DNA from: Pelagibacteraceae bacterium AG-470-E16
GTDB taxonomy: Bacteria > Pseudomonadota > Alphaproteobacteria > Pelagibacterales > Pelagibacteraceae
Direction of reading: 5' to 3'
DNA: 64,000 nucleotides
Assembly (NCBI GenBank): GCA_003209195.1
Contig: QCSF01000006.1
Coordinates: forward strand, 1 to 64,000
Shown here: piece after piece, positions 1 to 64,000 of the stretch
Layout: the number at the start of each line of letters is the position of its first letter
Numbering within the stretch: position 1 is the first letter of the stretch
Translations under genes and position numbers: made by a program
Notes under the pieces: generated by a model
What the model saw: the letters and a program-made list of their open reading frames with translations, nothing else
Databases searched by the model: none
What the model was told of the DNA's origin: nothing

Positions 1-1239
1 TGCACTTGCGCCTTGTCCTTTCTTTCCACCAGCTGTTTCTCTGTAAAAAATTAGCACTCTTCCATTTGGAGACCAAGAGGGCGCTTCTTGATAAAAATTC
101 TGTGTTAATAATCTTTCTCCTGTTCCATTTGTTCTCATGACGCCAATGTAAAATTTACCTTTATGAATTTTTGTAAATGCTATTAAATCACCCCTTGGCG
201 ACCAAACAGGTGTACCATACAAACCTTTGCCCCTTGAAATCCTTTTTACACCTCTGCCGTCACTACGCATGACATAAATTTGCTGAACACCACTTCTATC
301 AGAATTAAAAGTAATAAATCTTCCATCGGGTGATATAGATGGAGACGTATCAATAGCTGGATGAGATGTGATTTGTTCAACTCTTCTAGATTTTATATCC
401 ATAGTATAAATATCTGAATTCCCATCTCTTGCAAAACTCATTATAACTTTTTTTCCATCAGGAGAGAATCTTGGTGCAAAAGTCATGCCTGGAAAATCTC
501 CTACCACTTCTTGAATTCCTGTTTCGATATTTAACAGATAAACTCTAGGCAAATTCTTAAAATAAGACATGTACGTTACCATCTTACCATTAGGACTAAA
601 TCTTGGTGTTAAAACAAGTTCATTTCCTAAAGTTAAAAATTTATTATTTGCTCCATCTTGATCCATTATTGCAAGCTTTTTTACTCTTTGAGTTTTTGCA
701 CCACTTTCGGATACATATATAATTCTAGTATCAAAATATCCCTCCTCACCAGTTAGCCTTTGATAAATTTTATCAGAAATTATGTGTGCAATTCTTCTCC
801 ATGAAGATGGAGTAGCAAACAAAGCTAAACCTTCTATCTCTTTAGCTGATACTACGTCCCACAATCTAAATTCAACTCTTAGCCTACCTTTCTCGTCAAT
901 TTTAAGTTTTCCTGAAACCATAATTTGAGCTTTAATTAGTCTCCAGTCCTCAAATCTTGGCTTTAAATGTGATAACTTTGGTTTCTGTATGTAGGACTTA
1001 TTATCTAGCACGTAAAATAGACCAGATCGCATTAAATTTCCTTTAATAACTTTTGGTAGATTTATATCTAAATTTAATTTTTTTATTTTTTCATTAAATT
1101 TTTCTGGATTATCGATATAGAAGTTCGATATAGCAGTTGGTAATGGCTCAAGATTTCCTCTTGTAATATCAATTGTGACTACTCCAAATGATTTTGTGGA
1201 AAATAAGATTATTATGAAAAATAATACTAATTTATTCAT
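1..1239 (-). CDS. tolB: TolB, Tol-Pal system periplasmic beta-propeller (C-terminus outside window)
   Basis: The reading frame is open for 413 codons from the ATG at 1237-1239 to the window edge, so the last few dozen residues are missing (the family is usually about 430 residues). It opens with a signal peptide (MNKLVLFFIIILFSTKSFG) and then an N-terminal domain of about 150 residues. The rest carries repeated propeller blades with the pattern PRFSPDGK, PSISPDGR, PVWSPRGD. TolB is the periplasmic partner of Pal and TolA in outer-membrane constriction during division. An in-frame ATG at 1243-1245 overlaps the stop of the upstream tolA, so the true start may be two codons earlier. The gene is last in a minus-strand tolQ-tolR-tolA-tolB run; pal would be expected beyond the left edge. 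Confidence 0.93.
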   Translation of the reverse strand, partial: MNKLVLFFIIILFSTKSFGVVTIDITRGNLEPLPTAISNFYIDNPEKFNEKIKKLNLDINLPKVIKGNLMRSGLFYVLDNKSYIQKPKLSHLKPRFEDWRLIKAQIMVSGKLKIDEKGRLRVEFRLWDVVSAKEIEGLALFATPSSWRRIAHIISDKIYQRLTGEEGYFDTRIIYVSESGAKTQRVKKLAIMDQDGANNKFLTLGNELVLTPRFSPNGKMVTYMSYFKNLPRVYLLNIETGIQEVVGDFPGMTFAPRFSPDGKKVIMSFARDGNSDIYTMDIKSRRVEQITSHPAIDTSPSISPDGRFITFNSDRSGVQQIYVMRSDGRGVKRISRGKGLYGTPVWSPRGDLIAFTKIHKGKFYIGVMRTNGTGERLLTQNFYQEAPSWSPNGRVLIFYRETAGGKKGQGASA

Positions 1240-1241
1240 TA

Positions 1242-2057
1242 TCATCCTTTTAACATTTCTTTTGCATCAAAGTTAAGTTGTAAATCTTTCCAATTGTTAT
1301 GTCCAGTAGTTGGCATTTTTAATGGGTCACAAAGTCTTACCGCTCTTAAAGCGCTCTCTGCTAAAACTTTATAGAATCCCTGACCAGGCCTGTTCATTCT
1401 TACATGATCAAGTATTTCTGAGCTTAATATAGATCCATCTTTACTCAATTTTAACCTAATTCTGACCGTTAAATCCTTATCATAGGGCAAACCTAATGGA
1501 ATATTCCAACATTTGAAAATTTGAGCTTTGATCGCATCTTCCTGAGTTATAGATAAACCTTTGTCTAAACTTACTTTTGAGTCCTCATCTTGAGTAATTT
1601 CTAAGCTTTTTTTTTTTTCTATTTTAGCGTTTTCTTCCTTAGACTTGTCAATTAATGCAGCAATTTTATTAGGGTCAAAAAGTTCTTTTTTCTCAAACTC
1701 TGATGATTGCCTAATTTCATCTTTTACTTCCTCTGGATTTTGCTTATCAGTCTCTTTTGGTTTTTTCTTTTTTATTTGATCTGGCATAGGCACTGCATCT
1801 TGCTTTTCTTTTTTTACAATTTTTGGTGGTGCTTGTTTGGTTACAACTCTCTCTTCTTTTTCTTCTTTAATTTTATCAATGATTTCTCTAGCTTTCGGAG
1901 CAAATGGTAAAGCAGTTTTTTCTGAAATTTGAATCAAATCTATTGAAACAATGGGAGGAACATCAATTGGCTTTTTCATAACAAATGGTAAAGTAAAAAA
2001 TGTAAATATAAAAATTCCTAAGTGAAAAATAATTGACAAGGATAAACTTCTAAACAT
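1242..2057 (-). CDS. tolA: TolA-like protein with TonB/TolA C-terminal domain
   Basis: A 271-residue protein with one N-terminal membrane helix (about residues 5-27), a long Lys/Glu-rich middle (about 55-165) and a C-terminal TonB/TolA-type domain (about 170-265) containing the pair IRLKLSKDGSI and ALRAVRLCDPL. TolA links the inner-membrane TolQR motor to TolB/Pal at the outer membrane. The middle is only about 110 residues, shorter than in enteric TolA. Its coding strand holds a run of about 13 A residues near 1609-1622, a possible slippage site. It follows tolR by 3 bp and its stop overlaps a possible tolB start. Assignment as TolA rather than TonB rests on the tolQ-tolR-tolB neighbourhood. 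Confidence 0.88.
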   Translation of the reverse strand: MFRSLSLSIIFHLGIFIFTFFTLPFVMKKPIDVPPIVSIDLIQISEKTALPFAPKAREIIDKIKEEKEERVVTKQAPPKIVKKEKQDAVPMPDQIKKKKPKETDKQNPEEVKDEIRQSSEFEKKELFDPNKIAALIDKSKEENAKIEKKKSLEITQDEDSKVSLDKGLSITQEDAIKAQIFKCWNIPLGLPYDKDLTVRIRLKLSKDGSILSSEILDHVRMNRPGQGFYKVLAESALRAVRLCDPLKMPTTGHNNWKDLQLNFDAKEMLKG

Positions 2058-2060
2058 AAA

Positions 2061-2480
2061 CTAACGCTTAGTTTCAGTAATTAATGCCACCTTAGTAAAT
2101 CCGTTACCTGATAAATTACCCATAATTTCAATTACTCTGCCATAATTTAAATTTTTGTCGCCTCTAACATATATTCTTGTATCAGTTCTATTCTTTGAAA
2201 TTGCTAATAGCTTTGGTACCAAATCGGAGTATCCTACCCGAGTATCTTGTACATAAATTTCACCTTTTGAGTTTATAGAAACTGTTAGGGGTTCTTTATC
2301 ATCTGGCAAAGAATCAGCGTTTGTCTCTGGAAGATTAACTGGAACTCCAACTGTCAACATAGGTGCGGTTACCATAAATACGATTAAAAGAACTAACATT
2401 ACATCTACAAAAGGTGTCACATTTATTTCACTGATCGGATTATTTGTTCTTGAAGTATTTCTATTAAAATTAAAAGCCAT
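2061..2480 (-). CDS. tolR: TolR, ExbD/TolR family membrane protein
   Basis: A 139-residue protein typical of TolR in length. The N-terminus reads ISEINVTPFVDVMLVLLIVF, the hallmark of this family: a single membrane helix starting near residue 25 with the conserved Asp (in PFVDVML) that carries proton flow in the TolQ-TolR motor. The remaining ~95 residues form the periplasmic domain. The ATG directly abuts the tolQ stop with no spacer, so translation is probably coupled. The function, inferred from the family, is use of the proton gradient to energise TolA. Confidence 0.93.
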   Translation of the reverse strand: MAFNFNRNTSRTNNPISEINVTPFVDVMLVLLIVFMVTAPMLTVGVPVNLPETNADSLPDDKEPLTVSINSKGEIYVQDTRVGYSDLVPKLLAISKNRTDTRIYVRGDKNLNYGRVIEIMGNLSGNGFTKVALITETKR

Positions 2481-3158
2481 TTAGATAATTGAAATAAAAG
2501 TTTGACTAAAGTTTTCTAATTTTTGAGTATACTTTCTCGAATTGCTAGTAAACTTATTATATGCAACAACTGCAGGGATTGCTGCAAGTAATCCTAGAGC
2601 AGTTGCAAATAAAGCTTCAGCAATACCAGGCGCAACAATTGCTAAACTTGTATTTCTTGAGATTGCAATTGATTGGAATGAATTCATAATGCCCCACACA
2701 GTTCCAAATAATCCAATAAAAGGTGCAACAGATCCAACGGTTGCCAGAAATGTTAACTTGTTTTCATATTTTTCTACTTCTTTATCAATCGCAACATCCA
2801 TGACAATTTTTAATTTTTCAGGCAAAGAATTTTGTGATTGCCTTTCGTTTTCAGCTAAATATTTTGCCCCTGATCTAAAAACTATTGTCATTGGATCTTT
2901 ACTATCGGGATCAGTTTTATCTAAAAGTACCTTTACAGATTTTGAATTTACAAAATCTTCCTCGAATTGCTCAGAACTTTTATAAATTTTTCTAAAAACT
3001 CTATATTTTTCAAAGATTAAAGCCCATGAGTAAATAGATGCAAATATTAATATTACAATTACTGATTTAACAATATAATCTGCTCTAGTGAATAATGTCC
3101 AAAAAGAAAAATCAGTTGCGGCTATTACAGATGCTGCAGCTCCTACTTGTGGTTCCAT
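2481..3158 (-). CDS. tolQ: TolQ, MotA/TolQ/ExbB proton channel protein
   Basis: A 225-residue integral membrane protein with three predicted helices: one near residues 28-48 and two near 140-200. The signature stretch FIGLFGTVWGIMNSFQ precedes the second helix, and GIAEALFATALGLLAAIPA marks the third; both are typical of TolQ/ExbB channels. With TolR it forms the inner-membrane motor of the Tol-Pal system. The gene is first in the tolQRAB block and lies 63 bp downstream of ybgC, the usual proteobacterial partner. Confidence 0.94.
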   Translation of the reverse strand: MEPQVGAAASVIAATDFSFWTLFTRADYIVKSVIVILIFASIYSWALIFEKYRVFRKIYKSSEQFEEDFVNSKSVKVLLDKTDPDSKDPMTIVFRSGAKYLAENERQSQNSLPEKLKIVMDVAIDKEVEKYENKLTFLATVGSVAPFIGLFGTVWGIMNSFQSIAISRNTSLAIVAPGIAEALFATALGLLAAIPAVVAYNKFTSNSRKYTQKLENFSQTFISII

Positions 3159-3221
3159 AATTAATAGTTCATATTTTTGAAAATTGTCATTAATGTGTCA
3201 ATGATTTATTAATATTTGTAA

Positions 3222-3623
3222 TTAAATACAACTTTTGAAAGATTTATATAGTTCTTCAGGCATCTTTTTGGGTTTTCCGGACTTGTCAATCACCGCAAGT
3301 TCTACCTTAGCTTTTACCTTTACTTCATTTTTAACTTTCGTGTACTGGACTAAATTGATTCTCACCGGAGATATTTTTGAAAACTCTGATATAACCTCTA
3401 TCTCATCTTCAAATTTAATTGGTTTTTCATAATCAACATAGCAAGATCGAACAACAATAAAGGTATCGAGATTTTTTAATTTCTTATGATTAAAACCCAA
3501 AGAGTAAATTAATTCAGTTCTAGCTCTTTCAAAATACTTAAGGTAATTAGCATAGTACACAATCCCGCCTGCATCTGTATCTTCGTAATAAATTTTTGTT
3601 TTATAATTTTTTTTTTTAACCAT
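3222..3623 (-). CDS. ybgC: YbgC-type acyl-CoA thioesterase (hotdog fold)
   Basis: The core begins with KIYYEDTDAGGIVYYANYLK, the family motif with the catalytic Asp of YbgC/4-hydroxybenzoyl-CoA thioesterases, followed by the hotdog helix FERARTEL. I chose the ATG at 3621-3623 (MVKKKNYK), which has a GAGGGG stretch just upstream. An ATG four codons earlier (3635) is also possible and would lengthen the overlap with the upstream ruvC-like gene. About 133 residues is normal for the family. YbgC is regularly the first gene of the tol-pal operon; it hydrolyses acyl-CoA or acyl-ACP thioesters, with a suggested link to phospholipid metabolism. Confidence 0.9.
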   Translation of the reverse strand: MVKKKNYKTKIYYEDTDAGGIVYYANYLKYFERARTELIYSLGFNHKKLKNLDTFIVVRSCYVDYEKPIKFEDEIEVISEFSKISPVRINLVQYTKVKNEVKVKAKVELAVIDKSGKPKKMPEELYKSFKSCI

Positions 3624-4113
3624 GAAACCCCTCATTATTATAATGATCTAAAAAATAACGACCAATTAAAATAGAATCAGCTTTATTTGCATCCTTTTTT
3701 TTTGCCATATCATTTGAAAAATTTGGAAAAAGTTCTATGGCTTTTGTTCTACTTGCGTCTTTTGAGGATCCAATAAGGTTAAAGTGTTTTTTCCATTTTA
3801 CTGGTCTTATAAAATATATAGGTAATGTATAAGCTGAGCATATTCCTTTAATCACACCAAAAGATTGTCCAAAATTAAACATGCTTGTAACTCCTTGGCC
3901 AGGCATTGCAGTTACATGTTCAATAACTACCGCTACATCATTAGATCCGTTGACTCTTTTTTTTATTTCTAAAGCAAGTTGGGCTGAGTTTACTTGTTTC
4001 TTATTTTTTTTTCCTTCGCTCATTGTTGGCATATCAATCACTTCCTTGAGTCTTTTATTTTCATAAATACTAAGCGCTCCACTTACGCCAGGATCAATTC
4101 CAAAAACAATCAA
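3616..4113 (-). CDS. ruvC: RuvC-like Holliday junction nuclease of the phage-type family
   Basis: A 165-residue protein with a RuvC/RNase H-like fold: FGIDPGVSGALSIYE with Asp7, VVIEHV with Glu65, and the acidic pair Asp141/Asp146 in KKKDANKADSILIG. The middle motif MPGQGVTSMFNFGQSFG and the following PVKWKKHF and KDASRTKAIELFP are, from memory, typical of RuvC-like proteins carried by phages and prophages and not of cellular RuvC. It sits exactly where alphaproteobacteria carry ruvC (between yebC and ybgC-tolQRAB), but no ruvA or ruvB follows. Its start overlaps the yebC stop by 4 bp. The predicted activity is resolution of branched DNA; that it functionally replaces RuvC is an inference. 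Confidence 0.72.
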   Translation of the reverse strand: MIVFGIDPGVSGALSIYENKRLKEVIDMPTMSEGKKNKKQVNSAQLALEIKKRVNGSNDVAVVIEHVTAMPGQGVTSMFNFGQSFGVIKGICSAYTLPIYFIRPVKWKKHFNLIGSSKDASRTKAIELFPNFSNDMAKKKDANKADSILIGRYFLDHYNNEGFHG

Positions 4114-4853
4114 GACGTAATCTCCTCTAAAATTTTTTTATTAGCTTCAAAATTAGAATATACTTTTTGCACGTCATCTTCGTCCTCTAATGCTTCAATA
4201 ACACTTATAATTTTTTTTAATTCTCCCCTGTTAACTTTTACAACACTTTTAGGTTTATAAATTATTCCGCTAAAATGTAATTGATACTTTTTTTCTAATG
4301 CAATTTGAATTGCATGTAATTCGTTTTTTTTTGAGAAAATTTCGTAATATTCACCATCTAATCTAAAGTCATTCGCGCCAATATTAATTAAAAGTTCAAA
4401 AAGTTCCTCTTCATAACAATTTTCCTTTTTAATTTTTAAAATACCACAAATATCAAACAAATGAGAAACTGAACCTTCTGATCCAAGTGTACATTCATTT
4501 TTTTCACAAATAGATCTAATTTTTGAAATAGTTCTATTTTTATTATCTGTTAAAGCTTCAATAATTATACCAACACCTATTGAACTGAACGCTTCATATA
4601 CTACTGCCTCATAATTTGTTTCGTCATTATCTTGTGATTTTTTAATTGCACGATCAATGTTATCTTTGGGCATATTTGCTACTTTTGCTGATCGTATTGC
4701 TGATCTTAACCTTGAATTCATGTTTGGATCAGGAACTCCAAGTTTTGCGGCAACGGTTATTTCTTTGCTTAATTTTGAAAAAAGTTTTGACCTTTGTTTA
4801 TCGGCTTTCCCTTTTTTATGTTTTATGCCTGCCCAATGTGAATGTCCTGCCAT
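4110..4853 (-). CDS. yebC: YebC/PmpR family protein
   Basis: A 247-residue protein whose N-terminus (MAGHSHWAGIKHKKGKADKQ) is the near-invariant YebC/TACO1 signature, followed by KLFSKLSKEITVAAKLG and the three-domain layout usual for the family. Proteins of this family have been described as DNA-binding regulators and, more recently, as ribosome-associated factors that help translation of difficult sequences. The gene is adjacent to the RuvC-like gene (4-bp overlap), the common yebC-ruvC pairing, and lies 7 bp after the YmdB-type gene. Confidence 0.95.
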   Translation of the reverse strand: MAGHSHWAGIKHKKGKADKQRSKLFSKLSKEITVAAKLGVPDPNMNSRLRSAIRSAKVANMPKDNIDRAIKKSQDNDETNYEAVVYEAFSSIGVGIIIEALTDNKNRTISKIRSICEKNECTLGSEGSVSHLFDICGILKIKKENCYEEELFELLINIGANDFRLDGEYYEIFSKKNELHAIQIALEKKYQLHFSGIIYKPKSVVKVNRGELKKIISVIEALEDEDDVQKVYSNFEANKKILEEITS

Positions 4854-4860
4854 AGTAATT

Positions 4861-5664
4861 TTAACTATTGTTAAATTTTAAATTTCCACCTATCATAATA
4901 GGTTCTATATTTTTAGCTAACCCAGTTTTTGAATCCGCAATTACTTTTATACCTGTTATAGTTGCGTTTTGAATTACAGGAACCAATCTGTCGCTTTTTT
5001 TTTTAAAAAATTTTTGAATCGCAATCTCTTTATTCATTCCAATGACCGAATTATAGTTACCGCACATACCGGCATCAGTTTGATATGCAGTACCTTTTTC
5101 TAATATTCTAAAGTCAAGTGTCGGAGTGTGTGTATGCGTTCCAACAACAAAAGTTACTTTGCCATCTAATAGATGGCCCATAGCTTGTTTTTCGCTTGTA
5201 ATCTCTGCATGAAAATCAACAGCTAAAAAATCTACCTCTTTTTTTAAGTTAATTTTTTTTATTTTTTCTTCAATATAAGGAAAAACATCTTCACATTTTT
5301 TCATGTAAATGTTTCCCATAAGATTTATTACACCAACTTTAAAACCTTTTTTCTCATAAATTTCAAAACCTCTTCCGGGTGTACCCTCTAAAAAATTCAT
5401 AGGTCTTAGCAATCTTTTTTCTTTACTTATAAAATTCATTATTTCTTTTTGATCCCAAATATGATTTCCAGATGTAATTACGTCTACGCCAGCTTCAAAA
5501 AGATTATTGCAGATTTTCTCAGTAATACCATACCCCCCTGCAGAATTTTCACCGTTAACAATTACAAAATCAATTTCATATTTTTCTTTAATAAAACTTA
5601 ATTTTTTTATGACTGCGTGCCTACCTCCTCTACCAACAATGTCACCTAAAAATAAAAAATTCAT
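4861..5664 (-). CDS. YmdB family metallophosphoesterase (TIGR00282-type)
   Basis: A 267-residue calcineurin-like phosphoesterase. The metal-binding motifs are visible in order: FLGDIVGR, VNGENSAGGYG, SGNHIWD, VDFHAEITSEK and GTHTHTPT. The C-terminal YQTDAGMCGNYNSVIGM is characteristic of the YmdB group, which includes 2',3'-cyclic nucleotide phosphodiesterases. The physiological substrate here is unknown. It starts exactly at the last base of the upstream cyclo-ligase stop and precedes yebC by 7 bp, so the three genes are probably co-transcribed. Confidence 0.88.
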   Translation of the reverse strand: MNFLFLGDIVGRGGRHAVIKKLSFIKEKYEIDFVIVNGENSAGGYGITEKICNNLFEAGVDVITSGNHIWDQKEIMNFISKEKRLLRPMNFLEGTPGRGFEIYEKKGFKVGVINLMGNIYMKKCEDVFPYIEEKIKKINLKKEVDFLAVDFHAEITSEKQAMGHLLDGKVTFVVGTHTHTPTLDFRILEKGTAYQTDAGMCGNYNSVIGMNKEIAIQKFFKKKSDRLVPVIQNATITGIKVIADSKTGLAKNIEPIMIGGNLKFNNS

Positions 5665-6209
5665 TAATTAATTATACTCTTTTCAGTAAGAATATAATCT
5701 AATCTTTTATCATGTTTTTCTAAAGGAATATTTTTTATTTGTTGAAAAGAAAAAGCAATACCAATTGATAAAATATTTTTTTTATAGTTAGATTTATTTA
5801 AAAAACGGTCATAAAAACCTTTACCATAACCTAAGCGATTTTTATTTTTATCAAAAGCAACAACAGGAACTAAAATTATTTGTGGTTTTTCAGTTTTATT
5901 TTCTTTATTGGGTTCTAAAATACCAAATCTATTAACAAATAATGGTTCCTGAACTTTGTGAAGTTTAAAACTCATATCATTTTTTTTTTTAATTACAGGT
6001 AAATACAAATCAATATTTTTTATTTTAAAAAGTACAGATAGAATATCAATCTCATAATTTGTCGGATAGTAGAAACCTAGTTTCTTTATTTTATTATTTC
6101 TGCAAATTTGTTTTAATTTATTTGATATAAAATTTCTTTTTTTTTTATCTAAGATAAAATATCTATCTTTTCTTGTTTTTAAAAACTTTTTTCTTAACTG
6201 TTCCTTCAT
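5664..6209 (-). CDS. fthC: 5-formyltetrahydrofolate cyclo-ligase
   Basis: A 181-residue protein of the 5-FTHF cyclo-ligase (MTHFS) family. The diagnostic C-terminal motif RLGYGKGFYDRFL, which contributes to ATP and folate binding, is present, preceded by ILVPVVAFD. The N-terminal RKKFLKTRK basic stretch is also usual. The enzyme converts 5-formyl-THF to 5,10-methenyl-THF using ATP, returning a storage folate to one-carbon metabolism. The gene lies only 5 bp downstream of zapA. In many alphaproteobacteria that spot holds 6S RNA (ssrS), and here there is no room for it. Confidence 0.9.
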   Translation of the reverse strand: MKEQLRKKFLKTRKDRYFILDKKKRNFISNKLKQICRNNKIKKLGFYYPTNYEIDILSVLFKIKNIDLYLPVIKKKNDMSFKLHKVQEPLFVNRFGILEPNKENKTEKPQIILVPVVAFDKNKNRLGYGKGFYDRFLNKSNYKKNILSIGIAFSFQQIKNIPLEKHDKRLDYILTEKSIIN

Positions 6210-6214
6210 GAAAT

Positions 6215-6643
6215 CTAAACAGCCTTTGTAATAAAACTATTTATTGTCTCACTCGCTTTACTAAGAACTTCTGAATAATTATTTTGATTTTCTTCAACTG
6301 TTTTTTTTAATTCTTCTAATTTATTTTTTAATTCATTTACTTCTTTATCACGATCTTTCTTATAACTTATTGATAAATTTTTTATTTCTTTAAATTTTTT
6401 TTCAAAGTCACTTGAATGGTCTTTTAATTTTTTTAAAGAAGTTTTTAAGGTATATAATTCGTCAATTACTTGTATTGCTGTAATTAATAACAACTTTCCT
6501 TCACCAAGATTACCAAGATCTTTTTTCAATTTATCAAATTTACTACCAAGTTCTTCTGTTAATTTTTGCAAATCTTCCTCTTGACCCTCCTCGCAAGCTA
6601 GCAAGTAATCTCTACCGTTAAAGTTTACATTTACATTTACCAT
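6215..6643 (-). CDS. zapA: ZapA-like cell division protein
   Basis: A 142-residue protein beginning VNVNFNGRDYLLACEEGQE, the beta-hairpin of the ZapA head that precedes a globular segment and a long coiled coil (about residues 65-125, rich in Lys/Glu/Leu heptads). ZapA bundles FtsZ filaments at midcell. It overlaps by 7 bp the end of an upstream coiled-coil gene and is followed 5 bp later by the cyclo-ligase gene; zapA-fthC adjacency is common in proteobacteria. The ZapA head is recognisable; the tail is longer than in the shortest family members. Confidence 0.83.
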   Translation of the reverse strand: MVNVNVNFNGRDYLLACEEGQEEDLQKLTEELGSKFDKLKKDLGNLGEGKLLLITAIQVIDELYTLKTSLKKLKDHSSDFEKKFKEIKNLSISYKKDRDKEVNELKNKLEELKKTVEENQNNYSEVLSKASETINSFITKAV

Positions 6644-7077
6644 TCGTCAGATCCTAATAAATTATCGGCATCTTGATTCAGCTCATCTAGTCTTTTTGAA
6701 ACTTCATCTTTATTTTTTTCAGCTTGCATGACTCTATATTTAGAGCTCTTTAAATCTTTTTCTAATTTTGAGATAGAGTTTTTTAATTTTGAGTTTTCTT
6801 CTTCTATTATAATAATTTTCTCTCTTAAGTCCTCGTCTGATGTATCTTGATTATTAATTGAATTTTCAAGGTCTTGAAGTTGTGATTTTAAACTTTCATT
6901 CTCATTTTCAAATGTGGATAACTTTTTATTTAAGCTGTTTTTTTCGTTTTCAAGATTTGATCTAACTTCTTGAAGATCAACTATTTTTTTCTTTGAACTG
7001 ACAACTAAATCGGTAATAGTGTCTAATCTAACTAATGACTCAAGTAATTTCTGCTCTTTTTCCTTTAAATTATCCAT
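6637..7077 (-). CDS. Coiled-coil protein upstream of zapA, function unknown
   Basis: A 146-residue protein that is almost entirely coiled coil: Leu/Glu/Lys heptads run from about residue 5 to 125 (for example LENEKNSLNKKLSTFENE), with an acidic, Asp-rich tail ending LLGSDEW. There is no signal peptide or membrane helix. Alphaproteobacteria often have a short coiled-coil protein (DUF4164-like) just ahead of zapA, which suggests a division-related role, but the sequence is too low in complexity to name the family. It is the first gene of the minus-strand block and diverges from tkt across a 77-bp AT-rich gap that must hold both promoters. Confidence 0.75.
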   Translation of the reverse strand: MDNLKEKEQKLLESLVRLDTITDLVVSSKKKIVDLQEVRSNLENEKNSLNKKLSTFENENESLKSQLQDLENSINNQDTSDEDLREKIIIIEEENSKLKNSISKLEKDLKSSKYRVMQAEKNKDEVSKRLDELNQDADNLLGSDEW

Positions 7078-7154
7078 AGAAAACGAATATAATTATTTAT
7101 AATTATATAACAAAGTATTAATAATTTCGAGAAATTAAGTCTTTATAAAAATTA

Positions 7155-9098
7155 ATGAAAAATTGCTCACATAATGAACTAGCTAACTCAATTCGCTTTT
7201 TATCAATAGATGCGGTTCAAAAAGCGAACTCTGGACATCCTGGTATGCCAATGGGGATGGCTGACGTTTGTACTGTGCTATTCAGATACTTTTTGAAATT
7301 TAATGCAGCCAATCCTGATTGGGTAAATAGAGATCGATTTATATTATCAGCTGGACATGGATCAATGATATTATATTCATTGCTCTATCTTTCAGGTTAC
7401 AAAAGCATTTCATTAGACGATATTAAAAATTTTAGACAGTTAAATTCAATTTGTGCTGGTCACCCGGAATTTGAGCCGAGTTCAGGCATTGAAACTACAA
7501 CTGGACCACTTGGTCAGGGTATCGGAAATGCAGTAGGTTTTGCAATTGCTGAAGAAATTCTTAAAGCAAAATATGGAAAAAAAATATTTAATCACAAAAC
7601 TTATGTTATTGCCGGTGACGGTTGCTTGATGGAAGGAATAAGTCATGAAGCAATGAGTCTCGCAGGCCATTTAAAATTAAAAAATCTTATTATGCTCTTT
7701 GATAATAATTCAGTTTCAATTGATGGACCAACAAATTTAGCGGTATCTGATAAATATAAAAAAAGATTTGAAAGTTATAATTGGGATTGTATTGAAATTA
7801 ATGGACACAAAGAAAAAGAAATTATTAAAGCTTTTAAAAAAGCTCAAAGAGCAAAAAAGCCTACAGTAATATCATGTAAAACTAAAATTGGTTATGGTTC
7901 GCCCAATAAAGTAGGAAAATCTTCAGCGCATGGAAGCCCGTTGGGAGAAGCTGAAATTAAATTGATAAGAAAAAAACTTAAATGGGCTCATGATCCGTTT
8001 GTAATACCTGATAAAATTCTTAATGCATGGAGGGAAATAGGAAAAAAAGGGAGTAATGACGAAAAAAAATGGAAAAAAAAACATTTTAAAAAAGAAAATT
8101 TTGAAAATAAAATATACTCTATCGTCCAAAATGCAAAAAAAATTGCAGTTGACCAATTAAAAGATTTAGCAACAAGAAAATCATCTGAAAATATTTTGAA
8201 AGAGTTAAATAAAAATTTGCCTAATTTAATTGGAGGATCGGCTGATCTCAGTGGATCAAATAATACAAAAACCGAAACCCACAAAATTATTTCTCCTGGT
8301 AAATTTAATGGTAACTATATACATTATGGTGTTAGAGAACATGCGATGGCATCAATTATGAATGGTTTAGCATTGCACAGTGAACTCATTCCTTATGGTG
8401 GAACTTTTTTAGTATTCAGTGATTATTGCAAACCCGCAATTAGGCTGTCAGCATTAATGAGGCAAAAGGTGATATATGTAATGTCTCACGATTCAATTGG
8501 TTTAGGTGAAGACGGTCCAACACATCAACCTATAGAGCATCTTAGTAGTTTAAGATCTATACCTAATTTAACTATTTTTCGTCCATGTGACTCAGTTGAA
8601 ACAATAGAATGTTGGGAACTTGCGTTAACTTTGAGAAGTAGACCTAGTGTCATTTCATTAACTAGACAAAATTTAAGCCAACTTCGAACAGTTTTTGAAG
8701 GTAAGAATTTGTGTAGTTTAGGAGCTTATGAAATTTTTAGAAGCAATGAGAATATAAATATAACATTAATGGCAAGCGGCTCTGAGGTTGAAATTGCAGT
8801 CTCGGCATCAAAAAAACTTGCTGAAAAAAATATCCATACTAAGGTTGTTTCAGTACCATCAATGGAATTATTTGACGCTCAGCAAGAGGACTATAAACTA
8901 AAAGTTCTTGGAGAAACAGAAATTAAAATTTCATTAGAAGCTTCACAACCAATGTCATGGAAAAAATATATAGGAAATAAGGGTGTGACCATAGGTATTG
9001 AAGATTTTGGGAAAAGTGCGCCTTGTAAAGATGTATATAAACATTTTAAATTGACTGACGACGATGTAGTTAATGCTGCTTTAAGGTTAAAGAATTAA
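7155..9098 (+). CDS. tkt: Transketolase
   Basis: A 647-residue thiamine diphosphate enzyme of normal transketolase length. The N-terminus carries RFLSIDAVQKANSGHPGMPM, and GHPE plus TTGPLGQGIGNAVG follow. The ThDP/Mg motif is GDGCLMEGISHEAMSLAGH to NNSVSIDG. Later motifs include GVREHAMASIMNGLAL and SHDSIGLGEDGPTHQP. It moves two-carbon units between sugar phosphates in the non-oxidative pentose phosphate pathway. It leads a plus-strand tkt-gap-pgk-fba run with spacings of 1, -4 and 21 bp, so it is probably one operon for triose and pentose phosphate metabolism. Confidence 0.97.
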   Translation: MKNCSHNELANSIRFLSIDAVQKANSGHPGMPMGMADVCTVLFRYFLKFNAANPDWVNRDRFILSAGHGSMILYSLLYLSGYKSISLDDIKNFRQLNSICAGHPEFEPSSGIETTTGPLGQGIGNAVGFAIAEEILKAKYGKKIFNHKTYVIAGDGCLMEGISHEAMSLAGHLKLKNLIMLFDNNSVSIDGPTNLAVSDKYKKRFESYNWDCIEINGHKEKEIIKAFKKAQRAKKPTVISCKTKIGYGSPNKVGKSSAHGSPLGEAEIKLIRKKLKWAHDPFVIPDKILNAWREIGKKGSNDEKKWKKKHFKKENFENKIYSIVQNAKKIAVDQLKDLATRKSSENILKELNKNLPNLIGGSADLSGSNNTKTETHKIISPGKFNGNYIHYGVREHAMASIMNGLALHSELIPYGGTFLVFSDYCKPAIRLSALMRQKVIYVMSHDSIGLGEDGPTHQPIEHLSSLRSIPNLTIFRPCDSVETIECWELALTLRSRPSVISLTRQNLSQLRTVFEGKNLCSLGAYEIFRSNENINITLMASGSEVEIAVSASKKLAEKNIHTKVVSVPSMELFDAQQEDYKLKVLGETEIKISLEASQPMSWKKYIGNKGVTIGIEDFGKSAPCKDVYKHFKLTDDDVVNAALRLKN

Positions 9099-9099
9099 A

Positions 9100-10107
9100 A
9101 TGCTACGAATTGCAATTAACGGTTTTGGAAGAATTGGACGGATGGTTCTGAGAGCAATTTATGAAAATAATTATAAAGGCTTAAAAGTAGTAGCAATTAA
9201 TAATAAAGCCAAAACCGAAGCAAGTGCTTTTTTGCTTGAAAGAGATACTATTCATGGAAAATTTAATCATAGCGTTAAATATACAAAAAATGAAATAATT
9301 GTTAGTAAAGATAGAATTCAATGTTATCATGAAGATGACCCTGTAAATTGTCCATGGGATGTTGAAAAAATTGACATTGTTTTAGAATGCACTGGAAAAT
9401 TTAATACCAAAGACCAGTCATACAAACATATAGAGGCGGGTGCAAAAAAAGTCATTGTGTCTGCGCCTTGTGAAGATGCGGATCAGACAATTGTCTATGG
9501 TGTAAACCATAAAAATATTTCAAAAAAAGATCATATTATCTCCATAGCTTCGTGTACAACTAATTGCTTAGCACCACTCGCATTTGCCATCCATAAAAAT
9601 TTTAAAATTGAAAAAGGTTATATGACCACAATACATTCTTATACATCAGATCAAAGATTGCTGGATAATTCTCATAAAGATTTGAGAAGAGCTAGGAGTG
9701 CCCCTAATGCTATGGTTCCAACAAGTACAGGGGCAGCAAAGTCTTTGAAAATGATAATTCCTGAGCTAAATGGTAAAATTGATGGAATTTCGATTAGAGT
9801 CCCAACTCCAAATGTATCTTTAGTTCAACTAAGCTTTTATTCTAAAAAAAAATTATCAAAAGAAACAATTAATAATATCTTGCTAAAAGCAAGTAAAACG
9901 TATTTAAAAAAAATTTTAGGTGTAGAACAAAAACCTCTGGTTTCCACAGATTTTAATCATGACACAAGATCTTCTATAGTCGATGTTAGTTTGACAAAAG
10001 TGATTGGTAATAATTTTGGAACTGTATATGCTTGGTATGACAATGAATGGGGTTTTTCCAATCGTATGATTGACATGTCTTTAGTGATTAAAAATAAAAT
10101 AAAATGA
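9100..10107 (+). CDS. gap: Glyceraldehyde-3-phosphate dehydrogenase (type I)
   Basis: A 335-residue enzyme with the Rossmann start INGFGRIGRMVLRA, the active-site stretch SIASCTTNCLAP (catalytic Cys152), and the C-terminal WYDNEWGFSNRM. It interconverts glyceraldehyde-3-phosphate and 1,3-bisphosphoglycerate. The residue after AIN in the dinucleotide-binding domain, usually Asp in NAD-specific enzymes (AIND), is Asn35 here (AINNKAKTEASAF), which may relax cofactor choice towards NADP. It starts 1 bp after tkt and overlaps pgk by 4 bp, implying co-expression. Confidence 0.95.
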   Translation: MLRIAINGFGRIGRMVLRAIYENNYKGLKVVAINNKAKTEASAFLLERDTIHGKFNHSVKYTKNEIIVSKDRIQCYHEDDPVNCPWDVEKIDIVLECTGKFNTKDQSYKHIEAGAKKVIVSAPCEDADQTIVYGVNHKNISKKDHIISIASCTTNCLAPLAFAIHKNFKIEKGYMTTIHSYTSDQRLLDNSHKDLRRARSAPNAMVPTSTGAAKSLKMIIPELNGKIDGISIRVPTPNVSLVQLSFYSKKKLSKETINNILLKASKTYLKKILGVEQKPLVSTDFNHDTRSSIVDVSLTKVIGNNFGTVYAWYDNEWGFSNRMIDMSLVIKNKIK

Positions 10108-11288
10108 GACAATTAAGATCTATCGATGATTATTCAATAGTTAAAAATAAAAAAGTTTTTTTAAGAGTAGATTTTAATGTTCCAATCTCAGGTGGAAGAG
10201 TAACTGATTCAACAAAAATCGAAAAGCTTCTTAAAAACATTAACTATTTATTGAGTAATGATTGCAAAGTTATTTTAGCCTCACACTTAGGACGTCCACA
10301 ACAAAATGGAAAAGCTGATCTTTCTTTATTGCCTGTAAAACAAATAACCGAAAAAATTTTTAATCAACAAATTAGTTTTTTACAAATTAATCATACAACG
10401 AAGCAAAAAATCGATGAAAGCAAAGAAAAGTTAGTTATGCTTGAAAATTTAAGATTTGACCCTGGAGAAGAAACAAATGAGTTAGAATATGCAAAACTTT
10501 TATCATCATTTGCCGATATATATGTGAACGAGGCATTTTCTTGCTCTCATCGTTCTCACGCTTCCATTGAGTCAATCACCAAATTTATAAGTTCATATGC
10601 GGGCTCAACGATAATTGATGAAGTTAAAGCTTTAGAAAAAGTATTTTCAAAATCAAAAAAACCAGTCGCCTGCTTAGTGGGAGGTTCAAAAATTTCTTCT
10701 AAAATAGATTTAATTATAAATCTCATGCCTAGGATGGATTTTATGGTAATTGGTGGTGCAATGGCAAATAATTTTCTTAAAAATGACGGATACAATATTG
10801 GAAAATCTCTATTTGAAAAAAATGTAGAAAATACAATTAAAAAAATTTTTGACGAGGCTAATAAACATAAATGCGAACTTGTTTTGCCAATGGATGTAGT
10901 TTGTTCAAAAAAATTTGATCAGCCAGGCGTAATAAAAAAAATTAATGAAGTTAGTGATGATGATATAATTTTAGATATTGGCATTGAGGGTACTAACAAA
11001 ATTGATCAAATACTAAAAAAATCTAAAACAGTTTTATGGAATGGCCCTTTTGGCCTTTTTGAGTATGACTATTTTGCAAATGGTACAAAAGATATTTCCC
11101 GATCAATCGCGAAATATTCAAAAAAAAATGGATTAATATCAGTGGCAGGCGGAGGAGATACATTTGCGGCAATCAAAAAATCAAATCAACAAAGTCATTT
11201 TACTTATATATCAACTGCAGGTGGTGCTTTTTTAGAATGGCTCGAAGGAAAAATACTTCCTGGGCTAAAAGTGCTTGAAAATAATTGA
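10104..11288 (+). CDS. pgk: Phosphoglycerate kinase
   Basis: A 394-residue protein matching PGK throughout: VFLRVDFNVPISGGRVTDST near the start, SHLGRPQQNGKAD, LENLRFDPGEE, FADIYVNEAFSCSHRSHAS, GGSKISSKIDLI, and the C-terminal SVAGGGDTFAAI with STAGGAFLEWLEGK. It transfers phosphate between 1,3-bisphosphoglycerate and ADP. Its ATG overlaps the stop of gap (ATGA-type overlap), which fits translational coupling of the two consecutive glycolytic steps. Confidence 0.97.
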   Translation: MRQLRSIDDYSIVKNKKVFLRVDFNVPISGGRVTDSTKIEKLLKNINYLLSNDCKVILASHLGRPQQNGKADLSLLPVKQITEKIFNQQISFLQINHTTKQKIDESKEKLVMLENLRFDPGEETNELEYAKLLSSFADIYVNEAFSCSHRSHASIESITKFISSYAGSTIIDEVKALEKVFSKSKKPVACLVGGSKISSKIDLIINLMPRMDFMVIGGAMANNFLKNDGYNIGKSLFEKNVENTIKKIFDEANKHKCELVLPMDVVCSKKFDQPGVIKKINEVSDDDIILDIGIEGTNKIDQILKKSKTVLWNGPFGLFEYDYFANGTKDISRSIAKYSKKNGLISVAGGGDTFAAIKKSNQQSHFTYISTAGGAFLEWLEGKILPGLKVLENN

Positions 11289-11309
11289 GCAATATTTAAT
11301 GATTAAAGT

Positions 11310-12302
11310 ATGAAAATAAATGATATCGCCAAATCATTAGTCTCTAAAGGCAAAGGAATTCTTGCGGCAGATGAAAGCACTGGAACAATGACGAAAAGAC
11401 TTAATGCAGTAAACGTTGAGTCAAATGAAAAAAATAGATTAACTTTTAGACATGCACTTTTTACCTCAAAGGATATTAATAAATATATTAGCGGAATTAT
11501 ACTTTTTGATGAAACAATTAGACAAAAAAAGAATGAAGAAACAATTTGTGAAATTTTAAATAAACAAAATATTTTCCCTGGAATTAAAGTCGATAAAGGT
11601 GCAAAAAAACTTGCAGGAAGTAAAGAGACTATTACGGAAGGGTTGGACGGATTAAGAGAGAGAATGGAGGAATATTTTAATTTAGGTGCTAAATTTGCAA
11701 AATGGAGAGCAGTTTACAAAATTGGAGATGAATTACCGAGTCAAAATTGTATAGTTGCAAACGCTCATGCATTAGCAAGATATGCTGCTATAGTTCAAGA
11801 AGCTAATATGGTGCCTATAGTTGAACCAGAGGTTTTAATGGATGGTGACCATAATATTCATAAATGTTACGATGTTACTTCAAACGTATTGGAAGAAACT
11901 GTCAATCAATTACAAATAGCTGGAATTAATTTTTCAGGCGTGGTTCTAAAGCCAAATATGATACTAAATGGTAGCAGTTCAGGTGTTAAAAACGAAAGTA
12001 AACAAGTAGCTGAATTAACACTTAAATGTATACAAAATAATCTACCGCCTGAGGTTCCTGGTGTTGCATTTTTGTCTGGTGGGCAATCAGAATTCGAGGC
12101 AACTAAAAATTTAAATCAAATTAATAAGCAAAATAAATCTTCATTTATTTTTACTTTTTCGTATGGCAGAGCTTTGCAACAAAGTGCCTTAAAAACTTGG
12201 GCTAAAGATTTAAACGATATAGAAACTGTTCAAACAGTTTTTGATGAAAGATCCAAAATGAATAGTCTTGCCTCAAAAGGTGATTGGATTGAAGATCTTT
12301 AA
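11310..12302 (+). CDS. fba: Class I fructose-bisphosphate aldolase
   Basis: A 330-residue class I (Schiff-base) aldolase. The motifs KGILAADESTGTMTKRL, GIILFDETIRQ, VPIVEPEVLMDGDH, VVLKPNMILNG (Lys214 would form the Schiff base) and VAFLSGGQSE are all visible. It cleaves or makes fructose-1,6-bisphosphate and needs no metal, unlike the class II enzymes of many bacteria. It is fourth in the tkt-gap-pgk-fba cluster. With tkt it could serve gluconeogenesis and pentose synthesis even if upper glycolysis is incomplete, as reported for SAR11; that is family-level knowledge and not visible here. Confidence 0.95.
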   Translation: MKINDIAKSLVSKGKGILAADESTGTMTKRLNAVNVESNEKNRLTFRHALFTSKDINKYISGIILFDETIRQKKNEETICEILNKQNIFPGIKVDKGAKKLAGSKETITEGLDGLRERMEEYFNLGAKFAKWRAVYKIGDELPSQNCIVANAHALARYAAIVQEANMVPIVEPEVLMDGDHNIHKCYDVTSNVLEETVNQLQIAGINFSGVVLKPNMILNGSSSGVKNESKQVAELTLKCIQNNLPPEVPGVAFLSGGQSEFEATKNLNQINKQNKSSFIFTFSYGRALQQSALKTWAKDLNDIETVQTVFDERSKMNSLASKGDWIEDL

Positions 12303-12319
12303 AAAATGGATTTTAAAAA

Positions 12320-12919
12320 TTGAGAAAAATTTATTTAATTTCTCCAAATAAACTTGATGAAGAATTCTACTCTTTTCTACCAAAAATTTTGGCGACTAAA
12401 AAAGTCAAATATTTACAATTGCGTTGCAAAAACTACTCCAAAAAAATACTCGTAAAACATATACAAAAGATTTTACCTATTACACAAAAATATAAAATAA
12501 GATTAATTATTAATGATTACGCAGATATAGCTTCAAAATTTAGAAATGTAGGTTTTCACTTAGGTCAAAACGATTTAGTGAAAAATAAAACTTATTTAAA
12601 TTTATATAAAAAAAAATTTTTTGGAGTTACTTGTCATAATTCACTAAATTTGGCAAAAGAGGCAATTCTTTTAAATTCTTCGTACGTTGCCTTTGGAGCT
12701 TTTTTTCCATCAAATACAAAAAAAATAAAATTTGTTGCTACAAAAAATATTTTACAAAAAGCGAAAAAATTAAAAACGGTAATCATAGCGATAGGTGGAA
12801 TCACTAACAGAAATTATAAAAACCTTTTAGTCTGCGGCGCAAACTACATTGCAATATCCGGTTTTGTTTGGAAAAATAAAGAATTTAACCCATTGCAAGC
12901 ATTAAAACTTTTTAAATAA
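12320..12919 (+). CDS. thiE: Thiamine phosphate synthase-like protein (ThiE/TenI family)
   Basis: A 199-residue TIM-barrel protein starting at TTG (12320-12322); no in-frame ATG lies near. ThiE-like landmarks appear in order: YLQLRCKN (Arg for pyrophosphate), INDYADIA, GFHLGQNDL, FGVTCHNSLNLAKEA, FGAFFPSNTKK and AIGGI. ThiE joins hydroxymethylpyrimidine-PP and thiazole-P to form thiamine phosphate. Several positions deviate from textbook motifs, so a TenI-like role cannot be excluded. It follows fba by 17 bp. SAR11 is known to need an external pyrimidine precursor, which fits keeping a condensing enzyme. Confidence 0.75.
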   Translation: MRKIYLISPNKLDEEFYSFLPKILATKKVKYLQLRCKNYSKKILVKHIQKILPITQKYKIRLIINDYADIASKFRNVGFHLGQNDLVKNKTYLNLYKKKFFGVTCHNSLNLAKEAILLNSSYVAFGAFFPSNTKKIKFVATKNILQKAKKLKTVIIAIGGITNRNYKNLLVCGANYIAISGFVWKNKEFNPLQALKLFK

Positions 12920-12957
12920 CTGTTAATTTTTCACAAAAACAGTGTATTAACAGCTTT

Positions 12958-13521
12958 ATGAAAATTTCTGCTAATGAAATTAAACCTGGTACAATTATAG
13001 AATATAAAAAAGATCTTTGGAGATGCCTTAAAAGCCAAACAGTTAAGCCTGGTAAAGGTGGTGCATTTAATCAAGTTGAATTAAAAAATATCATTAAAGG
13101 TACTAAGTTAAACGAAAGATTTAGATCAGGAGAAACTATTGAGAAAGCTTCTTTAGATGAAAGAAATTTCCAATATTTGTATAGTGAAAATGATAGTCTA
13201 ATTTTTATGGATAGCAAAAGTTTTGAGCAAATTAATATTTCAAAAAAAATTGTTGGTGAAGATGAAAAATTATTTAAAGAAAATATGGAGGTTAAAATTG
13301 AATTTTATGAGGAAAAACCATTAATTGTCACACTACCAAAAAATGCCAATTATGAAATTCTGGAGACTGATGCGGCAGTTAAAGGTCAAACAGTTTCAAG
13401 TTCATATAAACCAGCGGTCATTCAAAATAATGTAAAAATTCTTGTGCCACCTTTTATTAATCGAGGTGATATGGTATCTATTGATTGTTACTCTAAAGAA
13501 TACATAAAAAAATCCGACTAA
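12958..13521 (+). CDS. efp: Elongation factor P
   Basis: A 187-residue protein with the three-barrel EF-P layout. The N-terminal domain has IKPGTIIEYKKDLWRCLKSQ and the loop KPGKGGAF, whose Lys33 is the position modified in many bacteria. The middle domain ends near residue 128, and the C-terminal domain has ETDAAVKGQTVSSSYKPA and VPPFINRGDMVSID, the family signature. EF-P relieves ribosome stalling at proline runs. No modifying enzyme (EpmA or EarP) is encoded in this window. Its stop overlaps the next start as TAATG. Confidence 0.96.
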   Translation: MKISANEIKPGTIIEYKKDLWRCLKSQTVKPGKGGAFNQVELKNIIKGTKLNERFRSGETIEKASLDERNFQYLYSENDSLIFMDSKSFEQINISKKIVGEDEKLFKENMEVKIEFYEEKPLIVTLPKNANYEILETDAAVKGQTVSSSYKPAVIQNNVKILVPPFINRGDMVSIDCYSKEYIKKSD

Positions 13522-14303
13522 TGCCTGTTCTTTCTCCTGATATAAATATATTAGAAAAAGTGTGTCACAAAGTTAGTAAAATTATAGTCAGGGATTTTGG
13601 TGAAATTGAAAAACTTCAAGTTTCTAAGAAAGGTCCAGGAGATTTTGTTACGAAAACTGACAGAAAAGTTGAAAAAATAATTATAGAAGAGCTAGAAAAA
13701 GCAAGACCAAATTACGGTTTTATTGCGGAGGAAACTGGAAAAAAAAACACAAATAGCCAGTACAACTGGATAATTGATCCAATTGACGGTACATCTAATT
13801 TTATGCATGGAATTCCACATTTTGCGATTTCAATAGCTCTTGAAAAAAACGATGAAATAATCTCAGGTATTATATTCGATCCGATTAAAAATGAAATATT
13901 TTACGCTGAAAAAGGACGTGGGTCTTACTTAAATAATAAAAGAATAAGAGTTTCATCAAGAAGAAATTTTGATGAAATAATAGGTTTATATGGTTGTCCA
14001 CCATTTAAAAAAGTTGAAAAAAATAAAATATTCGATCAGATTAAAAAAGCCTCACTATCAATTCATAAACTGAGAAACTATGGGAGTGCTTCACTAGATT
14101 TTGCTTATGTTGCTTCAGGAAGAGCTGATTTTGCATGGTACGACCATTTAAATTATTGGGATTTTGCAGCAGGAAAAATTATATTATTAGAAGCAGGGGG
14201 AGCAATTACTGATTATTCCGGTAATAATTTTGTAAAACAAAAAGAGACTTTTATCTCTAATTCTCTAGTACATAATGAGGTTTTAAAAATTCTTTTCGAA
14301 TAA
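13521..14303 (+). CDS. suhB: Inositol monophosphatase family protein (SuhB-like)
   Basis: A 260-residue Mg-dependent phosphatase of the IMPase fold. The motifs are GDFVTKTDRKVEKII, GFIAEETG, WIIDPIDGTSNFMHGIPHFA (metal-binding Asp residues in DPIDGT) and the late WDFAAGKIILLEAGG. The family includes inositol monophosphatase, SuhB and 3'-phosphoadenosine phosphatase relatives; the substrate cannot be settled from sequence alone. It is coupled to efp through a TAATG overlap, an arrangement frequent in alphaproteobacteria, and followed 2 bp later by an MFS gene. Confidence 0.9.
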   Translation: MPVLSPDINILEKVCHKVSKIIVRDFGEIEKLQVSKKGPGDFVTKTDRKVEKIIIEELEKARPNYGFIAEETGKKNTNSQYNWIIDPIDGTSNFMHGIPHFAISIALEKNDEIISGIIFDPIKNEIFYAEKGRGSYLNNKRIRVSSRRNFDEIIGLYGCPPFKKVEKNKIFDQIKKASLSIHKLRNYGSASLDFAYVASGRADFAWYDHLNYWDFAAGKIILLEAGGAITDYSGNNFVKQKETFISNSLVHNEVLKILFE

Positions 14304-14305
14304 TA

Positions 14306-15469
14306 ATGTTTAAATTTATAGTTTTTTTATTTTTAGATGTGGTAGCATTTAGTGGTGTTCTTGTTGCAACATTACCTTTTGTAATTAATAATTTTGGGGG
14401 ATCTGTCTTTGTGGTCACGCTTGCATTCGGACTTTTTTCCTTTTTTCAATTTTTTGTTTCACCTTTCTGGGGAAATTTGTCTGATAAAGTTGGAAGAAAA
14501 CCTCTTTTAATCCTTAATTGTGTAGCTGAATTGATAGCAAATATTTTGTTAGCTATTGCTACAAATCTTCCAATTATTTTTTTAGCAAGAATAATTGCTG
14601 GTTTGTTTAAAACAAACATCTCTGTTGGTACTGCTTATATTGCAGACATAACAGACAAAAAAAATAGAGCTAAAGGAATGGGAATGTTTGGGGTTGCTTT
14701 TGGACTCGGATTTACCTTTGGGCCGCTTATTGGTGGTTTAATTGCTGGGTCTGATTATTCTCAACAAACATTGAGTTACGTAGCATGGCTTGCCTCTGTA
14801 ATTAACTTGTTTAACTTAATTTTTGTAATTATTTCGATAAAAGAAACAAACAATAAAAAGGTTTTAAATAAATATATTAATAAAAACTTATCAACCCAAA
14901 TGAAAATTATTAAAAACCCAATTCTTTTTCCCTTTTTTTTGTTAATCTTTTTTATTTATATTGTTTTTGCTGGTATGGAGGGAACTATAGCTGTGTGGAC
15001 GAATGATACATTTAGTTGGGGGCCGAAAGAAGTAGGGTTTGTAATGTTGCTTGCAGGATTTTGTCAAATAATAGTTCAAGGGGGATTGCTGAGAATTTTA
15101 ATAAAAAAATATGACGAAATACAACTTATTTTTAGCGGGTTTTTAAGTTTAATAATTGGTTTTTCAATTATACCGTCTGAAAATGTTTATCTAATACCAT
15201 TGGCAATAATTTTTCTTAGCTATGGAATTGGAATATCAAATCCATGTATCAATAGTGTTTTATCAAAGAAATCTGAAGAAAATAAAGGTCTAGTTCTCGG
15301 AACTGGTTATTCATGTCAAGCTGCAGCTAGATTTATTGGACAGCCTCTCGCTGGATTTATTTTTTTAAATTTTGGTAAAAATATTCCATTTTATTTTGAT
15401 GTGGTTTTTTTAATTGTTGTAGCTTTAATGTATATGTTCTTCTTTAAAAGTCTAAAAATTAGGCTTTAA
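14306..15469 (+). CDS. Major facilitator superfamily transporter (TetA/drug-efflux-like)
   Basis: A 387-residue integral membrane protein with about 12 predicted helices. The loop between helices 2 and 3 has the MFS motif [13 protein letters not shown], and helix 5 has [20 protein letters not shown], a pattern seen in drug-proton antiporters of the TetA type. There is a central loop near residues 185-200. The substrate is unknown; an efflux role is an inference from the helix-5 motif. It begins 2 bp after the IMPase gene and is the last of that plus-strand run before rpmE. Confidence 0.82.
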
Positions 15470-15515
15470 ATTCGTTGAGTATCTTACTTTATTTGCTATA
15501 AACCAGACTTTAATT

Positions 15516-15737
15516 ATGAAGAAAAAAATACATCCTAAGCTAAATAAGATAAAAGTTCAAATGACAGATGGAACTGAATTTGAAACGCTATCAACATGGG
15601 GATCTGAGAATGAAATTATGAAACTTGAAATTGATCCAAAATCACACCCTGCATGGACTGGTGAAAGTCAAAAAGCTCAAGATAAAGGTCGTGTAAGTAA
15701 ATTCAATAAACGCTTTGCAAATTTAAAAAAGAATTAA
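15516..15737 (+). CDS. rpmE: Ribosomal protein bL31, zinc-free type
   Basis: A 73-residue protein starting [19 protein letters not shown] and containing [18 protein letters not shown] and [11 protein letters not shown], all typical of alphaproteobacterial bL31. The CxxC zinc ligands found in the Zn-binding form near residue 16 are absent (the protein has no Cys). It is a component of the large subunit that bridges to the 30S head. The trcR gene follows 2 bp later, an order common in alphaproteobacteria. Confidence 0.94.
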
Positions 15738-15739
15738 TT

Positions 15740-16339
15740 ATGACTCTACCTTTAATGCCAAAGGCTACTGCTGTTTGGTTAATTGAAAATACAAGTCTTA
15801 CCTTTAAACAGATCGCAGATTTTTGTGGCCTACATGAATTAGAAATAAAAGGTATTGCGGATGGTGATGTTGCTGTTGGTATAAAAGCTTACAACCCTAT
15901 TCTTTCAAATCAACTGACGAGAGATGAAATTGAAGCTTCTTCAAATGACCCTAGAAGACCTTTAAATCTGGTAGAAAAAAATGTAGAGTTTGAAGTTAAA
16001 AAAATGGTTGGACCGAAATATACTCCAATTTCACAAAGAGAAGACAAGCCTAACGCAATTGCATGGCTTACAAAAAATTATCCTACACTAACTGATGCTC
16101 AAATATGTAAATTAGTTGGTTCGACAAAAAATACTGTAGATGCTATTAGAAACAGAAAACATTGGAATATGTCTAATATATCTCCAAAAGATCCGGTTAT
16201 GGCTAATTTATGCACTCAAACAGACTTGCAAGATGCCATTGATAAAGCTCAAAAAAAACAAGAAAGAGAAGCAAAAAAAAAGGAGCGTGAAGCAAGGAAA
16301 ATTGCAAAATCTAAAGACTCGACTAAATCTATAAACTAG
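15740..16339 (+). CDS. trcR: TrcR/DUF1013 family cell-cycle regulator
   Basis: A 199-residue protein matching the alphaproteobacterial DUF1013 family: it opens LPLMPKATAVWLIENTSLTF, has two helix-turn-helix-like units (QIADFCGLHELEIKGIADG near residues 24-42 and QICKLVGSTKNTVDAIRNR near 117-135), and ends in a charged Lys/Glu tail. The family has been named cell cycle transcriptional regulator TrcR; DNA binding is expected but the targets here are unknown. It is directly downstream of rpmE, which supports the family call. Confidence 0.85.
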   Translation: MTLPLMPKATAVWLIENTSLTFKQIADFCGLHELEIKGIADGDVAVGIKAYNPILSNQLTRDEIEASSNDPRRPLNLVEKNVEFEVKKMVGPKYTPISQREDKPNAIAWLTKNYPTLTDAQICKLVGSTKNTVDAIRNRKHWNMSNISPKDPVMANLCTQTDLQDAIDKAQKKQEREAKKKEREARKIAKSKDSTKSIN

Positions 16340-16347
16340 TTTTTTAA

Positions 16348-16845
16348 ATGATGAAGAGAAATAAAAAAAATTCTCATATAGTTTCTATTGTTATGGGTAG
16401 CCAATCAGATTGGCCAACTATGAAGAACGTAGCCAAAATATTAAAGTCTCTTAAAATAAATTTTGAGACAAAAATTATTTCCGCTCATAGAACGCCAAAA
16501 AGATTATTTGAATATTCTATGAGTGCGAAAAAAAATAACATAAGTGTAATTATTGCAGGTGCTGGAGGATCAGCGCATCTACCTGGTATGATTGCTTCTT
16601 TAACAGAATTACCTGTAATTGGTGTCCCAATTGAAAGTAAAAAACTAAAAGGTTTGGACAGTTTGTTATCTATAGTCCAAATGCCAAAAGGCATCCCGGT
16701 TGGTACAGTTGCTATTGGAGAGAATGGTGCAATCAATGCTGCTTTACTGTCAGCATCAATTTTAGCTCTTTGTAATTCTAAAATTAGTCTTAAACTAAAA
16801 GAATATAGAAATCGACAAACAAATTCTGTTAAATTAAAACCCTAA
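16348..16845 (+). CDS. purE: N5-carboxyaminoimidazole ribonucleotide mutase
   Basis: A 165-residue class I PurE with IVMGSQSDWPTMKN, the active-site stretch SAHRTPKRLFEY, and IAGAGGSAHLPGMIASLTELP followed by PIESKKLKGLDSLLSIVQMP. It converts N5-CAIR to CAIR in purine synthesis. The ATG codons at 16348 and 16351 are both possible starts; only a few residues precede the core. It is followed 2 bp later by purK, its usual partner. Confidence 0.96.
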   Translation: MMKRNKKNSHIVSIVMGSQSDWPTMKNVAKILKSLKINFETKIISAHRTPKRLFEYSMSAKKNNISVIIAGAGGSAHLPGMIASLTELPVIGVPIESKKLKGLDSLLSIVQMPKGIPVGTVAIGENGAINAALLSASILALCNSKISLKLKEYRNRQTNSVKLKP

Positions 16846-16847
16846 TT

Positions 16848-17891
16848 ATGTCTAATACAAAAGTGCTAGGTATTATTGGTGGTGGACAATTGGGAATTAT
16901 GCTTTGTCAAGCAGCAAAAAATCTTGACATAAAGACTGTTATATATTGTGATGACGAAGATTCTCCGGCACAAAATTACTCAGAGAATTTTATATGTGGA
17001 AAATATGATGATGAAACAAAAATCAAAGAATTTACTAGCCAGGTGGACGTAGTAACATTTGAATTTGAAAATATTCCAGTTCCAACATTAAAGAAAATTC
17101 AACAAATTAAGCCGGTATATCCAGATCCAAATGTTAATTTTATAATTCAACATAGAAGTAAAGAGAAAAATTTTATAAATCAATTAGGAATTAAAACAGT
17201 AGATTATAAAAATATCTATTCCTGTAAAGATATAGAAAATATCGAAAAACTTTTACCAGGTATACTTAAAACAACTACACTGGGATACGACGGTAAAGGT
17301 CAATACATTATATCAAATTTACAAGACTTTGAAAAAATTGATTTCAAAAATGAATTCATTTTAGAAAAAAAAATAAATTTACAAAAGGAAATATCAATAA
17401 TTATTACAAGATATCAAAATGGAAATTCTGTTATATATGATCCGATTGAAAATATTCACAAAGATCAAATCTTAGATACTTCAAAAATTCCCTCAAATAT
17501 TGACGATAAAATAGCTAATCAATGTAAAAAGTATGCAATAAAACTCGCCCATGAACTAAATTATATTGGGACAATGTGTGTTGAGTATTTTATTGATGAA
17601 AGCAATGAATTATTTGTTAATGAAATTGCGCCAAGAGTTCATAATTCAGGACACTTAACTATTAACGCTTATAATGTAAGCCAATTTGAGTCACATGTAA
17701 GATCAGTATGCAATTTAGAAGCTGTAGAACCAGTCATGAAATCAGCAGCAATAATGAAAAATATAATTGGAGATGATATATTTGATTATAAAAATAGAGA
17801 ATTTAAAAGTAATGAGTATTTCTTTGACTACTTAAAAAAAAAAACTAAGCCGAAAAGAAAAATGGGGCATATTATTATACTTGAGGATTAA
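16848..17891 (+). CDS. purK: N5-carboxyaminoimidazole ribonucleotide synthase
   Basis: A 347-residue ATP-grasp enzyme: the N-terminal Rossmann-like GIIGGGQLGIMLCQAA, then VVTFEFENIP, the ATP-binding KTTTLGYDGKGQYII, and the metal-binding FVNEIAPRVHNSGHLTINA. It carboxylates AIR to N5-CAIR with ATP and bicarbonate, feeding PurE. The stop codon TAA is part of a TTAA at 17888-17891 that also provides the stop of the convergent COQ9-like gene, so there is no intergenic space for a terminator. Confidence 0.96.
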   Translation: MSNTKVLGIIGGGQLGIMLCQAAKNLDIKTVIYCDDEDSPAQNYSENFICGKYDDETKIKEFTSQVDVVTFEFENIPVPTLKKIQQIKPVYPDPNVNFIIQHRSKEKNFINQLGIKTVDYKNIYSCKDIENIEKLLPGILKTTTLGYDGKGQYIISNLQDFEKIDFKNEFILEKKINLQKEISIIITRYQNGNSVIYDPIENIHKDQILDTSKIPSNIDDKIANQCKKYAIKLAHELNYIGTMCVEYFIDESNELFVNEIAPRVHNSGHLTINAYNVSQFESHVRSVCNLEAVEPVMKSAAIMKNIIGDDIFDYKNREFKSNEYFFDYLKKKTKPKRKMGHIIILED

Positions 17892-18340
17892 TACCCCCGT
17901 TTAGATTTTCTATCTTTATTGGTAAAATTTTTAATATTATTTAATAAAGACAATAAGTCTGATTTTAATTTATTGAATTTTCCAACTTTGCTAATTTCTA
18001 TGTTTACATCTTGACTTAGCAAATCGTCATTATAACTTTTTGTAGTTAATATTTTTATATATAATTTTGATAAAATTGAACTCAATATTATTCTCTTAGT
18101 ATAAAAATTATAATCTGTTGACTTGTCACCAGCTAAAAACCACATATCATCTGCAACATTATATAAATACAAAATATTATCGCATTTTTTTATATTATAT
18201 TTTAAATTTGTTTTTATTTTTTTGATATTTTTTAAATCAGATCTAAGTTTTTCGTTTAACAGGATTGAAATTTTTTGATTAGTGCTTGAAACATTTTTAA
18301 TTTTAGTTTCAAAAAATTTTTTTTCTTTATCTGATAGCAT
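17888..18340 (-). CDS. COQ9-like ubiquinone biosynthesis protein, short form
   Basis: A 150-residue protein whose middle (ADDMWFLAGDKSTDYN then YTKRIILSSI, about residues 63-88) matches the COQ9 C-terminal domain, where mitochondrial and alphaproteobacterial proteins have DDMW-AGD-STD-N-YT-R. COQ9 binds lipids and assists the COQ7 hydroxylase in ubiquinone synthesis. Family members are usually 200 residues or more with a TetR-like N-terminal bundle; here only about 60 residues precede the core, so that part looks shortened. The gene overlaps mreD by 14 bp on the same strand and shares its stop region with convergent purK. The role is inferred. Confidence 0.75.
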   Translation of the reverse strand: MLSDKEKKFFETKIKNVSSTNQKISILLNEKLRSDLKNIKKIKTNLKYNIKKCDNILYLYNVADDMWFLAGDKSTDYNFYTKRIILSSILSKLYIKILTTKSYNDDLLSQDVNIEISKVGKFNKLKSDLLSLLNNIKNFTNKDRKSKRGY

Positions 18341-18821
18341 TATTTAAATAAGACTTTGGAATTATAAACCACAATAATGGATATCCGATTAATGTAAAAC
18401 TAAAATTTATAAATATATTTAAAAAAATTAAATCCTTACCAGAAAAACTTATTAAAGCATAATATGCTAAGTAAGCTAATATTAAAGAAAGGCCAAATGA
18501 GAACCATTCTGATATGAATATGCTTCTTAATTTAATAGTAGACTGAAACGCTGCTACTGCAAAGACTATAAAATACAAAATTGCAGATGTTCCGAAAAAT
18601 AAACCATTCAATGAGTCGTTTATTATGCTGATCAAAAATAAATAAACACCTTTTCCAAAATTTAAACTTGGATTTGAGATTTTAAACAAATAAATTAAAA
18701 TAAGTTGTAAATTAAAATAATAAGAAATTGACTTATTTAAAATATCAATATTTACTGAACCTGCGATAACACTTACCAACAAAAAAATTGATGCAATATA
18801 TTTTTTAAAAAATGTGAACAT
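18327..18821 (-). CDS. mreD: MreD-like rod-shape membrane protein
   Basis: A 164-residue hydrophobic protein with about five membrane helices and no strong motif; MreD sequences are poorly conserved. The identification rests mainly on its size, topology and position directly after mreC (1 bp gap) in an mreB-mreC-mreD series. The stretch GLFFGTSAILYFIVFAV is compatible with the family. MreD is part of the elongasome that guides peptidoglycan synthesis in the inner membrane. The end of the gene overlaps the start of the COQ9-like gene. Confidence 0.78.
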   Translation of the reverse strand: MFTFFKKYIASIFLLVSVIAGSVNIDILNKSISYYFNLQLILIYLFKISNPSLNFGKGVYLFLISIINDSLNGLFFGTSAILYFIVFAVAAFQSTIKLRSIFISEWFSFGLSLILAYLAYYALISFSGKDLIFLNIFINFSFTLIGYPLLWFIIPKSYLNNAIR

Positions 18822-18822
18822 G

Positions 18823-19635
18823 TTATCTTTTCATTGTAATTATTGTCAAATAGTCCATTTGATTAAAATCATATAGAGGTGATGCAAAAAAATTATTTTT
18901 ATCTTTTAATATCATTCGCCCAACTAATATACCTTCTGGCATAATATTATTTATATTCGTGGTATAAATATAATCTCCATCATTAAAAGAAAACTCTTTA
19001 GGTAAAAACTCCAAGTTTAATCTTTTTTCAGTATTTGGATTGCCAACAACAATAGCCCTATAACTTTTATCTCCTATTTTCACAGGCACACGACTATTGA
19101 TGTTTGTAATTAAAATTCCATGTGATGACTTAAAATTAGTTTTTATTACTTTTCCAACTAGAACATTGTTTTTAATTAATGGATCGCCAACATTAACACC
19201 ATCTTTTTCACCCTTATTTATAATAATTGTTTCCTGTAAAATGTTACTTTTGTACATTAATACTTTTGTACGAATAGTTTGAAATTGATAATTTTCTTCA
19301 TTTATAATTTTTTTAAAGTTATCTAATTGAAGCCTGAGTGAAATATTTTCGTTTTTTATTTTATTTATTTCATTTTTCAATTCTATAATTTCATTTTGAT
19401 TAATTGTGTTTTTACTCTGAAAAAAATTAGTAATTGAATTTGATATTTTAATAGCAAAATTAAAAGGAGATTTTACTATTACGGTTGAGTATATAATTGC
19501 GTCATTTATTGAAAATCTAATTATCTTAAAATATTTATTTTCACTTCTATCTACAAAAAATAATATTAAAGCTATTATTATAAATATAATAACATTTTTT
19601 TTAACATCTACATTCTCTGAAGATGTAAATTTCAT
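18823..19635 (-). CDS. mreC: Rod shape-determining protein MreC
   Basis: A 270-residue protein: a short cytoplasmic start, one membrane helix (about residues 13-26), a coiled coil (about 75-115), then the MreC beta-domains with NKGEKDGVNVGDPLI, VGKVIKTNFKSSHGILITN and LEFLPKEFSFNDGDYI-type segments ending with MPEGILVGRM. MreC is the periplasmic scaffold linking MreB to penicillin-binding proteins. It lies 2 bp after mreB and 1 bp before mreD, so the three are probably translated from one message. Confidence 0.92.
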   Translation of the reverse strand: MKFTSSENVDVKKNVIIFIIIALILFFVDRSENKYFKIIRFSINDAIIYSTVIVKSPFNFAIKISNSITNFFQSKNTINQNEIIELKNEINKIKNENISLRLQLDNFKKIINEENYQFQTIRTKVLMYKSNILQETIIINKGEKDGVNVGDPLIKNNVLVGKVIKTNFKSSHGILITNINSRVPVKIGDKSYRAIVVGNPNTEKRLNLEFLPKEFSFNDGDYIYTTNINNIMPEGILVGRMILKDKNNFFASPLYDFNQMDYLTIITMKR

Positions 19636-19637
19636 CT

Positions 19638-22243
<2,606 letters not shown>

Positions 22244-22323
22244 TACTGTAATTTAATCATCTTTTATTAAAAATCCAGTTTTAAACCTTAGATTGATTTA
22301 TTTTAATAAAAAATGCCTCAAAA

Positions 22324-22345
22324 CTTGGTTTTCAAGCCAAACAAG
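22324..22345. repeat. Inverted repeat in the leuA / exchanger divergent region
   Basis: The arms CTTG(G)TTT (22324-22331) and AAACAAG (22339-22345) can pair over 7 bp with one bulged G and a 7-nt loop. The repeat lies about 80 bp upstream of leuA (minus strand) and about 23 bp upstream of the plus-strand gene at 22369. It could be an operator or part of a leader hairpin for leuA, but there is no match to a riboswitch or leader peptide that I recognise. A chance hairpin in AT-rich DNA remains possible. Confidence 0.3.
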
Positions 22346-22368
22346 AATAAAAACACTGAGAAATATAT

Positions 22369-24867
<2,499 letters not shown>

Positions 24868-24868
<1 letters not shown>

Positions 24869-26628
24869 TAAACCAGCACTTTCCCTTCTTCAGTGATTCC
24901 CTCTTCATCTTCTGGTCCCAAAATCATCTCATTATGTGGTTTTCCTGATGGTATCATAGGGAAACAATTTTCATCTTTTTTAACCATACAATCAAAAATT
25001 ACTGGACGATCAACTTCAATCATCTCATTAATTTTTTCATCTAACTCTTTAGGATTTGATGCGCGTATTCCAATCGCTCCATATGCCTCAGCAAGCTTTA
25101 CAAAATCTGGCAGTGCCTCTGTATAACTTTCCGAATAATTTTTTTCATGAAGTAATTCTTGCCATTGTCTAACCATTCCCATCCACTGATTATTTAAAAT
25201 AAATATTTTTATTGGTAATTTATACTGAACAGCTGTCGACATCTCCTGTATATTCATTAAAATGGAGGCTTCTCCAGCTATATCAACTACAAGTTTCCCT
25301 GGGTTTGCAACTTGAGTGCCTATTGCAGCAGGTAATCCATAACCCATTGTTCCGAGACCACCAGAAGTCATCCATCTATTGGGTTTATTAAACTTATAAA
25401 ATTGAGCAGCCCACATTTGATGCTGACCAACCTCTGTAGTAATAAATGCATCTTGATTTTTTGTTAATTCATATAATCTTTCAACTGCATACTGTGGCAT
25501 TATTAACTTTTCGTCAAATTTATATGATAAAGATTTTTTCTGTCTCCATTTATTTATTTGTTGCCACCAATTACTAATATTTTCTTTATTTGAATTACAA
25601 AATTTAGAATGTTTATTTTTTAATGTTGTCAGTACATCAGTTAATACAGTCAAACAATCTCCAACAATCGCAATATCAACTTTTACAATTTTGTTAATTG
25701 ATGAGGGATCAATATCAATATGAATTTTTTTTGAATTAGGTGAGAAAGCATCTACTCTACCGGTTATTCTATCATCAAATCTAGCTCCAACATTAATCAT
25801 TAGGTCACACTCATGCATTGCATTATTTGCTTCATAAGTTCCGTGCATTCCAAGCATGCCTAAAAATTGTGGATCGCTTCCCGGAAAAGCACCCAAGCCT
25901 TGTAAAGTTGAAGTGATTGGAAAATTTGTTACTCTCGTAAATTCTGTAAGTGCATCAGCGGCCTTTTTGCCAGCATTTATAACCCCGCCACCTGAATAAA
26001 TAATTGGTTTTTTTGATTTGGTAATTAATTCAACAGCTTTCTCAATCCCTGTAGTCTCAACTTTAACTTTAGGTCTAATAATTTTAGTTTGTACTTCATC
26101 AGCACTTTTGTATATTCCTTTTTGAAACTGAATATCTTTTGGAATGTCTATCAATACTGGACCGGGCCTACCAGACATAGCAACATCAAAAGCTTTATGC
26201 ATCACTTCCGCTAAATTGTTAACATCTTTTACTAACCAATTATGTTTTGTACATGGTCGGGTAATTCCAGTTGTATCACACTCTTGAAAAGCATCTGTTC
26301 CAATAAGATGCGTTGGTACTTGTCCTGTAATACAAACAAGTGGAACTGAGTCCATATACGCATCAGTCAATGCAGTTACCATATTTGTTGCACCTGGACC
26401 TGAGGTCACCAATACTACTCCTGGCTTTCCAGAGGATCTAGCATAACCCTCAGCGGCATGACCGGCGCCTTGTTCATGTCTAACTAAAAAATGTTTAATT
26501 TTTTTTTGTTTTGAAATCTCATCATATAGTGGCAAAACGGCACCACCCGGATACCCGAAAATACACTCAACACCATGATCGTTGAGCGCCTTAAATACAA
26601 TTTCTGCACCTGTTAATTGATTACCCAT
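24868..26628 (-). CDS. ilvB: Acetolactate synthase, large catalytic subunit
   Basis: A 586-residue ThDP enzyme: HGVECIFGYPGGAVLPLYD, HEQGAGHAAEGYARSSGKPG (catalytic Glu), TSGPGATNMVT, VPTHLIGTDAFQECDTTGIT, RPGPVLIDIPKDIQ, and the cofactor-binding stretch GLGTMGYGLPAAIGTQ to VVDIAGEASILMNIQEMST with NNQWMGMVRQWQ. The usual GDG of the ThDP motif reads GEA, which is normal in alphaproteobacterial IlvB as I recall it. It makes acetolactate and acetohydroxybutyrate. It is the first gene of ilvBHC, 39 bp after miaA. Confidence 0.96.
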
Positions 26629-26667
26629 TTCTCCAAAAAGTTGAATTTAGCTTAACTAGTTGGATGG

Positions 26668-27582
26668 TCAAGATGTTCTGATGAAATTTAAAACTTTTTT
26701 TTTTAAATCCGCCTGTTTTAATTCGTTAAAATCCGTCCAACCTATCATTTGCCCTCTAAACCATGTCATTTGACGTTTAATATACTGTCTGGTCTTAATA
26801 TTTGCTTTATCAATTGCTTCTTCTAATAACATTTTTTTGTCTATATTTAGTTGAAGCTCCTTTAACCCTAATACATAATTTGAGGGTAAATGTTTAGGAA
26901 CACCTAATCTTTTAAATTTTAAAGCTTCGTTCAAGGCGCCATTAGTTATCATTTTTTTTAATCTTCTGTCAATTTTTTCTAATAGTACATTTTTTGGAAT
27001 ATTTAAAAAAATTTTAATAAATTTAACCCTTTTAAAATTTTTTTTTGTATTTTCTTGCCAATCAAAAATAGATTTCTTCGTATAAAAAATAACTTCATAA
27101 AATCTAATTAATCTTTGTTTATCTTTTTTTTTTATTTTATTTTTACATTTTGGATCTAATGTAACTAATTTTTGATAAAATTTTTCGTAACCAATTTTAT
27201 TAAATAAATTTATTACTTTTTGTCTTTTCAATTTGGAAATAAAAGGTATTTCGGCAATTCCCTCGGTTAAGGCTTTAAAATATAATCCAGTTCCACCTAC
27301 TACAATAGGTATTTTTTTTCTTTTTATTATTTCCTTAATTTTTTTTTTAGTCAATTTAATCCATTGACCGGTGGAAAAACTTCTTTTTACACTTAAAAAT
27401 CCATATAAGTGGTGTTTTATTTTTTTGTAATTAATTGGTCTTGCAGAAAGTATTTTAATTTCTTTATAAACTTGCATACTATCAGCATTAATAATTTCAC
27501 CATTAGTTTTTTTTGCAATGTATATAGCAAGATCTGATTTTCCAGAAGCTGTAGGTCCAGCTAATAGTATCACCTTCTTCAT
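26668..27582 (-). CDS. miaA: tRNA dimethylallyltransferase
   Basis: A 304-residue protein with the P-loop LLAGPTASGKSDLAI, then IINADSMQVYKE, the substrate segment YKKIKHHLYGF, IVVGGTGLYFKALTEG, and the C-terminal TRQYIKRQMTWFRGQ, all hallmarks of MiaA. It adds an isopentenyl group to A37 of tRNAs reading UNN codons. It lies between degP (11 bp upstream) and ilvB (39 bp downstream) on the same strand. Confidence 0.95.
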   Translation of the reverse strand: MKKVILLAGPTASGKSDLAIYIAKKTNGEIINADSMQVYKEIKILSARPINYKKIKHHLYGFLSVKRSFSTGQWIKLTKKKIKEIIKRKKIPIVVGGTGLYFKALTEGIAEIPFISKLKRQKVINLFNKIGYEKFYQKLVTLDPKCKNKIKKKDKQRLIRFYEVIFYTKKSIFDWQENTKKNFKRVKFIKIFLNIPKNVLLEKIDRRLKKMITNGALNEALKFKRLGVPKHLPSNYVLGLKELQLNIDKKMLLEEAIDKANIKTRQYIKRQMTWFRGQMIGWTDFNELKQADLKKKVLNFIRTS

Positions 27583-27593
27583 TTAATGGAAAT

Positions 27594-29012
27594 TTATTTT
27601 ATCTTTACACCTATATAACGTGTAGTGTTTTGAATATCGATAATAGTTAATAATATTGTTTTTTTACCAGATTTAATAATTTTATTTAATTTTTTGTCAA
27701 AGTCTTTTACATTTTTAATAGAATTATTTTGTAATGATATAATTGCATCTCCAGGTCTTATCGGTAGCAAAGCCATTGCACCATTCGGATCAATTTTTTT
27801 AATAATTACACCTGTTTTTTTTTCAAGTTTATTTCTCATTTTTCTGTCATCTTCTTCTATATCTCTAACATCAATACCGAGACTTTTGACTTGTTGTTCA
27901 CTTGTTTTTTTTGGTATTTTTTGTTTAAATTCAGCTGTATTTTCTAATCTGCCAAGAATAACTGTCTTTAAAATTTCCTTTTTATTTCTCCATATTTTTA
28001 CTGAAGCTGCCTTTCCTACTGGAGCTTCACCAACTAATCTTGGAAGATCTCTCATAGATTTAACTTTTTTTCCATTAAATACAATAATGATATCACCAGG
28101 TTTTAATCCTGCTTTATCTGCCGGGCTATCAGGATTCACATCAGTAACAAGTGCACCTACTGCTTCTTTTAATCCAAGACTTTCGGCAATTTCTTTTGTA
28201 ACAGTCTGAATTCTAACACCTAGCCATCCTCTTTTTGTTTCTCCATATTTAATTAATTGCTCAATTACATTTTTTGCAAAGTTTGCTGGGATTGCAAAAC
28301 CAATTCCAACAGAACCGCCAGAATTTGAATAAATTGCTGTATTTATACCCATTACCTCACCATTCATGTTAAATAAAGGTCCGCCGGAATTTCCTTGATT
28401 TATAGACGCGTCTGTTTGAATAAAGTTATCATAACGACCCATATTAATATCTCTATTAATTGCTGAAATTATACCTTGAGTGACCGTACCACCTAACCCA
28501 AATGGATTACCTATCGCTAATACCCAATCTCCTACTCTAGCTTTATTTGAGTCTCCAAATTTAACAGCTGGGAACTTTTTATCTGATTTTATTTTCAATA
28601 CCGCAATATCGCTAACAGGGTCAGTTCCAACAAGTTTAGCCTCATATTCTTTACCATCTGTAAACTTAACAAAAATTCCCTCTGCATTTTGAATTACGTG
28701 GTTATTTGTAATTACAATGCCGCTATCCTTGATTACAAAGCCAGATCCAAGGGCTGTTGATCTTCTTTTTTGGGGGCCTTGGTTTTTTTCAAATTCTTTG
28801 AAAAAATCTTCGAATGGTGAGCCCGGAGGAACTTGAAATGGAAATTGCCTAGATCTCGTTTCTACTACCGTAGTAGCTGATATATTTACCACTGATGGCA
28901 TAGATTTTTCTGCTAATTTCGAGAAACCCTTAGATACATCTATGGAGTAGGCTATTTCATGTATAGACTGGAATATAAAAAAAATTATAATTATGCTAAA
29001 AAAACGTTTCAT
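27594..29012 (-). CDS. degP: DegP/HtrA-type periplasmic serine protease
   Basis: A 472-residue protein with a signal peptide (first ~23 residues), a trypsin-like domain with the triad motifs ITNNHVIQNA (His), DPVSDIAVLKI (Asp) and GNSGGPLFNM (Ser), and two PDZ domains (about residues 265-350 and 375-470). These enzymes degrade or refold damaged envelope proteins. Its start overlaps the DUF2065 gene by 4 bp. The hflK-hflC-DUF2065-degP order is a conserved alphaproteobacterial membrane quality-control block. Confidence 0.95.
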   Translation of the reverse strand: MKRFFSIIIIFFIFQSIHEIAYSIDVSKGFSKLAEKSMPSVVNISATTVVETRSRQFPFQVPPGSPFEDFFKEFEKNQGPQKRRSTALGSGFVIKDSGIVITNNHVIQNAEGIFVKFTDGKEYEAKLVGTDPVSDIAVLKIKSDKKFPAVKFGDSNKARVGDWVLAIGNPFGLGGTVTQGIISAINRDINMGRYDNFIQTDASINQGNSGGPLFNMNGEVMGINTAIYSNSGGSVGIGFAIPANFAKNVIEQLIKYGETKRGWLGVRIQTVTKEIAESLGLKEAVGALVTDVNPDSPADKAGLKPGDIIIVFNGKKVKSMRDLPRLVGEAPVGKAASVKIWRNKKEILKTVILGRLENTAEFKQKIPKKTSEQQVKSLGIDVRDIEEDDRKMRNKLEKKTGVIIKKIDPNGAMALLPIRPGDAIISLQNNSIKNVKDFDKKLNKIIKSGKKTILLTIIDIQNTTRYIGVKIK

Positions 29013-29197
29013 CCTTTAACAATCCATACAATAATAAATCCAATTAAAGCGAAAGAAAGACCGCCAGTTCTTAAATTTGAAACTGGAATATCCTTCATTC
29101 TTTGCAGCATATTTTTCATTTGATTAGGAAAAATCGAATATAATAAGCCTTCAATTACAAAAATTAAACCAACCGCCACAATCAATTCATTCATCAA
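29009..29197 (-). CDS. DUF2065 family small membrane protein
   Basis: A 62-residue protein with two membrane helices (about residues 5-20 and 43-60) around a short loop, IFPNQMKNMLQRMKDIP. This is the typical DUF2065 (YjeT-like) protein found next to hflC. Its function is not established; the location between hflC (2 bp away) and degP (4-bp overlap) suggests a supporting role in membrane protein quality control. Confidence 0.88.
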   Translation of the reverse strand: MMNELIVAVGLIFVIEGLLYSIFPNQMKNMLQRMKDIPVSNLRTGGLSFALIGFIIVWIVKG

Positions 29198-29199
29198 TC

Positions 29200-30105
29200 T
29201 TATTGCTTTTTTGATGTGGATGCTGGTCTACGTGGTGAGCTAGTTCCAGATTTTCCGAAATATTTAAAAAAGTCACTATCTGGTGATAATATTAAAGACG
29301 TATCTTTACCAACGAGTGACTTCTCGTATGATTGCATTGACCTATAAAAACTAAAAAAATTAGGATCTTTTCCAAAGGCATTAGCAAAAATTTTATTTCT
29401 TTCACCATCTCCTTCACCTTTTAAAATTTGTGATTTTTTATTTGCTTCTGCTAAAATAATCGTAACTTCCTTATCCGCGGTAGACCTTACAGTTTGTGCG
29501 ATCTCAGCGCCTTCAGCTCTAAATTCTTTTGCTTCTCTTTCTCGTTCAGTTTGCATTCTCCTATAGATTGCTTCACTGTTTGCTTGTGGTAAATCTGCTC
29601 TTTTTATTCTCACATCAATAATTTTTATACCAAGTTTTTCCGCTTCAGTATTAACATTTTTTGTTATAGTATCCATTAATCTAGCCCTATCTTTAGAAAC
29701 CAAAGTTGCTAACTCTTCTTTACCTAATACACCTCTAATTCTTGCGTTAACAATTGTAGATAATCTTGATCTGGCAACTCTTTCATTGCCAACTGAAATA
29801 TAAAATTGTAGTGGATCTTTGATTTGAAATCTGGCAAACGCGTCCACGATAAGTCTTTTTTGATCGGAGGCAATAACCTCTTCTGGTGGTGCATCTAAAT
29901 TTAAAATTCTTGTATCCAGAAAAACAGTATTTTGAATAAGCGGTATTTTGAAATTTAATCCAGCTTTTTGGACTATTCTTTTAGGATCTCCGAATTGAAG
30001 CACAATTGCTTGTTGAACTTCTGATACAACAAATAGTGTTGAATAAAGTAAAAAGCCCAGTACGATGATAATTGGACCAAGAATTTTTAAAGCTTTATCA
30101 CTCAT
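29200..30105 (-). CDS. hflC: HflC, SPFH-domain modulator of FtsH protease
   Basis: A 301-residue protein with an N-terminal membrane anchor (about residues 8-27), then the SPFH/prohibitin domain (QQAIVLQFGDPKRIV, ARFQIKDPLQFYISVGN) and a charged helical C-terminal part (RTEREREAKEFRAEGAE-like, ADKEVTIILAEA). HflC pairs with HflK in a membrane ring that surrounds FtsH. Its start codon overlaps the last base of hflK, which fits a fixed subunit ratio. Confidence 0.95.
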   Translation of the reverse strand: MSDKALKILGPIIIVLGFLLYSTLFVVSEVQQAIVLQFGDPKRIVQKAGLNFKIPLIQNTVFLDTRILNLDAPPEEVIASDQKRLIVDAFARFQIKDPLQFYISVGNERVARSRLSTIVNARIRGVLGKEELATLVSKDRARLMDTITKNVNTEAEKLGIKIIDVRIKRADLPQANSEAIYRRMQTEREREAKEFRAEGAEIAQTVRSTADKEVTIILAEANKKSQILKGEGDGERNKIFANAFGKDPNFFSFYRSMQSYEKSLVGKDTSLILSPDSDFFKYFGKSGTSSPRRPASTSKKQ

Positions 30106-31181
30106 TAATTACTACCGCCACTTTTCTTTAATTCAGGTAACGGAAGATATGGAACTACACCACCACCAGATTTTTTATCAATAATAATTTTGTTAATATC
30201 TGCCATAACTTTTTCCATAGTCTCTAGATACATTCTTTCTTGTGTAACAGTCCTCGCTTTTCTGTATTCATTATAGATCGCCAAAAACCTGCTGGCTTCC
30301 CCTTCAGCAAGCGCGACTACTTCTCTTTTATACGCTTCTGCTTGTTGTAAAATTTGTGCAGCTTCACCTCGTGCACGTGGTATAACATCGTTAGCGTAAG
30401 CTTCAGCTTCGTTTTGAGCCCTCTCTTTATCAGCTTTCGCCGCTTGCACATCTCTAAAGGCATCAATTACTTCTTTGGGCGGATCTGCTTTTTGAGTTTG
30501 TACTTGAGTAATTGAGATACCTGAGTCATAACTATCTAAAATCTCCTGCATAATGTTCTGTGTATCGATTTCTACTTGAGCTCTTCCATCAGTCAAAATT
30601 GATTGTATACCATTTTTTGCAACAACTTCTCTCATTGCTGTCTCGGCCACACTTTTTACTGTATCCTCTGGTGATTGAATATTAAATAAAAATTTTCCTG
30701 CGTCCTTAATAATCCAAAAAACTGAGTAATTAATATCAACAATATTCTCGTCTCCTGTTAGCATTAAACTTTCTTCTGGTACATCACTGACGCTTGTTGC
30801 TCTACCAGTATCAGATGCTGACCTATAACCAACATCAATTCTGTTGACCTTAGTAACTTTAGGCGTTAAAGCGGTCTCAATCGGATATGGTAAATGATAG
30901 TGTAGTCCAGGTTGTGTTTGATTGACGTATTTACCAAACCTTAACACCACACCTTGCTCATCGGGTAAAACTCTATAAAATCCACTCGCAAACCATAAAC
31001 CTAGAGCAATTATTGCAAACATTAATATAGGTTTATTTCCACCTGGAATTTTTTTTCCTGGGAATAATTTTTTTAAAGAGCTCTGAAATTGATCAGCCAA
31101 ATCATCGATATTGGGTGGTCTTCTACCTCCACCACCACTTGGTTTATCACTACCTCCGTTACCCCATGGTGAACCTGACAT
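30105..31181 (-). CDS. hflK: HflK, SPFH-domain modulator of FtsH protease
   Basis: A 358-residue protein with a Gly/Ser/Pro-rich cytoplasmic start (GSPWGNGGSDKPSGGGGRR), a membrane helix near residues 50-67, the SPFH domain (EQGVVLRFGKYVNQTQPGLH, ENIVDINYSVFW) and a long helical tail (about 240-330). It partners HflC. A 75-bp gap separates it from divergent mrp, and this must contain promoters for both. Confidence 0.95.
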   Translation of the reverse strand: MSGSPWGNGGSDKPSGGGGRRPPNIDDLADQFQSSLKKLFPGKKIPGGNKPILMFAIIALGLWFASGFYRVLPDEQGVVLRFGKYVNQTQPGLHYHLPYPIETALTPKVTKVNRIDVGYRSASDTGRATSVSDVPEESLMLTGDENIVDINYSVFWIIKDAGKFLFNIQSPEDTVKSVAETAMREVVAKNGIQSILTDGRAQVEIDTQNIMQEILDSYDSGISITQVQTQKADPPKEVIDAFRDVQAAKADKERAQNEAEAYANDVIPRARGEAAQILQQAEAYKREVVALAEGEASRFLAIYNEYRKARTVTQERMYLETMEKVMADINKIIIDKKSGGGVVPYLPLPELKKSGGSN

Positions 31182-31256
31182 TTTTGCTCCGTTGTTTTAA
31201 AATAAATTTGCGTTACTACTATAGCTTTAGTTAGTAGTTTAAAAGGAAAAAACAAG

Positions 31257-32072
31257 GTGGATTATAAAAAAAAAATAAACTTAAATAATTTTAAAGACAA
31301 AATTGAAGTAAATTCCAGATTTTTAAAGAAAAAAATAGATGGTGTTAAAAAAATTGTTGCAATTTCAAGTGCAAAAGGCGGTGTTGGTAAATCAACTATA
31401 AGCGCTAATTTAGCAGTCGCCTGTGCTAAGAGAAATTTTTCAGTTGGTCTTCTTGACGCAGATATTTACGGACCCTCAATTCCTGACTTATTTAATGTTT
31501 CAGAAAAACCTCAAGTTGACAAAAATAAAAAAATTATACCAGTAACAGTTCAAAAAGTTAAACTAATATCAATGGGTTTTCTTATTGATAAAAACTCACC
31601 AATGATTTGGAGGGGTCCAATGGTGATAAAAGCTATAAAATCTTTCGTAAACAATGTAAATTGGGGTAACTTAGATTGTTTGTTTGTAGATTTGCCACCA
31701 GGTACTGGAGATGCTATTTTAACATTTGCTCAAGAACTAGATGTATCTTCAAGCATAATAATTACAACGCCTCAAAAACTTTCAATCACTGATGCAAATC
31801 GAGGAATTGAAATGTTTAGAAAAACAAATATCCCAGTAATTGGTGTAATTGAAAATATGTCATACATATCAAATATTGATGATAAAAAATATTATCCTTT
31901 TGGTAAAGATGGAGCTGAAAAACTTTGCAATGATCAAAATGTAAAATTGTTAGATAAAATTAGAATTGATGAGTCATTTAATGTGAGTGTGGATGACGGT
32001 ATTGTATTTGAGAATTTGGAGGATGATTTAAAAAATCAATTTATAAATATTTCAAAGGAAATTATTTATTAA
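31257..32072 (+). CDS. mrp: Mrp/ApbC-type iron-sulfur carrier P-loop ATPase
   Basis: A 271-residue P-loop ATPase of the Mrp/NBP35 family starting at GTG (31257-31259). The deviant Walker A is [17 protein letters not shown], followed by [21 protein letters not shown] and [12 protein letters not shown]. The N-terminal MIP18-like domain of longer Mrp proteins (about 370 residues in E. coli) is absent; only about 33 residues precede the ATPase core. I do not see the CxxC pair expected near the C-terminus of many Mrp proteins. The stop TAA shares a TTAA (32069-32072) with convergent thyX. Confidence 0.9.
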
Positions 32073-33016
32073 AAAATTAAATCGCTTTTATCTAATACCT
32101 TCATAAGTTCATTCCACTCTCTTTTACTGAGTTCTGAATTTTCAAAACTGACTTTCTGTCCCTTTAATAACAATTTTATAACTTTTAGACCTTTAGAAGA
32201 AATGTGTGCTGCCCCAACTCTATAGTCAATAAAGGCAGAATGTGTTATTGGAACCCATTTTTTTAAAGTATCAATCATAGCTTCAGCATAAACTCTTATT
32301 TCATATTGAGCATGAATATCTGCTCTGAGAAATAAAAAATTCATTAAATTTAATAAATCCGTTTTCCAATACCACTGAGTATAAGAATTTAGCGTTAAAT
32401 TCATTCGAGCAAGTTCTCTAGCTAAACCAGATTTGTTTTCATTTATTATTGACCCATCATATCTTTCATTTAACATCTTCTCGTAGTTTTCGTATGTTCT
32501 TTGAGAATCATCTTTGAGAATATTTAAGACTTCCTCAGCTTGTTTTCCTTCAAGGATATCGCCTCTCCCTTGTCTATTATTTAGAGCTTGTGCTGCCAAT
32601 TGTTCAGGCGCGGGTATATAAAATTCTTTATCCAATATAGAATATCGAGCTGAATACTCATTTACATTTGCTGTTCTGTGTCTAATCCATTGCCGTGCTA
32701 TAAAAATTGGTAACTTTATATGATATTTAATTTCACACATTTCAAAAGGGGTACTATGCCAATGTCGTAATAAGTATCTTATCAAGCCTTCATCGGTTGA
32801 AACTTTTTTTGTACCTTTGCCGTAAGAAACTCTGGCTGCTTGAACTATTGAACTGTCATTACCCATATAATCAACAACTCTTATAAAACCATGATCAAGT
32901 ACTGAAATTGCTTCATAAAGAATTTTTTCTAATTCAAAAGAAGTAACCCTTTTTGTGGTATTTTGATGAGATTGTTGTTCGATAATTTCTTGTTTTTGCT
33001 GTTCTGTAAGTGCCAT
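32069..33016 (-). CDS. thyX: Flavin-dependent thymidylate synthase ThyX
   Basis: A 315-residue ThyX. The family signature is [15 protein letters not shown] (the RHR near residues 112-114 binds FAD), with [14 protein letters not shown] ahead of it and [19 protein letters not shown] leading into the motif. [20 protein letters not shown] and EIRVYAEAM follow. It makes dTMP from dUMP using FAD and methylene-THF. The first ~25 residues (Gln-rich) are a soft extension. It is convergent with mrp through a shared TTAA and faces away from ssrA. Confidence 0.96.
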
Positions 33017-33065
33017 CAGATTTAATATACTTTAATTTTAGAATCTTTCATTTATATTAAATCTT

Positions 33066-33330
33066 GTTGGATTTCCAACTATGGTGATAAACGAAATTCG
33101 AAATAAACATTTCGGACCAGGGGGCGGTACCCTGCACCTCCACCAAATACAACTCATGGGGGTGAAATAGGCTCGACGGATGTCTAAAGGCTTTTCTTTT
33201 ACCCGGTATTGTTCCGCCGCAATGGGCTAATTTATAAATGCTAACGAAAGTTATGCGCTTGCTGCTTAATTAACTTAGGTTAATTTTGCAAACGGGGTCT
33301 GGGGCACCTGGCAACAGAACGCCCCTTCTA
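33066..33330 (+). ncRNA. ssrA: Two-piece (circularly permuted) tmRNA
   Basis: The 3' (acceptor) piece comes first: T-stem CAGGG/CCCTG (33118-33122/33130-33134) with loop GGCGGTA, then acceptor strand CACCTCC (33135-33141), A and an encoded CCA (33143-33145). After only 12 nt comes the 5' (coding) piece, starting GGGGGTG (33158-33164), which pairs with the acceptor strand and gives the G3-U pair that marks tRNA-Ala identity. AAATAGGCTCGACGG follows. The tag frame starts at 33240: GCT AAC GAA AGT TAT GCG CTT GCT GCT TAA (ANESYALAA). CGGAC (33113-33117) pairs with GTCTG (33297-33301). GGGGC/GCCCC near 33301-33325 ends the coding piece. The outer ends are approximate. The RNA rescues stalled ribosomes. 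Confidence 0.93.
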
Positions 33331-33336
33331 TTTTAT

Positions 33337-33741
33337 CTAATAATTCTCATTTTTTTTTATTTTAAAATCTATCAAAGCTAAATAAGTAAAGACAAACTGT
33401 ATAGCCATGAGTAAATGGAATAATCTTCCATATGGAATTCCCATTCCGTTATAAGCAATCCAAGTATTAACTGGCAAAGTGAATAAAATAATTAATATTG
33501 ATAGAGTCAGTACAAGAATTGAAAATTTTTTTTTAAGATAAGAGTATGAACTTAATAAAACTAAGCAAAATCCTAGGGAAGTATACCAGTGCAGAATTCG
33601 CATCCCAGCATCAAAGTGGAGATGTGGAACTAAACATGCAAAAATATTTAAAAATACTAATGTATTAGGTTCTGGACCTAAGATTGGTCTCAGTCCACTG
33701 TAGTTAAACCACTTAACTAAATTTAATTTTTTTTTAGACAT
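33337..33741 (-). CDS. Hypothetical membrane protein, four helices
   Basis: A 134-residue protein I do not recognise. It has a basic start (MSKKKLNLVKW) and about four membrane helices (about residues 28-40, 45-68, 74-95 and 103-127), with short loops such as NYSGLRPILGPEPN and YNGMGIPYGRLFHLL. There is no signal peptidase site and no catalytic motif. It is the first gene after ssrA, convergent with it, and probably in one minus-strand run with the small secreted protein at 33751-33924. Confidence 0.7.
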   Translation of the reverse strand: MSKKKLNLVKWFNYSGLRPILGPEPNTLVFLNIFACLVPHLHFDAGMRILHWYTSLGFCLVLLSSYSYLKKKFSILVLTLSILIILFTLPVNTWIAYNGMGIPYGRLFHLLMAIQFVFTYLALIDFKIKKNENY

Positions 33742-33750
33742 TTGAAAAAT

Positions 33751-33924
33751 CTAACATAATTTATCCTGGTGTTCTAGTGGCATTCTAATGGCGTTATTTG
33801 AATGAAAAATTTGTACTTTTCCATCAGGTAGAGGTGGATTATCAGGTATTAAATCTATTGCGTAAACATTTAAATTGAGAAAGAACATCAAAACTAGAGA
33901 TATGAATAAAAATAGTTTTTTCAT
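33751..33924 (-). CDS. Small secreted protein, 57 residues
   Basis: An open frame of 57 codons reads MKKLFLFISLVLMFFLNLNV, then YAIDLIPDNPPLPDGK and a tail ending HQDKLC. The first ~22 residues are a clear signal peptide with a likely cleavage after VYA, leaving a mature peptide of about 35 residues that is Pro/Asp-rich and ends in a single Cys. I know no family for it. It lies 9 bp upstream of the four-helix protein gene and 17 bp downstream of the 253-residue gene on the same strand. The signal peptide makes chance unlikely. Confidence 0.6.
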   Translation of the reverse strand: MKKLFLFISLVLMFFLNLNVYAIDLIPDNPPLPDGKVQIFHSNNAIRMPLEHQDKLC

Positions 33925-33941
33925 AAAAAAAGTTAATTCAA

Positions 33942-34703
33942 CTAATTTTTTTCATAAAATTCGAGCTTAGATTTATCTATATTAATTTTATCGTAAAATT
34001 CTGATATTTTAATAAATGGTGAAGAAAAAAAAAGAATTTTTTTGATTATTCTTTTAATAAAATTTTTAGAAACAGGTAAAAACTTATTTATTTTTTTATT
34101 TGTTCTTAAAATAAATTCTAAATCGCCTTGTTTATCTTTTTCTAAATATTTAGCTAAATAACTTATAAATATTTTATTATCTTTTAAAAAAGGGACATAA
34201 CCATAAATTGGTTGTAGGTATTCTTGTCCTTTATTTATTTTACCATCAAAATTTAAGTATTCTACTTTGTTAAATATAATAAATTCTTTATTTTGATATT
34301 TGTAAGAAAATTTAGTGTATAAACTTTCTAAATTTTTCTGTTTTAATTTTTTTTTTACATTAATAAAATCAACATTTTTATAATTACACTTTTTGATAAA
34401 TATTTCATCATCGGAATTTTTAATAGTTTGATAATAATGGGAACCAAATTCATTAAATTTGAAAACTGGTATATCTCTTATGTTATATTTATTTTTTTTA
34501 CTATCCACCACAACGCAGATTTCTGATTTTACTGGATGATCAAATGGTTTTGTACCAATTATTTCTGCTCTACATTCTTTTGTGAGATAATAATAATTAT
34601 TTTCTATTACATCTAATAAAATGGACTTAATTGCAACGCGCCAAGAATTATTTTTATTTGGATTTAAATAAATATAAGAGTTTTCTAAATCTATAAAATT
34701 CAT
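33942..34703 (-). CDS. Hypothetical protein, 253 residues
   Basis: I do not recognise this protein. It begins MNFIDLENSYIYLNPNKNNS, has no signal peptide, and is rich in Lys, Asn, Tyr and Phe. A basic, partly hydrophobic segment near residues 217-236 (IKRIIKKILFFSSPFIK) could associate with membrane. No catalytic motif is evident. Its start codon overlaps a 14-bp sequence (34701-34714) that is repeated at 34834-34847 in the gap upstream. It is followed by the small secreted protein gene. Confidence 0.6.
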   Translation of the reverse strand: MNFIDLENSYIYLNPNKNNSWRVAIKSILLDVIENNYYYLTKECRAEIIGTKPFDHPVKSEICVVVDSKKNKYNIRDIPVFKFNEFGSHYYQTIKNSDDEIFIKKCNYKNVDFINVKKKLKQKNLESLYTKFSYKYQNKEFIIFNKVEYLNFDGKINKGQEYLQPIYGYVPFLKDNKIFISYLAKYLEKDKQGDLEFILRTNKKINKFLPVSKNFIKRIIKKILFFSSPFIKISEFYDKINIDKSKLEFYEKN

Positions 34704-34847
34704 AGATATATCAATTTATTGTCAAGTTTGTTCATATCAAAGAGTTGCTTTTCATTATTCGTTTACAAAAAGTAATCAGTCTTAAACTATCTATCGAGGG
34801 GAAGTATGTAAATTTCATTTGCTAATCACATATCATAGATATATCAA
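34701..34847. repeat. Pair of 14-bp direct repeats
   Basis: CATAGATATATCAA occurs at 34701-34714 and again at 34834-34847, 133 bp apart in the same orientation. On the minus strand both read TTGATATATCTATG; in the first copy the final ATG is the start codon of the 253-residue gene. The second copy is followed by a short frame that stops after four codons. This could be a duplicated gene front, a regulatory site in two copies, or chance in AT-rich DNA. Confidence 0.35.
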
Positions 34848-35084
34848 AAAAAACAATTAAACATCACAGTTAGTTGGTTTGAGTTCTTCATTACAAATAT
34901 TGTGCCTAATAATCTCTTTATTTGTGGAATTATACTTTCTCTTTCAAGAATGTTTAAAACTTAATTTTGAAGAAACTTCTTATTGGTTACTTTTTTACCC
35001 TTTTAGTAATAATTTCTTTTAAATTCCCTTTCTCTGTTGATATCTTCATCAATCTGATTTCAGATTGTTCCTTTTCCAAAGGGA
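34704..35084. other. 381-bp gap without a recognisable gene
   Basis: This is the longest protein-free stretch in the window outside the tmRNA. It holds the second copy of a 14-bp direct repeat (34834-34847), a 16-bp near-palindrome AATCTGATTTCAGATT (35051-35066; 7-bp arms), and a minus-strand frame ending at 34987 that could encode a 20-residue Lys-rich peptide from an ATG at 35047-35049 (28 residues from an upstream TTG). I see no signal peptide, RNA fold or transposase remnant. It may be the scar of a lost gene. Confidence 0.4.
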
Positions 35085-35663
35085 CTAGATAACCCTTTTC
35101 ATTTCAGAAACTAGTTTTTTAAAATTTTGTTTTAAAATTTTATGACCTTTAAGATTTTTATTATAACATTGTCCTAGACTTTCATAATACCAAAAGACTA
35201 GTTTTTTATTAACTGAAAACCTGTTCCATATCTTTTTACCAACACGATAATAGTCATTGATAATACAAGATGCATTATGTGTCTTATCACAAATTGATAC
35301 TAGCAACGATGATTGATTTTTCTTCTTTAAGTCTGATATGTATTGTTTTTTTCTTTCAAACCACGGAGGTTTTGGAACAGCTTTAGTATCAGTGCAATCT
35401 TCAACTATTTTTGCAACTTTATTTCCAAATTTCTTTTTAATTAATTTAAGTGTTTTTTCACCACCTTGGTCTTCAACAGCATCATGTAAAAGAGCTGCTA
35501 TTGCTTCATCAGTGTTACCTCCATTTTCAATGACACAATTGCTTACAGATGATAAATGAAAAAAATAAGGAATTTTAGTTCCTTTTCTGAATTGTTTTGA
35601 GTGAAGTTCAAACGCAAAGTTTAATACTTCTAGATATTTTTTTTGATTAATTTTTTTATTCAT
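35085..35663 (-). CDS. Stand-alone HD hydrolase of the (p)ppGpp hydrolase (SpoT/MESH1) type
   Basis: A 192-residue protein with the hydrolase layout of RelA/SpoT enzymes: HSKQFRKGTKIPYFFHLSSV (metal-binding His), AALLHDAVEDQGG (the HDxxED motif), PPWFERKKQYISDLKKK, and VSICDKTHNASCI (the later metal Asp). No synthetase or ACT domain follows. Such proteins can cleave ppGpp or related nucleotides, but some HD proteins of this build have other substrates. It overlaps the upstream 133-residue gene by 4 bp and ends in a 381-bp gap. Confidence 0.82.
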   Translation of the reverse strand: MNKKINQKKYLEVLNFAFELHSKQFRKGTKIPYFFHLSSVSNCVIENGGNTDEAIAALLHDAVEDQGGEKTLKLIKKKFGNKVAKIVEDCTDTKAVPKPPWFERKKQYISDLKKKNQSSLLVSICDKTHNASCIINDYYRVGKKIWNRFSVNKKLVFWYYESLGQCYNKNLKGHKILKQNFKKLVSEMKRVI

Positions 35664-36061
35664 TCAAAAATTCTTAACAAAGGTTTTGTTTCTTTCTTTT
35701 TTGAAGTTCCATCATATATTTGTCTATCAAGTATTTCATCTGTTAATTTATGCTTTTCCCCTTTCTCATCTTCATAATAATTTTCTACGTTATCATGAGG
35801 ATCAAAACACACGACAACATAACCATCATATTCTTTGAAAGGTAATTTAGTTATGAAAGGAATTTCATGTGATTTCAGATACAATCTAAACTCTCTAATA
35901 AATGAGTGTGGATAAATCTTTTCGAACTTATCAATTTGATTTTTTATTAGTTCTTTTTGAAGATTAGAAATATCTTTTTTTAATATTTTAATCTGAATTT
36001 GTAGTACTTTATCTTTGCTTTTTATCTTTTTTATGTAATTGATATAATCATCATTATTCAT
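35660..36061 (-). CDS. Hypothetical protein with N-terminal coiled coil
   Basis: A 133-residue protein I do not recognise. Residues 5-48 are a Lys/Glu/Leu-rich coiled coil; residues 50-133 look globular, with the segment KEYDGYVVVCFDPHDNVENYY and a charged tail. There is no signal peptide or membrane helix. It is sandwiched between a 75-residue membrane protein gene (3 bp upstream) and the HD hydrolase gene (4-bp overlap), so the three are likely expressed together. Confidence 0.6.
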   Translation of the reverse strand: MNNDDYINYIKKIKSKDKVLQIQIKILKKDISNLQKELIKNQIDKFEKIYPHSFIREFRLYLKSHEIPFITKLPFKEYDGYVVVCFDPHDNVENYYEDEKGEKHKLTDEILDRQIYDGTSKKKETKPLLRIFE

Positions 36062-36064
36062 ATT

Positions 36065-36292
36065 CTATTGTGATTTACTTCTTTTTTTCTTTTCTTTTCT
36101 CCAAAGAAAAAAAAATAAAATAATTAGTGCTGGTTGCAAAATAACAAAAATAATGATGTTTATTAATTCATAAGATATTCCTAATAACTCTGCCAAGTCA
36201 ACTAGAACTATAACACATATTCTAAAGATGAAGTCTATAAATTCAAAACCTGAATTCCCCATGGTGTTGTATGCGTCTATATATTTATTCAT
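36065..36292 (-). CDS. Hypothetical small membrane protein, 75 residues
   Basis: A 75-residue protein with two hydrophobic helices (about residues 17-36 and 43-65) separated by a short loop (ELLGISYEL), and a strongly basic cytoplasmic-looking tail, WRKEKKKRSKSQ. I do not recognise a family. It is the first gene of a three-gene minus-strand unit with a coiled-coil protein and the HD hydrolase, and lies 9 bp from the sulfotransferase gene upstream. Confidence 0.6.
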   Translation of the reverse strand: MNKYIDAYNTMGNSGFEFIDFIFRICVIVLVDLAELLGISYELINIIIFVILQPALIILFFFLWRKEKKKRSKSQ

Positions 36293-36301
36293 ATAATAGA
36301 T

Positions 36302-37321
36302 TTAACATTTTCTTAAATTATCATAAATTTTATTACAATCCTCTAAAATTTTTGTTTCTTTTTCAGATAGATTTTCATTTTTAAAAGAAACGTTGTGATT
36401 TTCTATATCATCAGTTCTAATCTTATTTATTTCATAATCGTCCAAAAAACTCTTAAAAAAATGATGTGGGTTTTTACAAAAATCCTCATAGCTTAAAAAA
36501 AATATATTTGAATGACTAAATTTTTTTAAATACAAATATGTGTCTTTCCACTTTGAAAGCCAAAAAAAATTATCTTTATAATCTTGAGATTTGTTGGTTA
36601 AGAATTCATAATGTTTATGAGTTAATCCAAATTCATAATGTCCTAAATAATTAAAATAATTTTGATAAAAAAAATTATTTTTATGCAAATCTAAAAAATT
36701 AAAAAATTGTTTTTTAAGTGAATGAATATGATTTAACGGATCTCTATACATTATAATAAATAAGTTGTCTCCAGAAAGAGAAAGTAATTTATTAATTCTT
36801 AAAATATTATTATTATTTTTTGAAATATATTTTTTCTTATTATAACTTTGGCAAACCATTTCAACATATTTTTTGTAATCCTCTAAAGTTTCATTTGATA
36901 TGTTATGAACTTTTAAAATGTCACTCACTATGAAATTTTTTTTTTCGAATGTTAACCAAAAGACTTCATCAAATGCCTCTGGACTTTTATTATCAATTTT
37001 AATTCTATCTCCATGCATTCTTTCTGATTTTTTATTTTTTTTTATAAAAATTTTAGATATTTTTCTCCAAATTAATGGCGACATTACAAATGGCATATTT
37101 TCATAGGTAAGCGATGCAAATGTATTAGTTTCATAAATTTTATTTAATAAAATAGAAGTTCCTGATCGAGGTAAACCAAATATAAAAACTTTTTTATCAA
37201 GATTAAAATTCTTTTTAAAAAAGACTTTCTCAAAGTCAAAGACGACTCTGTTAAAAAAAGGAAAATATAATAAAAAATTTATAATTCCTTTCTCAAAAAA
37301 ATTAAATTTCTGTTTTTTCAT
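36302..37321 (-). CDS. Sulfotransferase family protein (PAPS-type P-loop)
   Basis: A 339-residue protein with VFIFGLPRSGTSILLNKIYE near residue 45, the 5'-phosphosulfate-binding loop of PAPS-dependent sulfotransferases, and a later IIMYRDPLNHIHSLKKQ (about residue 185) that fits the 3'-phosphate-binding RDP motif. Near the C-terminus is FFLSYEDFCKNP, also typical. It would transfer sulfate from PAPS to an unknown acceptor, perhaps a surface sugar or lipid. It overlaps by 20 bp the small membrane protein gene upstream, which in turn overlaps an arylsulfotransferase-like gene. Confidence 0.82.
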   Translation of the reverse strand: MKKQKFNFFEKGIINFLLYFPFFNRVVFDFEKVFFKKNFNLDKKVFIFGLPRSGTSILLNKIYETNTFASLTYENMPFVMSPLIWRKISKIFIKKNKKSERMHGDRIKIDNKSPEAFDEVFWLTFEKKNFIVSDILKVHNISNETLEDYKKYVEMVCQSYNKKKYISKNNNNILRINKLLSLSGDNLFIIMYRDPLNHIHSLKKQFFNFLDLHKNNFFYQNYFNYLGHYEFGLTHKHYEFLTNKSQDYKDNFFWLSKWKDTYLYLKKFSHSNIFFLSYEDFCKNPHHFFKSFLDDYEINKIRTDDIENHNVSFKNENLSEKETKILEDCNKIYDNLRKC

Positions 37322-37508
37322 TTTTTTTTTTCAATTTATTTTTAAAAAAAATAAATGGATAATATACCAATGCGAAAATAACTAATACTATCGCTAAAAA
37401 AAATAAAAATATTAATATTGTTCCACCAATTCCTAAAGCCGGACCGATGTAAGCTTTTACAGCTTGGGGTATAAGAATAAAAAAAAATAAAATTAAAATT
37501 AATTGCAT
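37302..37508 (-). CDS. Small membrane protein with YIGPxLGxGG motif
   Basis: A 68-residue protein: a signal-like hydrophobic start ending PQAVKA, then YIGPALGIGGTILIFLFFL leading into a second helix, a YYPF element and a basic tail (FKNKLKKKNEKTEI). I have a memory of similar YIGPG-helix-YP-basic small proteins near polysaccharide and alkaline-phosphatase-like genes in marine bacteria, but no named family or function. It overlaps the genes on both sides (20 bp and 10 bp), so it is an integral part of the cassette. Confidence 0.68.
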   Translation of the reverse strand: MQLILILFFFILIPQAVKAYIGPALGIGGTILIFLFFLAIVLVIFALVYYPFIFFKNKLKKKNEKTEI

Positions 37509-38794
37509 TTTGTATTTTTTATTTTATCTACAGTTTTTTCTAAATTCCAATTTTTGATTGTATATTTATTATAAATTCTCGACCACTTTACTACAGCATC
37601 CCAATTGTAAATCCACTCTAATTCTCCCAGACTATCGAATTTATAAAGTTTACCTTGGTCTTGTTCTTCAACAAAGACAAATTGATTTTTTATAGCCTCA
37701 TGTAAACCTTCATAATAAGTATCAATTTTATATTTTTTAAAAGACTCACTGATAAGTTTAGAGGTTTTCATCGTCTCAAAATCATAAATTATAATATTAT
37801 TATTATTATAAACATTCTTAAGACTCAAATCGGTATTGTTGTTAAACACTGTGATTTTTGTTTCATCGTATAGATCAACATCATGCTGATGTCTCCATGG
37901 GCCAGTTTTATACCACAAAACTTTATTTGTTGATGGACGATATAATAAAACCATTGAAATGTTTCTCAATGACAGAAACAAATCTCCTTTTTTCCAAAAT
38001 TTTCCGTCTTTTAATACTGGCTGAATATCATTCAAATGTAATGGATCTTCTCCTGAGTAAGCATTTGTAATTAAATCATTAAGCCCATTTTCATTAAAAA
38101 TTTCTAATAAAGACTTTTTATAAATTACCTTACCATCATTTGTATCAATATTAACAATTGCATCGTGAAGAATGTTTTTACCTTGATACATTTTAGTTTG
38201 TAAATAAATTGGGATCCATAAATTATTTAAGTAATCAAGCTCTTTACTATGATGAGATGGTAATTTTTGCTCCCATAATATATTTGAACATATATCTATT
38301 TTTTTTATTGGCTGACCACCAGAGCTTATTATAACCTCGCCGTTCTCCATCATTAATGAATGTTCGTATGTATATTTTCGAGAAACATCTTCATTTTTAT
38401 GACCTTGTTTAACTTCAATATTTTTATTATTTAAAGACCACACATGTATTTTTTTATTTTGATTAATATCAAGTAATTCTAGTCTAAATTTTTTTTCTTC
38501 AAGATGAAATTTTGAAATTAATAAATAATCTTGATATTTTAATTTTTTTATTTTTTTTAAGCCATAATTTTTTTTTTCAAAGACTTTGTCTTTTTTTTCA
38601 ATGGATAAATCACCACCAAAATAATATGTTTTAATATTTGATGGTATTTGAGAAATTTTATAACTAAATTGAAAAAAAATATTTTCAGAGTAAGGGCCTT
38701 TGGTAATTACATGATTTACCATAGCACCATTAATTACAATAAAAATAAAAAAAAAAGATAGAATCGCGAGAGAAAAGAATAATTTTTTGAGCAT
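37499..38794 (-). CDS. Arylsulfotransferase-like (ASST family) membrane-anchored protein
   Basis: A 431-residue protein with one N-terminal membrane helix (about residues 5-25) and a large periplasmic part with beta-propeller character. Motifs matching the ASST/PF14269-type family include EHSLMMENGEVIISSG, DPLHLNDIQPVLKDG, GDLFLSLRNISMVLLYRPST, VLWYKTGPWRHQHDVDLYDE (with the conserved HxHD-like His cluster) and a late FVFVEEQDQGKLYKF. PAPS-independent arylsulfotransferases move sulfate between phenolic compounds; many family members are uncharacterised, so sulfotransfer is a hypothesis. It leads a three-gene overlapping unit with the small membrane protein and the PAPS sulfotransferase. Confidence 0.75.
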   Translation of the reverse strand: MLKKLFFSLAILSFFFIFIVINGAMVNHVITKGPYSENIFFQFSYKISQIPSNIKTYYFGGDLSIEKKDKVFEKKNYGLKKIKKLKYQDYLLISKFHLEEKKFRLELLDINQNKKIHVWSLNNKNIEVKQGHKNEDVSRKYTYEHSLMMENGEVIISSGGQPIKKIDICSNILWEQKLPSHHSKELDYLNNLWIPIYLQTKMYQGKNILHDAIVNIDTNDGKVIYKKSLLEIFNENGLNDLITNAYSGEDPLHLNDIQPVLKDGKFWKKGDLFLSLRNISMVLLYRPSTNKVLWYKTGPWRHQHDVDLYDETKITVFNNNTDLSLKNVYNNNNIIIYDFETMKTSKLISESFKKYKIDTYYEGLHEAIKNQFVFVEEQDQGKLYKFDSLGELEWIYNWDAVVKWSRIYNKYTIKNWNLEKTVDKIKNTKCN

Positions 38795-39038
38795 GACTAT
38801 ATTGATAAGTAATTATTGTAAATCATTATAATATTTTAAATTTTTAAGCAATAATATAAAAAATACTTCAATCTCTAATTATTTTCATTTGAAAAAATTT
38901 AATTTACGAAAAAAATGAGAATTTATTACCCACGCATAATCTTAAATTTTTATAGTATGATTTTTTCAATTCAATTTAATAAAGAATAATGATACTAGAT
39001 TAAAATTGTCTTAATGTATTGAAAACGCTGCATAAATT

Positions 39039-40007
39039 ATGTCAAAAATTATTAAAAAAATCTTAAACACTTTTAAACTTCCAATTGACCTTATAGCAAT
39101 TTTTTTATGTATTCCCTCAGCCTTATTCTTTTACATGTTTAGAAAATACGGATCTCACAAATTGTTCTACACAAAAAAAATTCTAAATTTTATTGGTGTC
39201 TTTCCAATCATTGATCATTATTATGAACCTAAATTCAATCACAATGATACTAGACAGGATTTTAAAAATATTAGAAATCTACCAGGGATAAAATTAAATC
39301 AAAAAAAACAGTTAGAAATTATTGAAAATCTTAAGTTTGAAAAAGAACTTCAACAACTTAATTTAGAAATGATGTCACCAAATTATAAATTCAATATAAA
39401 AAATAATTTTTTTTCATATGGAGATGCTGAAATTTATTATCAGTTAATTAGACACTATAATCCAAAAAATATAATTGAAATTGGGTCTGGACACTCAACT
39501 TTGATCGCACTTGAAGCAATAAAGAAAAATCTGGATGCAGGGAAAAATAAATCAAAAATAACTTGTGTCGAGCCATATGAAAATAAATGGTTAAACAAAC
39601 TGAATATTGAATTAGTAAGGTCTAAAGTTGAAAACTTAAATATTAAAGATTTTTTTAGATTAGGATTATCAGATATTTTATTTATTGATAGTTCACATAT
39701 TATAAATCCACAAGGTGATGTCCTAAAAATTTATCAAGAAATTATTCCTAATTTAAATAGTGGAGTCATTGTTCATGTTCATGATATATTTACCCCTAGA
39801 GACTATCCAGCGGAATGGGTTATTAAAGAAAATAAATTTTGGAATGAACAGTATTTGGTAGAAACTTTACTTTCTAATGATAATAAATATGAAATTTTAC
39901 TTCTTTTAAATTATTTAAAAAATAATTTTTTTGATAAAATAAAAAAAAGATGTCCATATTTGAAAAAAATTCATGAACCAAAATCGTTATATTTTGCGAT
40001 AAAATAA
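39039..40007 (+). CDS. SAM-dependent methyltransferase-like protein with N-terminal hydrophobic segment
   Basis: A 322-residue protein. The first ~45 residues are hydrophobic (LPIDLIAIFLCIPSALFFY). The core begins near residue 138 with NIIEIGSGHSTLIALEAI, a class I methyltransferase motif I, followed by KITCVEPYENKW, SDILFIDSSHI and VIVHVHDIFTPRDYP. This pattern fits the methyltransferase 24 group seen in surface polysaccharide loci. The acceptor is unknown. The next gene, a glycosyltransferase, begins 2 bp after its stop. The 244-bp region upstream has no other gene. Confidence 0.8.
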   Translation: MSKIIKKILNTFKLPIDLIAIFLCIPSALFFYMFRKYGSHKLFYTKKILNFIGVFPIIDHYYEPKFNHNDTRQDFKNIRNLPGIKLNQKKQLEIIENLKFEKELQQLNLEMMSPNYKFNIKNNFFSYGDAEIYYQLIRHYNPKNIIEIGSGHSTLIALEAIKKNLDAGKNKSKITCVEPYENKWLNKLNIELVRSKVENLNIKDFFRLGLSDILFIDSSHIINPQGDVLKIYQEIIPNLNSGVIVHVHDIFTPRDYPAEWVIKENKFWNEQYLVETLLSNDNKYEILLLLNYLKNNFFDKIKKRCPYLKKIHEPKSLYFAIK

Positions 40008-40009
40008 TA

Positions 40010-40714
40010 ATGAATTTTTCTGTAATTATTCCCATTTTAAATGAAAGTAAGAATATTGAACCGTTATCAAAATTATTAAAAAAGAACCTTATCAATGTAA
40101 AATTTGAGATAATATTCGTAGATGATAATTCAACAGATAATTCAAAAAAAATTTTAGAAAAAATTAAATCGCATAATATTAATTATATTATAAGAAGAAA
40201 AAAAAAAGATCTTACACAATCTTGTTTCGAAGGTATTCTAAAAAGTAAGTATGAGAATTTAGTAATAATGGATGGTGATCTTCAACACAGACCAGAGTGT
40301 TTAAAAGGAATGATAAAAAAATATACAACAAATAATAGCGTCCTATTGATAGGTGTTAGAGATTTTTCAAAGACTAATGGGCTAAGCTTTATTAGGTTTT
40401 TGGCATCAAAAATTATTATTATTTTTATAAATACTTTATTAGGAAATAAAACAAAAGATCCTATGAGTGGTTTTTTTATTATAAAAAAAAAATTATTTTT
40501 AAAATTACAACCACAACTTTATGGCAAAGGTTTCAAAATTCTTGCTGATCTAATTTACTCTCAAAAAAATTTAAGAATTCATGAATATAAAATATCATTT
40601 AAAAAAAGATATAAAAATATTAGTAAAATGAATATTATTGTCTTAATACATATATTGCTTTTAATAATAACAAAATTTTATAATAAGTTATTTTCTAATT
40701 TGTTCAAATTGTAA
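40010..40714 (+). CDS. Family 2 glycosyltransferase (polyprenyl-phosphate sugar transferase-like)
   Basis: A 234-residue GT-A enzyme: FSVIIPILNESKNIEPLSKL, then EIIFVDDNSTDNSKKILEKI, LVIMDGDLQHRPECLKGMI (DxD-type motif) and DPMSGFFIIKKKLFLKL. This is the pattern of dolichyl/polyprenyl-phosphate mannose or glucose synthases. It probably makes a lipid-linked sugar donor; the adjacent convergent gene encodes a GT39-like membrane enzyme that would use such a donor. The two genes overlap tail to tail by 27 bp. Confidence 0.87.
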   Translation: MNFSVIIPILNESKNIEPLSKLLKKNLINVKFEIIFVDDNSTDNSKKILEKIKSHNINYIIRRKKKDLTQSCFEGILKSKYENLVIMDGDLQHRPECLKGMIKKYTTNNSVLLIGVRDFSKTNGLSFIRFLASKIIIIFINTLLGNKTKDPMSGFFIIKKKLFLKLQPQLYGKGFKILADLIYSQKNLRIHEYKISFKKRYKNISKMNIIVLIHILLLIITKFYNKLFSNLFKL

Positions 40715-42109
40715 AATATACATATCTTTGGTTTTTATCGTTTTAGTTTTTTTATAATCTGAAAACGATATCAAACAATTTGGATCAATTTCATTTCTTT
40801 TTAAATTTCCGTAAGCATATCTTGGATAGTTTTGACATATAAACCAAAAAGAATTAACGTTATGTTTAAATTCATCTTTTTTAAATAATCTAAAATTATA
40901 CTTATGATAATTATATGTACTAGCTAAAAAATTATTAAATACATCATTTTCATTTGAAACAATTGTTTTAATTTTATACGATTGTAAATCGGATAAAATA
41001 TATTTTATATTAGGTCTTTTAATTGGCCAATTGTAATAATTATTATAAATATTTACTAGGCTAACTAAAATTAAAAATGCCATACAAATATTTTTATATC
41101 TATAATTATCAATTAAGTTAGATATTATTATTAGTATTATAGGAACTAGAAAAATTACATATTTAGGAGACATAATATCAGCTCCACGAACTGTTGAGTA
41201 TATAAGAGTTGAGCCGTATGTAAAAAAAATAATATAAAATAAAATATTATCAAAATTTGTATTTAGCAAAATTGATCTTAAATTTATAATAATTAATGTT
41301 GCAAACAATATTAAAAAAATACCACCTGTATATATTGATCCAAAAAAAGTTCTAAAATGATAATTATAAAAAAAACTTTTAGATATTGCTGCATAATGAT
41401 AATCTCTTCCAATATTCAAAATTAAATAATCCAAGTTTAAAAGAATATATGTGATTGGTATTAAAATAAATAATAGATAAATGTGGAAAAAAGTTTTTTT
41501 ATTTTTGATATATTGTTGAAATAAATAAATAGATTTCCCGATGAAAATAGGTCCAGATATGGGCCATAAAGATAATAAAAAAATAGAAGATAAAAAATAT
41601 AAAAAAATTATAATTAATTTGTTTTTTTTTAAAATCTCAAAAAAAAAAATTAAATTAATTAGACTTGCAAAAACTAGTAAACTATGGGCTCTAATTTCTA
41701 AGGATTGCCAAATTAAAAAAGGATTTATGGTTATTAAAAAACCCACAAACCAGTAATTTTCTTTTTTGAAATATTTTACGCAAATGTACATAGATAATGG
41801 AATAATCAAAGTACCAAATATTAGTGAAAAGACTCTTCCTATATCATCATGATATCCAAATAAATGAAAAAAAAATTTTAAGATAAATAAATATAGAACA
41901 GGATAAAATTCTGTTAAAGTAGTATCGCCTTTATCACCAAGATATCTTTGTATAGTTTCATTAAAATTTATACTTGGGTCACTTACATAAAGTGTATGCC
42001 ATTCATCATGCCAAGCGTTATGATCATTTAATAAATAAAATCTTAATATAAAAGCTAAAGTAGTAATTAGAAAAAAAATAATATATTTTTTGTGAAGTTC
42101 TTTATACAT
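40688..42109 (-). CDS. GT39/GT-C-like membrane glycosyltransferase
   Basis: A 473-residue membrane protein with about 10-12 helices. The first periplasmic loop has LNDHNAWHDEWHTLYV, the acidic DE motif expected of GT39/ArnT-like enzymes, and FYPVLYLFILKFFFHLFG follows. A C-terminal soluble region starts near residue 375. Such enzymes transfer a sugar from a polyprenyl-phosphate carrier to a protein, lipid or glycan; the acceptor is unknown. It pairs naturally with the polyprenyl-phosphate transferase at 40010-40714. Its start codon overlaps the last base of the upstream dehydrogenase gene. Confidence 0.78.
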   Translation of the reverse strand: MYKELHKKYIIFFLITTLAFILRFYLLNDHNAWHDEWHTLYVSDPSINFNETIQRYLGDKGDTTLTEFYPVLYLFILKFFFHLFGYHDDIGRVFSLIFGTLIIPLSMYICVKYFKKENYWFVGFLITINPFLIWQSLEIRAHSLLVFASLINLIFFFEILKKNKLIIIFLYFLSSIFLLSLWPISGPIFIGKSIYLFQQYIKNKKTFFHIYLLFILIPITYILLNLDYLILNIGRDYHYAAISKSFFYNYHFRTFFGSIYTGGIFLILFATLIIINLRSILLNTNFDNILFYIIFFTYGSTLIYSTVRGADIMSPKYVIFLVPIILIIISNLIDNYRYKNICMAFLILVSLVNIYNNYYNWPIKRPNIKYILSDLQSYKIKTIVSNENDVFNNFLASTYNYHKYNFRLFKKDEFKHNVNSFWFICQNYPRYAYGNLKRNEIDPNCLISFSDYKKTKTIKTKDMYILQFEQIRK

Positions 42110-43173
42110 TAAAGATTGTTATAGATAGCGTCACCGCATTGGGTCGTGTTGCTATTGCCATCTAAATCTTTCGTCCTACTTTTTTTATTTGATAAAGTTT
42201 TTTCAATAGACTTTACAATTCTTGCAGCTGCATCTTTTTCCCCAAGATAATCAAGCATCATTGCACCTGACCATATTTGTCCGATTGGATTTGCAATTCC
42301 TTTGCCCGCAATGTCTGGAGCTGACCCGTGTACTGGTTCAAATAATGATGGAAATTTTTTTTCAGGATTAATATTACCTGAAGGAGCTATTCCAATAGTT
42401 CCAGTACAAGCTGGACCTAAATCGGATAGTATATCACCGAAAAGATTTGATCCAACGACAACATCAAACCATTCAGGGGTTAAAACAAATCTGGCTGTAA
42501 GTATGTCTATGTGGTATTGATCAGTTTTAACATCAGGAAAATCTTTTTTATTCTCAACAAATCGTTCATCCCAATATGGCATTGTAATAGAAATACCGTT
42601 AGATTTTGTTGCGCTTGTTAATTTTTTTCTTGGTCTTGTTTTTGCCAGTTCGAATGCAAATTTTTGCACCCTATCAATTCCGACTTTAGACATAACTGTT
42701 TCTTGAATTACTATTTCTCTATCACTGCCCTGATACATTTTTCCACCAACTGATGAATACTCACCTTCTGTGTTTTCTCTAACGATCATCATATCAATGT
42801 CTCCAGGTTTTTTATTTACTAAAGGACTTGGAACACCAGGCATAAGCTTTACGGGTCTTAAATTTATATATTGATCAAACTCTCTTCTAAATTTTAATAA
42901 TGATCCCCATAGAGAAATATGATCTGGTAATCTAGCCGGGTCTCCCACTGCTCCAAAAAAAATCGCATCATGTTCACCAATTTTGTCTTGCCAATCATCT
43001 GGTAGCATTTTTCCGTGCTTTTCATAATAATCACATGAAGCAAATTCGAAATCATCAATTGTTATTTTAAATTGATGCTGTTTTGCAATTTCCTTTAAAA
43101 TTTTGACTCCCTCTGGTAAAACTTCTTTACCAATTCCATCCCCAGCAATTGTAGCAATTTTATATTCTTTCAT
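42109..43173 (-). CDS. dmlA: D-malate/tartrate dehydrogenase-type enzyme (DmlA/TtuC family)
   Basis: A 354-residue beta-decarboxylating dehydrogenase. IATIAGDGIGKEVLPEG, SLWGSLLKFRREFDQYINLR, VRENTEGEYSSVGGKM, TSATKSNGISITMPYWDERF, NLFGDILSDLGPACTGTIG and FEPVHGSAPDIAGKGIANP closely follow E. coli DmlA (D-malate dehydrogenase) and TtuC as I recall them, more than LeuB. It oxidises D-malate, tartrate or a related hydroxy acid with NAD. Which substrate is used cannot be told. It overlaps the upstream MazG-like gene by 4 bp and marks the return to core gene content after the accessory stretch. Confidence 0.83.
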   Translation of the reverse strand: MKEYKIATIAGDGIGKEVLPEGVKILKEIAKQHQFKITIDDFEFASCDYYEKHGKMLPDDWQDKIGEHDAIFFGAVGDPARLPDHISLWGSLLKFRREFDQYINLRPVKLMPGVPSPLVNKKPGDIDMMIVRENTEGEYSSVGGKMYQGSDREIVIQETVMSKVGIDRVQKFAFELAKTRPRKKLTSATKSNGISITMPYWDERFVENKKDFPDVKTDQYHIDILTARFVLTPEWFDVVVGSNLFGDILSDLGPACTGTIGIAPSGNINPEKKFPSLFEPVHGSAPDIAGKGIANPIGQIWSGAMMLDYLGEKDAAARIVKSIEKTLSNKKSRTKDLDGNSNTTQCGDAIYNNL

Positions 43174-43541
43174 TTTAAAAATTTTTCTAAGTCAGGCTCA
43201 AAATAATTTGGACCTTTTAATACCTTTCCTTCTTCATTGTAAATAGGTTTTCCATCCTCACCAAGCTTGCTCATATTAGATCTTTGCACCTCTGCAAAAC
43301 ATTTATCTAAATTAATTCCAAAAGCGTGACCCGCGCCATAAGTAACATATAATATGTCAGTCAAAGCATCTGCAACTTCCTTTAGATCATTTAATTTAAT
43401 TGCTCTTTTTAACTCTTGCAACTCCTCATTTATCAAACTAATTCTTAAATCTTGAATTTTTTTGTCAGGAAATTCTGGTTTATATTTAATTTCTTGACCA
43501 AATGTAGTCATAAATTTTTTGACACTATAAAAATTACTCAT
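43170..43541 (-). CDS. MazG-like / PRA-PH superfamily nucleotide pyrophosphohydrolase
   Basis: A 123-residue all-alpha protein. RISLINEELQELKRAIKLND and LKEVADALTDILYVTYGAG together give the EExxE...ExxD metal site of the MazG/phosphoribosyl-ATP pyrophosphohydrolase fold. The C-terminal part (SNMSKLGEDGKPIYNEEGK) is typical of phage and bacterial relatives annotated as such. It probably hydrolyses an NTP to NMP and PPi; the substrate is unknown. It overlaps dmlA by 4 bp and diverges from grxC across 89 bp. Confidence 0.82.
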   Translation of the reverse strand: MSNFYSVKKFMTTFGQEIKYKPEFPDKKIQDLRISLINEELQELKRAIKLNDLKEVADALTDILYVTYGAGHAFGINLDKCFAEVQRSNMSKLGEDGKPIYNEEGKVLKGPNYFEPDLEKFLK

Positions 43542-43630
43542 ATATTCAAAATAACATTTATTATTAAATTAATAATATAAAAATTCATCTGATTTGTTTA
43601 TCCACAAATCATAATTATTGATCAAATAAA

Positions 43631-43888
43631 GTGAAAATTATAATTTATACAACTCCATATTGTCCTTATTGCATTCGAGCAAAAAGACTTTTGAAAAAAA
43701 AAAATGTAATTTTTGAAGAAATAAATCTTTATGATAAACCAGAGAAGATGGATGAAATGATTAAAAAATCAAATGGAGCAAAGACAGTTCCTCAACTATT
43801 TGTTGACGAAACCCATATTGGAGACTGTGATCAAATTTATGAACTTGATAACAATGGGGAATTAGATAAGATTTTAAATAAAAAATGA
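43631..43888 (+). CDS. grxC: Glutaredoxin 3
   Basis: An 85-residue glutaredoxin starting at GTG (43631-43633). The redox motif is IIYTTPYCPYCIRAKRLL (CPYC), followed by the glutathione-binding TVPQLFVDETHIGDCDQIYEL. It reduces disulfides and mixed disulfides with glutathione in the cytosol. The stop overlaps the ccdA start by 4 bp, which links cytosolic and envelope thiol redox control in one message. Confidence 0.94.
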   Translation: MKIIIYTTPYCPYCIRAKRLLKKKNVIFEEINLYDKPEKMDEMIKKSNGAKTVPQLFVDETHIGDCDQIYELDNNGELDKILNKK

Positions 43889-44598
43889 GTATTTATTTTT
43901 TATCTTTTTTTGCTGGGATAATAAGTTTTTTGTCGCCATGTGTTTTGCCATTGATTCCTGGATATATATCTTTTCTTAACGGAACTACACTTGAGGAGCT
44001 AGAATATAAAAAAAGGAACTTTATTTTTAAAGAGACTTTATTATTTGCTATTGGATTTTCAATTGTATTTGTTTGCTTGGGTGCAACTGCAACATTTTTT
44101 GGATCCTTAATGCTCAAATACTCTAATATATTTACTTTTATAGTTGGAATAATAATAATTTTTTTTAGCTTAAATATGATTGGATTATTACAATTAAGAT
44201 TGCTTAATCAAGACTTTAAATATCATTTTAAAAAACAAATAACTAATCCATATATGTCTTTATTGGTTGGTATAGGTTTTGGTTTTGGTTGGTCTCCATG
44301 CATAGGGCCTATTTTAGGTTCAGTATTAGCTCTTGCATCTCTTGAGACAACGTTAACCAAAGGTGTAGCTCTGTTAACTATTTATTCCATTGGCTTAGCA
44401 ATCCCATTTATTTTATCAGGATTATATATAACAAAATTTTTAATTTTCTCAAAAAAAACTCGTATTCACATTTTAAAAATTCAAAAAGCAAGTGGTTATA
44501 TTTTGCTTATTACCGGTGTTTTAATTATTACCGGTAAAATTCAAAGTCTTGGTTTCTTTTTATTAGAGTGGTTTCCCCTGCTAGGTAAGTTGGGTTAA
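43885..44598 (+). CDS. ccdA: CcdA-type cytochrome c biogenesis / thiol transport protein
   Basis: A 237-residue membrane protein with six predicted helices. SFLSPCVLPLIPGYISFL (helix 1) and GFGWSPCIGPILGSVLAL (helix 4) carry the two conserved Pro-flanked Cys residues of the CcdA/DsbD membrane domain. It carries reducing power from cytosolic thioredoxin to the periplasm, for cytochrome c maturation among other things. Its stop directly abuts the stop of the convergent EamA permease gene (TTAATTA at 44595-44601). Confidence 0.92.
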   Translation: MSIYFLSFFAGIISFLSPCVLPLIPGYISFLNGTTLEELEYKKRNFIFKETLLFAIGFSIVFVCLGATATFFGSLMLKYSNIFTFIVGIIIIFFSLNMIGLLQLRLLNQDFKYHFKKQITNPYMSLLVGIGFGFGWSPCIGPILGSVLALASLETTLTKGVALLTIYSIGLAIPFILSGLYITKFLIFSKKTRIHILKIQKASGYILLITGVLIITGKIQSLGFFLLEWFPLLGKLG

Positions 44599-45483
44599 TT
44601 ATTTAAATTTACTTGAAACTATAATTCCGCTTAATATAAAAAAAGCACCATAAATATGAAAAATTGCCAACCTCTCTCCTAATAAAAATATTGCCATCAT
44701 AGAACTAAAAACTGGCATCAGATGTAAAAATATACCAGCACGACTAGGGCCAACAAGTTGAATAGCACCAATCCAAAAAATATAAGCACCAATACCAGCA
44801 AACAAAACTACATACCCTATAGTTAAAATAACTGGAATATTTATTTTAAGATATTGCTCATTATAAATTTCGAACAAATAGAAAGGTATTAAAAAAATTA
44901 ATCCTATAAAAATTAATGTTTGTAGTAAAACTAATGGCTCTAGATTAATTTTCTTTTCTTTTACCATTATTGAATAAGTAGCCCACGATATCATTGCAAC
45001 TAAAATCCACAAGTCACCCTTGTTTAAATTTAATGATAATAACTTTATAAAATCAAGTTTAGTTACAATTATAATAACTCCAATTAAAGATGTTATAACT
45101 CCAAAAATTTGTGATATTTTAATTTTCTCATTTGTGAATAAAGATGAAAAAAAAATTATTAAAACTGGTATAGTTGATATCATAAGAACTCCATTTAATA
45201 CTTGGGTAAAATTTAATGAATAATAAACAACTGAATTGAAAATTGTTATACTGGTAAAACCCATTATCGACAAAGGTATAATACGATTTTTTATTTCATT
45301 CATTCCGTTAAAAATTTTTTTATACGTAAAAGGAAAAAGAATTATAAAAGCAATTAACCACCTATAAAAATTTAATGTAAACGGTGGGATATCAAATAAT
45401 GTTGCAACTTTACCAACAATAAAATTTCCTGCCCAAAATAAAGTGCAAAGTATTAAAAAAATATAAGCTTTAATGTTTTGCAT
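44599..45483 (-). CDS. EamA/DMT-family permease
   Basis: A 294-residue membrane protein with about 10 helices in two EamA halves: ILCTLFWAGNFIVGKVA at the start of the first, MISWATYSIMVKEKK at the start of the second, and a late GAFFILSGIIVSSKFK end. Family members export or import amino acids, nucleotide derivatives and other metabolites; the substrate cannot be predicted. The gene is tail-to-tail with ccdA with no bases between the stop codons. Confidence 0.88.
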   Translation of the reverse strand: MQNIKAYIFLILCTLFWAGNFIVGKVATLFDIPPFTLNFYRWLIAFIILFPFTYKKIFNGMNEIKNRIIPLSIMGFTSITIFNSVVYYSLNFTQVLNGVLMISTIPVLIIFFSSLFTNEKIKISQIFGVITSLIGVIIIVTKLDFIKLLSLNLNKGDLWILVAMISWATYSIMVKEKKINLEPLVLLQTLIFIGLIFLIPFYLFEIYNEQYLKINIPVILTIGYVVLFAGIGAYIFWIGAIQLVGPSRAGIFLHLMPVFSSMMAIFLLGERLAIFHIYGAFFILSGIIVSSKFK

Positions 45484-45500
45484 TTTTTTGAAGTCAAAAA

Positions 45501-45728
45501 TTAATTTTTATTTTTGTCTTCGAGAAATTTATATATTGGTTGCATATCCCGATACATTTTTTTTATACTGGATGATGTATCGTATTCAAATAAAGCCGGA
45601 CAAATACCATGTATGAAAGCCGTAAGCGAAGACTTTAAACAATTAAAACTTGCTTTAAATGCAAATTTTTGATGTTCGAAATAAGTTTTATTTGCATCTT
45701 TTAAATGTCGTTTAGTTTTTTTAATCAT
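45501..45728 (-). CDS. DUF6356-like small protein
   Basis: A 75-residue protein with the pattern HLKDANKTYFEHQKFAFKAS then LTAFIHGICPALFEYDTSSS, which matches my recollection of the DUF6356 family (often loosely called capsule biosynthesis protein) in alphaproteobacteria. One amphipathic helix is likely and there is no signal peptide. Function is unknown. It sits between the EamA gene and bactofilin on the minus strand, with 26 bp to bactofilin. Confidence 0.7.
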   Translation of the reverse strand: MIKKTKRHLKDANKTYFEHQKFAFKASFNCLKSSLTAFIHGICPALFEYDTSSSIKKMYRDMQPIYKFLEDKNKN

Positions 45729-45754
45729 AATTTGATTATGATATTTAATAAAAT

Positions 45755-46204
45755 TTAAGATTGATTTACAGCTTTTTTCGCAGGGTCTTCAATCTCAAGT
45801 TGCTTTTCTTTTTTTTCCTTAGATGTCTTTTGAGTTGATTTTGTTGGAGTGGTTTGTTTACCTTCGCTTTCCCTTTTTATATACCCGTCAACATCAGCTC
45901 CCTCGTCAATTTTAAGTGTCTCTCTAAAAAATACATCTCCTTTAATTGTTGCCGTTTTTCCAATTACAATATTATCAGCATATATTTCACCTTCAATGAA
46001 ACCAAAAACTTCAAATTTACCTGCTTTAATACCACCTATTATCGATCCTGTTTCTAAAACTTTCAGTGATCTTGCACTAATGCTTCCATTCATAATACCT
46101 GCAATTTCTATTGAACCTTTACAGTTTAAGTCGCCTTCAATGTTTAAACCTTCACCAATTAGTGAAGCACCATCTTCGACACGAGTATTGTTGTTACTAA
46201 ACAT
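45755..46204 (-). CDS. Bactofilin
   Basis: A 149-residue protein whose central part (about residues 15-110) is a regular beta-helix of short Gly-containing turns: IGEGLNIEGDLNCKGSIEIA, GIMNGSISARSLKVLETG, FGFIEGEIYADNIVIG, IKGDVFFRETLKIDEGADV. Disordered Lys/Thr/Ser-rich ends flank it, as is usual for bactofilins. These form cytoskeletal filaments that in several bacteria position cell-wall enzymes or shape curvature. It follows rodA and mrdA on the same strand after 74 bp, suggesting a link to wall growth. Confidence 0.9.
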   Translation of the reverse strand: MFSNNNTRVEDGASLIGEGLNIEGDLNCKGSIEIAGIMNGSISARSLKVLETGSIIGGIKAGKFEVFGFIEGEIYADNIVIGKTATIKGDVFFRETLKIDEGADVDGYIKRESEGKQTTPTKSTQKTSKEKKEKQLEIEDPAKKAVNQS

Positions 46205-46278
46205 AAATATCTTTATACAAATTAAATTTTAATAAGTCTAAGAAAAGTTAACCCAATTTCATTGAGTTTTAGGGTTTT

Positions 46279-47397
46279 TTAGTAAATATTTACGTCTTTA
46301 TGAATTTTGGCACTAGTTACTAAGCCTAATGCAAACATTGAAGTTAACATAGCTGTACCACCATAAGACATAATAGGAATAGGGACACCAACTACTGGTA
46401 ATAATCCTGTTACCATTCCTATATTGATCGCAATGTATACAAAAAAATTGAATGATACTCCAAAACATAATAACCGTCCGAATGTTGATCTTGATAATTT
46501 AGAAATTACATCAATTCTGTGAATTAATAATACAAATAAAAATAATAAAATTAAACATCCAAAAAATCCAAACTGTTCTGCATAGGCGGTAAATATAAAA
46601 TCTGTATGAGGTTCTGGTAAAAAAGATAGATTACTTTGAGACCCTTCTTTATAACCTTGACCAAAAAAACCACCAGAACCAATTGCAATTTTAGATTGAA
46701 TGACATGATACCCTGAACCAGTTGGATCGTTTTCAGGATTTAAGAAAGTTAAAATTCTTTGTTTTTGATATGGTTTTAAAAAAGAAATAGATAATGGAGC
46801 CAAAATTAATAGTGACAGGGTTCCAAAAGTAAAAATTTTTAAATTTAAGCCTGCCAACCACAAGATAGATATTGCAACAACTAATATAAATAAAGCTGTT
46901 CCTAAATCAGGTTGCTTTATAACCAAAACAAAAGGTAATATTATTAAGGATATTGGAATTACTAAATTTCTTACTCGATCAATTTCATCTGTTTTAATAT
47001 ATTGAAAATATCTTGCTAAAGCTAATATCACAGCGATCTTCATTAGCTCAGATGGTTGTAAATTAAATATACCAACATCCAGCCATCTTTTTGCTCCTTT
47101 TCCAACAAGTCCATAAAAATCAACTAAAACTAATAAGATAATAACTAAAATGTAAAAAAAATATGATAAATTATACCAAACTTTAATATTAATTGATGCA
47201 ACAATTAAAAAAATTAAAAATGAAAATACAATTCTTAGAAAATGTTTTTCAACTAAATCTTTATCATTAAAATCTAAACTTGATAAAACTATTAAGCTAA
47301 TAATTGAAATTGCAGTTATTAATAATATTATGAACCAATCAAAAGACTTAAGTTTATTATAAAAAATCTCAATAAAACTTTTATTAAAACTATACAT
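46279..47397 (-). CDS. rodA: RodA, SEDS-family peptidoglycan glycosyltransferase
   Basis: A 372-residue SEDS protein with about 10 helices. KRWLDVGIFNLQPSELMKIA, VIKQPDLGTALFIL, QSKIAIGSGGFFGQGYKEGS, FLPEPHTDFIFTAYAEQFGF and PVVGVPIPIMSYGGTAML are all landmarks of RodA. It polymerises lipid II with PBP2 during elongation. It starts 1 bp after the mrdA stop. In many alphaproteobacteria mreBCD and mrdA-rodA are together; here they are in separate places. Confidence 0.95.
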   Translation of the reverse strand: MYSFNKSFIEIFYNKLKSFDWFIILLITAISIISLIVLSSLDFNDKDLVEKHFLRIVFSFLIFLIVASINIKVWYNLSYFFYILVIILLVLVDFYGLVGKGAKRWLDVGIFNLQPSELMKIAVILALARYFQYIKTDEIDRVRNLVIPISLIILPFVLVIKQPDLGTALFILVVAISILWLAGLNLKIFTFGTLSLLILAPLSISFLKPYQKQRILTFLNPENDPTGSGYHVIQSKIAIGSGGFFGQGYKEGSQSNLSFLPEPHTDFIFTAYAEQFGFFGCLILLFLFVLLIHRIDVISKLSRSTFGRLLCFGVSFNFFVYIAINIGMVTGLLPVVGVPIPIMSYGGTAMLTSMFALGLVTSAKIHKDVNIY

Positions 47398-47398
47398 T

Positions 47399-49237
47399 TT
47401 AGCTAGACGTATAATATAATTGAAAAACTTTTTTCATAACTTTTTTTGCAATAGGAGCGGCTTTAGATGATCCGGATCCACCATGATCTATCACAACTGA
47501 TATCGCATACTCCGGGTTTGATACTGGACCATATCCTGTAAAAAGTGAATGATCCCTAAACTTCCACGGTAAATCTTTATTTTTAATATTTAATTCTCTT
47601 TGACGTTCAGATATTTTTCTAACCTGAGATGTTCCGGTTTTTCCACAAAACTTTAAATCGCCTATTATTCTAGACTTATAAGATGTTCCTTTCCATTCAT
47701 TTGTAGCAACATTTAAAGAGTCCTGCAAAATTTCGAGATGTTTTTGATTTTCTATAATTTTTTCACCAAGAGCAAATTCATCAAGTAAATTAAACGATGG
47801 TTGAATTTTAAAACCACCATTAGCAATTTGAGCTATCATTTTGCATAATTGTATAGGGGTTGTCTGAATATATCCTTGCCCGATACCAGCAATAATTGTT
47901 TCTCCTAAATACCAGGGCTGTCCGATATATTTTTTTTTCCATTTAGTATTAGGAAAAACACCTTTTTTTTCTTCATTAAAACTGTTCAAAACATATTGAT
48001 CTAATCCAAATTTTAGTGCTGTTTTATACAATCTATCAACTCCAAGCAACCTAGCTACTTCATAAAAATAAATATCACATGACTCTTTAATAGCTTTCTT
48101 CATGTTTACAATACCGTGTCCTTTATCTTTCCAACAATGATATTTTTGACCAAAATACTCTGTAGACCCGGAACATCTTACTTTAAAATTTTTATTAACT
48201 ACATTATTTTCTAAAGCTGACAATGCAACTATCATTTTTAACGTACTACCTGGTGGGTATTGAGATGACAATGGTTTGTTACTTAATGGTTTTTTTTTAT
48301 TTTTTAAATACTTTTTGTATTCAAAAGAACTTATTCCATAAGTAAATAAGTTAGAATTAAATGACGGTGATGATACACAACATCTAATTTCTCCTTTTGT
48401 AGACATTACAATAATAGAACCACTATCGTCTCGTAAAGTTTTTTTTGAAAAAACTTGTAAATCGGTATCAAGTGTTGAGTAGAAATTATCACCCTTTTTT
48501 CCTTGATCAAAACTAACTTGATTAAGTTGCCTACCATATGCGTCAGTTTCTATTACTGATTTTCCAGGTAATCCCATAATTTTTTTTTCAAATCTTTTTT
48601 CTATCCCATTTTTTCCAATCTTTAAATTTGGAACATTTAGCAAATCAAAAGATATTTTTTTTAACTCTTTTTTATTTGGTTCTCCAACATAACCAATTAT
48701 ATGAGCAAATTCCTCAGGGTATCTATAAGTTCTTTCGTAAGAAACTATTGGTTGTACATAAGAAATATTGCTTAAATTATAGTTAATATTTGAAATTATT
48801 TTCCATGATAATTTTTTGTCAATAATATATGCTTCATGTTTCTTATATTTTTTATGTTTATATATTTCTCTCTTAAATTTTTTTATCTCTAATATGTCAA
48901 AATTTATATAGTTTCCCAAACCAAAAAAAAATTCGTTTAAGTTTTTAATTTCGTTTGGAAAAATACTTAATTGATAAATCTGATTATTTGATGCGATAAC
49001 TCTATTTTTAAAATCGAATATTGTACCCCGCTCAGGAACATCTTTAATTTCTCTATATCTATTCCTGTCTGATAATTGCTTAAATTCTTTTGACTTGAAC
49101 AACTGAAGATAGGCTAATCTAGATAAAATAACTCCAAAAAAAGCAAATTTTGCTACCGACAAAACAAATCCTCTTCTTGAAATAGTCTTTGTTTTGCTCT
49201 CAATTCCTTTTTTTATTTTTGGACTAAAATATTCCAT
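47399..49237 (-). CDS. mrdA: Penicillin-binding protein 2 (peptidoglycan transpeptidase)
   Basis: A 612-residue class B PBP: one N-terminal membrane helix (about residues 25-46), the dimerisation domain with DRNRYREIKDVPERGTIFD, and the transpeptidase domain with the active-site motifs YPPGSTLKMIVAL (STLK, Ser), KESCDIYFYEVAR (SxD form, usual in PBP2) and FCGKTGTSQVRK (KTGT). The late SLFTGYGPVSNPEYAISVVI is also typical. It cross-links peptidoglycan in elongation with RodA, whose gene follows directly. The upstream 69 bp is shared with divergent rpsU. Confidence 0.96.
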   Translation of the reverse strand: MEYFSPKIKKGIESKTKTISRRGFVLSVAKFAFFGVILSRLAYLQLFKSKEFKQLSDRNRYREIKDVPERGTIFDFKNRVIASNNQIYQLSIFPNEIKNLNEFFFGLGNYINFDILEIKKFKREIYKHKKYKKHEAYIIDKKLSWKIISNINYNLSNISYVQPIVSYERTYRYPEEFAHIIGYVGEPNKKELKKISFDLLNVPNLKIGKNGIEKRFEKKIMGLPGKSVIETDAYGRQLNQVSFDQGKKGDNFYSTLDTDLQVFSKKTLRDDSGSIIVMSTKGEIRCCVSSPSFNSNLFTYGISSFEYKKYLKNKKKPLSNKPLSSQYPPGSTLKMIVALSALENNVVNKNFKVRCSGSTEYFGQKYHCWKDKGHGIVNMKKAIKESCDIYFYEVARLLGVDRLYKTALKFGLDQYVLNSFNEEKKGVFPNTKWKKKYIGQPWYLGETIIAGIGQGYIQTTPIQLCKMIAQIANGGFKIQPSFNLLDEFALGEKIIENQKHLEILQDSLNVATNEWKGTSYKSRIIGDLKFCGKTGTSQVRKISERQRELNIKNKDLPWKFRDHSLFTGYGPVSNPEYAISVVIDHGGSGSSKAAPIAKKVMKKVFQLYYTSS

Positions 49238-49238
49238 T

Positions 49239-49244
49239 TATAAT
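49239..49244 (+). promoter_or_regulatory. Possible -10 element for rpsU
   Basis: TATAAT, a perfect match to the bacterial -10 consensus, lies about 63 bp upstream of the rpsU start on the plus strand, just outside the divergent mrdA start codon. No good -35 hexamer sits 16-18 bp upstream. In DNA this AT-rich a single hexamer carries little weight. Confidence 0.3.
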
Positions 49245-49294
49245 TTAGTTATATATAGACTTTTTTTGACTAAAATGCTATTCCACCCGCTTTC

Positions 49295-49309
49295 AGGAGG
49301 TAGTTTATT
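49295..49309 (+). promoter_or_regulatory. Strong ribosome binding site and ATT start of rpsU
   Basis: AGGAGG (49295-49300) is a full Shine-Dalgarno match, 6 nt before ATT at 49307-49309. An in-frame TAG at 49301-49303 rules out any upstream start, and the first in-frame ATG, GTG or TTG further in would remove the conserved N-terminus. The spacing and the homology of the following codons (K-I-E-V-K-N-D-N) make ATT the likely start. Confidence 0.7.
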
Positions 49310-49501
49310 AAAATAGAAGTAAAAAATGATAATTTAGAACAAGCACTAAGAGTTTTGAAAAAAAAACTTCAAAAAGAAGGGACATTTAGAACTTTAAAAT
49401 TGAAAAGTTATTTTGAAAAACCCTCAGAAAAAAAGAAGAGAGAGAAAGAAGAAAATATTAAGAGATTTAAAAAATTAAGAAAATTAAAAGCAAAACTTTA
49501 A
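49307..49501 (+). CDS. rpsU: Ribosomal protein bS21, ATT start codon
   Basis: A 64-codon frame reading (I/M)KIEVKNDNLEQALRVLKKK, then LQKEGTFRTLKLKSYFEKPS and a basic tail ending RFKKLRKLKAKL. It matches bS21, including the EKPSEKKKRE stretch. It begins at ATT because an in-frame TAG lies two codons upstream and no ATG/GTG/TTG fits; a strong AGGAGG precedes it. bS21 sits near the anti-Shine-Dalgarno region of the 30S and influences initiation, so a non-standard start on a strong SD could be part of autocontrol. The gene is alone on the plus strand, divergent from mrdA and convergent with pntB (7 bp apart). Confidence 0.88.
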   Translation: MKIEVKNDNLEQALRVLKKKLQKEGTFRTLKLKSYFEKPSEKKKREKEENIKRFKKLRKLKAKL

Positions 49502-49508
49502 ATATCGT

Positions 49509-50918
49509 TTAATCTAAACTTTTACAGATTTCCTCAACCATTTTTTTCGCGTCAGAGAATAACATTAAAGTATTATCCTTAAAAAACAGCTCGTTTTCTA
49601 CTCCAGCATACCCTGCTGACATTCCTCTTTTTACAAAAAGAACAGATTTAGATTTTTCTACGTCTAATATAGGCATTCCATAAATCGGGCTTTGTGGATC
49701 AGTTTTTGCTGCAGGATTTGTTACATCATTTGCGCCTATCACAAATGCTACGTCTGTATTAGAAAAATCATTATTAATATTTTCTAATTCATATACTTCA
49801 TCGTATGGAACATTTGCCTCTGCCAATAAAACATTCATATGACCTGGCATCCTTCCAGCCACAGGATGTATTGCATAACTAACTTTTACTCCTTTATCTT
49901 TAAGTTTATCACACATTTCTCTTAAAGCATGTTGTGCCTGTGCTACAGCCATTCCATATCCTGGCACAATAATTACTGAAGAAGCATTTTTCATTAAAAA
50001 AGCTGCATCATCTGCACCGGCTTGTTTTACAGGTTTAGCATTTCTTTGTTGAACTTGTTGCGTATTCTCATCTCCTCCAAATCCACCCAATATTACATTA
50101 AAGAATGATCTATTCATTCCTTTACACATTATATAAGATAATATAGCACCGGATGAACCAACTAGAGCTCCTGTAATAATTAGTGCAGTATTTTCGAGTG
50201 TAAAACCAATGCCAGCAGCTGCCCAACCAGAATATGAATTTAACATCGAAACTACTACTGGCATATCAGCTCCGCCAATGGGTATTATAATTAGAAAACC
50301 AATTAAAAGAGATAGAGCAATTACTATCCAGAAATAATATGCAGTTTGATCTAAAATCAAATATACGATAGCTGCTAAAATTAAAATACCAATTATTAAA
50401 TTTAAAAAATGTTGACCTTTAAATGTAATTGGAGATCCTGACATCAAACCTTGTAGCTTCAAAAAGGCGATGCACGATCCAGTAAAAGTTATTGCTCCAA
50501 TTGAAACACCAATTGACATTTCAATTAAAGATGAAGTTTTGATTGAGCCAAATTGTCCAATATTAAAAGCCGATGGATTATAAAACGCCGCTGTTGCGAT
50601 TAACACTGCAGCTAAACCTACTAAGCTGTGAAATCCTGCAACTAACTGTGGCATTGCAGTCATCGCAATTCTTGAAGCAACTAACCCACCAACTAAGGCA
50701 CCAAGTAATAATGGCACTAAAATAAACTGAATATTAGATAACAATATTTGAAAACTATCTAAACCTAGCAAAGTAGACACAATTGCGATAAACATGCCAG
50801 TCATTCCAAAAATATTTCCTGACCTAGATGTTTCTGGAGAAGATAAGCCTCTTAATGATAATATGAAAAAAATACCAGCAATCAAATATAAAACTGCAAT
50901 TAAATTTATCGATATCAT
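49509..50918 (-). CDS. pntB: NAD(P) transhydrogenase, beta subunit
   Basis: A 469-residue protein: about nine membrane helices in the first ~290 residues (for example LLLGALVGGLVASRIAMTAM and GGADMPVVVSMLNSYSGWAA) and a soluble NADP-binding domain III after about residue 300 (VIIVPGYGMAVAQAQHALRE, HPVAGRMPGHMNVLLAEA, VIGANDVTNPAAKTD, GMSAGYAGVENELFF). The enzyme uses the proton gradient to make NADPH from NADH. It overlaps pntA2 by 4 bp and is last in the alpha1-alpha2-beta operon. Confidence 0.96.
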   Translation of the reverse strand: MISINLIAVLYLIAGIFFILSLRGLSSPETSRSGNIFGMTGMFIAIVSTLLGLDSFQILLSNIQFILVPLLLGALVGGLVASRIAMTAMPQLVAGFHSLVGLAAVLIATAAFYNPSAFNIGQFGSIKTSSLIEMSIGVSIGAITFTGSCIAFLKLQGLMSGSPITFKGQHFLNLIIGILILAAIVYLILDQTAYYFWIVIALSLLIGFLIIIPIGGADMPVVVSMLNSYSGWAAAGIGFTLENTALIITGALVGSSGAILSYIMCKGMNRSFFNVILGGFGGDENTQQVQQRNAKPVKQAGADDAAFLMKNASSVIIVPGYGMAVAQAQHALREMCDKLKDKGVKVSYAIHPVAGRMPGHMNVLLAEANVPYDEVYELENINNDFSNTDVAFVIGANDVTNPAAKTDPQSPIYGMPILDVEKSKSVLFVKRGMSAGYAGVENELFFKDNTLMLFSDAKKMVEEICKSLD

Positions 50919-51223
50919 TTTTTGTTTTTTCCTTTCTTGTACATCGCAAGCATCCTCATTGTGACAAGAAAACCGCCAAAAATATTAATTGCCGCTAGAA
51001 ATACTGCAATTGATCCGGAATAAAGTGCTAACTTACTAGATCCAATATCAGAAACTGCAACTGCTATCAGAGCTCCAACTATTATCACTGATGAAATTGC
51101 ATTAGTTACAGACATTAAAGGTGTATGTAATGCTGGTGTAACACTCCAAACAACATAATATCCTACAAAAATAGATAAAATAAATATTGCTAATCTGAAA
51201 ATAAAAGGGTCAATACTTTCCAT
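50915..51223 (-). CDS. pntAB: NAD(P) transhydrogenase, alpha-2 membrane subunit
   Basis: A 102-residue protein with three to four membrane helices, matching the membrane part of the alpha chain: FVGYYVVWSVTPALHTPLMS then VTNAISSVIIVGALIAVAVS. In some bacteria, such as Rhodospirillum, the alpha chain is split into two proteins as here. It starts 7 bp after the alpha-1 gene and overlaps pntB by 4 bp. Confidence 0.94.
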   Translation of the reverse strand: MESIDPFIFRLAIFILSIFVGYYVVWSVTPALHTPLMSVTNAISSVIIVGALIAVAVSDIGSSKLALYSGSIAVFLAAINIFGGFLVTMRMLAMYKKGKNKK

Positions 51224-51230
51224 AATAATT

Positions 51231-52310
51231 TTAAATTTTTACTCCTTTGATAATTTCATCTTCATAATCTATATCAATAGTTTTGCTATCTTTGTTTACT
51301 AGAAGAGTTAAAAAATTAATTATATTTTTGGTTAACAAACTTGATGCAGAATAAGAGGTTCTAGAGGCATAATTGGAATAACCAATTATTTTAATCCCAT
51401 TTTTTTCTATTACTTTATCTCTCTCAGAGAAGGCAACATTGCCACCTTGAGACGTAGCAAGATCACAAATAACAGATCCTGGCTTCATAGACAAAACCAT
51501 TTCTTCGTTTATAATTAAAGGAGCTTTTCTTCCGGGTATTAAAGCTGTAGTGATAATAACATCTTGATTTTTGACAGTTTGTTTTATTAACTCTTCTTGT
51601 TTTTTCTTATAATTTTTAGTTGCCTCTTTTGCATAACCACCTTCGGTTTCTAGGTTTTCATCACTATCAACAAAAACAAATTTTGCTCCTAAACTTTCAA
51701 CTTGTTCTTTTGAAGCTAACCTTACATCTGTAGCGGAAACAACTGCTCCAAGTCTTTTTGCCGTTGCAATTGCTTGTAATCCTGCTACTCCGGCTCCGAC
51801 TATGAAATACTTTGCTGGTGTAATTGTGCCAGCAGCAGTCATCATCATAGGAAGTGCTTTACTAAATTCATAGGCTGTATCTATCACTGCCTTATATCCT
51901 GCAAGATTTGACTGAGAGGACAAAACATCCATCGCTTGTGCCCGTGTAATTCTTGGTAAATAATTTAAACCAAAAATTTTTATATTATTATCATTTTTTA
52001 ATTTAAATAATTTATCATTATCCTTATCAAAAAAAGCAGTAATAACTATTGTGCCATCTTTAAATTTATATGAATCAAGGTTCTTTCCTGAAATCTTTAT
52101 TATAATATCAGATAAAGATGTAATATCGCTCTCTGACTTTACTTCGGCACCTACTTTAATAAACATCTCATCTTCTAAACCTAATTTTTTCGCGTAATTC
52201 TTTTCAACTAAAATTTTAAAACCAAGTTTGATAATTGATGAGACGTGCTCTGGCAATAACATCGAGCGATTTTCAAATATATCTTTTTCTCTCAAAAATC
52301 CAATTATCAT
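51231..52310 (-). CDS. pntAA: NAD(P) transhydrogenase, alpha-1 NAD-binding subunit
   Basis: A 359-residue soluble protein of the alanine dehydrogenase/PNT fold: GFLREKDIFENRSMLLPEHV at the start, the mobile-loop region, and the NAD-binding site FIVGAGVAGLQAIATAKRLG followed by ATDVRLASKEQVESLGAKF and GRKAPLIINEEMV. It forms domain I of the proton-translocating transhydrogenase. It is the first gene of the pnt operon. Confidence 0.95.
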   Translation of the reverse strand: MIIGFLREKDIFENRSMLLPEHVSSIIKLGFKILVEKNYAKKLGLEDEMFIKVGAEVKSESDITSLSDIIIKISGKNLDSYKFKDGTIVITAFFDKDNDKLFKLKNDNNIKIFGLNYLPRITRAQAMDVLSSQSNLAGYKAVIDTAYEFSKALPMMMTAAGTITPAKYFIVGAGVAGLQAIATAKRLGAVVSATDVRLASKEQVESLGAKFVFVDSDENLETEGGYAKEATKNYKKKQEELIKQTVKNQDVIITTALIPGRKAPLIINEEMVLSMKPGSVICDLATSQGGNVAFSERDKVIEKNGIKIIGYSNYASRTSYSASSLLTKNIINFLTLLVNKDSKTIDIDYEDEIIKGVKI

Positions 52311-52381
52311 TGCTTTGAATTAAATTATTTATTAAGTAGATACAAGATAAAGATATTTATTTTTTTAAAATAATAGATTTA

Positions 52382-52492
52382 TTAAACTAAGAAAACTGCC
52401 ATTAAAACTAAAATTAAAACAATAAAAATTCCTGCAATTGTAGCAAGCTTCGCAAAACCTGACCAAGTCTCTTTCTGATCTTTGATATCCAT
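52382..52492 (-). CDS. aa3-type cytochrome c oxidase subunit IV, small membrane protein
   Basis: A 36-residue protein: [20 protein letters not shown] followed by one membrane helix, GIFIVLILVLMAVFLV. This is the pattern of the bacterial aa3 cytochrome c oxidase subunit IV family (PF07835), a one-helix subunit common in alphaproteobacteria. Its ATG overlaps the rpmJ stop by one base (TAATG), so the ribosome finishing bL36 may start here. It is not next to other cox genes in this window. Confidence 0.78.
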   Translation of the reverse strand: MDIKDQKETWSGFAKLATIAGIFIVLILVLMAVFLV

Positions 52493-52617
52493 TATCCCTG
52501 CCTTGATTTCATTCTTGGATTTTTTTTATTTATAACGTAAAGCTTACCTTTTCTTTTTATCAATTTATTATTCAAGTCTCGTTTTTTTAATGATTTTAAA
52601 GAACTAACTACTTTCAT
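52492..52617 (-). CDS. rpmJ: Ribosomal protein bL36, zinc-free type
   Basis: A 41-residue protein: [20 protein letters not shown] then [21 protein letters not shown]. The VINKKNPR end is the signature of bL36. The Cys/His zinc ligands of the Zn-binding form are absent, as in other alphaproteobacterial copies. The stop codon shares a base with the next start (TAATG). The gene lies 30 bp after the epimerase gene. Confidence 0.92.
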
Positions 52618-52647
52618 GACACGCGGTTATAACAAAAAAATTAATAA

Positions 52648-53652
52648 TTAAAATAGTTTTTCTTTCCATGTTTTAGGGGTTTTTTCGTTTTCTATTTCTA
52701 GAGTATAATTATATCGGAATTTTTTTGGACCTTTTTTCTTAATATAATCTATAACTTTATCAACTGATTGATCCAAAGATACTTTGGTAGAGTATTTTAA
52801 CAATTTTCTTGCTTTTTCAGCTGAGCATGTCGCGTGCTTTACTTCATTTGGTCTGTCAGAATAATATCTTGGTTTTTCATTAAACTTTAATTTGTTGGAT
52901 ATAATTCCGAATAAATCGTTTATTGTGATAAATTCTTCATCTGGCCCAATGTTAATAATTTGTGATTTTATTTTGTTATCAAACAAAAGTTTATCTAAAC
53001 AAAATATACAGTCATCAATATCAGAAAAGCATCTTTTTTGTTCTCCATCACCATATATAATTGGTTGTCTATTTTGAAGCATTAAGTTTACCATAATGGA
53101 AACGACATTTCTAAATGGGTCGTCATATTTCTGTTTTGGTCCAATAATATTATGTGGAACAGCGATATTGTACTCAACGTCATGTGTCGCACACAAAATT
53201 TTTAAAATATTTTCTGCTGCAACTTTAGAAACTCCGTATGGATCAACAGGTTTTAAATTATCATCTTCTGCAAATGGTATTTTTATATTCCCATATCTTG
53301 CCATTGAAGAGCAATAAACAATTCTCTTCACTTTGTTTCTTATTGCTGCAGTAAAAACGGAAACACTACCAGTTACATTATTATTACAAATAAGCGTAGG
53401 AGAAATGCTAGATAAACCCTCATGAGCGTAAGCTGCTGCGTGACACACCACATCCACATTATTTTTTGTCGATTGAGTCATAAAATTTAAATCTTCACAA
53501 TTACCCTTGTAAAATACGACTTCCTTACTTACATTTTCTAAATCACCGCCAACTAAATTATCACAGCCTGAAACTTTAAAACCCTTATTTAAATAATAAT
53601 CAGCTAAATTTGAACCTAAAAAACCAGCTATTCCTGTTATGAAAATATGCAT
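52648..53652 (-). CDS. NAD-dependent sugar-nucleotide epimerase/dehydratase
   Basis: A 334-residue short-chain dehydrogenase of the extended type. IFITGIAGFLGSNLADYYLN is the NAD-binding GxxGxxG, VDVVCHAAAYAH is the second motif, and DPYGVSKVAAENILK supplies the catalytic YxxxK (with Ser in YCSSMARYG). FSDIDDCIFCLDKLL and INIGPDEEFITINDLF follow. It would interconvert a UDP- or GDP-sugar for surface glycans. It starts only 10 nt after the end of the 5S rRNA gene on the same strand and has no Shine-Dalgarno in that space, so its message may arise from the 5S transcript. Confidence 0.88.
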   Translation of the reverse strand: MHIFITGIAGFLGSNLADYYLNKGFKVSGCDNLVGGDLENVSKEVVFYKGNCEDLNFMTQSTKNNVDVVCHAAAYAHEGLSSISPTLICNNNVTGSVSVFTAAIRNKVKRIVYCSSMARYGNIKIPFAEDDNLKPVDPYGVSKVAAENILKILCATHDVEYNIAVPHNIIGPKQKYDDPFRNVVSIMVNLMLQNRQPIIYGDGEQKRCFSDIDDCIFCLDKLLFDNKIKSQIINIGPDEEFITINDLFGIISNKLKFNEKPRYYSDRPNEVKHATCSAEKARKLLKYSTKVSLDQSVDKVIDYIKKKGPKKFRYNYTLEIENEKTPKTWKEKLF

Positions 53653-53662
53653 TTTTTAAAAA

Positions 53663-53777
53663 GCCTGGCAACGACCTACTCTCCCATACCTTAAGGCAAA
53701 GTACCATCGGCGCAGAAAGGCTTGACTTCCGAGTTCGAAATGGATCGGGTATTACCCTTTCGCAATAATCACCAGGC
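53663..53777 (-). rRNA. rrf: 5S ribosomal RNA
   Basis: On the minus strand the sequence starts GCCTGGTGATTATTGCGAAA and ends GTCGTTGCCAGGC; the ends pair as GCCTGG/CCAGGC. Internal landmarks CCGATCCATTTCGAACTCGG and GGTATGGGAGAGTAGG are standard for 5S. About 115 nt. No 16S or 23S gene is next to it: upstream is a polysaccharide locus and downstream an epimerase gene. This is the split rRNA arrangement described for SAR11, where HVR2 lies between 23S and 5S. Confidence 0.96.
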
Positions 53778-53783
53778 ACGTGA

Positions 53784-53811
53784 TATATATAATTTTTATT
53801 TAAAAAGTAAA
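53784..53811 (-). promoter_or_regulatory. Likely promoter of the solitary 5S rRNA gene
   Basis: On the minus strand, TTTACT (53806-53811) is followed after 16 nt by TATATA (53784-53789), and the 5' end of 5S lies 6 nt further, at 53777. The spacing is what a sigma-70-type promoter starting transcription at the mature 5S end would show. AT-rich DNA gives many false -10 matches, so this is moderate evidence. Confidence 0.5.
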
Positions 53812-53889
53812 TATTAATTTTAGATTAAAATAAGTAAAAATTATGTATTTTGCGAAAGTGAACATGTAGTTTAGTTTTAAAATAAAGCT

Positions 53890-55554
53890 ATGTATCAACA
53901 TTTAATACCAGTTATAAATTTATTTTGCACTAATATAATAATAATAATTAGTATCTATTCAGCGGGATATTTTTTTTTAAATCAATTTCAAGTAAAAAAA
54001 TTTTTTGGATTGATACTAATAAGTGGAGTGATAATCACTTCAATTCTCTCCCTTTTTATAAATTTTTTTTTACCAATAGATTACAAAATTTCACTTATTA
54101 TTATATTTATCTTATTTATCTATTTTCTAAAATTAAATAAATATAAAGCAGATTTATTAAAAATTATTATTATAAGTTTCCTATCAATTTTTTTTTATTA
54201 CGCGGGGAATAATGCTGAAGATTTTTCAATTTACCACCTAATAAATATTCAAGCTATTATCGAAAATAAGATTATTTTAGGATTAATTAAAATTAAACTA
54301 AATTTAGGGCAATCGCCAATCTCATTTTATGGTGACGCAATTTTTCAAAGTTTGCCGTTTATAAAAACTATTATTAATTATATGTCTTTTATAACTTTTG
54401 TCGGATTAATAAGCTTCCTAATTGAAATTATTAAATCGAAAAAACATTATTATTTTTCTGAATATTTTTTAATAATTTCAACTCTTTATGTAGTTTTAAA
54501 ATTTTCAAGATTAGGGTCACATGGCGCCGATCTAATATCATTAGTTTTAATATTATGTGGAATATATTTTTTTTTGAATATAAATTTTAAAAAAATTAAT
54601 CAAGAAGATAATTTTAATAATATTTTTTATACATTGACTTTTATAAGTAGCGCTATCTTCTTCAAAATTTTTTCTATCACGTATTATTTGCTTTTTTTTC
54701 TAATTTTATTTTTTCTTATTAAAAGGAAACAGATTAAAAAATATTATAAATTGATTTTTACTATTATAACTTTTAATTTATTTTTTTTGTTAAAAAATTT
54801 TTTAATATCAGGGTGTTTAATTTTTCCAATACAAGAAACTTGCTTCAATAACTTTCTATGGAGTAGTGATAATTATACAATTTATAACTGGAAATTAATT
54901 AATGAAGCATGGTCAAAAGGTTGGTATGATCATTTCTCAAAAAATTATTATGAATATATTAAAAATTTATATTGGTTAAATACATGGTTTAATAATCATT
55001 TTATTAAAAGTTTAGAAAAATTTTTTATTCCAATAATTTTGATTATAATTTTAATTAAAAAATTGAAAAGAGAAACAATTTACAGAAATAATATAAATTT
55101 TAATATTATTATTGTTTTTTTTGTCAGTTTTTTGTCTGTAACTTTATGGTTTTTTAATTCACCATTAACTAGACTTGGTCTTATCGGTCTAATCCCGCTT
55201 ATAATATTAATTTTAAACTTTAAATTTTTAAGAAATTTCAAATTTACATTATCAACTAATACAATAAGTTTTATAATAATTTTAATACCAATTTTTTTTC
55301 TAACAAAAAATACTTATAGAATTTATAATACTTCCTCGGACTACGAAAATTTTCCATATCCAAGAATTAACAAAAATGAGATAAAAAATGTTGATAATAA
55401 AAAAGTTAAAGTGAAACAAGAAAATGGAGTTAAATTTTATATATACGATAAAGAAAAATGTTTTACAATAAAATTTCCATGTTTACCAAAGTATAAGGAA
55501 AAAAAATTTTTATTTTTAAAAAAATATAACTATATAATTTTAAAAAATTTATGA
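53890..55554 (+). CDS. Large polytopic membrane protein, possible GT-C glycosyltransferase
   Basis: A 554-residue protein with about 12 or more membrane helices and a soluble C-terminal tail (about residues 475-554). Loops include YAGNNAEDFSIYHLINIQAI and KLNLGQSPISFYGDAIFQSL, whose acidic and His residues in the first large loop recall GT-C enzymes, but I do not see a decisive motif. It resembles membrane proteins of unknown function in polysaccharide loci. It overlaps the following glycosyltransferase gene by 4 bp, implying a shared pathway. Confidence 0.65.
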   Translation: MYQHLIPVINLFCTNIIIIISIYSAGYFFLNQFQVKKFFGLILISGVIITSILSLFINFFLPIDYKISLIIIFILFIYFLKLNKYKADLLKIIIISFLSIFFYYAGNNAEDFSIYHLINIQAIIENKIILGLIKIKLNLGQSPISFYGDAIFQSLPFIKTIINYMSFITFVGLISFLIEIIKSKKHYYFSEYFLIISTLYVVLKFSRLGSHGADLISLVLILCGIYFFLNINFKKINQEDNFNNIFYTLTFISSAIFFKIFSITYYLLFFLILFFLIKRKQIKKYYKLIFTIITFNLFFLLKNFLISGCLIFPIQETCFNNFLWSSDNYTIYNWKLINEAWSKGWYDHFSKNYYEYIKNLYWLNTWFNNHFIKSLEKFFIPIILIIILIKKLKRETIYRNNINFNIIIVFFVSFLSVTLWFFNSPLTRLGLIGLIPLIILILNFKFLRNFKFTLSTNTISFIIILIPIFFLTKNTYRIYNTSSDYENFPYPRINKNEIKNVDNKKVKVKQENGVKFYIYDKEKCFTIKFPCLPKYKEKKFLFLKKYNYIILKNL

Positions 55555-56435
55555 CAAAAATAAGTATAATTATACCCACAAGAGATCGAACAAATTTATT
55601 AAAAAAAACGCTTTTATTTTTAAAAAAAAATAATAGTTTTTACCAAGAAATAATAATAGTTGACTCATCAAAAAAAAAATCTTTTGATATAAATTCCAAA
55701 AATATTAAAACTTTAACAATTAAGGCAAACCATATTTTTTCTAAACCTTCGACATCTTTACAGAGAAATATTGGATTAAAAAAAGTTAGTAAATTTTCTG
55801 ATTTCGTGATGTTTTTAGATGATGATGTCAAATTTGAGAAAGATGCTCTTGAGAAAATGAAAAGCTTTATAACAAAAAATAGTGATTTTGCTGGATATGG
55901 TTTTAATTTAATAATTAAAAATCAAAACTTATCAAATATTTTGAAAATAAATAATTTATTTAATTTTTTTCAGTTATATTCTAACAAGCCTGGAAAGGTT
56001 GCAAAATCTGGATGGCATTCAAAAGCAATTAATTTAAAAAAAAAAACATTAGTAGAATGGCTCCCTACACAAGCAGTAATATATAAAATTAGTAATATTA
56101 AAAACATTTTTTTCTTTTTAGGATTTGGTAAATATAGTTACTTAGAAGATTTAGAATTTAGTTACAGAGTTAAAAAAACTGGTAAATTAGTTATATTAAA
56201 TACTGCAAAATACAGCAGTGATAACAGTGTAGATAGAAATCTATTTAATTTTGGAAAAAAAGAAATAATTAATAGATACATTTTTCTAAAAAAAAATAAT
56301 CTTTCAGTAAGTAAATTTTTAATAATGTGTTGTTTCATATGTTTAAGAAACTTTTTAAAAAGTTTTGTTAATCATAATTTTTTTTTGAGGTTATGTGGTA
56401 ATTTGCTCGGTTTATATAAAATATCTAAAATTTAG
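55551..56435 (+). CDS. Family 2 glycosyltransferase
   Basis: A 294-residue GT-A enzyme: ISIIIPTRDRTNLLKKTLLF, EIIIVDSSKKK, STSLQRNIGLKKVSKFSD, and FVMFLDDDVKFEKDALEKM (the DDD that binds metal and nucleotide sugar). A later YLEDLEFSYRVKKTGKL gives the ED motif of an inverting GT2. The sugar donor and acceptor are unknown. It overlaps the gene upstream by 4 bp, and its 3' end overlaps a convergent gene by 24 bp. Confidence 0.87.
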   Translation: MTKISIIIPTRDRTNLLKKTLLFLKKNNSFYQEIIIVDSSKKKSFDINSKNIKTLTIKANHIFSKPSTSLQRNIGLKKVSKFSDFVMFLDDDVKFEKDALEKMKSFITKNSDFAGYGFNLIIKNQNLSNILKINNLFNFFQLYSNKPGKVAKSGWHSKAINLKKKTLVEWLPTQAVIYKISNIKNIFFFLGFGKYSYLEDLEFSYRVKKTGKLVILNTAKYSSDNSVDRNLFNFGKKEIINRYIFLKKNNLSVSKFLIMCCFICLRNFLKSFVNHNFFLRLCGNLLGLYKISKI

Positions 56436-57290
56436 TTTCTTAAAAATCTTTTTTATTAAATGAATTGGTAAATTTGCATATAATTTAATATAAACTGTTA
56501 ATAATTCCAAGTTAATATCTTTTAGCTTTATTAATTTATATAATAAAAAATAATAAGACCCAAAATTATATAAGTAAGATAATTTATTATTTTTTATAAA
56601 TTTTCTAAAATAATAAAAATTTTCTTGCCAACATTTAATCTGCCATTCTCTATTTTCATTAAAATCAGAAAATTTGTTTTCGTATTTTATTAATTTAATA
56701 TCTTTATACAAATTTTGTGTTTTTAAATTCAATTTATCAGAACAAGCTATATAAAAGTTGTCAATCAAACCCCAATCATACTGATCATAGGTTAAAACCA
56801 AATCAAAAAACTCTTTTGCTTTATTTTTACTCAATTTAAAGGCCATAAAATCAATTCCGAAATGAGGAGTTGTAGGATTAAGTTTTATCCCATTTTTGAT
56901 TAAAATATTTGGAAAAATAAAAGACATGTGGTTCTCATTTTTATTTTTTTTTAAAATGTCTGCTATTTTATTATCAATAATTACATCTGAATTTGAAAAT
57001 ATAAAATAATCAAAATTATTATCTAAATAATATTTAAGCGTATTTTTTAACATTATTGAATTTGAGTATTTTTTATTTTTTGGAAGTCTATCTTTTGGAA
57101 AATTAAAGTATTTATATTTTATCTTATTGTCTATAATAAAATCTTCTATACCCTCTTCATCAAATTGTGTAACAGATAACGTAATATCTAAATCTAGCTT
57201 TGATATATTATTTAAGAATTTAGCCTGAATATCATCATTATCTTTAGATTTTTTTAAAGGTCTAAATGAAACTTGCCATAAAATTTTCAC
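56412..57290 (-). CDS. Putative glycosyltransferase, GT-A-like, family uncertain
   Basis: A 292-residue protein starting MKILWQVSFRPLKKSKDNDD. The segment DYFIFSNSDVIIDNKIADIL (about residues 94-113) looks like the nucleotide-sugar/metal (SD/DxD-like) element of a GT-A fold, and TTPHFGIDFMAFKLSKNKA then YDQYDWGLIDNFYI could contain acceptor-site residues. I do not recognise a family. It is the only minus-strand gene in the first part of the island and overlaps the GT2 gene tail to tail. Confidence 0.6.
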   Translation of the reverse strand: MKILWQVSFRPLKKSKDNDDIQAKFLNNISKLDLDITLSVTQFDEEGIEDFIIDNKIKYKYFNFPKDRLPKNKKYSNSIMLKNTLKYYLDNNFDYFIFSNSDVIIDNKIADILKKNKNENHMSFIFPNILIKNGIKLNPTTPHFGIDFMAFKLSKNKAKEFFDLVLTYDQYDWGLIDNFYIACSDKLNLKTQNLYKDIKLIKYENKFSDFNENREWQIKCWQENFYYFRKFIKNNKLSYLYNFGSYYFLLYKLIKLKDINLELLTVYIKLYANLPIHLIKKIFKKLNFRYFI

Positions 57291-57330
57291 GCTATATATC
57301 CTTTAAGTATAAGATTTTAATATAAAAAAA

Positions 57331-58572
57331 ATGTATAATAAATTGTTATCAATATTTGAAATTAAAAAAATTTCTCAAATTAATACTATAGACAAATTTT
57401 GTATAATATCTATTTTTTTGTTCCCTATAGCATTAGTAGCAGGTCCAGCCATAGTCGAATTGATAGTATTTTTGAATATACTGTGTTTTATTTTTAGATT
57501 TCGTAATTTTGAGATTTATATTAATAAAAAACTGCTTATTATATTAGGTGCAATCTATTTTATCTTTGTTCTTTCTTCACTTTTATCAGAATTCAAATTA
57601 CATTCTTTAAAAAGTTCCTTTTTTTCTTTAAGATTTTTTATCTTTAACTTTATAGTTTATGTTATACTTCAAAAATACAAATTTATTATAAGAGGTTTGG
57701 GTATATTTTATATATGTTTAATTTTATTTTTAATTTTTGATTGCTTTATACAAGTTATTTTCGCGGAGAATATTTTTTTTATAGATAGACAATCTAAGTT
57801 TGTTCATGCTGGTATGTTTGGTGATGAAAAGGTTTTAGGTAGTTTTTTAATTAGAATAAGTACAATAACATTAGGTTTATATTTTTGGTTTGTGGATTTC
57901 AATAAAAAAAATTTAACTAATGTTTTTATTTTTTTGATAATATTATTTTTAGGACTTTTATTTACAGGTGAAAGGACAGCTTTAGTTTATTTTTCTCTTT
58001 TGTTTTTAATAACTTTAATATTTGCCATAAGATCAAAATTATTAAGCATATTCAAAATATTAATATTTATTATCATTATAACTCTAATACCAATTTCACT
58101 TTATGTTAAATATTTTCCATTTCAACAAACGGTTATTGCTACAAAAAATCAAATTTTTCATAATAATAAGTTTAATTTTTTTTCAATAAAACATCAGTCT
58201 TTTAGTTTAACAGCAATTAAGATATTTGAAGATAATATGTTTATTGGTGGTGGGCCTAATAACTATAGAAAATTATATGACAAATATGATATATTTGAAA
58301 ATGAGTCCAATCATCCTCATAATATGTTTTTTCAGATGATAAGCGATCTTGGGCTAATAGGTTTTTTTGTTTACTTATTGGTTTTATTATCAATTATTCT
58401 AAACATTTCGAGAGGAATTATAAAAAATAATATTAGTTTAGTTTATTTTTCTGTTAGTTTTTTATTTTTTATAAATCCACTTTTTCCAACTGGTAATTTT
58501 TTTAATAATTGGTTTATGGCAATTGGTACGTTCGCATTACCATTTATGTACGCAAAAATTAAGGAAAAATAA
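57331..58572 (+). CDS. O-antigen ligase/polymerase-like membrane protein (Wzy_C type)
   Basis: A 413-residue protein with about 10-11 helices. The large periplasmic loop near residues 285-340 contains MFIGGGPNNYRKLYDKYDIF and ENESNHPHNMFFQMISDLGL, the latter being the H-x-HN motif typical of O-antigen ligases and related polymerases (PF04932). TGERTALVYFSLLF precedes it. It would join a lipid-linked glycan to a lipid A core or polymerise repeats. It ends TAATG, overlapping the flippase start by one base. Confidence 0.83.
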   Translation: MYNKLLSIFEIKKISQINTIDKFCIISIFLFPIALVAGPAIVELIVFLNILCFIFRFRNFEIYINKKLLIILGAIYFIFVLSSLLSEFKLHSLKSSFFSLRFFIFNFIVYVILQKYKFIIRGLGIFYICLILFLIFDCFIQVIFAENIFFIDRQSKFVHAGMFGDEKVLGSFLIRISTITLGLYFWFVDFNKKNLTNVFIFLIILFLGLLFTGERTALVYFSLLFLITLIFAIRSKLLSIFKILIFIIIITLIPISLYVKYFPFQQTVIATKNQIFHNNKFNFFSIKHQSFSLTAIKIFEDNMFIGGGPNNYRKLYDKYDIFENESNHPHNMFFQMISDLGLIGFFVYLLVLLSIILNISRGIIKNNISLVYFSVSFLFFINPLFPTGNFFNNWFMAIGTFALPFMYAKIKEK

Positions 58573-59924
58573 TGCGAGATTTATTATCAAAAAGTCTTAT
58601 TTTATCTTCGCCTGGTTTAATTTCATTAATTATTTCGTTAATAGCCATTCCAATACATTTGAATGAACAGGGGTTTGAAAATTATGGTAAGTATATTTTT
58701 TTTCATTTTATTTTATCTCTTGGATTACTCATAAATTTAGGTATTGGAAAAATGTCTACAATAGTTATAGGTCAAAATATTGATAAATTAAATTCTATTA
58801 TTAGTCAAAATTTAAAATATACATTAATAAAAAGTTCAATATATTTCTTATTTTATTTATCAGTTAATTTTTTTTTAAATCTTAATCATGACTTTTTAAT
58901 TTTTTTTATTGGTTTGACGCTCACATCAATTTATTTCTCTTTTGAAGGTATTTTCCTAGGTGAAAAGAAATTTATGAAAATTAGTATTTTAAATTTACTT
59001 TTTTTTAGCTTATCATTAAATGTTCCCTCACTGATGCTTTTTTACCAAAGCTATTCTGTTGAAAATTTAATTTTATTTTCAATAATTATCAAATTATTTA
59101 CGATTACTTTAATGATCATTGAATACCTAAAAAATATGAATTTAAGTATTAACAAAAATAATATTTTAGAAGAAAAAATTTTACAAAATTACAAATGGAT
59201 ATCTATGAATCTTTTGAACATACAAATCTCAAATTTTATAGACAAATACTTGGTAAAAATTTTTTTAGGATTGGATTTGCTCAGTAAATACTCAATACCA
59301 CAACAACTATCTGGCAAACTTAGTATATTTTCTCAGGGATTTAGTGCTTTTTTGTTACAAAATCTATCTGTTAAGAAAAATCAAAATACTAACTTAATAA
59401 CTTCAATTTTTTTATTCTTTTACCTTATGCCAATAATTATTTTTTTAGCATTTCCCTTATTTAATAAATTTTTGATATTTTGGCTAGATAATAATTATGA
59501 GTTTGAAATTTTTAATTTATTTAAAATATTTGTTATATATGCAGTTTTTTCATCTACATCTCATTTAGTGACTTCAAAATTTGAAGCCAACTTTAAAATT
59601 AAAAATAATTTCAAAATAGAATTAATTTGTCTGATACCTTTTGCTATTTTAATATTTATTGCAACAAAAAATAATTTTTCTTTATTAAATATTTCTATAA
59701 TAATGCTCATTAAAGAAGTATTACTCTTATCTTTAAGATTAAGATTTTTTAGGAGGGAACTGAGGTCTATTCAAAAAAAATACTTTTATAACTTATTTTT
59801 AATTATAATTATTTTGTATTCATCTTTTTTTAATTATGTAATTTTTTATTCAATTATTTTAATAATATATTTACCCTTTTTAATAAATGAATTTTATAAA
59901 TTATATTCTTCGAAAAATTTCTGA
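58572..59924 (+). CDS. Wzx-like polysaccharide flippase
   Basis: A 450-residue protein with 12-14 helices and the usual start SLILSSPGLISLIISLIAIP followed by FENYGKYIFFHFILSLGLLI, a pattern of MOP-superfamily exporters in polysaccharide loci. A charged mid-region (NNILEEKILQNYKWISMN) leads into NFIDKYLVKIFLGLDLLSKY, the repeat of the second half. It would flip lipid-linked oligosaccharides across the inner membrane. It begins at a TAATG overlap with the ligase-like gene. Confidence 0.82.
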   Translation: MRDLLSKSLILSSPGLISLIISLIAIPIHLNEQGFENYGKYIFFHFILSLGLLINLGIGKMSTIVIGQNIDKLNSIISQNLKYTLIKSSIYFLFYLSVNFFLNLNHDFLIFFIGLTLTSIYFSFEGIFLGEKKFMKISILNLLFFSLSLNVPSLMLFYQSYSVENLILFSIIIKLFTITLMIIEYLKNMNLSINKNNILEEKILQNYKWISMNLLNIQISNFIDKYLVKIFLGLDLLSKYSIPQQLSGKLSIFSQGFSAFLLQNLSVKKNQNTNLITSIFLFFYLMPIIIFLAFPLFNKFLIFWLDNNYEFEIFNLFKIFVIYAVFSSTSHLVTSKFEANFKIKNNFKIELICLIPFAILIFIATKNNFSLLNISIIMLIKEVLLLSLRLRFFRRELRSIQKKYFYNLFLIIIILYSSFFNYVIFYSIILIIYLPFLINEFYKLYSSKNF

Positions 59925-60840
59925 AAGTTTAAGTATTTTTTGGATAAACCCTCCAATTAAAAATTTAAATCAAGAAAAAAAAATTTATGAAATAATTAAC
60001 AGACAATTTATCAAAATTAATGTTAATAAAAAGGTTTTAAAAGAAACCCATTTGATTTTTAACTATAAAATTAAAAACATAATAAAAAAGAAAAACTTAA
60101 AAAATTTACTTAGATACCCCTTTGTTCAAAAAATTTTTTTTGTACACAACAGATTTTTTATTATAAGAGAATTACTTAAATTAAAATTATCAGTTAATTG
60201 GAATTTATATAAGAAACTTTTAAAAGAGAATTCAATCTGCAATCCGGTAAGATATTTTTTATATCCGAGTAGTTCTGGAAATAGAATACATCAAATATAT
60301 CATTTATATATTTTAGAGCATAATACAAATGCGCTAATTAAAAATTTTTCTAAAATATTTGAACTTGGTGGTGGTTACGGCTGTCTAGCTAGTATTTTTC
60401 AAAAACTAAATAAAAATAATAAAATGTTTTATGAGATTGTAGACACAAAAATAGTTAATTTAGTTCAATTTTATTATCTCAAAATGTTAAATTTTAACGT
60501 AGGATTTAATAAAAATTTCAAAATAAAATTAACAAATAATATAAACCAAAAATTTAAAACATACGATCTGTTTGTGGCAAATTGGTCTTTATCTGAAGTG
60601 CCGATAAAATATAGAAATAAATTTTTTAATATTATTAAAAACAGTAAATATTTTTTGATATCATTCCAGGAAAATTTCGAGGATATAGATAACTTAAAAT
60701 ATTTTTGTAATTTAAAAAATAAATTAAAAAATAATTTTAAGATTAAAATAATTAGAAATAGACTATATAAAGGAAGTATAATAAAAAAACAAAAACATTT
60801 TTATATGGTTGGAGAAAATATGAAATATGTTCAAAAATAG
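59887..60840 (+). CDS. Putative sugar O-methyltransferase
   Basis: A 317-residue protein. The SAM-binding motif I is KIFELGGGYGCLASIFQKLN (near residue 158), followed by YEIVDTKIVNLVQFYYLKML (acidic motif) and LFVANWSLSEVPIKYRNKFF. This spacing matches the putative sugar O-methyltransferase family (TIGR04371-like) found in polysaccharide loci. It overlaps the flippase gene by 38 bp and the next polymerase-like gene by 14 bp, so the true start may be a little later. Its acceptor sugar is unknown. Confidence 0.74.
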   Translation: MNFINYILRKISESLSIFWINPPIKNLNQEKKIYEIINRQFIKINVNKKVLKETHLIFNYKIKNIIKKKNLKNLLRYPFVQKIFFVHNRFFIIRELLKLKLSVNWNLYKKLLKENSICNPVRYFLYPSSSGNRIHQIYHLYILEHNTNALIKNFSKIFELGGGYGCLASIFQKLNKNNKMFYEIVDTKIVNLVQFYYLKMLNFNVGFNKNFKIKLTNNINQKFKTYDLFVANWSLSEVPIKYRNKFFNIIKNSKYFLISFQENFEDIDNLKYFCNLKNKLKNNFKIKIIRNRLYKGSIIKKQKHFYMVGENMKYVQK

Positions 60841-62152
60841 TATTATAGTGAACACTTTTTCAAATAAAAATTTGTTATCATTAATTTGTGTTACTATAGT
60901 TTTAAGTTTGTGGGCTGCGATTGATACTCATTTTTTTGATGTAAAACTTAATAATTTTAAAGACTTTGTACAAATTATAAGATCAATAGCTCCTTACACT
61001 TTTTTTATTATATTTATAATATTTGTTTTTATTAAAAATATTAAATCAATATTTATAAATTTTTTTTTTAATATCATAATTTTTTTCGTTTTTATAATTC
61101 AAATTCCAGGTTTATTTTATAGTTTTAATTCAATTTTAAATTTATTCTTTATTTTGAATTGTTTAATATATTTATATATTTTAAATTATTTTTATCAGGT
61201 TAAAAAACTTAATAATCTATTAAGTCTATCTTTTTCAATTTTAGCCGTAGTTTTTCTTTTTTTTGGTACTGGCCTTATGCATTGGTTAATATTTGAAAGT
61301 AAAGATTTAAATTTATACGGATCCTGGCCACATGGTTTAGAAAATTTTCAAATATCAGAAAATGTTCCTAGGTCTTCGGGGATGTCAAGAACAAGTATGA
61401 TTATATTTTTAATTTCTTCTATTCTTATTATTATTAAAAAGAACAAATATTTACCGTCTTTATTGTCAATTTTTTCTTTGATTTTAATTTTTACAACACA
61501 ATCTAGAATATCAAATTTTTTTATTATTGGATATCTAATATTTTATCATTGTGTATTATGTTTTTTGAAAATAACTGTTAAAGAAAAATTTGTTATATTT
61601 TTTATTTCATTTCTAATTCCTATAATTTTAATATCTGGAATTTCCTACTACCAAGTAAGTAAATCTAGTAAAAACAAATTAATCCAAAGTGATACAGAAA
61701 CAATAATTCAAAAAAGACTAAATAGGCCAATAGATGATGTTAATGTTGGTTTTGGATCAGGAAGAGGTAAAGACTGGAAAAAAATAATTCAACTGAACAA
61801 AAACTATTTTTTAGGAAATGGTGCTATGGGTGATAGGTACCTAATTAATCAATCAGCTTCAAATTTTTTTGTTTATTCATACTCGAGTGCAGGGCTTGTT
61901 GGTTTAGTTCTTGGTATAATATTATATTTCATATCTTTAACTTTAGCTATAAAAAACCTACTTTTAACAAATTTTCAGATTACAAAAAAAAATTATAAAA
62001 CTATTATTTGTTCTAACATAATATTATATTTACTTTTTAGATGTATAGGAGAAACATCCTTTGGAATATTTGGTATAGACTTTTTAATATTTTTTTGTTG
62101 CTTCTACTATTTAATACAAAATTCTAATTATAATATATATTTAAAAAAATAA
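60827..62152 (+). CDS. Second O-antigen polymerase/ligase-like membrane protein
   Basis: A 441-residue protein with about 10-11 helices. The loop before the last helices has DVNVGFGSGRGKDWKKIIQL and YFLGNGAMGDRYLINQSASN followed by FFVYSYSSAGLVGLVLGIIL, the arrangement of Wzy-type polymerases where the loop holds the catalytic Arg/His. The H-x-HN of the ligase-type protein at 57331-58572 is absent. The two proteins may be the polymerase and the ligase of the same pathway. Its end overlaps the convergent WecG-like gene by 12 bp. Confidence 0.75.
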   Translation: MFKNSIIVNTFSNKNLLSLICVTIVLSLWAAIDTHFFDVKLNNFKDFVQIIRSIAPYTFFIIFIIFVFIKNIKSIFINFFFNIIIFFVFIIQIPGLFYSFNSILNLFFILNCLIYLYILNYFYQVKKLNNLLSLSFSILAVVFLFFGTGLMHWLIFESKDLNLYGSWPHGLENFQISENVPRSSGMSRTSMIIFLISSILIIIKKNKYLPSLLSIFSLILIFTTQSRISNFFIIGYLIFYHCVLCFLKITVKEKFVIFFISFLIPIILISGISYYQVSKSSKNKLIQSDTETIIQKRLNRPIDDVNVGFGSGRGKDWKKIIQLNKNYFLGNGAMGDRYLINQSASNFFVYSYSSAGLVGLVLGIILYFISLTLAIKNLLLTNFQITKKNYKTIICSNIILYLLFRCIGETSFGIFGIDFLIFFCCFYYLIQNSNYNIYLKK

Positions 62153-62842
62153 TTTAATTAAACTAACAGATAAAAATACTCTCTTTAAATGAACTTTAGG
62201 GTTGTGAAATAGTCTTGTAAGCCAACCTAAATAAAACTTATCCAAAGTATCATTTATTGGAGCTTGATTTCCAGTTAAAAAACCAATTGCTGCTCCAGTA
62301 CAAATTATTGGAATTTTGGACCTAAAGTACTGATTTATTTCCATTGCTAATATCTCTTGTTTTTCACCAGCAATATTTATTAATATATAATCAGGTTTTT
62401 TTAATTTAATTAAATTAAATAACCTCAAATCTCTAAAGTTATATTTATAAAAGGGAGCTACGTAACTAAAACTTTTAATATTTCTAGATCTATAAAAATG
62501 TTGGTTTAGTTTTTTTTCATTTAAATTCGGGTCTATAGATAGAATTAATTTTTGAGTAAATATATTTTTTGATAAAAAATCTTTTAGAAATAAATATCCA
62601 GAATACTTAGTTATTTTATGTTTTTTAAAAATCCTCAATAAAATACAAAAATAACCACTATCCAAAATTGCAATTTTGGATTTTTTGAGAGCTAAGTAAT
62701 ATTTTTTATTTTTTTTTAATGTAGACAGAGAAGAAGCAGCTGGAGCTACCAGATAACCACCTTTATTTAAAATCAAATTAATTTTTTTAAAAGTGTAATT
62801 ATAAAATTTGATACTACAGAAAATTATAGTATTATTTTTCAT
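62141..62842 (-). CDS. WecG/TagA/CpsF-family glycosyltransferase
   Basis: A 233-residue protein with the GT26 pattern: GGYLVAPAASSLSTLKKNKK in the N-terminal half, KKPDYILINIAGEKQEILAM (the usual GxPxQE segment written GEKQE), VGxx replaced by ICTGAAIGFLTGNQAPINDT, and a C-terminal FYLGWLTRLFHNPKVHLKRV (normally EWxxRLxxxPxR). It would transfer an N-acetylmannosaminuronic acid or related sugar onto a lipid-linked intermediate. Some positions of the signature deviate, so specificity is open. Confidence 0.77.
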   Translation of the reverse strand: MKNNTIIFCSIKFYNYTFKKINLILNKGGYLVAPAASSLSTLKKNKKYYLALKKSKIAILDSGYFCILLRIFKKHKITKYSGYLFLKDFLSKNIFTQKLILSIDPNLNEKKLNQHFYRSRNIKSFSYVAPFYKYNFRDLRLFNLIKLKKPDYILINIAGEKQEILAMEINQYFRSKIPIICTGAAIGFLTGNQAPINDTLDKFYLGWLTRLFHNPKVHLKRVFLSVSLIKLFF

Positions 62843-62879
62843 AAACTAATACTTTATAACTATCATTAAACTTTAATAT

Positions 62880-63821
62880 ATGAAAAATAAAATTTTATTT
62901 TGGGTTACTGACTTTTCAACAAAAAGTGGTGAAGGGTTGTTAGCAATACGGTTTATTAACGATTTAAAATCAAATACTAACCTTAAAGTAATAAGAATTG
63001 ACAATAGAAAATTAATTTCAAAATTCAAAAAGAATACAATTACACATAAATATATTCTTCCAATATTAGGTATTTGGAATTTGTGGTTAGCATATTTCAA
63101 AGGATACAAAACTTGTTATGTCAATTATTTGCCATTATGGAATTTTTTAATTTTTTTTATATTACCTCCTAAAACTATCTTAGGACCAATAACTGGTACA
63201 ATTAGCAAACATAGAAGTTTTGTACTGAAAAGAATTTTAGAAATTATCAGCAGATTAATTATAAATATAAGATACAAAAAATGCTTATTTGCAAATAACT
63301 TCTACAAGAGTCTATTTACTGGCCATTACCATAATTATATTATTAAAAATTTAAATTTCAAAATTTATAAAAAAAAAAAAATTACTTATGATTTTCTTTT
63401 TTATTATAGAAAACAATATGATAAAGAGCTTCAATACCTAAATTTAATTATTAATTTAACTAAGTTAAATTTTAAAATAGCAATAATTGGGGATAAGTTG
63501 TTAGATAAGAACGTATCGAATTTTGGATATGTAAATACTAAAAAATTAGAATTAATAATGAAAAAAACAAAATCAGCAATAAATAACAAAGAAAATTTAT
63601 ATAGTTTTTTTGCACAAAAATGTTTGATTAATAATTTATCAGTATTTTATAATGATGAATTTATAAAATATGAAAAACTGAAAATTAAAAATTTTTACCC
63701 AATACCTTATAATAATTTAAAAATGGCTATTAACTTAATTTTAAGAAAAAAAAATTTATCAATCCTAAAGAATCAAAATATTAAATTGAATTTTAATAAT
63801 TACTTTTTTTATGACCCGTAA
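62880..63821 (+). CDS. Putative glycosyltransferase, GT-B-like, family uncertain
   Basis: A 313-residue protein beginning MKNKILFWVTDFSTKSGEGL, the kind of start seen in GT4-type enzymes. TCYVNYLPLWNFLIFFILPP and TILGPITGTISKHRSF follow, and a second half (about residues 175-313) has IAIIGDKLLDKNVSNFGYVN. Clear GT-B donor-site residues are not evident. It overlaps the gmhB-like gene by 11 bp, which supports a shared pathway. The 37-bp gap to the WecG-like gene holds promoters for both. Confidence 0.55.
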   Translation: MKNKILFWVTDFSTKSGEGLLAIRFINDLKSNTNLKVIRIDNRKLISKFKKNTITHKYILPILGIWNLWLAYFKGYKTCYVNYLPLWNFLIFFILPPKTILGPITGTISKHRSFVLKRILEIISRLIINIRYKKCLFANNFYKSLFTGHYHNYIIKNLNFKIYKKKKITYDFLFYYRKQYDKELQYLNLIINLTKLNFKIAIIGDKLLDKNVSNFGYVNTKKLELIMKKTKSAINNKENLYSFFAQKCLINNLSVFYNDEFIKYEKLKIKNFYPIPYNNLKMAINLILRKKNLSILKNQNIKLNFNNYFFYDP

Positions 63822-64000
63822 TCTAAATAAATGTGCCTTTTTTGACAGAGATGGCGTCCTAAATAAAGATAAAGGATATATATCAAAAATCGAAGATTTT
63901 AAAATTTTTCAGAATGTAGGTGAGGCACTTTATGAATGTAACAAAAATAAGTTTCTAGTTATTATAATAACAAATCAAAGTGGTGTTGGCAGAGGTCTTA
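63811..64000 (+). CDS. gmhB: GmhB-like HAD phosphatase (C-terminus outside window)
   Basis: The visible 63 residues start MTRNLNKCAFFDRDGVLNKD, with the HAD motif I DRDGVLN (nucleophile Asp and acid Asp), and continue to VIIITNQSGVGRGL (motif II TNQSG). This is the pattern of D-glycero-D-manno-heptose-1,7-bisphosphate 7-phosphatase, which makes heptose precursors for LPS core or surface glycan; related histidinol-phosphatase-type enzymes share it. It overlaps the preceding glycosyltransferase gene by 11 bp. It is truncated by the window end. Confidence 0.85.
   Translation, partial: MTRNLNKCAFFDRDGVLNKDKGYISKIEDFKIFQNVGEALYECNKNKFLVIIITNQSGVGRGL

Follow-up and report, generated by a model that had tools for sequence, protein, structure and literature searches.

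A conserved, overlapping gene trio of Pelagibacteraceae and other alphaproteobacteria that may sulfate the cell envelope in two serial steps

Three serially overlapping genes in a Pelagibacteraceae genome, encoding an ASST-like protein, a 68-residue mini-protein with a YIGP motif and a PAPS-type sulfotransferase, constitute a conserved unit. We consider it somewhat better than an even bet (a probability of roughly 0.55) that the unit performs a serial two-step envelope sulfation, in which the PAPS enzyme loads sulfate onto a membrane-borne carrier, from which the periplasmic ASST passes it to an envelope acceptor. The serial relay is favoured by several observations, namely the linkage of the conserved gene set, the folds of the two enzymes, their retained catalytic and PAPS-binding residues and the PAPS genes of the same genome, together with a membrane tether and the precedent of Cpz8 and Cpz4 in caprazamycin synthesis.

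The trio lies within a stretch of 64,000 nucleotides from Pelagibacteraceae bacterium AG-470-E16 (here the window; 27.7% GC, from a 0.97 Mb assembly), values that suit a SAR11 host. The ORF listing shows that all three genes are genuine, and bears out the overlaps of 10 and 20 bp and the motifs YIGPALGIGG (in the 68-aa protein) and LPRSGTS that the first-pass annotation had reported.

37499-38794, minus strand: ASST-like protein, 431 aa; PF14269
37302-37508, minus strand: YIGP mini-protein, 68 aa; above no Pfam cut-off
36302-37321, minus strand: PAPS-type sulfotransferase, 339 aa; PF13469/PF00685
36065-36292, minus strand: ORF of 75 aa, two hydrophobic segments (hydropathy); 9 bp downstream of the sulfotransferase

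The minus-strand run continues past the sulfotransferase with the 75-aa protein, a 133-aa protein and an HD-domain protein (35085-35663), none of which belongs to the conserved set at the loci read. The 75-aa protein matches no Pfam family above cut-off, and could possibly replace a small membrane partner known from other carriers. Glycosyltransferase genes are found near some cassette loci, including that of the window. The cassette proteins have no NCBIfam match above cut-off, and single-sequence phmmer searches of them against the PDB returned nothing informative.

Same-family carriers are defined here as the 20 genomes, that of the window included, with an ASST above the PF14269 cut-off, and 18 of these hold the full trio, in several gene orders and at several loci. 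Sought further afield, the trio recurs in 7 of 12 more distant genomes of the class in which wide flanks were read, and on all six alphaproteobacterial plasmid records with an ASST match (hosts Novosphingobium, Tateyamaria, Paracoccus, Sagittula, Paroceanicella and Rhodobacter). ASST relatives of 33-42% identity occur in four further genomes of the family with YIGP adjoining in every one, and the sulfotransferase is also present at three of these loci, the contig ending at the fourth. Where YIGP comes after the ASST on the same strand, the two overlap in 27 of 29 pairs, a count that used the longest possible starts at some loci and in which the overlap is inflated at L089 and L097. Chance overlap of unrelated genes is ruled out by the recurring trio and these overlapping pairs, and the refuting case named in the first-pass annotation, of genes that occur together nowhere else, does not apply. 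ASST genes also occur apart from the trio, in 5 of the 12 distant genomes with wide flanks, in 15 more with narrow flanks and at locus L007; genome G293 has two ASST genes with neither YIGP nor PAPS enzyme within the stretch read, and one YIGP gene has no ASST within the 10 kb read. One scan of a genome-contig collection gave a lone ASST with its partners absent, and no cassette relative was found in viral contigs.

The ASST-like protein matches PF14269 with 133.4 bits (E 1.5e-38; cut-off 27), and consists of a hydrophobic N-terminal segment (residues 1-31) followed by a beta-propeller; on hydropathy, it is plausibly periplasmic and membrane-anchored. Its structural model is of moderate quality (mean pLDDT 76), and Cpz4 ranks first among the solved folds listed for it (Z 26.5, 3.3 A over 311), followed by EcASST at Z 24.1 and by unrelated propellers at 21.2 and lower. 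A profile search with six ASSTs returned chiefly designed propellers and no ASST. Among 32 aligned ASSTs the following positions are conserved.

38249-38254, minus strand: codons of H181-H182, both invariant in 32/32
38036-38038, minus strand: codon of H253 in the HxN motif (H253, N255), both residues invariant in 32/32; aligned with Cpz4 DYVHIN
37964-37966, minus strand: codon of R277 in the SxRN motif, conserved in at least 90%; aligned with Cpz4 SGRN
37883-37885, minus strand: codon of H304, invariant in 32/32; QHD aligned with Cpz4

H304 corresponds to EcASST His436, the residue that is sulfated transiently, by a hand count in which the 3elq stretch from 434 lies opposite H304 minus two, and we propose from the order of the motifs, rather than from a residue alignment, that H181/H182 correspond to EcASST His252. 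The protein thus appears to keep the EcASST catalytic set of H181/H182, H253, N255, R277 and H304, and is predicted to be a sulfuryl transferase.

The sulfotransferase matches PF13469 with 41.7 bits (E 2e-10; cut-off 27), and two of its elements are invariant across 25 aligned sequences.

37154-37177, minus strand: 5'-phosphosulfate-binding loop GLPRSGTS, residues 49-56; R52 and G54 invariant in 25/25
36719-36745, minus strand: 3'-phosphate-binding pair R193 and S201, eight residues apart; both invariant in 25/25

The role and spacing of R193 and S201 are taken from SULT structures, which we assume to apply here. With both PAPS-binding elements retained, the enzyme is predicted from its sequence to be PAPS-dependent. 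The residues expected of an active enzyme, whose loss from both enzymes the first-pass annotation had named as part of a refutation, are present in the two sulfotransferases. The model is confident (mean pLDDT 90.5), and its nearest solved folds among those listed are the mycobacterial STF9 (Z 17.6) and STF1 (16.7) and the tyrosylprotein sulfotransferase TPST1 (15.1), the last also being the best PDB sequence match (2e-11). The fold and PAPS loop are common to these enzymes, whereas identity to them is just 10-14%, and no Glu is invariant across the aligned cassette enzymes at what we take to be the TPST catalytic position. As judged by eye over 31 trios, a gene for a 115-240-aa membrane protein sits between YIGP and the PAPS enzyme in 20, the PAPS enzyme carries a fused N-terminal hydrophobic domain in three (L094, L122 and L123), and the remaining eight, among them that of the window, have neither.

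The YIGP mini-protein, annotated as hypothetical on the plasmids, has a signal-like N terminus, an AYIGPxxG motif, a hydrophobic helix and a basic C-terminal tail (hydropathy). Residues A19, Y20, G22, P23 and P51 are invariant in an alignment of 23 homologues, and the Tyr is kept in all 33 copies, nine of which were recovered without demanding it.

37449-37451, minus strand: codon of Y20, a Tyr right behind a signal-peptidase-like AxA; site judged by eye

The genome of the window encodes CysD and CysNC, which disposes of the possibility, raised in the first-pass annotation, that it makes no PAPS. That annotation had also called a sulfotransferase surprising in SAR11 on the grounds that assimilatory sulfate reduction is lacking; the surprise is weakened by these genes, with no CysH seen and the sole PF01507 match in the 76%-complete assembly being CysD. 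With CysD and CysNC present and CysH not seen, PAPS looks to be made for sulfation. CysD was not found in the other 19 of the 20 same-family carriers, nor Sat in the five of them tested, and the PAPS route there would therefore depend on a putative small kinase of the CysC family. Such a kinase occurs in every one of the 20 same-family carriers versus 52 of 111-113 non-carriers (Fisher 1.9e-6, from a hand count of two different draws with no correction for descent), and in genus g5 it adjoins the cassette in all six full-trio carriers. Like CysC it aligns with APS kinases, which top a search of the PDB (1d6j, 9.4e-22) with a profile of 15 rows, one of them a CysNC domain; unlike CysC it has only ~140 aa, and its match to the APS_kinase profile of 152 positions is confined to roughly positions 4-91. 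Its DxxR, F and R positions, which presumably serve in APS binding, align with those of 1d6j.

The small kinase is in some cases fused to an NMNAT-like domain. In G634 the fused form adjoins the trio despite a full CysNC in the genome, which weakens the case for the small kinase as a mere filler of the PAPS gap; G113, a g5 non-carrier, also encodes the fused form, and at L119 it adjoins a pyruvate-kinase-like gene. G010 and G115 have candidate CysC kinases of 175 and 183 aa amid surface-sugar genes, below the NCBIfam cut-offs. Three stand-alone NMNAT-like copies were scanned, all with CTP_transf_like as best Pfam match, and two give sub-cut-off ATP-sulfurylase matches (0.0048 and 0.00092). With these matches and the pyruvate-kinase-like neighbour at L119, the NMNAT-like protein is a weak candidate for an ATP sulfurylase.

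The first-pass annotation supposed a two-compartment sulfation relay to be undescribed, but a two-step relay is already known from caprazamycin, where, according to excerpts of PMC4257720, the PAPS-dependent Cpz8 makes phenolic sulfate esters that the PAPS-independent ASST Cpz4 spends. The cassette likewise pairs a PAPS enzyme with an ASST, and shares with Cpz4 the nearest solved fold and the HxN, SxRN and QHD motifs, whereas its ASST is only about 12% identical to Cpz4, and neither YIGP nor the small membrane protein has an equivalent there in the portions of PMC4257720 and PMC13426309 available. The caprazamycin carriers are triketide pyrones, the phenolic carrier being made by a type III PKS. 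No type III PKS is annotated within 5-6 kb of the cassette on the six plasmids, whose gene tables are incomplete, and for this reason we do not class the cassette as a caprazamycin-type member, although by analogy it may work like that relay. EcASST shares the propeller fold and His/Asn/Arg set, but the cassette ASST is 13-14% identical to it, and in uropathogenic E. coli EcASST (AssT) is encoded with the DsbL/DsbI disulfide system and not with a PAPS enzyme (partial text of PMC13426309). The conserved YIGP, the tether to the membrane and the kinase that travels with the cassette are what is new; among the titles and abstract openings listed from one open library with few subscription papers, none names the three-gene set, nor was an envelope version of the PAPS-enzyme/ASST relay found there.

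A plausible scenario is that PAPS is made in the cytoplasm, in the window's genome by CysD and CysNC, and that the PAPS enzyme, which in many carriers a fused or neighbouring small membrane protein would keep at the inner membrane face, would place the sulfuryl group on a hydroxyl or phenol borne in the membrane. Once at the periplasmic face, the resulting sulfate ester would give up its sulfuryl group to H304 of the anchored ASST, which would deliver it to an acceptor in the envelope, a glycan or lipid being the likeliest; YIGP would assist the ASST in this hand-over as a small partner with a single helix. We infer that the product of one enzyme is the donor of the other, and the same applies to topology, carrier and acceptor. 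Against the serial relay stand the absence of an annotated carrier-making gene near the six plasmid loci, the gaps in CysD and Sat, the ASST genes without the trio, G293, the YIGP gene without an ASST and the moderate ASST model.

Gene linkage by itself gives no order of action, and the two enzymes could act in parallel on one shared envelope molecule, at differing sites or membrane sides and each from its own donor, with the ASST using environmental aryl sulfates, much as EcASST is thought to take small phenolic sulfates from the environment (PMC13426309, in part). This is a real possibility but one we would not expect to hold, as the linkage (18 of 20 same-family carriers and all six plasmid records) is tighter than independent donors require, and the nearest solved homologue, Cpz4, acts in series with a PAPS enzyme (excerpts of PMC4257720). 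That the trio acts on small molecules, in detoxification or secondary metabolism, rather than on the envelope would fit the role of Cpz4 in antibiotic synthesis and the many phenols that ASSTs accept (partial text of PMC13426309); it seems unlikely given the hydrophobic segments of the ASST and YIGP, the keeping of the trio in carriers whose genomes are about 1 Mb, and the glycosyltransferase genes near some loci, including the window's.

More doubtful still is a version in which YIGP itself is the carrier: its Tyr, as the first residue after signal cleavage, would be sulfated by the TPST-like PAPS enzyme, the protein-borne sulfuryl group would cross the membrane, and the Tyr-sulfate would donate to the ASST. 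In most same-family carriers APS would then come from sulfite via AprBA, or via an NMNAT-like stand-in for ATP sulfurylase, and would be converted to PAPS by the small CysC-like kinase that is cassette-linked in one genus. It is very unlikely that, in the SAR11-like family, either enzyme no longer transfers sulfuryl groups and moves another group instead; the missing CysD (19 of 20 same-family carriers) and Sat (five of five tested) would suit such a loss, but the catalytic and PAPS residues are invariant, and the CysC-family kinase is present in all 20 carriers and adjoins the trio in all six g5 trio carriers.

If the serial relay is correct, streamlined SAR11-like and other alphaproteobacteria would sulfate their envelopes by moving an activated sulfuryl group through the inner membrane. 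This would provide a role for a mini-protein now annotated as hypothetical and a reason for PAPS genes in a genome without a visible CysH, and would make the use of APS by AprBA-bearing relatives testable. Sulfated surfaces could in turn, we infer, matter for how phages attach, for grazing and for the marine pool of organic sulfur.

The three cassette genes of the window lie in series:

37499-38794, minus strand, ASST-like gene (PF14269, E 1.5e-38)
37302-37508, minus strand, YIGP gene (68 aa)
36302-37321, minus strand, sulfotransferase gene, here the PAPS enzyme (PF13469, E 2e-10)

The overlaps of 10 and 20 bp described in the first-pass annotation are borne out, and a Pfam scan of the 68-aa YIGP protein gives no family above cut-off. 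The same minus-strand run includes a gene for an HD-domain protein resembling the hydrolase part of RelA/SpoT (35085-35663). A tmRNA gene (tag ANESYALAA) is located at 33050-33360, and a gene run ~15 kb from the cassette (53890-63821), encoding by eye glycosyltransferases and polytopic membrane proteins, is perhaps a surface polysaccharide cluster.

The three genes, singled out as a set in the first-pass annotation, recur together in same-family genomes, in more distant ones and on plasmids. A protein search finds the ASST in 5 of 197 relatives, the window's genome counted, and a PF14269 search returns the identical five. Among 397 same-family genomes 24 have a PF14269 match; the 20 above cut-off are the same-family carriers, and the four below it have no YIGP nearby and are left out of the count. 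In genome size and GC the family resembles SAR11. The complete trio is found together in 18 of the 20 carriers, as called from ORFs in the window and elsewhere by HMMs from alignments A4 (ASST), A5 (YIGP) and A3, a procedure biased in favour of the many carriers whose sequences are rows of the HMMs; no plasmid protein is among those rows, nor is the YIGP of G266 or G771. One exception (G082) has a contig that stops just past YIGP, and the other (G293) has two ASST genes, with neither YIGP nor the PAPS enzyme in the stretches read. Gene order varies among carriers, with the PAPS enzyme opposite in strand to the ASST in G357, G457, G337 and G266, and YIGP in G442, and the set thus holds together despite rearrangement.

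Across the class, 29 of 385 genomes have a PF14269 match, and 27 class genomes with a match lie outside the family. Twelve of these were read with wide flanks, and the trio is present in seven (G781, G665, G771, G653, G769, G607 and G634) and absent from five (G501, G585, G650, G680 and G572, whose contig ends shortly past the ASST); the other 15 have no YIGP or PAPS enzyme within 1.5-kb flanks of the best match, nor does a Parvularculaceae ASST in 13 kb. An ASST relative is present in six of 72,556 plasmid records, all six with an adjoining YIGP and an annotated 'sulfotransferase'. The order on four is ASST, YIGP, small membrane protein, sulfotransferase; on the Tateyamaria and Paracoccus plasmids it is YIGP, then a sulfotransferase that bears a hydrophobic domain at its N terminus, then the ASST. 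The plasmid records list the small proteins as 'hypothetical'.

The catalytic His and Arg for which the first-pass annotation proposed structure prediction are kept in the ASST-like protein: H304 is invariant in all 32 aligned ASSTs (A4), as are H181, H182, H253, N255, S275 and Q303, and R277 is kept in at least 90%. E. coli ASST (EcASST) uses His436, with His252, His356, Asn358, Arg374 and Thr501, according to passages of PMC13426309. Against the PDB, the A4 profile matches Cpz4, the caprazamycin ASST, at 1.7e-8 with HxN, SxRN and QHD aligned, and then EcASST (E 0.11), where the alignment starts at residue 434 and by hand count places H304 opposite His436. For the AlphaFold model (pLDDT 76), too, Cpz4 is the top match (Z 26.5, 3.3 A, 311 residues) and EcASST the second (Z 24.1, 4.2 A, 322 residues), with unrelated propellers at Z 21.2 and below.

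The PAPS enzyme has R52, G54, K168, R193 and S201 invariant in 25 sequences (A6), and TPST1 is the top match of its sequence profile (2e-11). Its model (pLDDT 90.5) matches STF9 (Z 17.6, 4.1 A, 277 residues), STF1 (Z 16.7, 4.7 A, 271 residues) and TPST1 (Z 15.1, 3.8 A, 216 residues). Among 31 trios compared (18 family, 7 class and 6 plasmid), 20 have, between the YIGP and PAPS-enzyme genes, a gene for a protein of 115-240 aa that looks hydrophobic by eye, three (L094, L122 and L123) have an N-terminal hydrophobic domain on the PAPS enzyme itself, and eight, including the window, have neither. The occurrence of such a partner or domain in most trios suggests that in most carriers the PAPS enzyme acts at the membrane. 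The intervening proteins (e.g. L079 5522-5887, L124 6172-6552 and L101 3780-4502) are of two kinds, ~120 aa, often with an SDxxKE motif, and ~240 aa; those scanned have no Pfam family above cut-off.

The YIGP tyrosine is present in 33 of 33 copies (23 in A5, those of L086, L089 and L096, six from plasmids, and SC52), nine of which were picked without the Tyr-bearing motif, the six plasmid copies by position alone and L089, L096 and SC52 by similarity. The GP after the Tyr is missing from L089 and L096. Because an AxA-like site directly precedes it (by eye), the Tyr may be the N terminus of the mature protein. On a plasmid of Rhodobacteraceae bacterium SC52 (L127 4953-5186) a YIGP gene occurs with no ASST in the 10 kb examined; its surroundings include genes for a sulfate adenylyltransferase/APS kinase and for a further sulfotransferase-family protein. 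Acyl carrier protein and MBOAT genes are also nearby.

As to PAPS supply, which the first-pass annotation had left to be checked, the window's genome has both CysNC and CysD; CysD is its only PF01507 match, and thus no CysH is seen in this 76%-complete assembly. It is the one carrier of the 20 (57 to 99% complete) with a clear CysD. In the other 19 the PF01507 match is absent or weak (19-34 bits, profile positions 2-79, ~520-aa frames), and we take the weak matches for another PP-loop protein. Sat was not found in the five carriers among 14 genomes tested. A PF01583 match is present in 20 of 20 carriers (five from one scan, 15 from a second) versus 52 of 111-113 same-family non-carriers of the first scan (hand count, the range coming from two genomes listed without a family; Fisher 1.9e-6 using 113), a comparison confounded by genus since many g4 non-carriers possess the gene.

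This CysC-like kinase is a ~140-aa form in 17 carriers. In G022 it forms part of a 257-aa fusion with an NMNAT-like domain, in G000 it is CysNC, and in G293 the sole such gene is longer and lies 2.7 kb from one of the two ASST genes. The kinase profile (15 rows, one a CysNC domain) matches APS kinases in the PDB (1d6j, 9.4e-22). The short kinase adjoins the trio in all six trio carriers of genus g5 (L076, L077, L081, L083, L084 and L087) versus none of 12 in g3 and g4 within the stretches read, these 12 being G082 and 11 trio carriers (Fisher 5.4e-5, shared descent ignored). Among g5 non-carriers, PF01583 has no match in three (G011, G032 and G040), which do possess the NMNAT-like gene as well as AprA; the fused kinase occurs in a fourth, G113.

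AprA scores above cut-off in all carriers except G000 and G457 (18 of 20), versus 14 of 34 non-carriers. In the loci read, the NMNAT-like gene lies in a same-strand run with aprBA in g3 (G115 and G009, both with the kinase in the run) and g5 (G233, G327 and G011); in g4 G010 and G384 it is together with the kinase, in G010 away from aprBA. The aprBA loci L111, L112, L114, L117 and L120, from same-family genomes, have this nucleotidyltransferase gene in one run with aprBA, including a ~140-aa kinase in L111 and L114 and followed by a TauE sulfite exporter gene in L112. Pelagibacter AprBA is thought to remove sulfite (parts of PMC5069961 and PMC12636525); a passage in PMC5069961 describes 'Ca. 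Pelagibacter ubique' as without cysDNCHIJ and sat, contrary to its Table 3, which has cysC in 5 of 7 strains. The NMNAT-like protein is a possible stand-in for ATP sulfurylase, and its fusions have the kinase first:

L103 6675-7478, kinase-NMNAT-like fusion, beside the trio
L021 4085-4858, kinase-NMNAT-like fusion, near glycosyltransferase-like or sugar genes
L119 3007-3816, kinase-NMNAT-like fusion, near glycosyltransferase-like or sugar genes

Animal PAPS synthetase likewise has its kinase domain first. In the window's genome (L115) an NMNAT-like 119-aa protein (2827-3186) adjoins a pyruvate-kinase-like gene (1835-2830), and L119 has a similar neighbour.

The gene unit, the folds and the conserved residues are thus direct observations. 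In caprazamycin sulfation, Cpz8, the PAPS-dependent enzyme, produces phenolic sulfate esters for Cpz4, according to a portion of PMC4257720. From this precedent and the gene linkage we infer that the PAPS enzyme and the ASST of the conserved trio would form a comparable relay.
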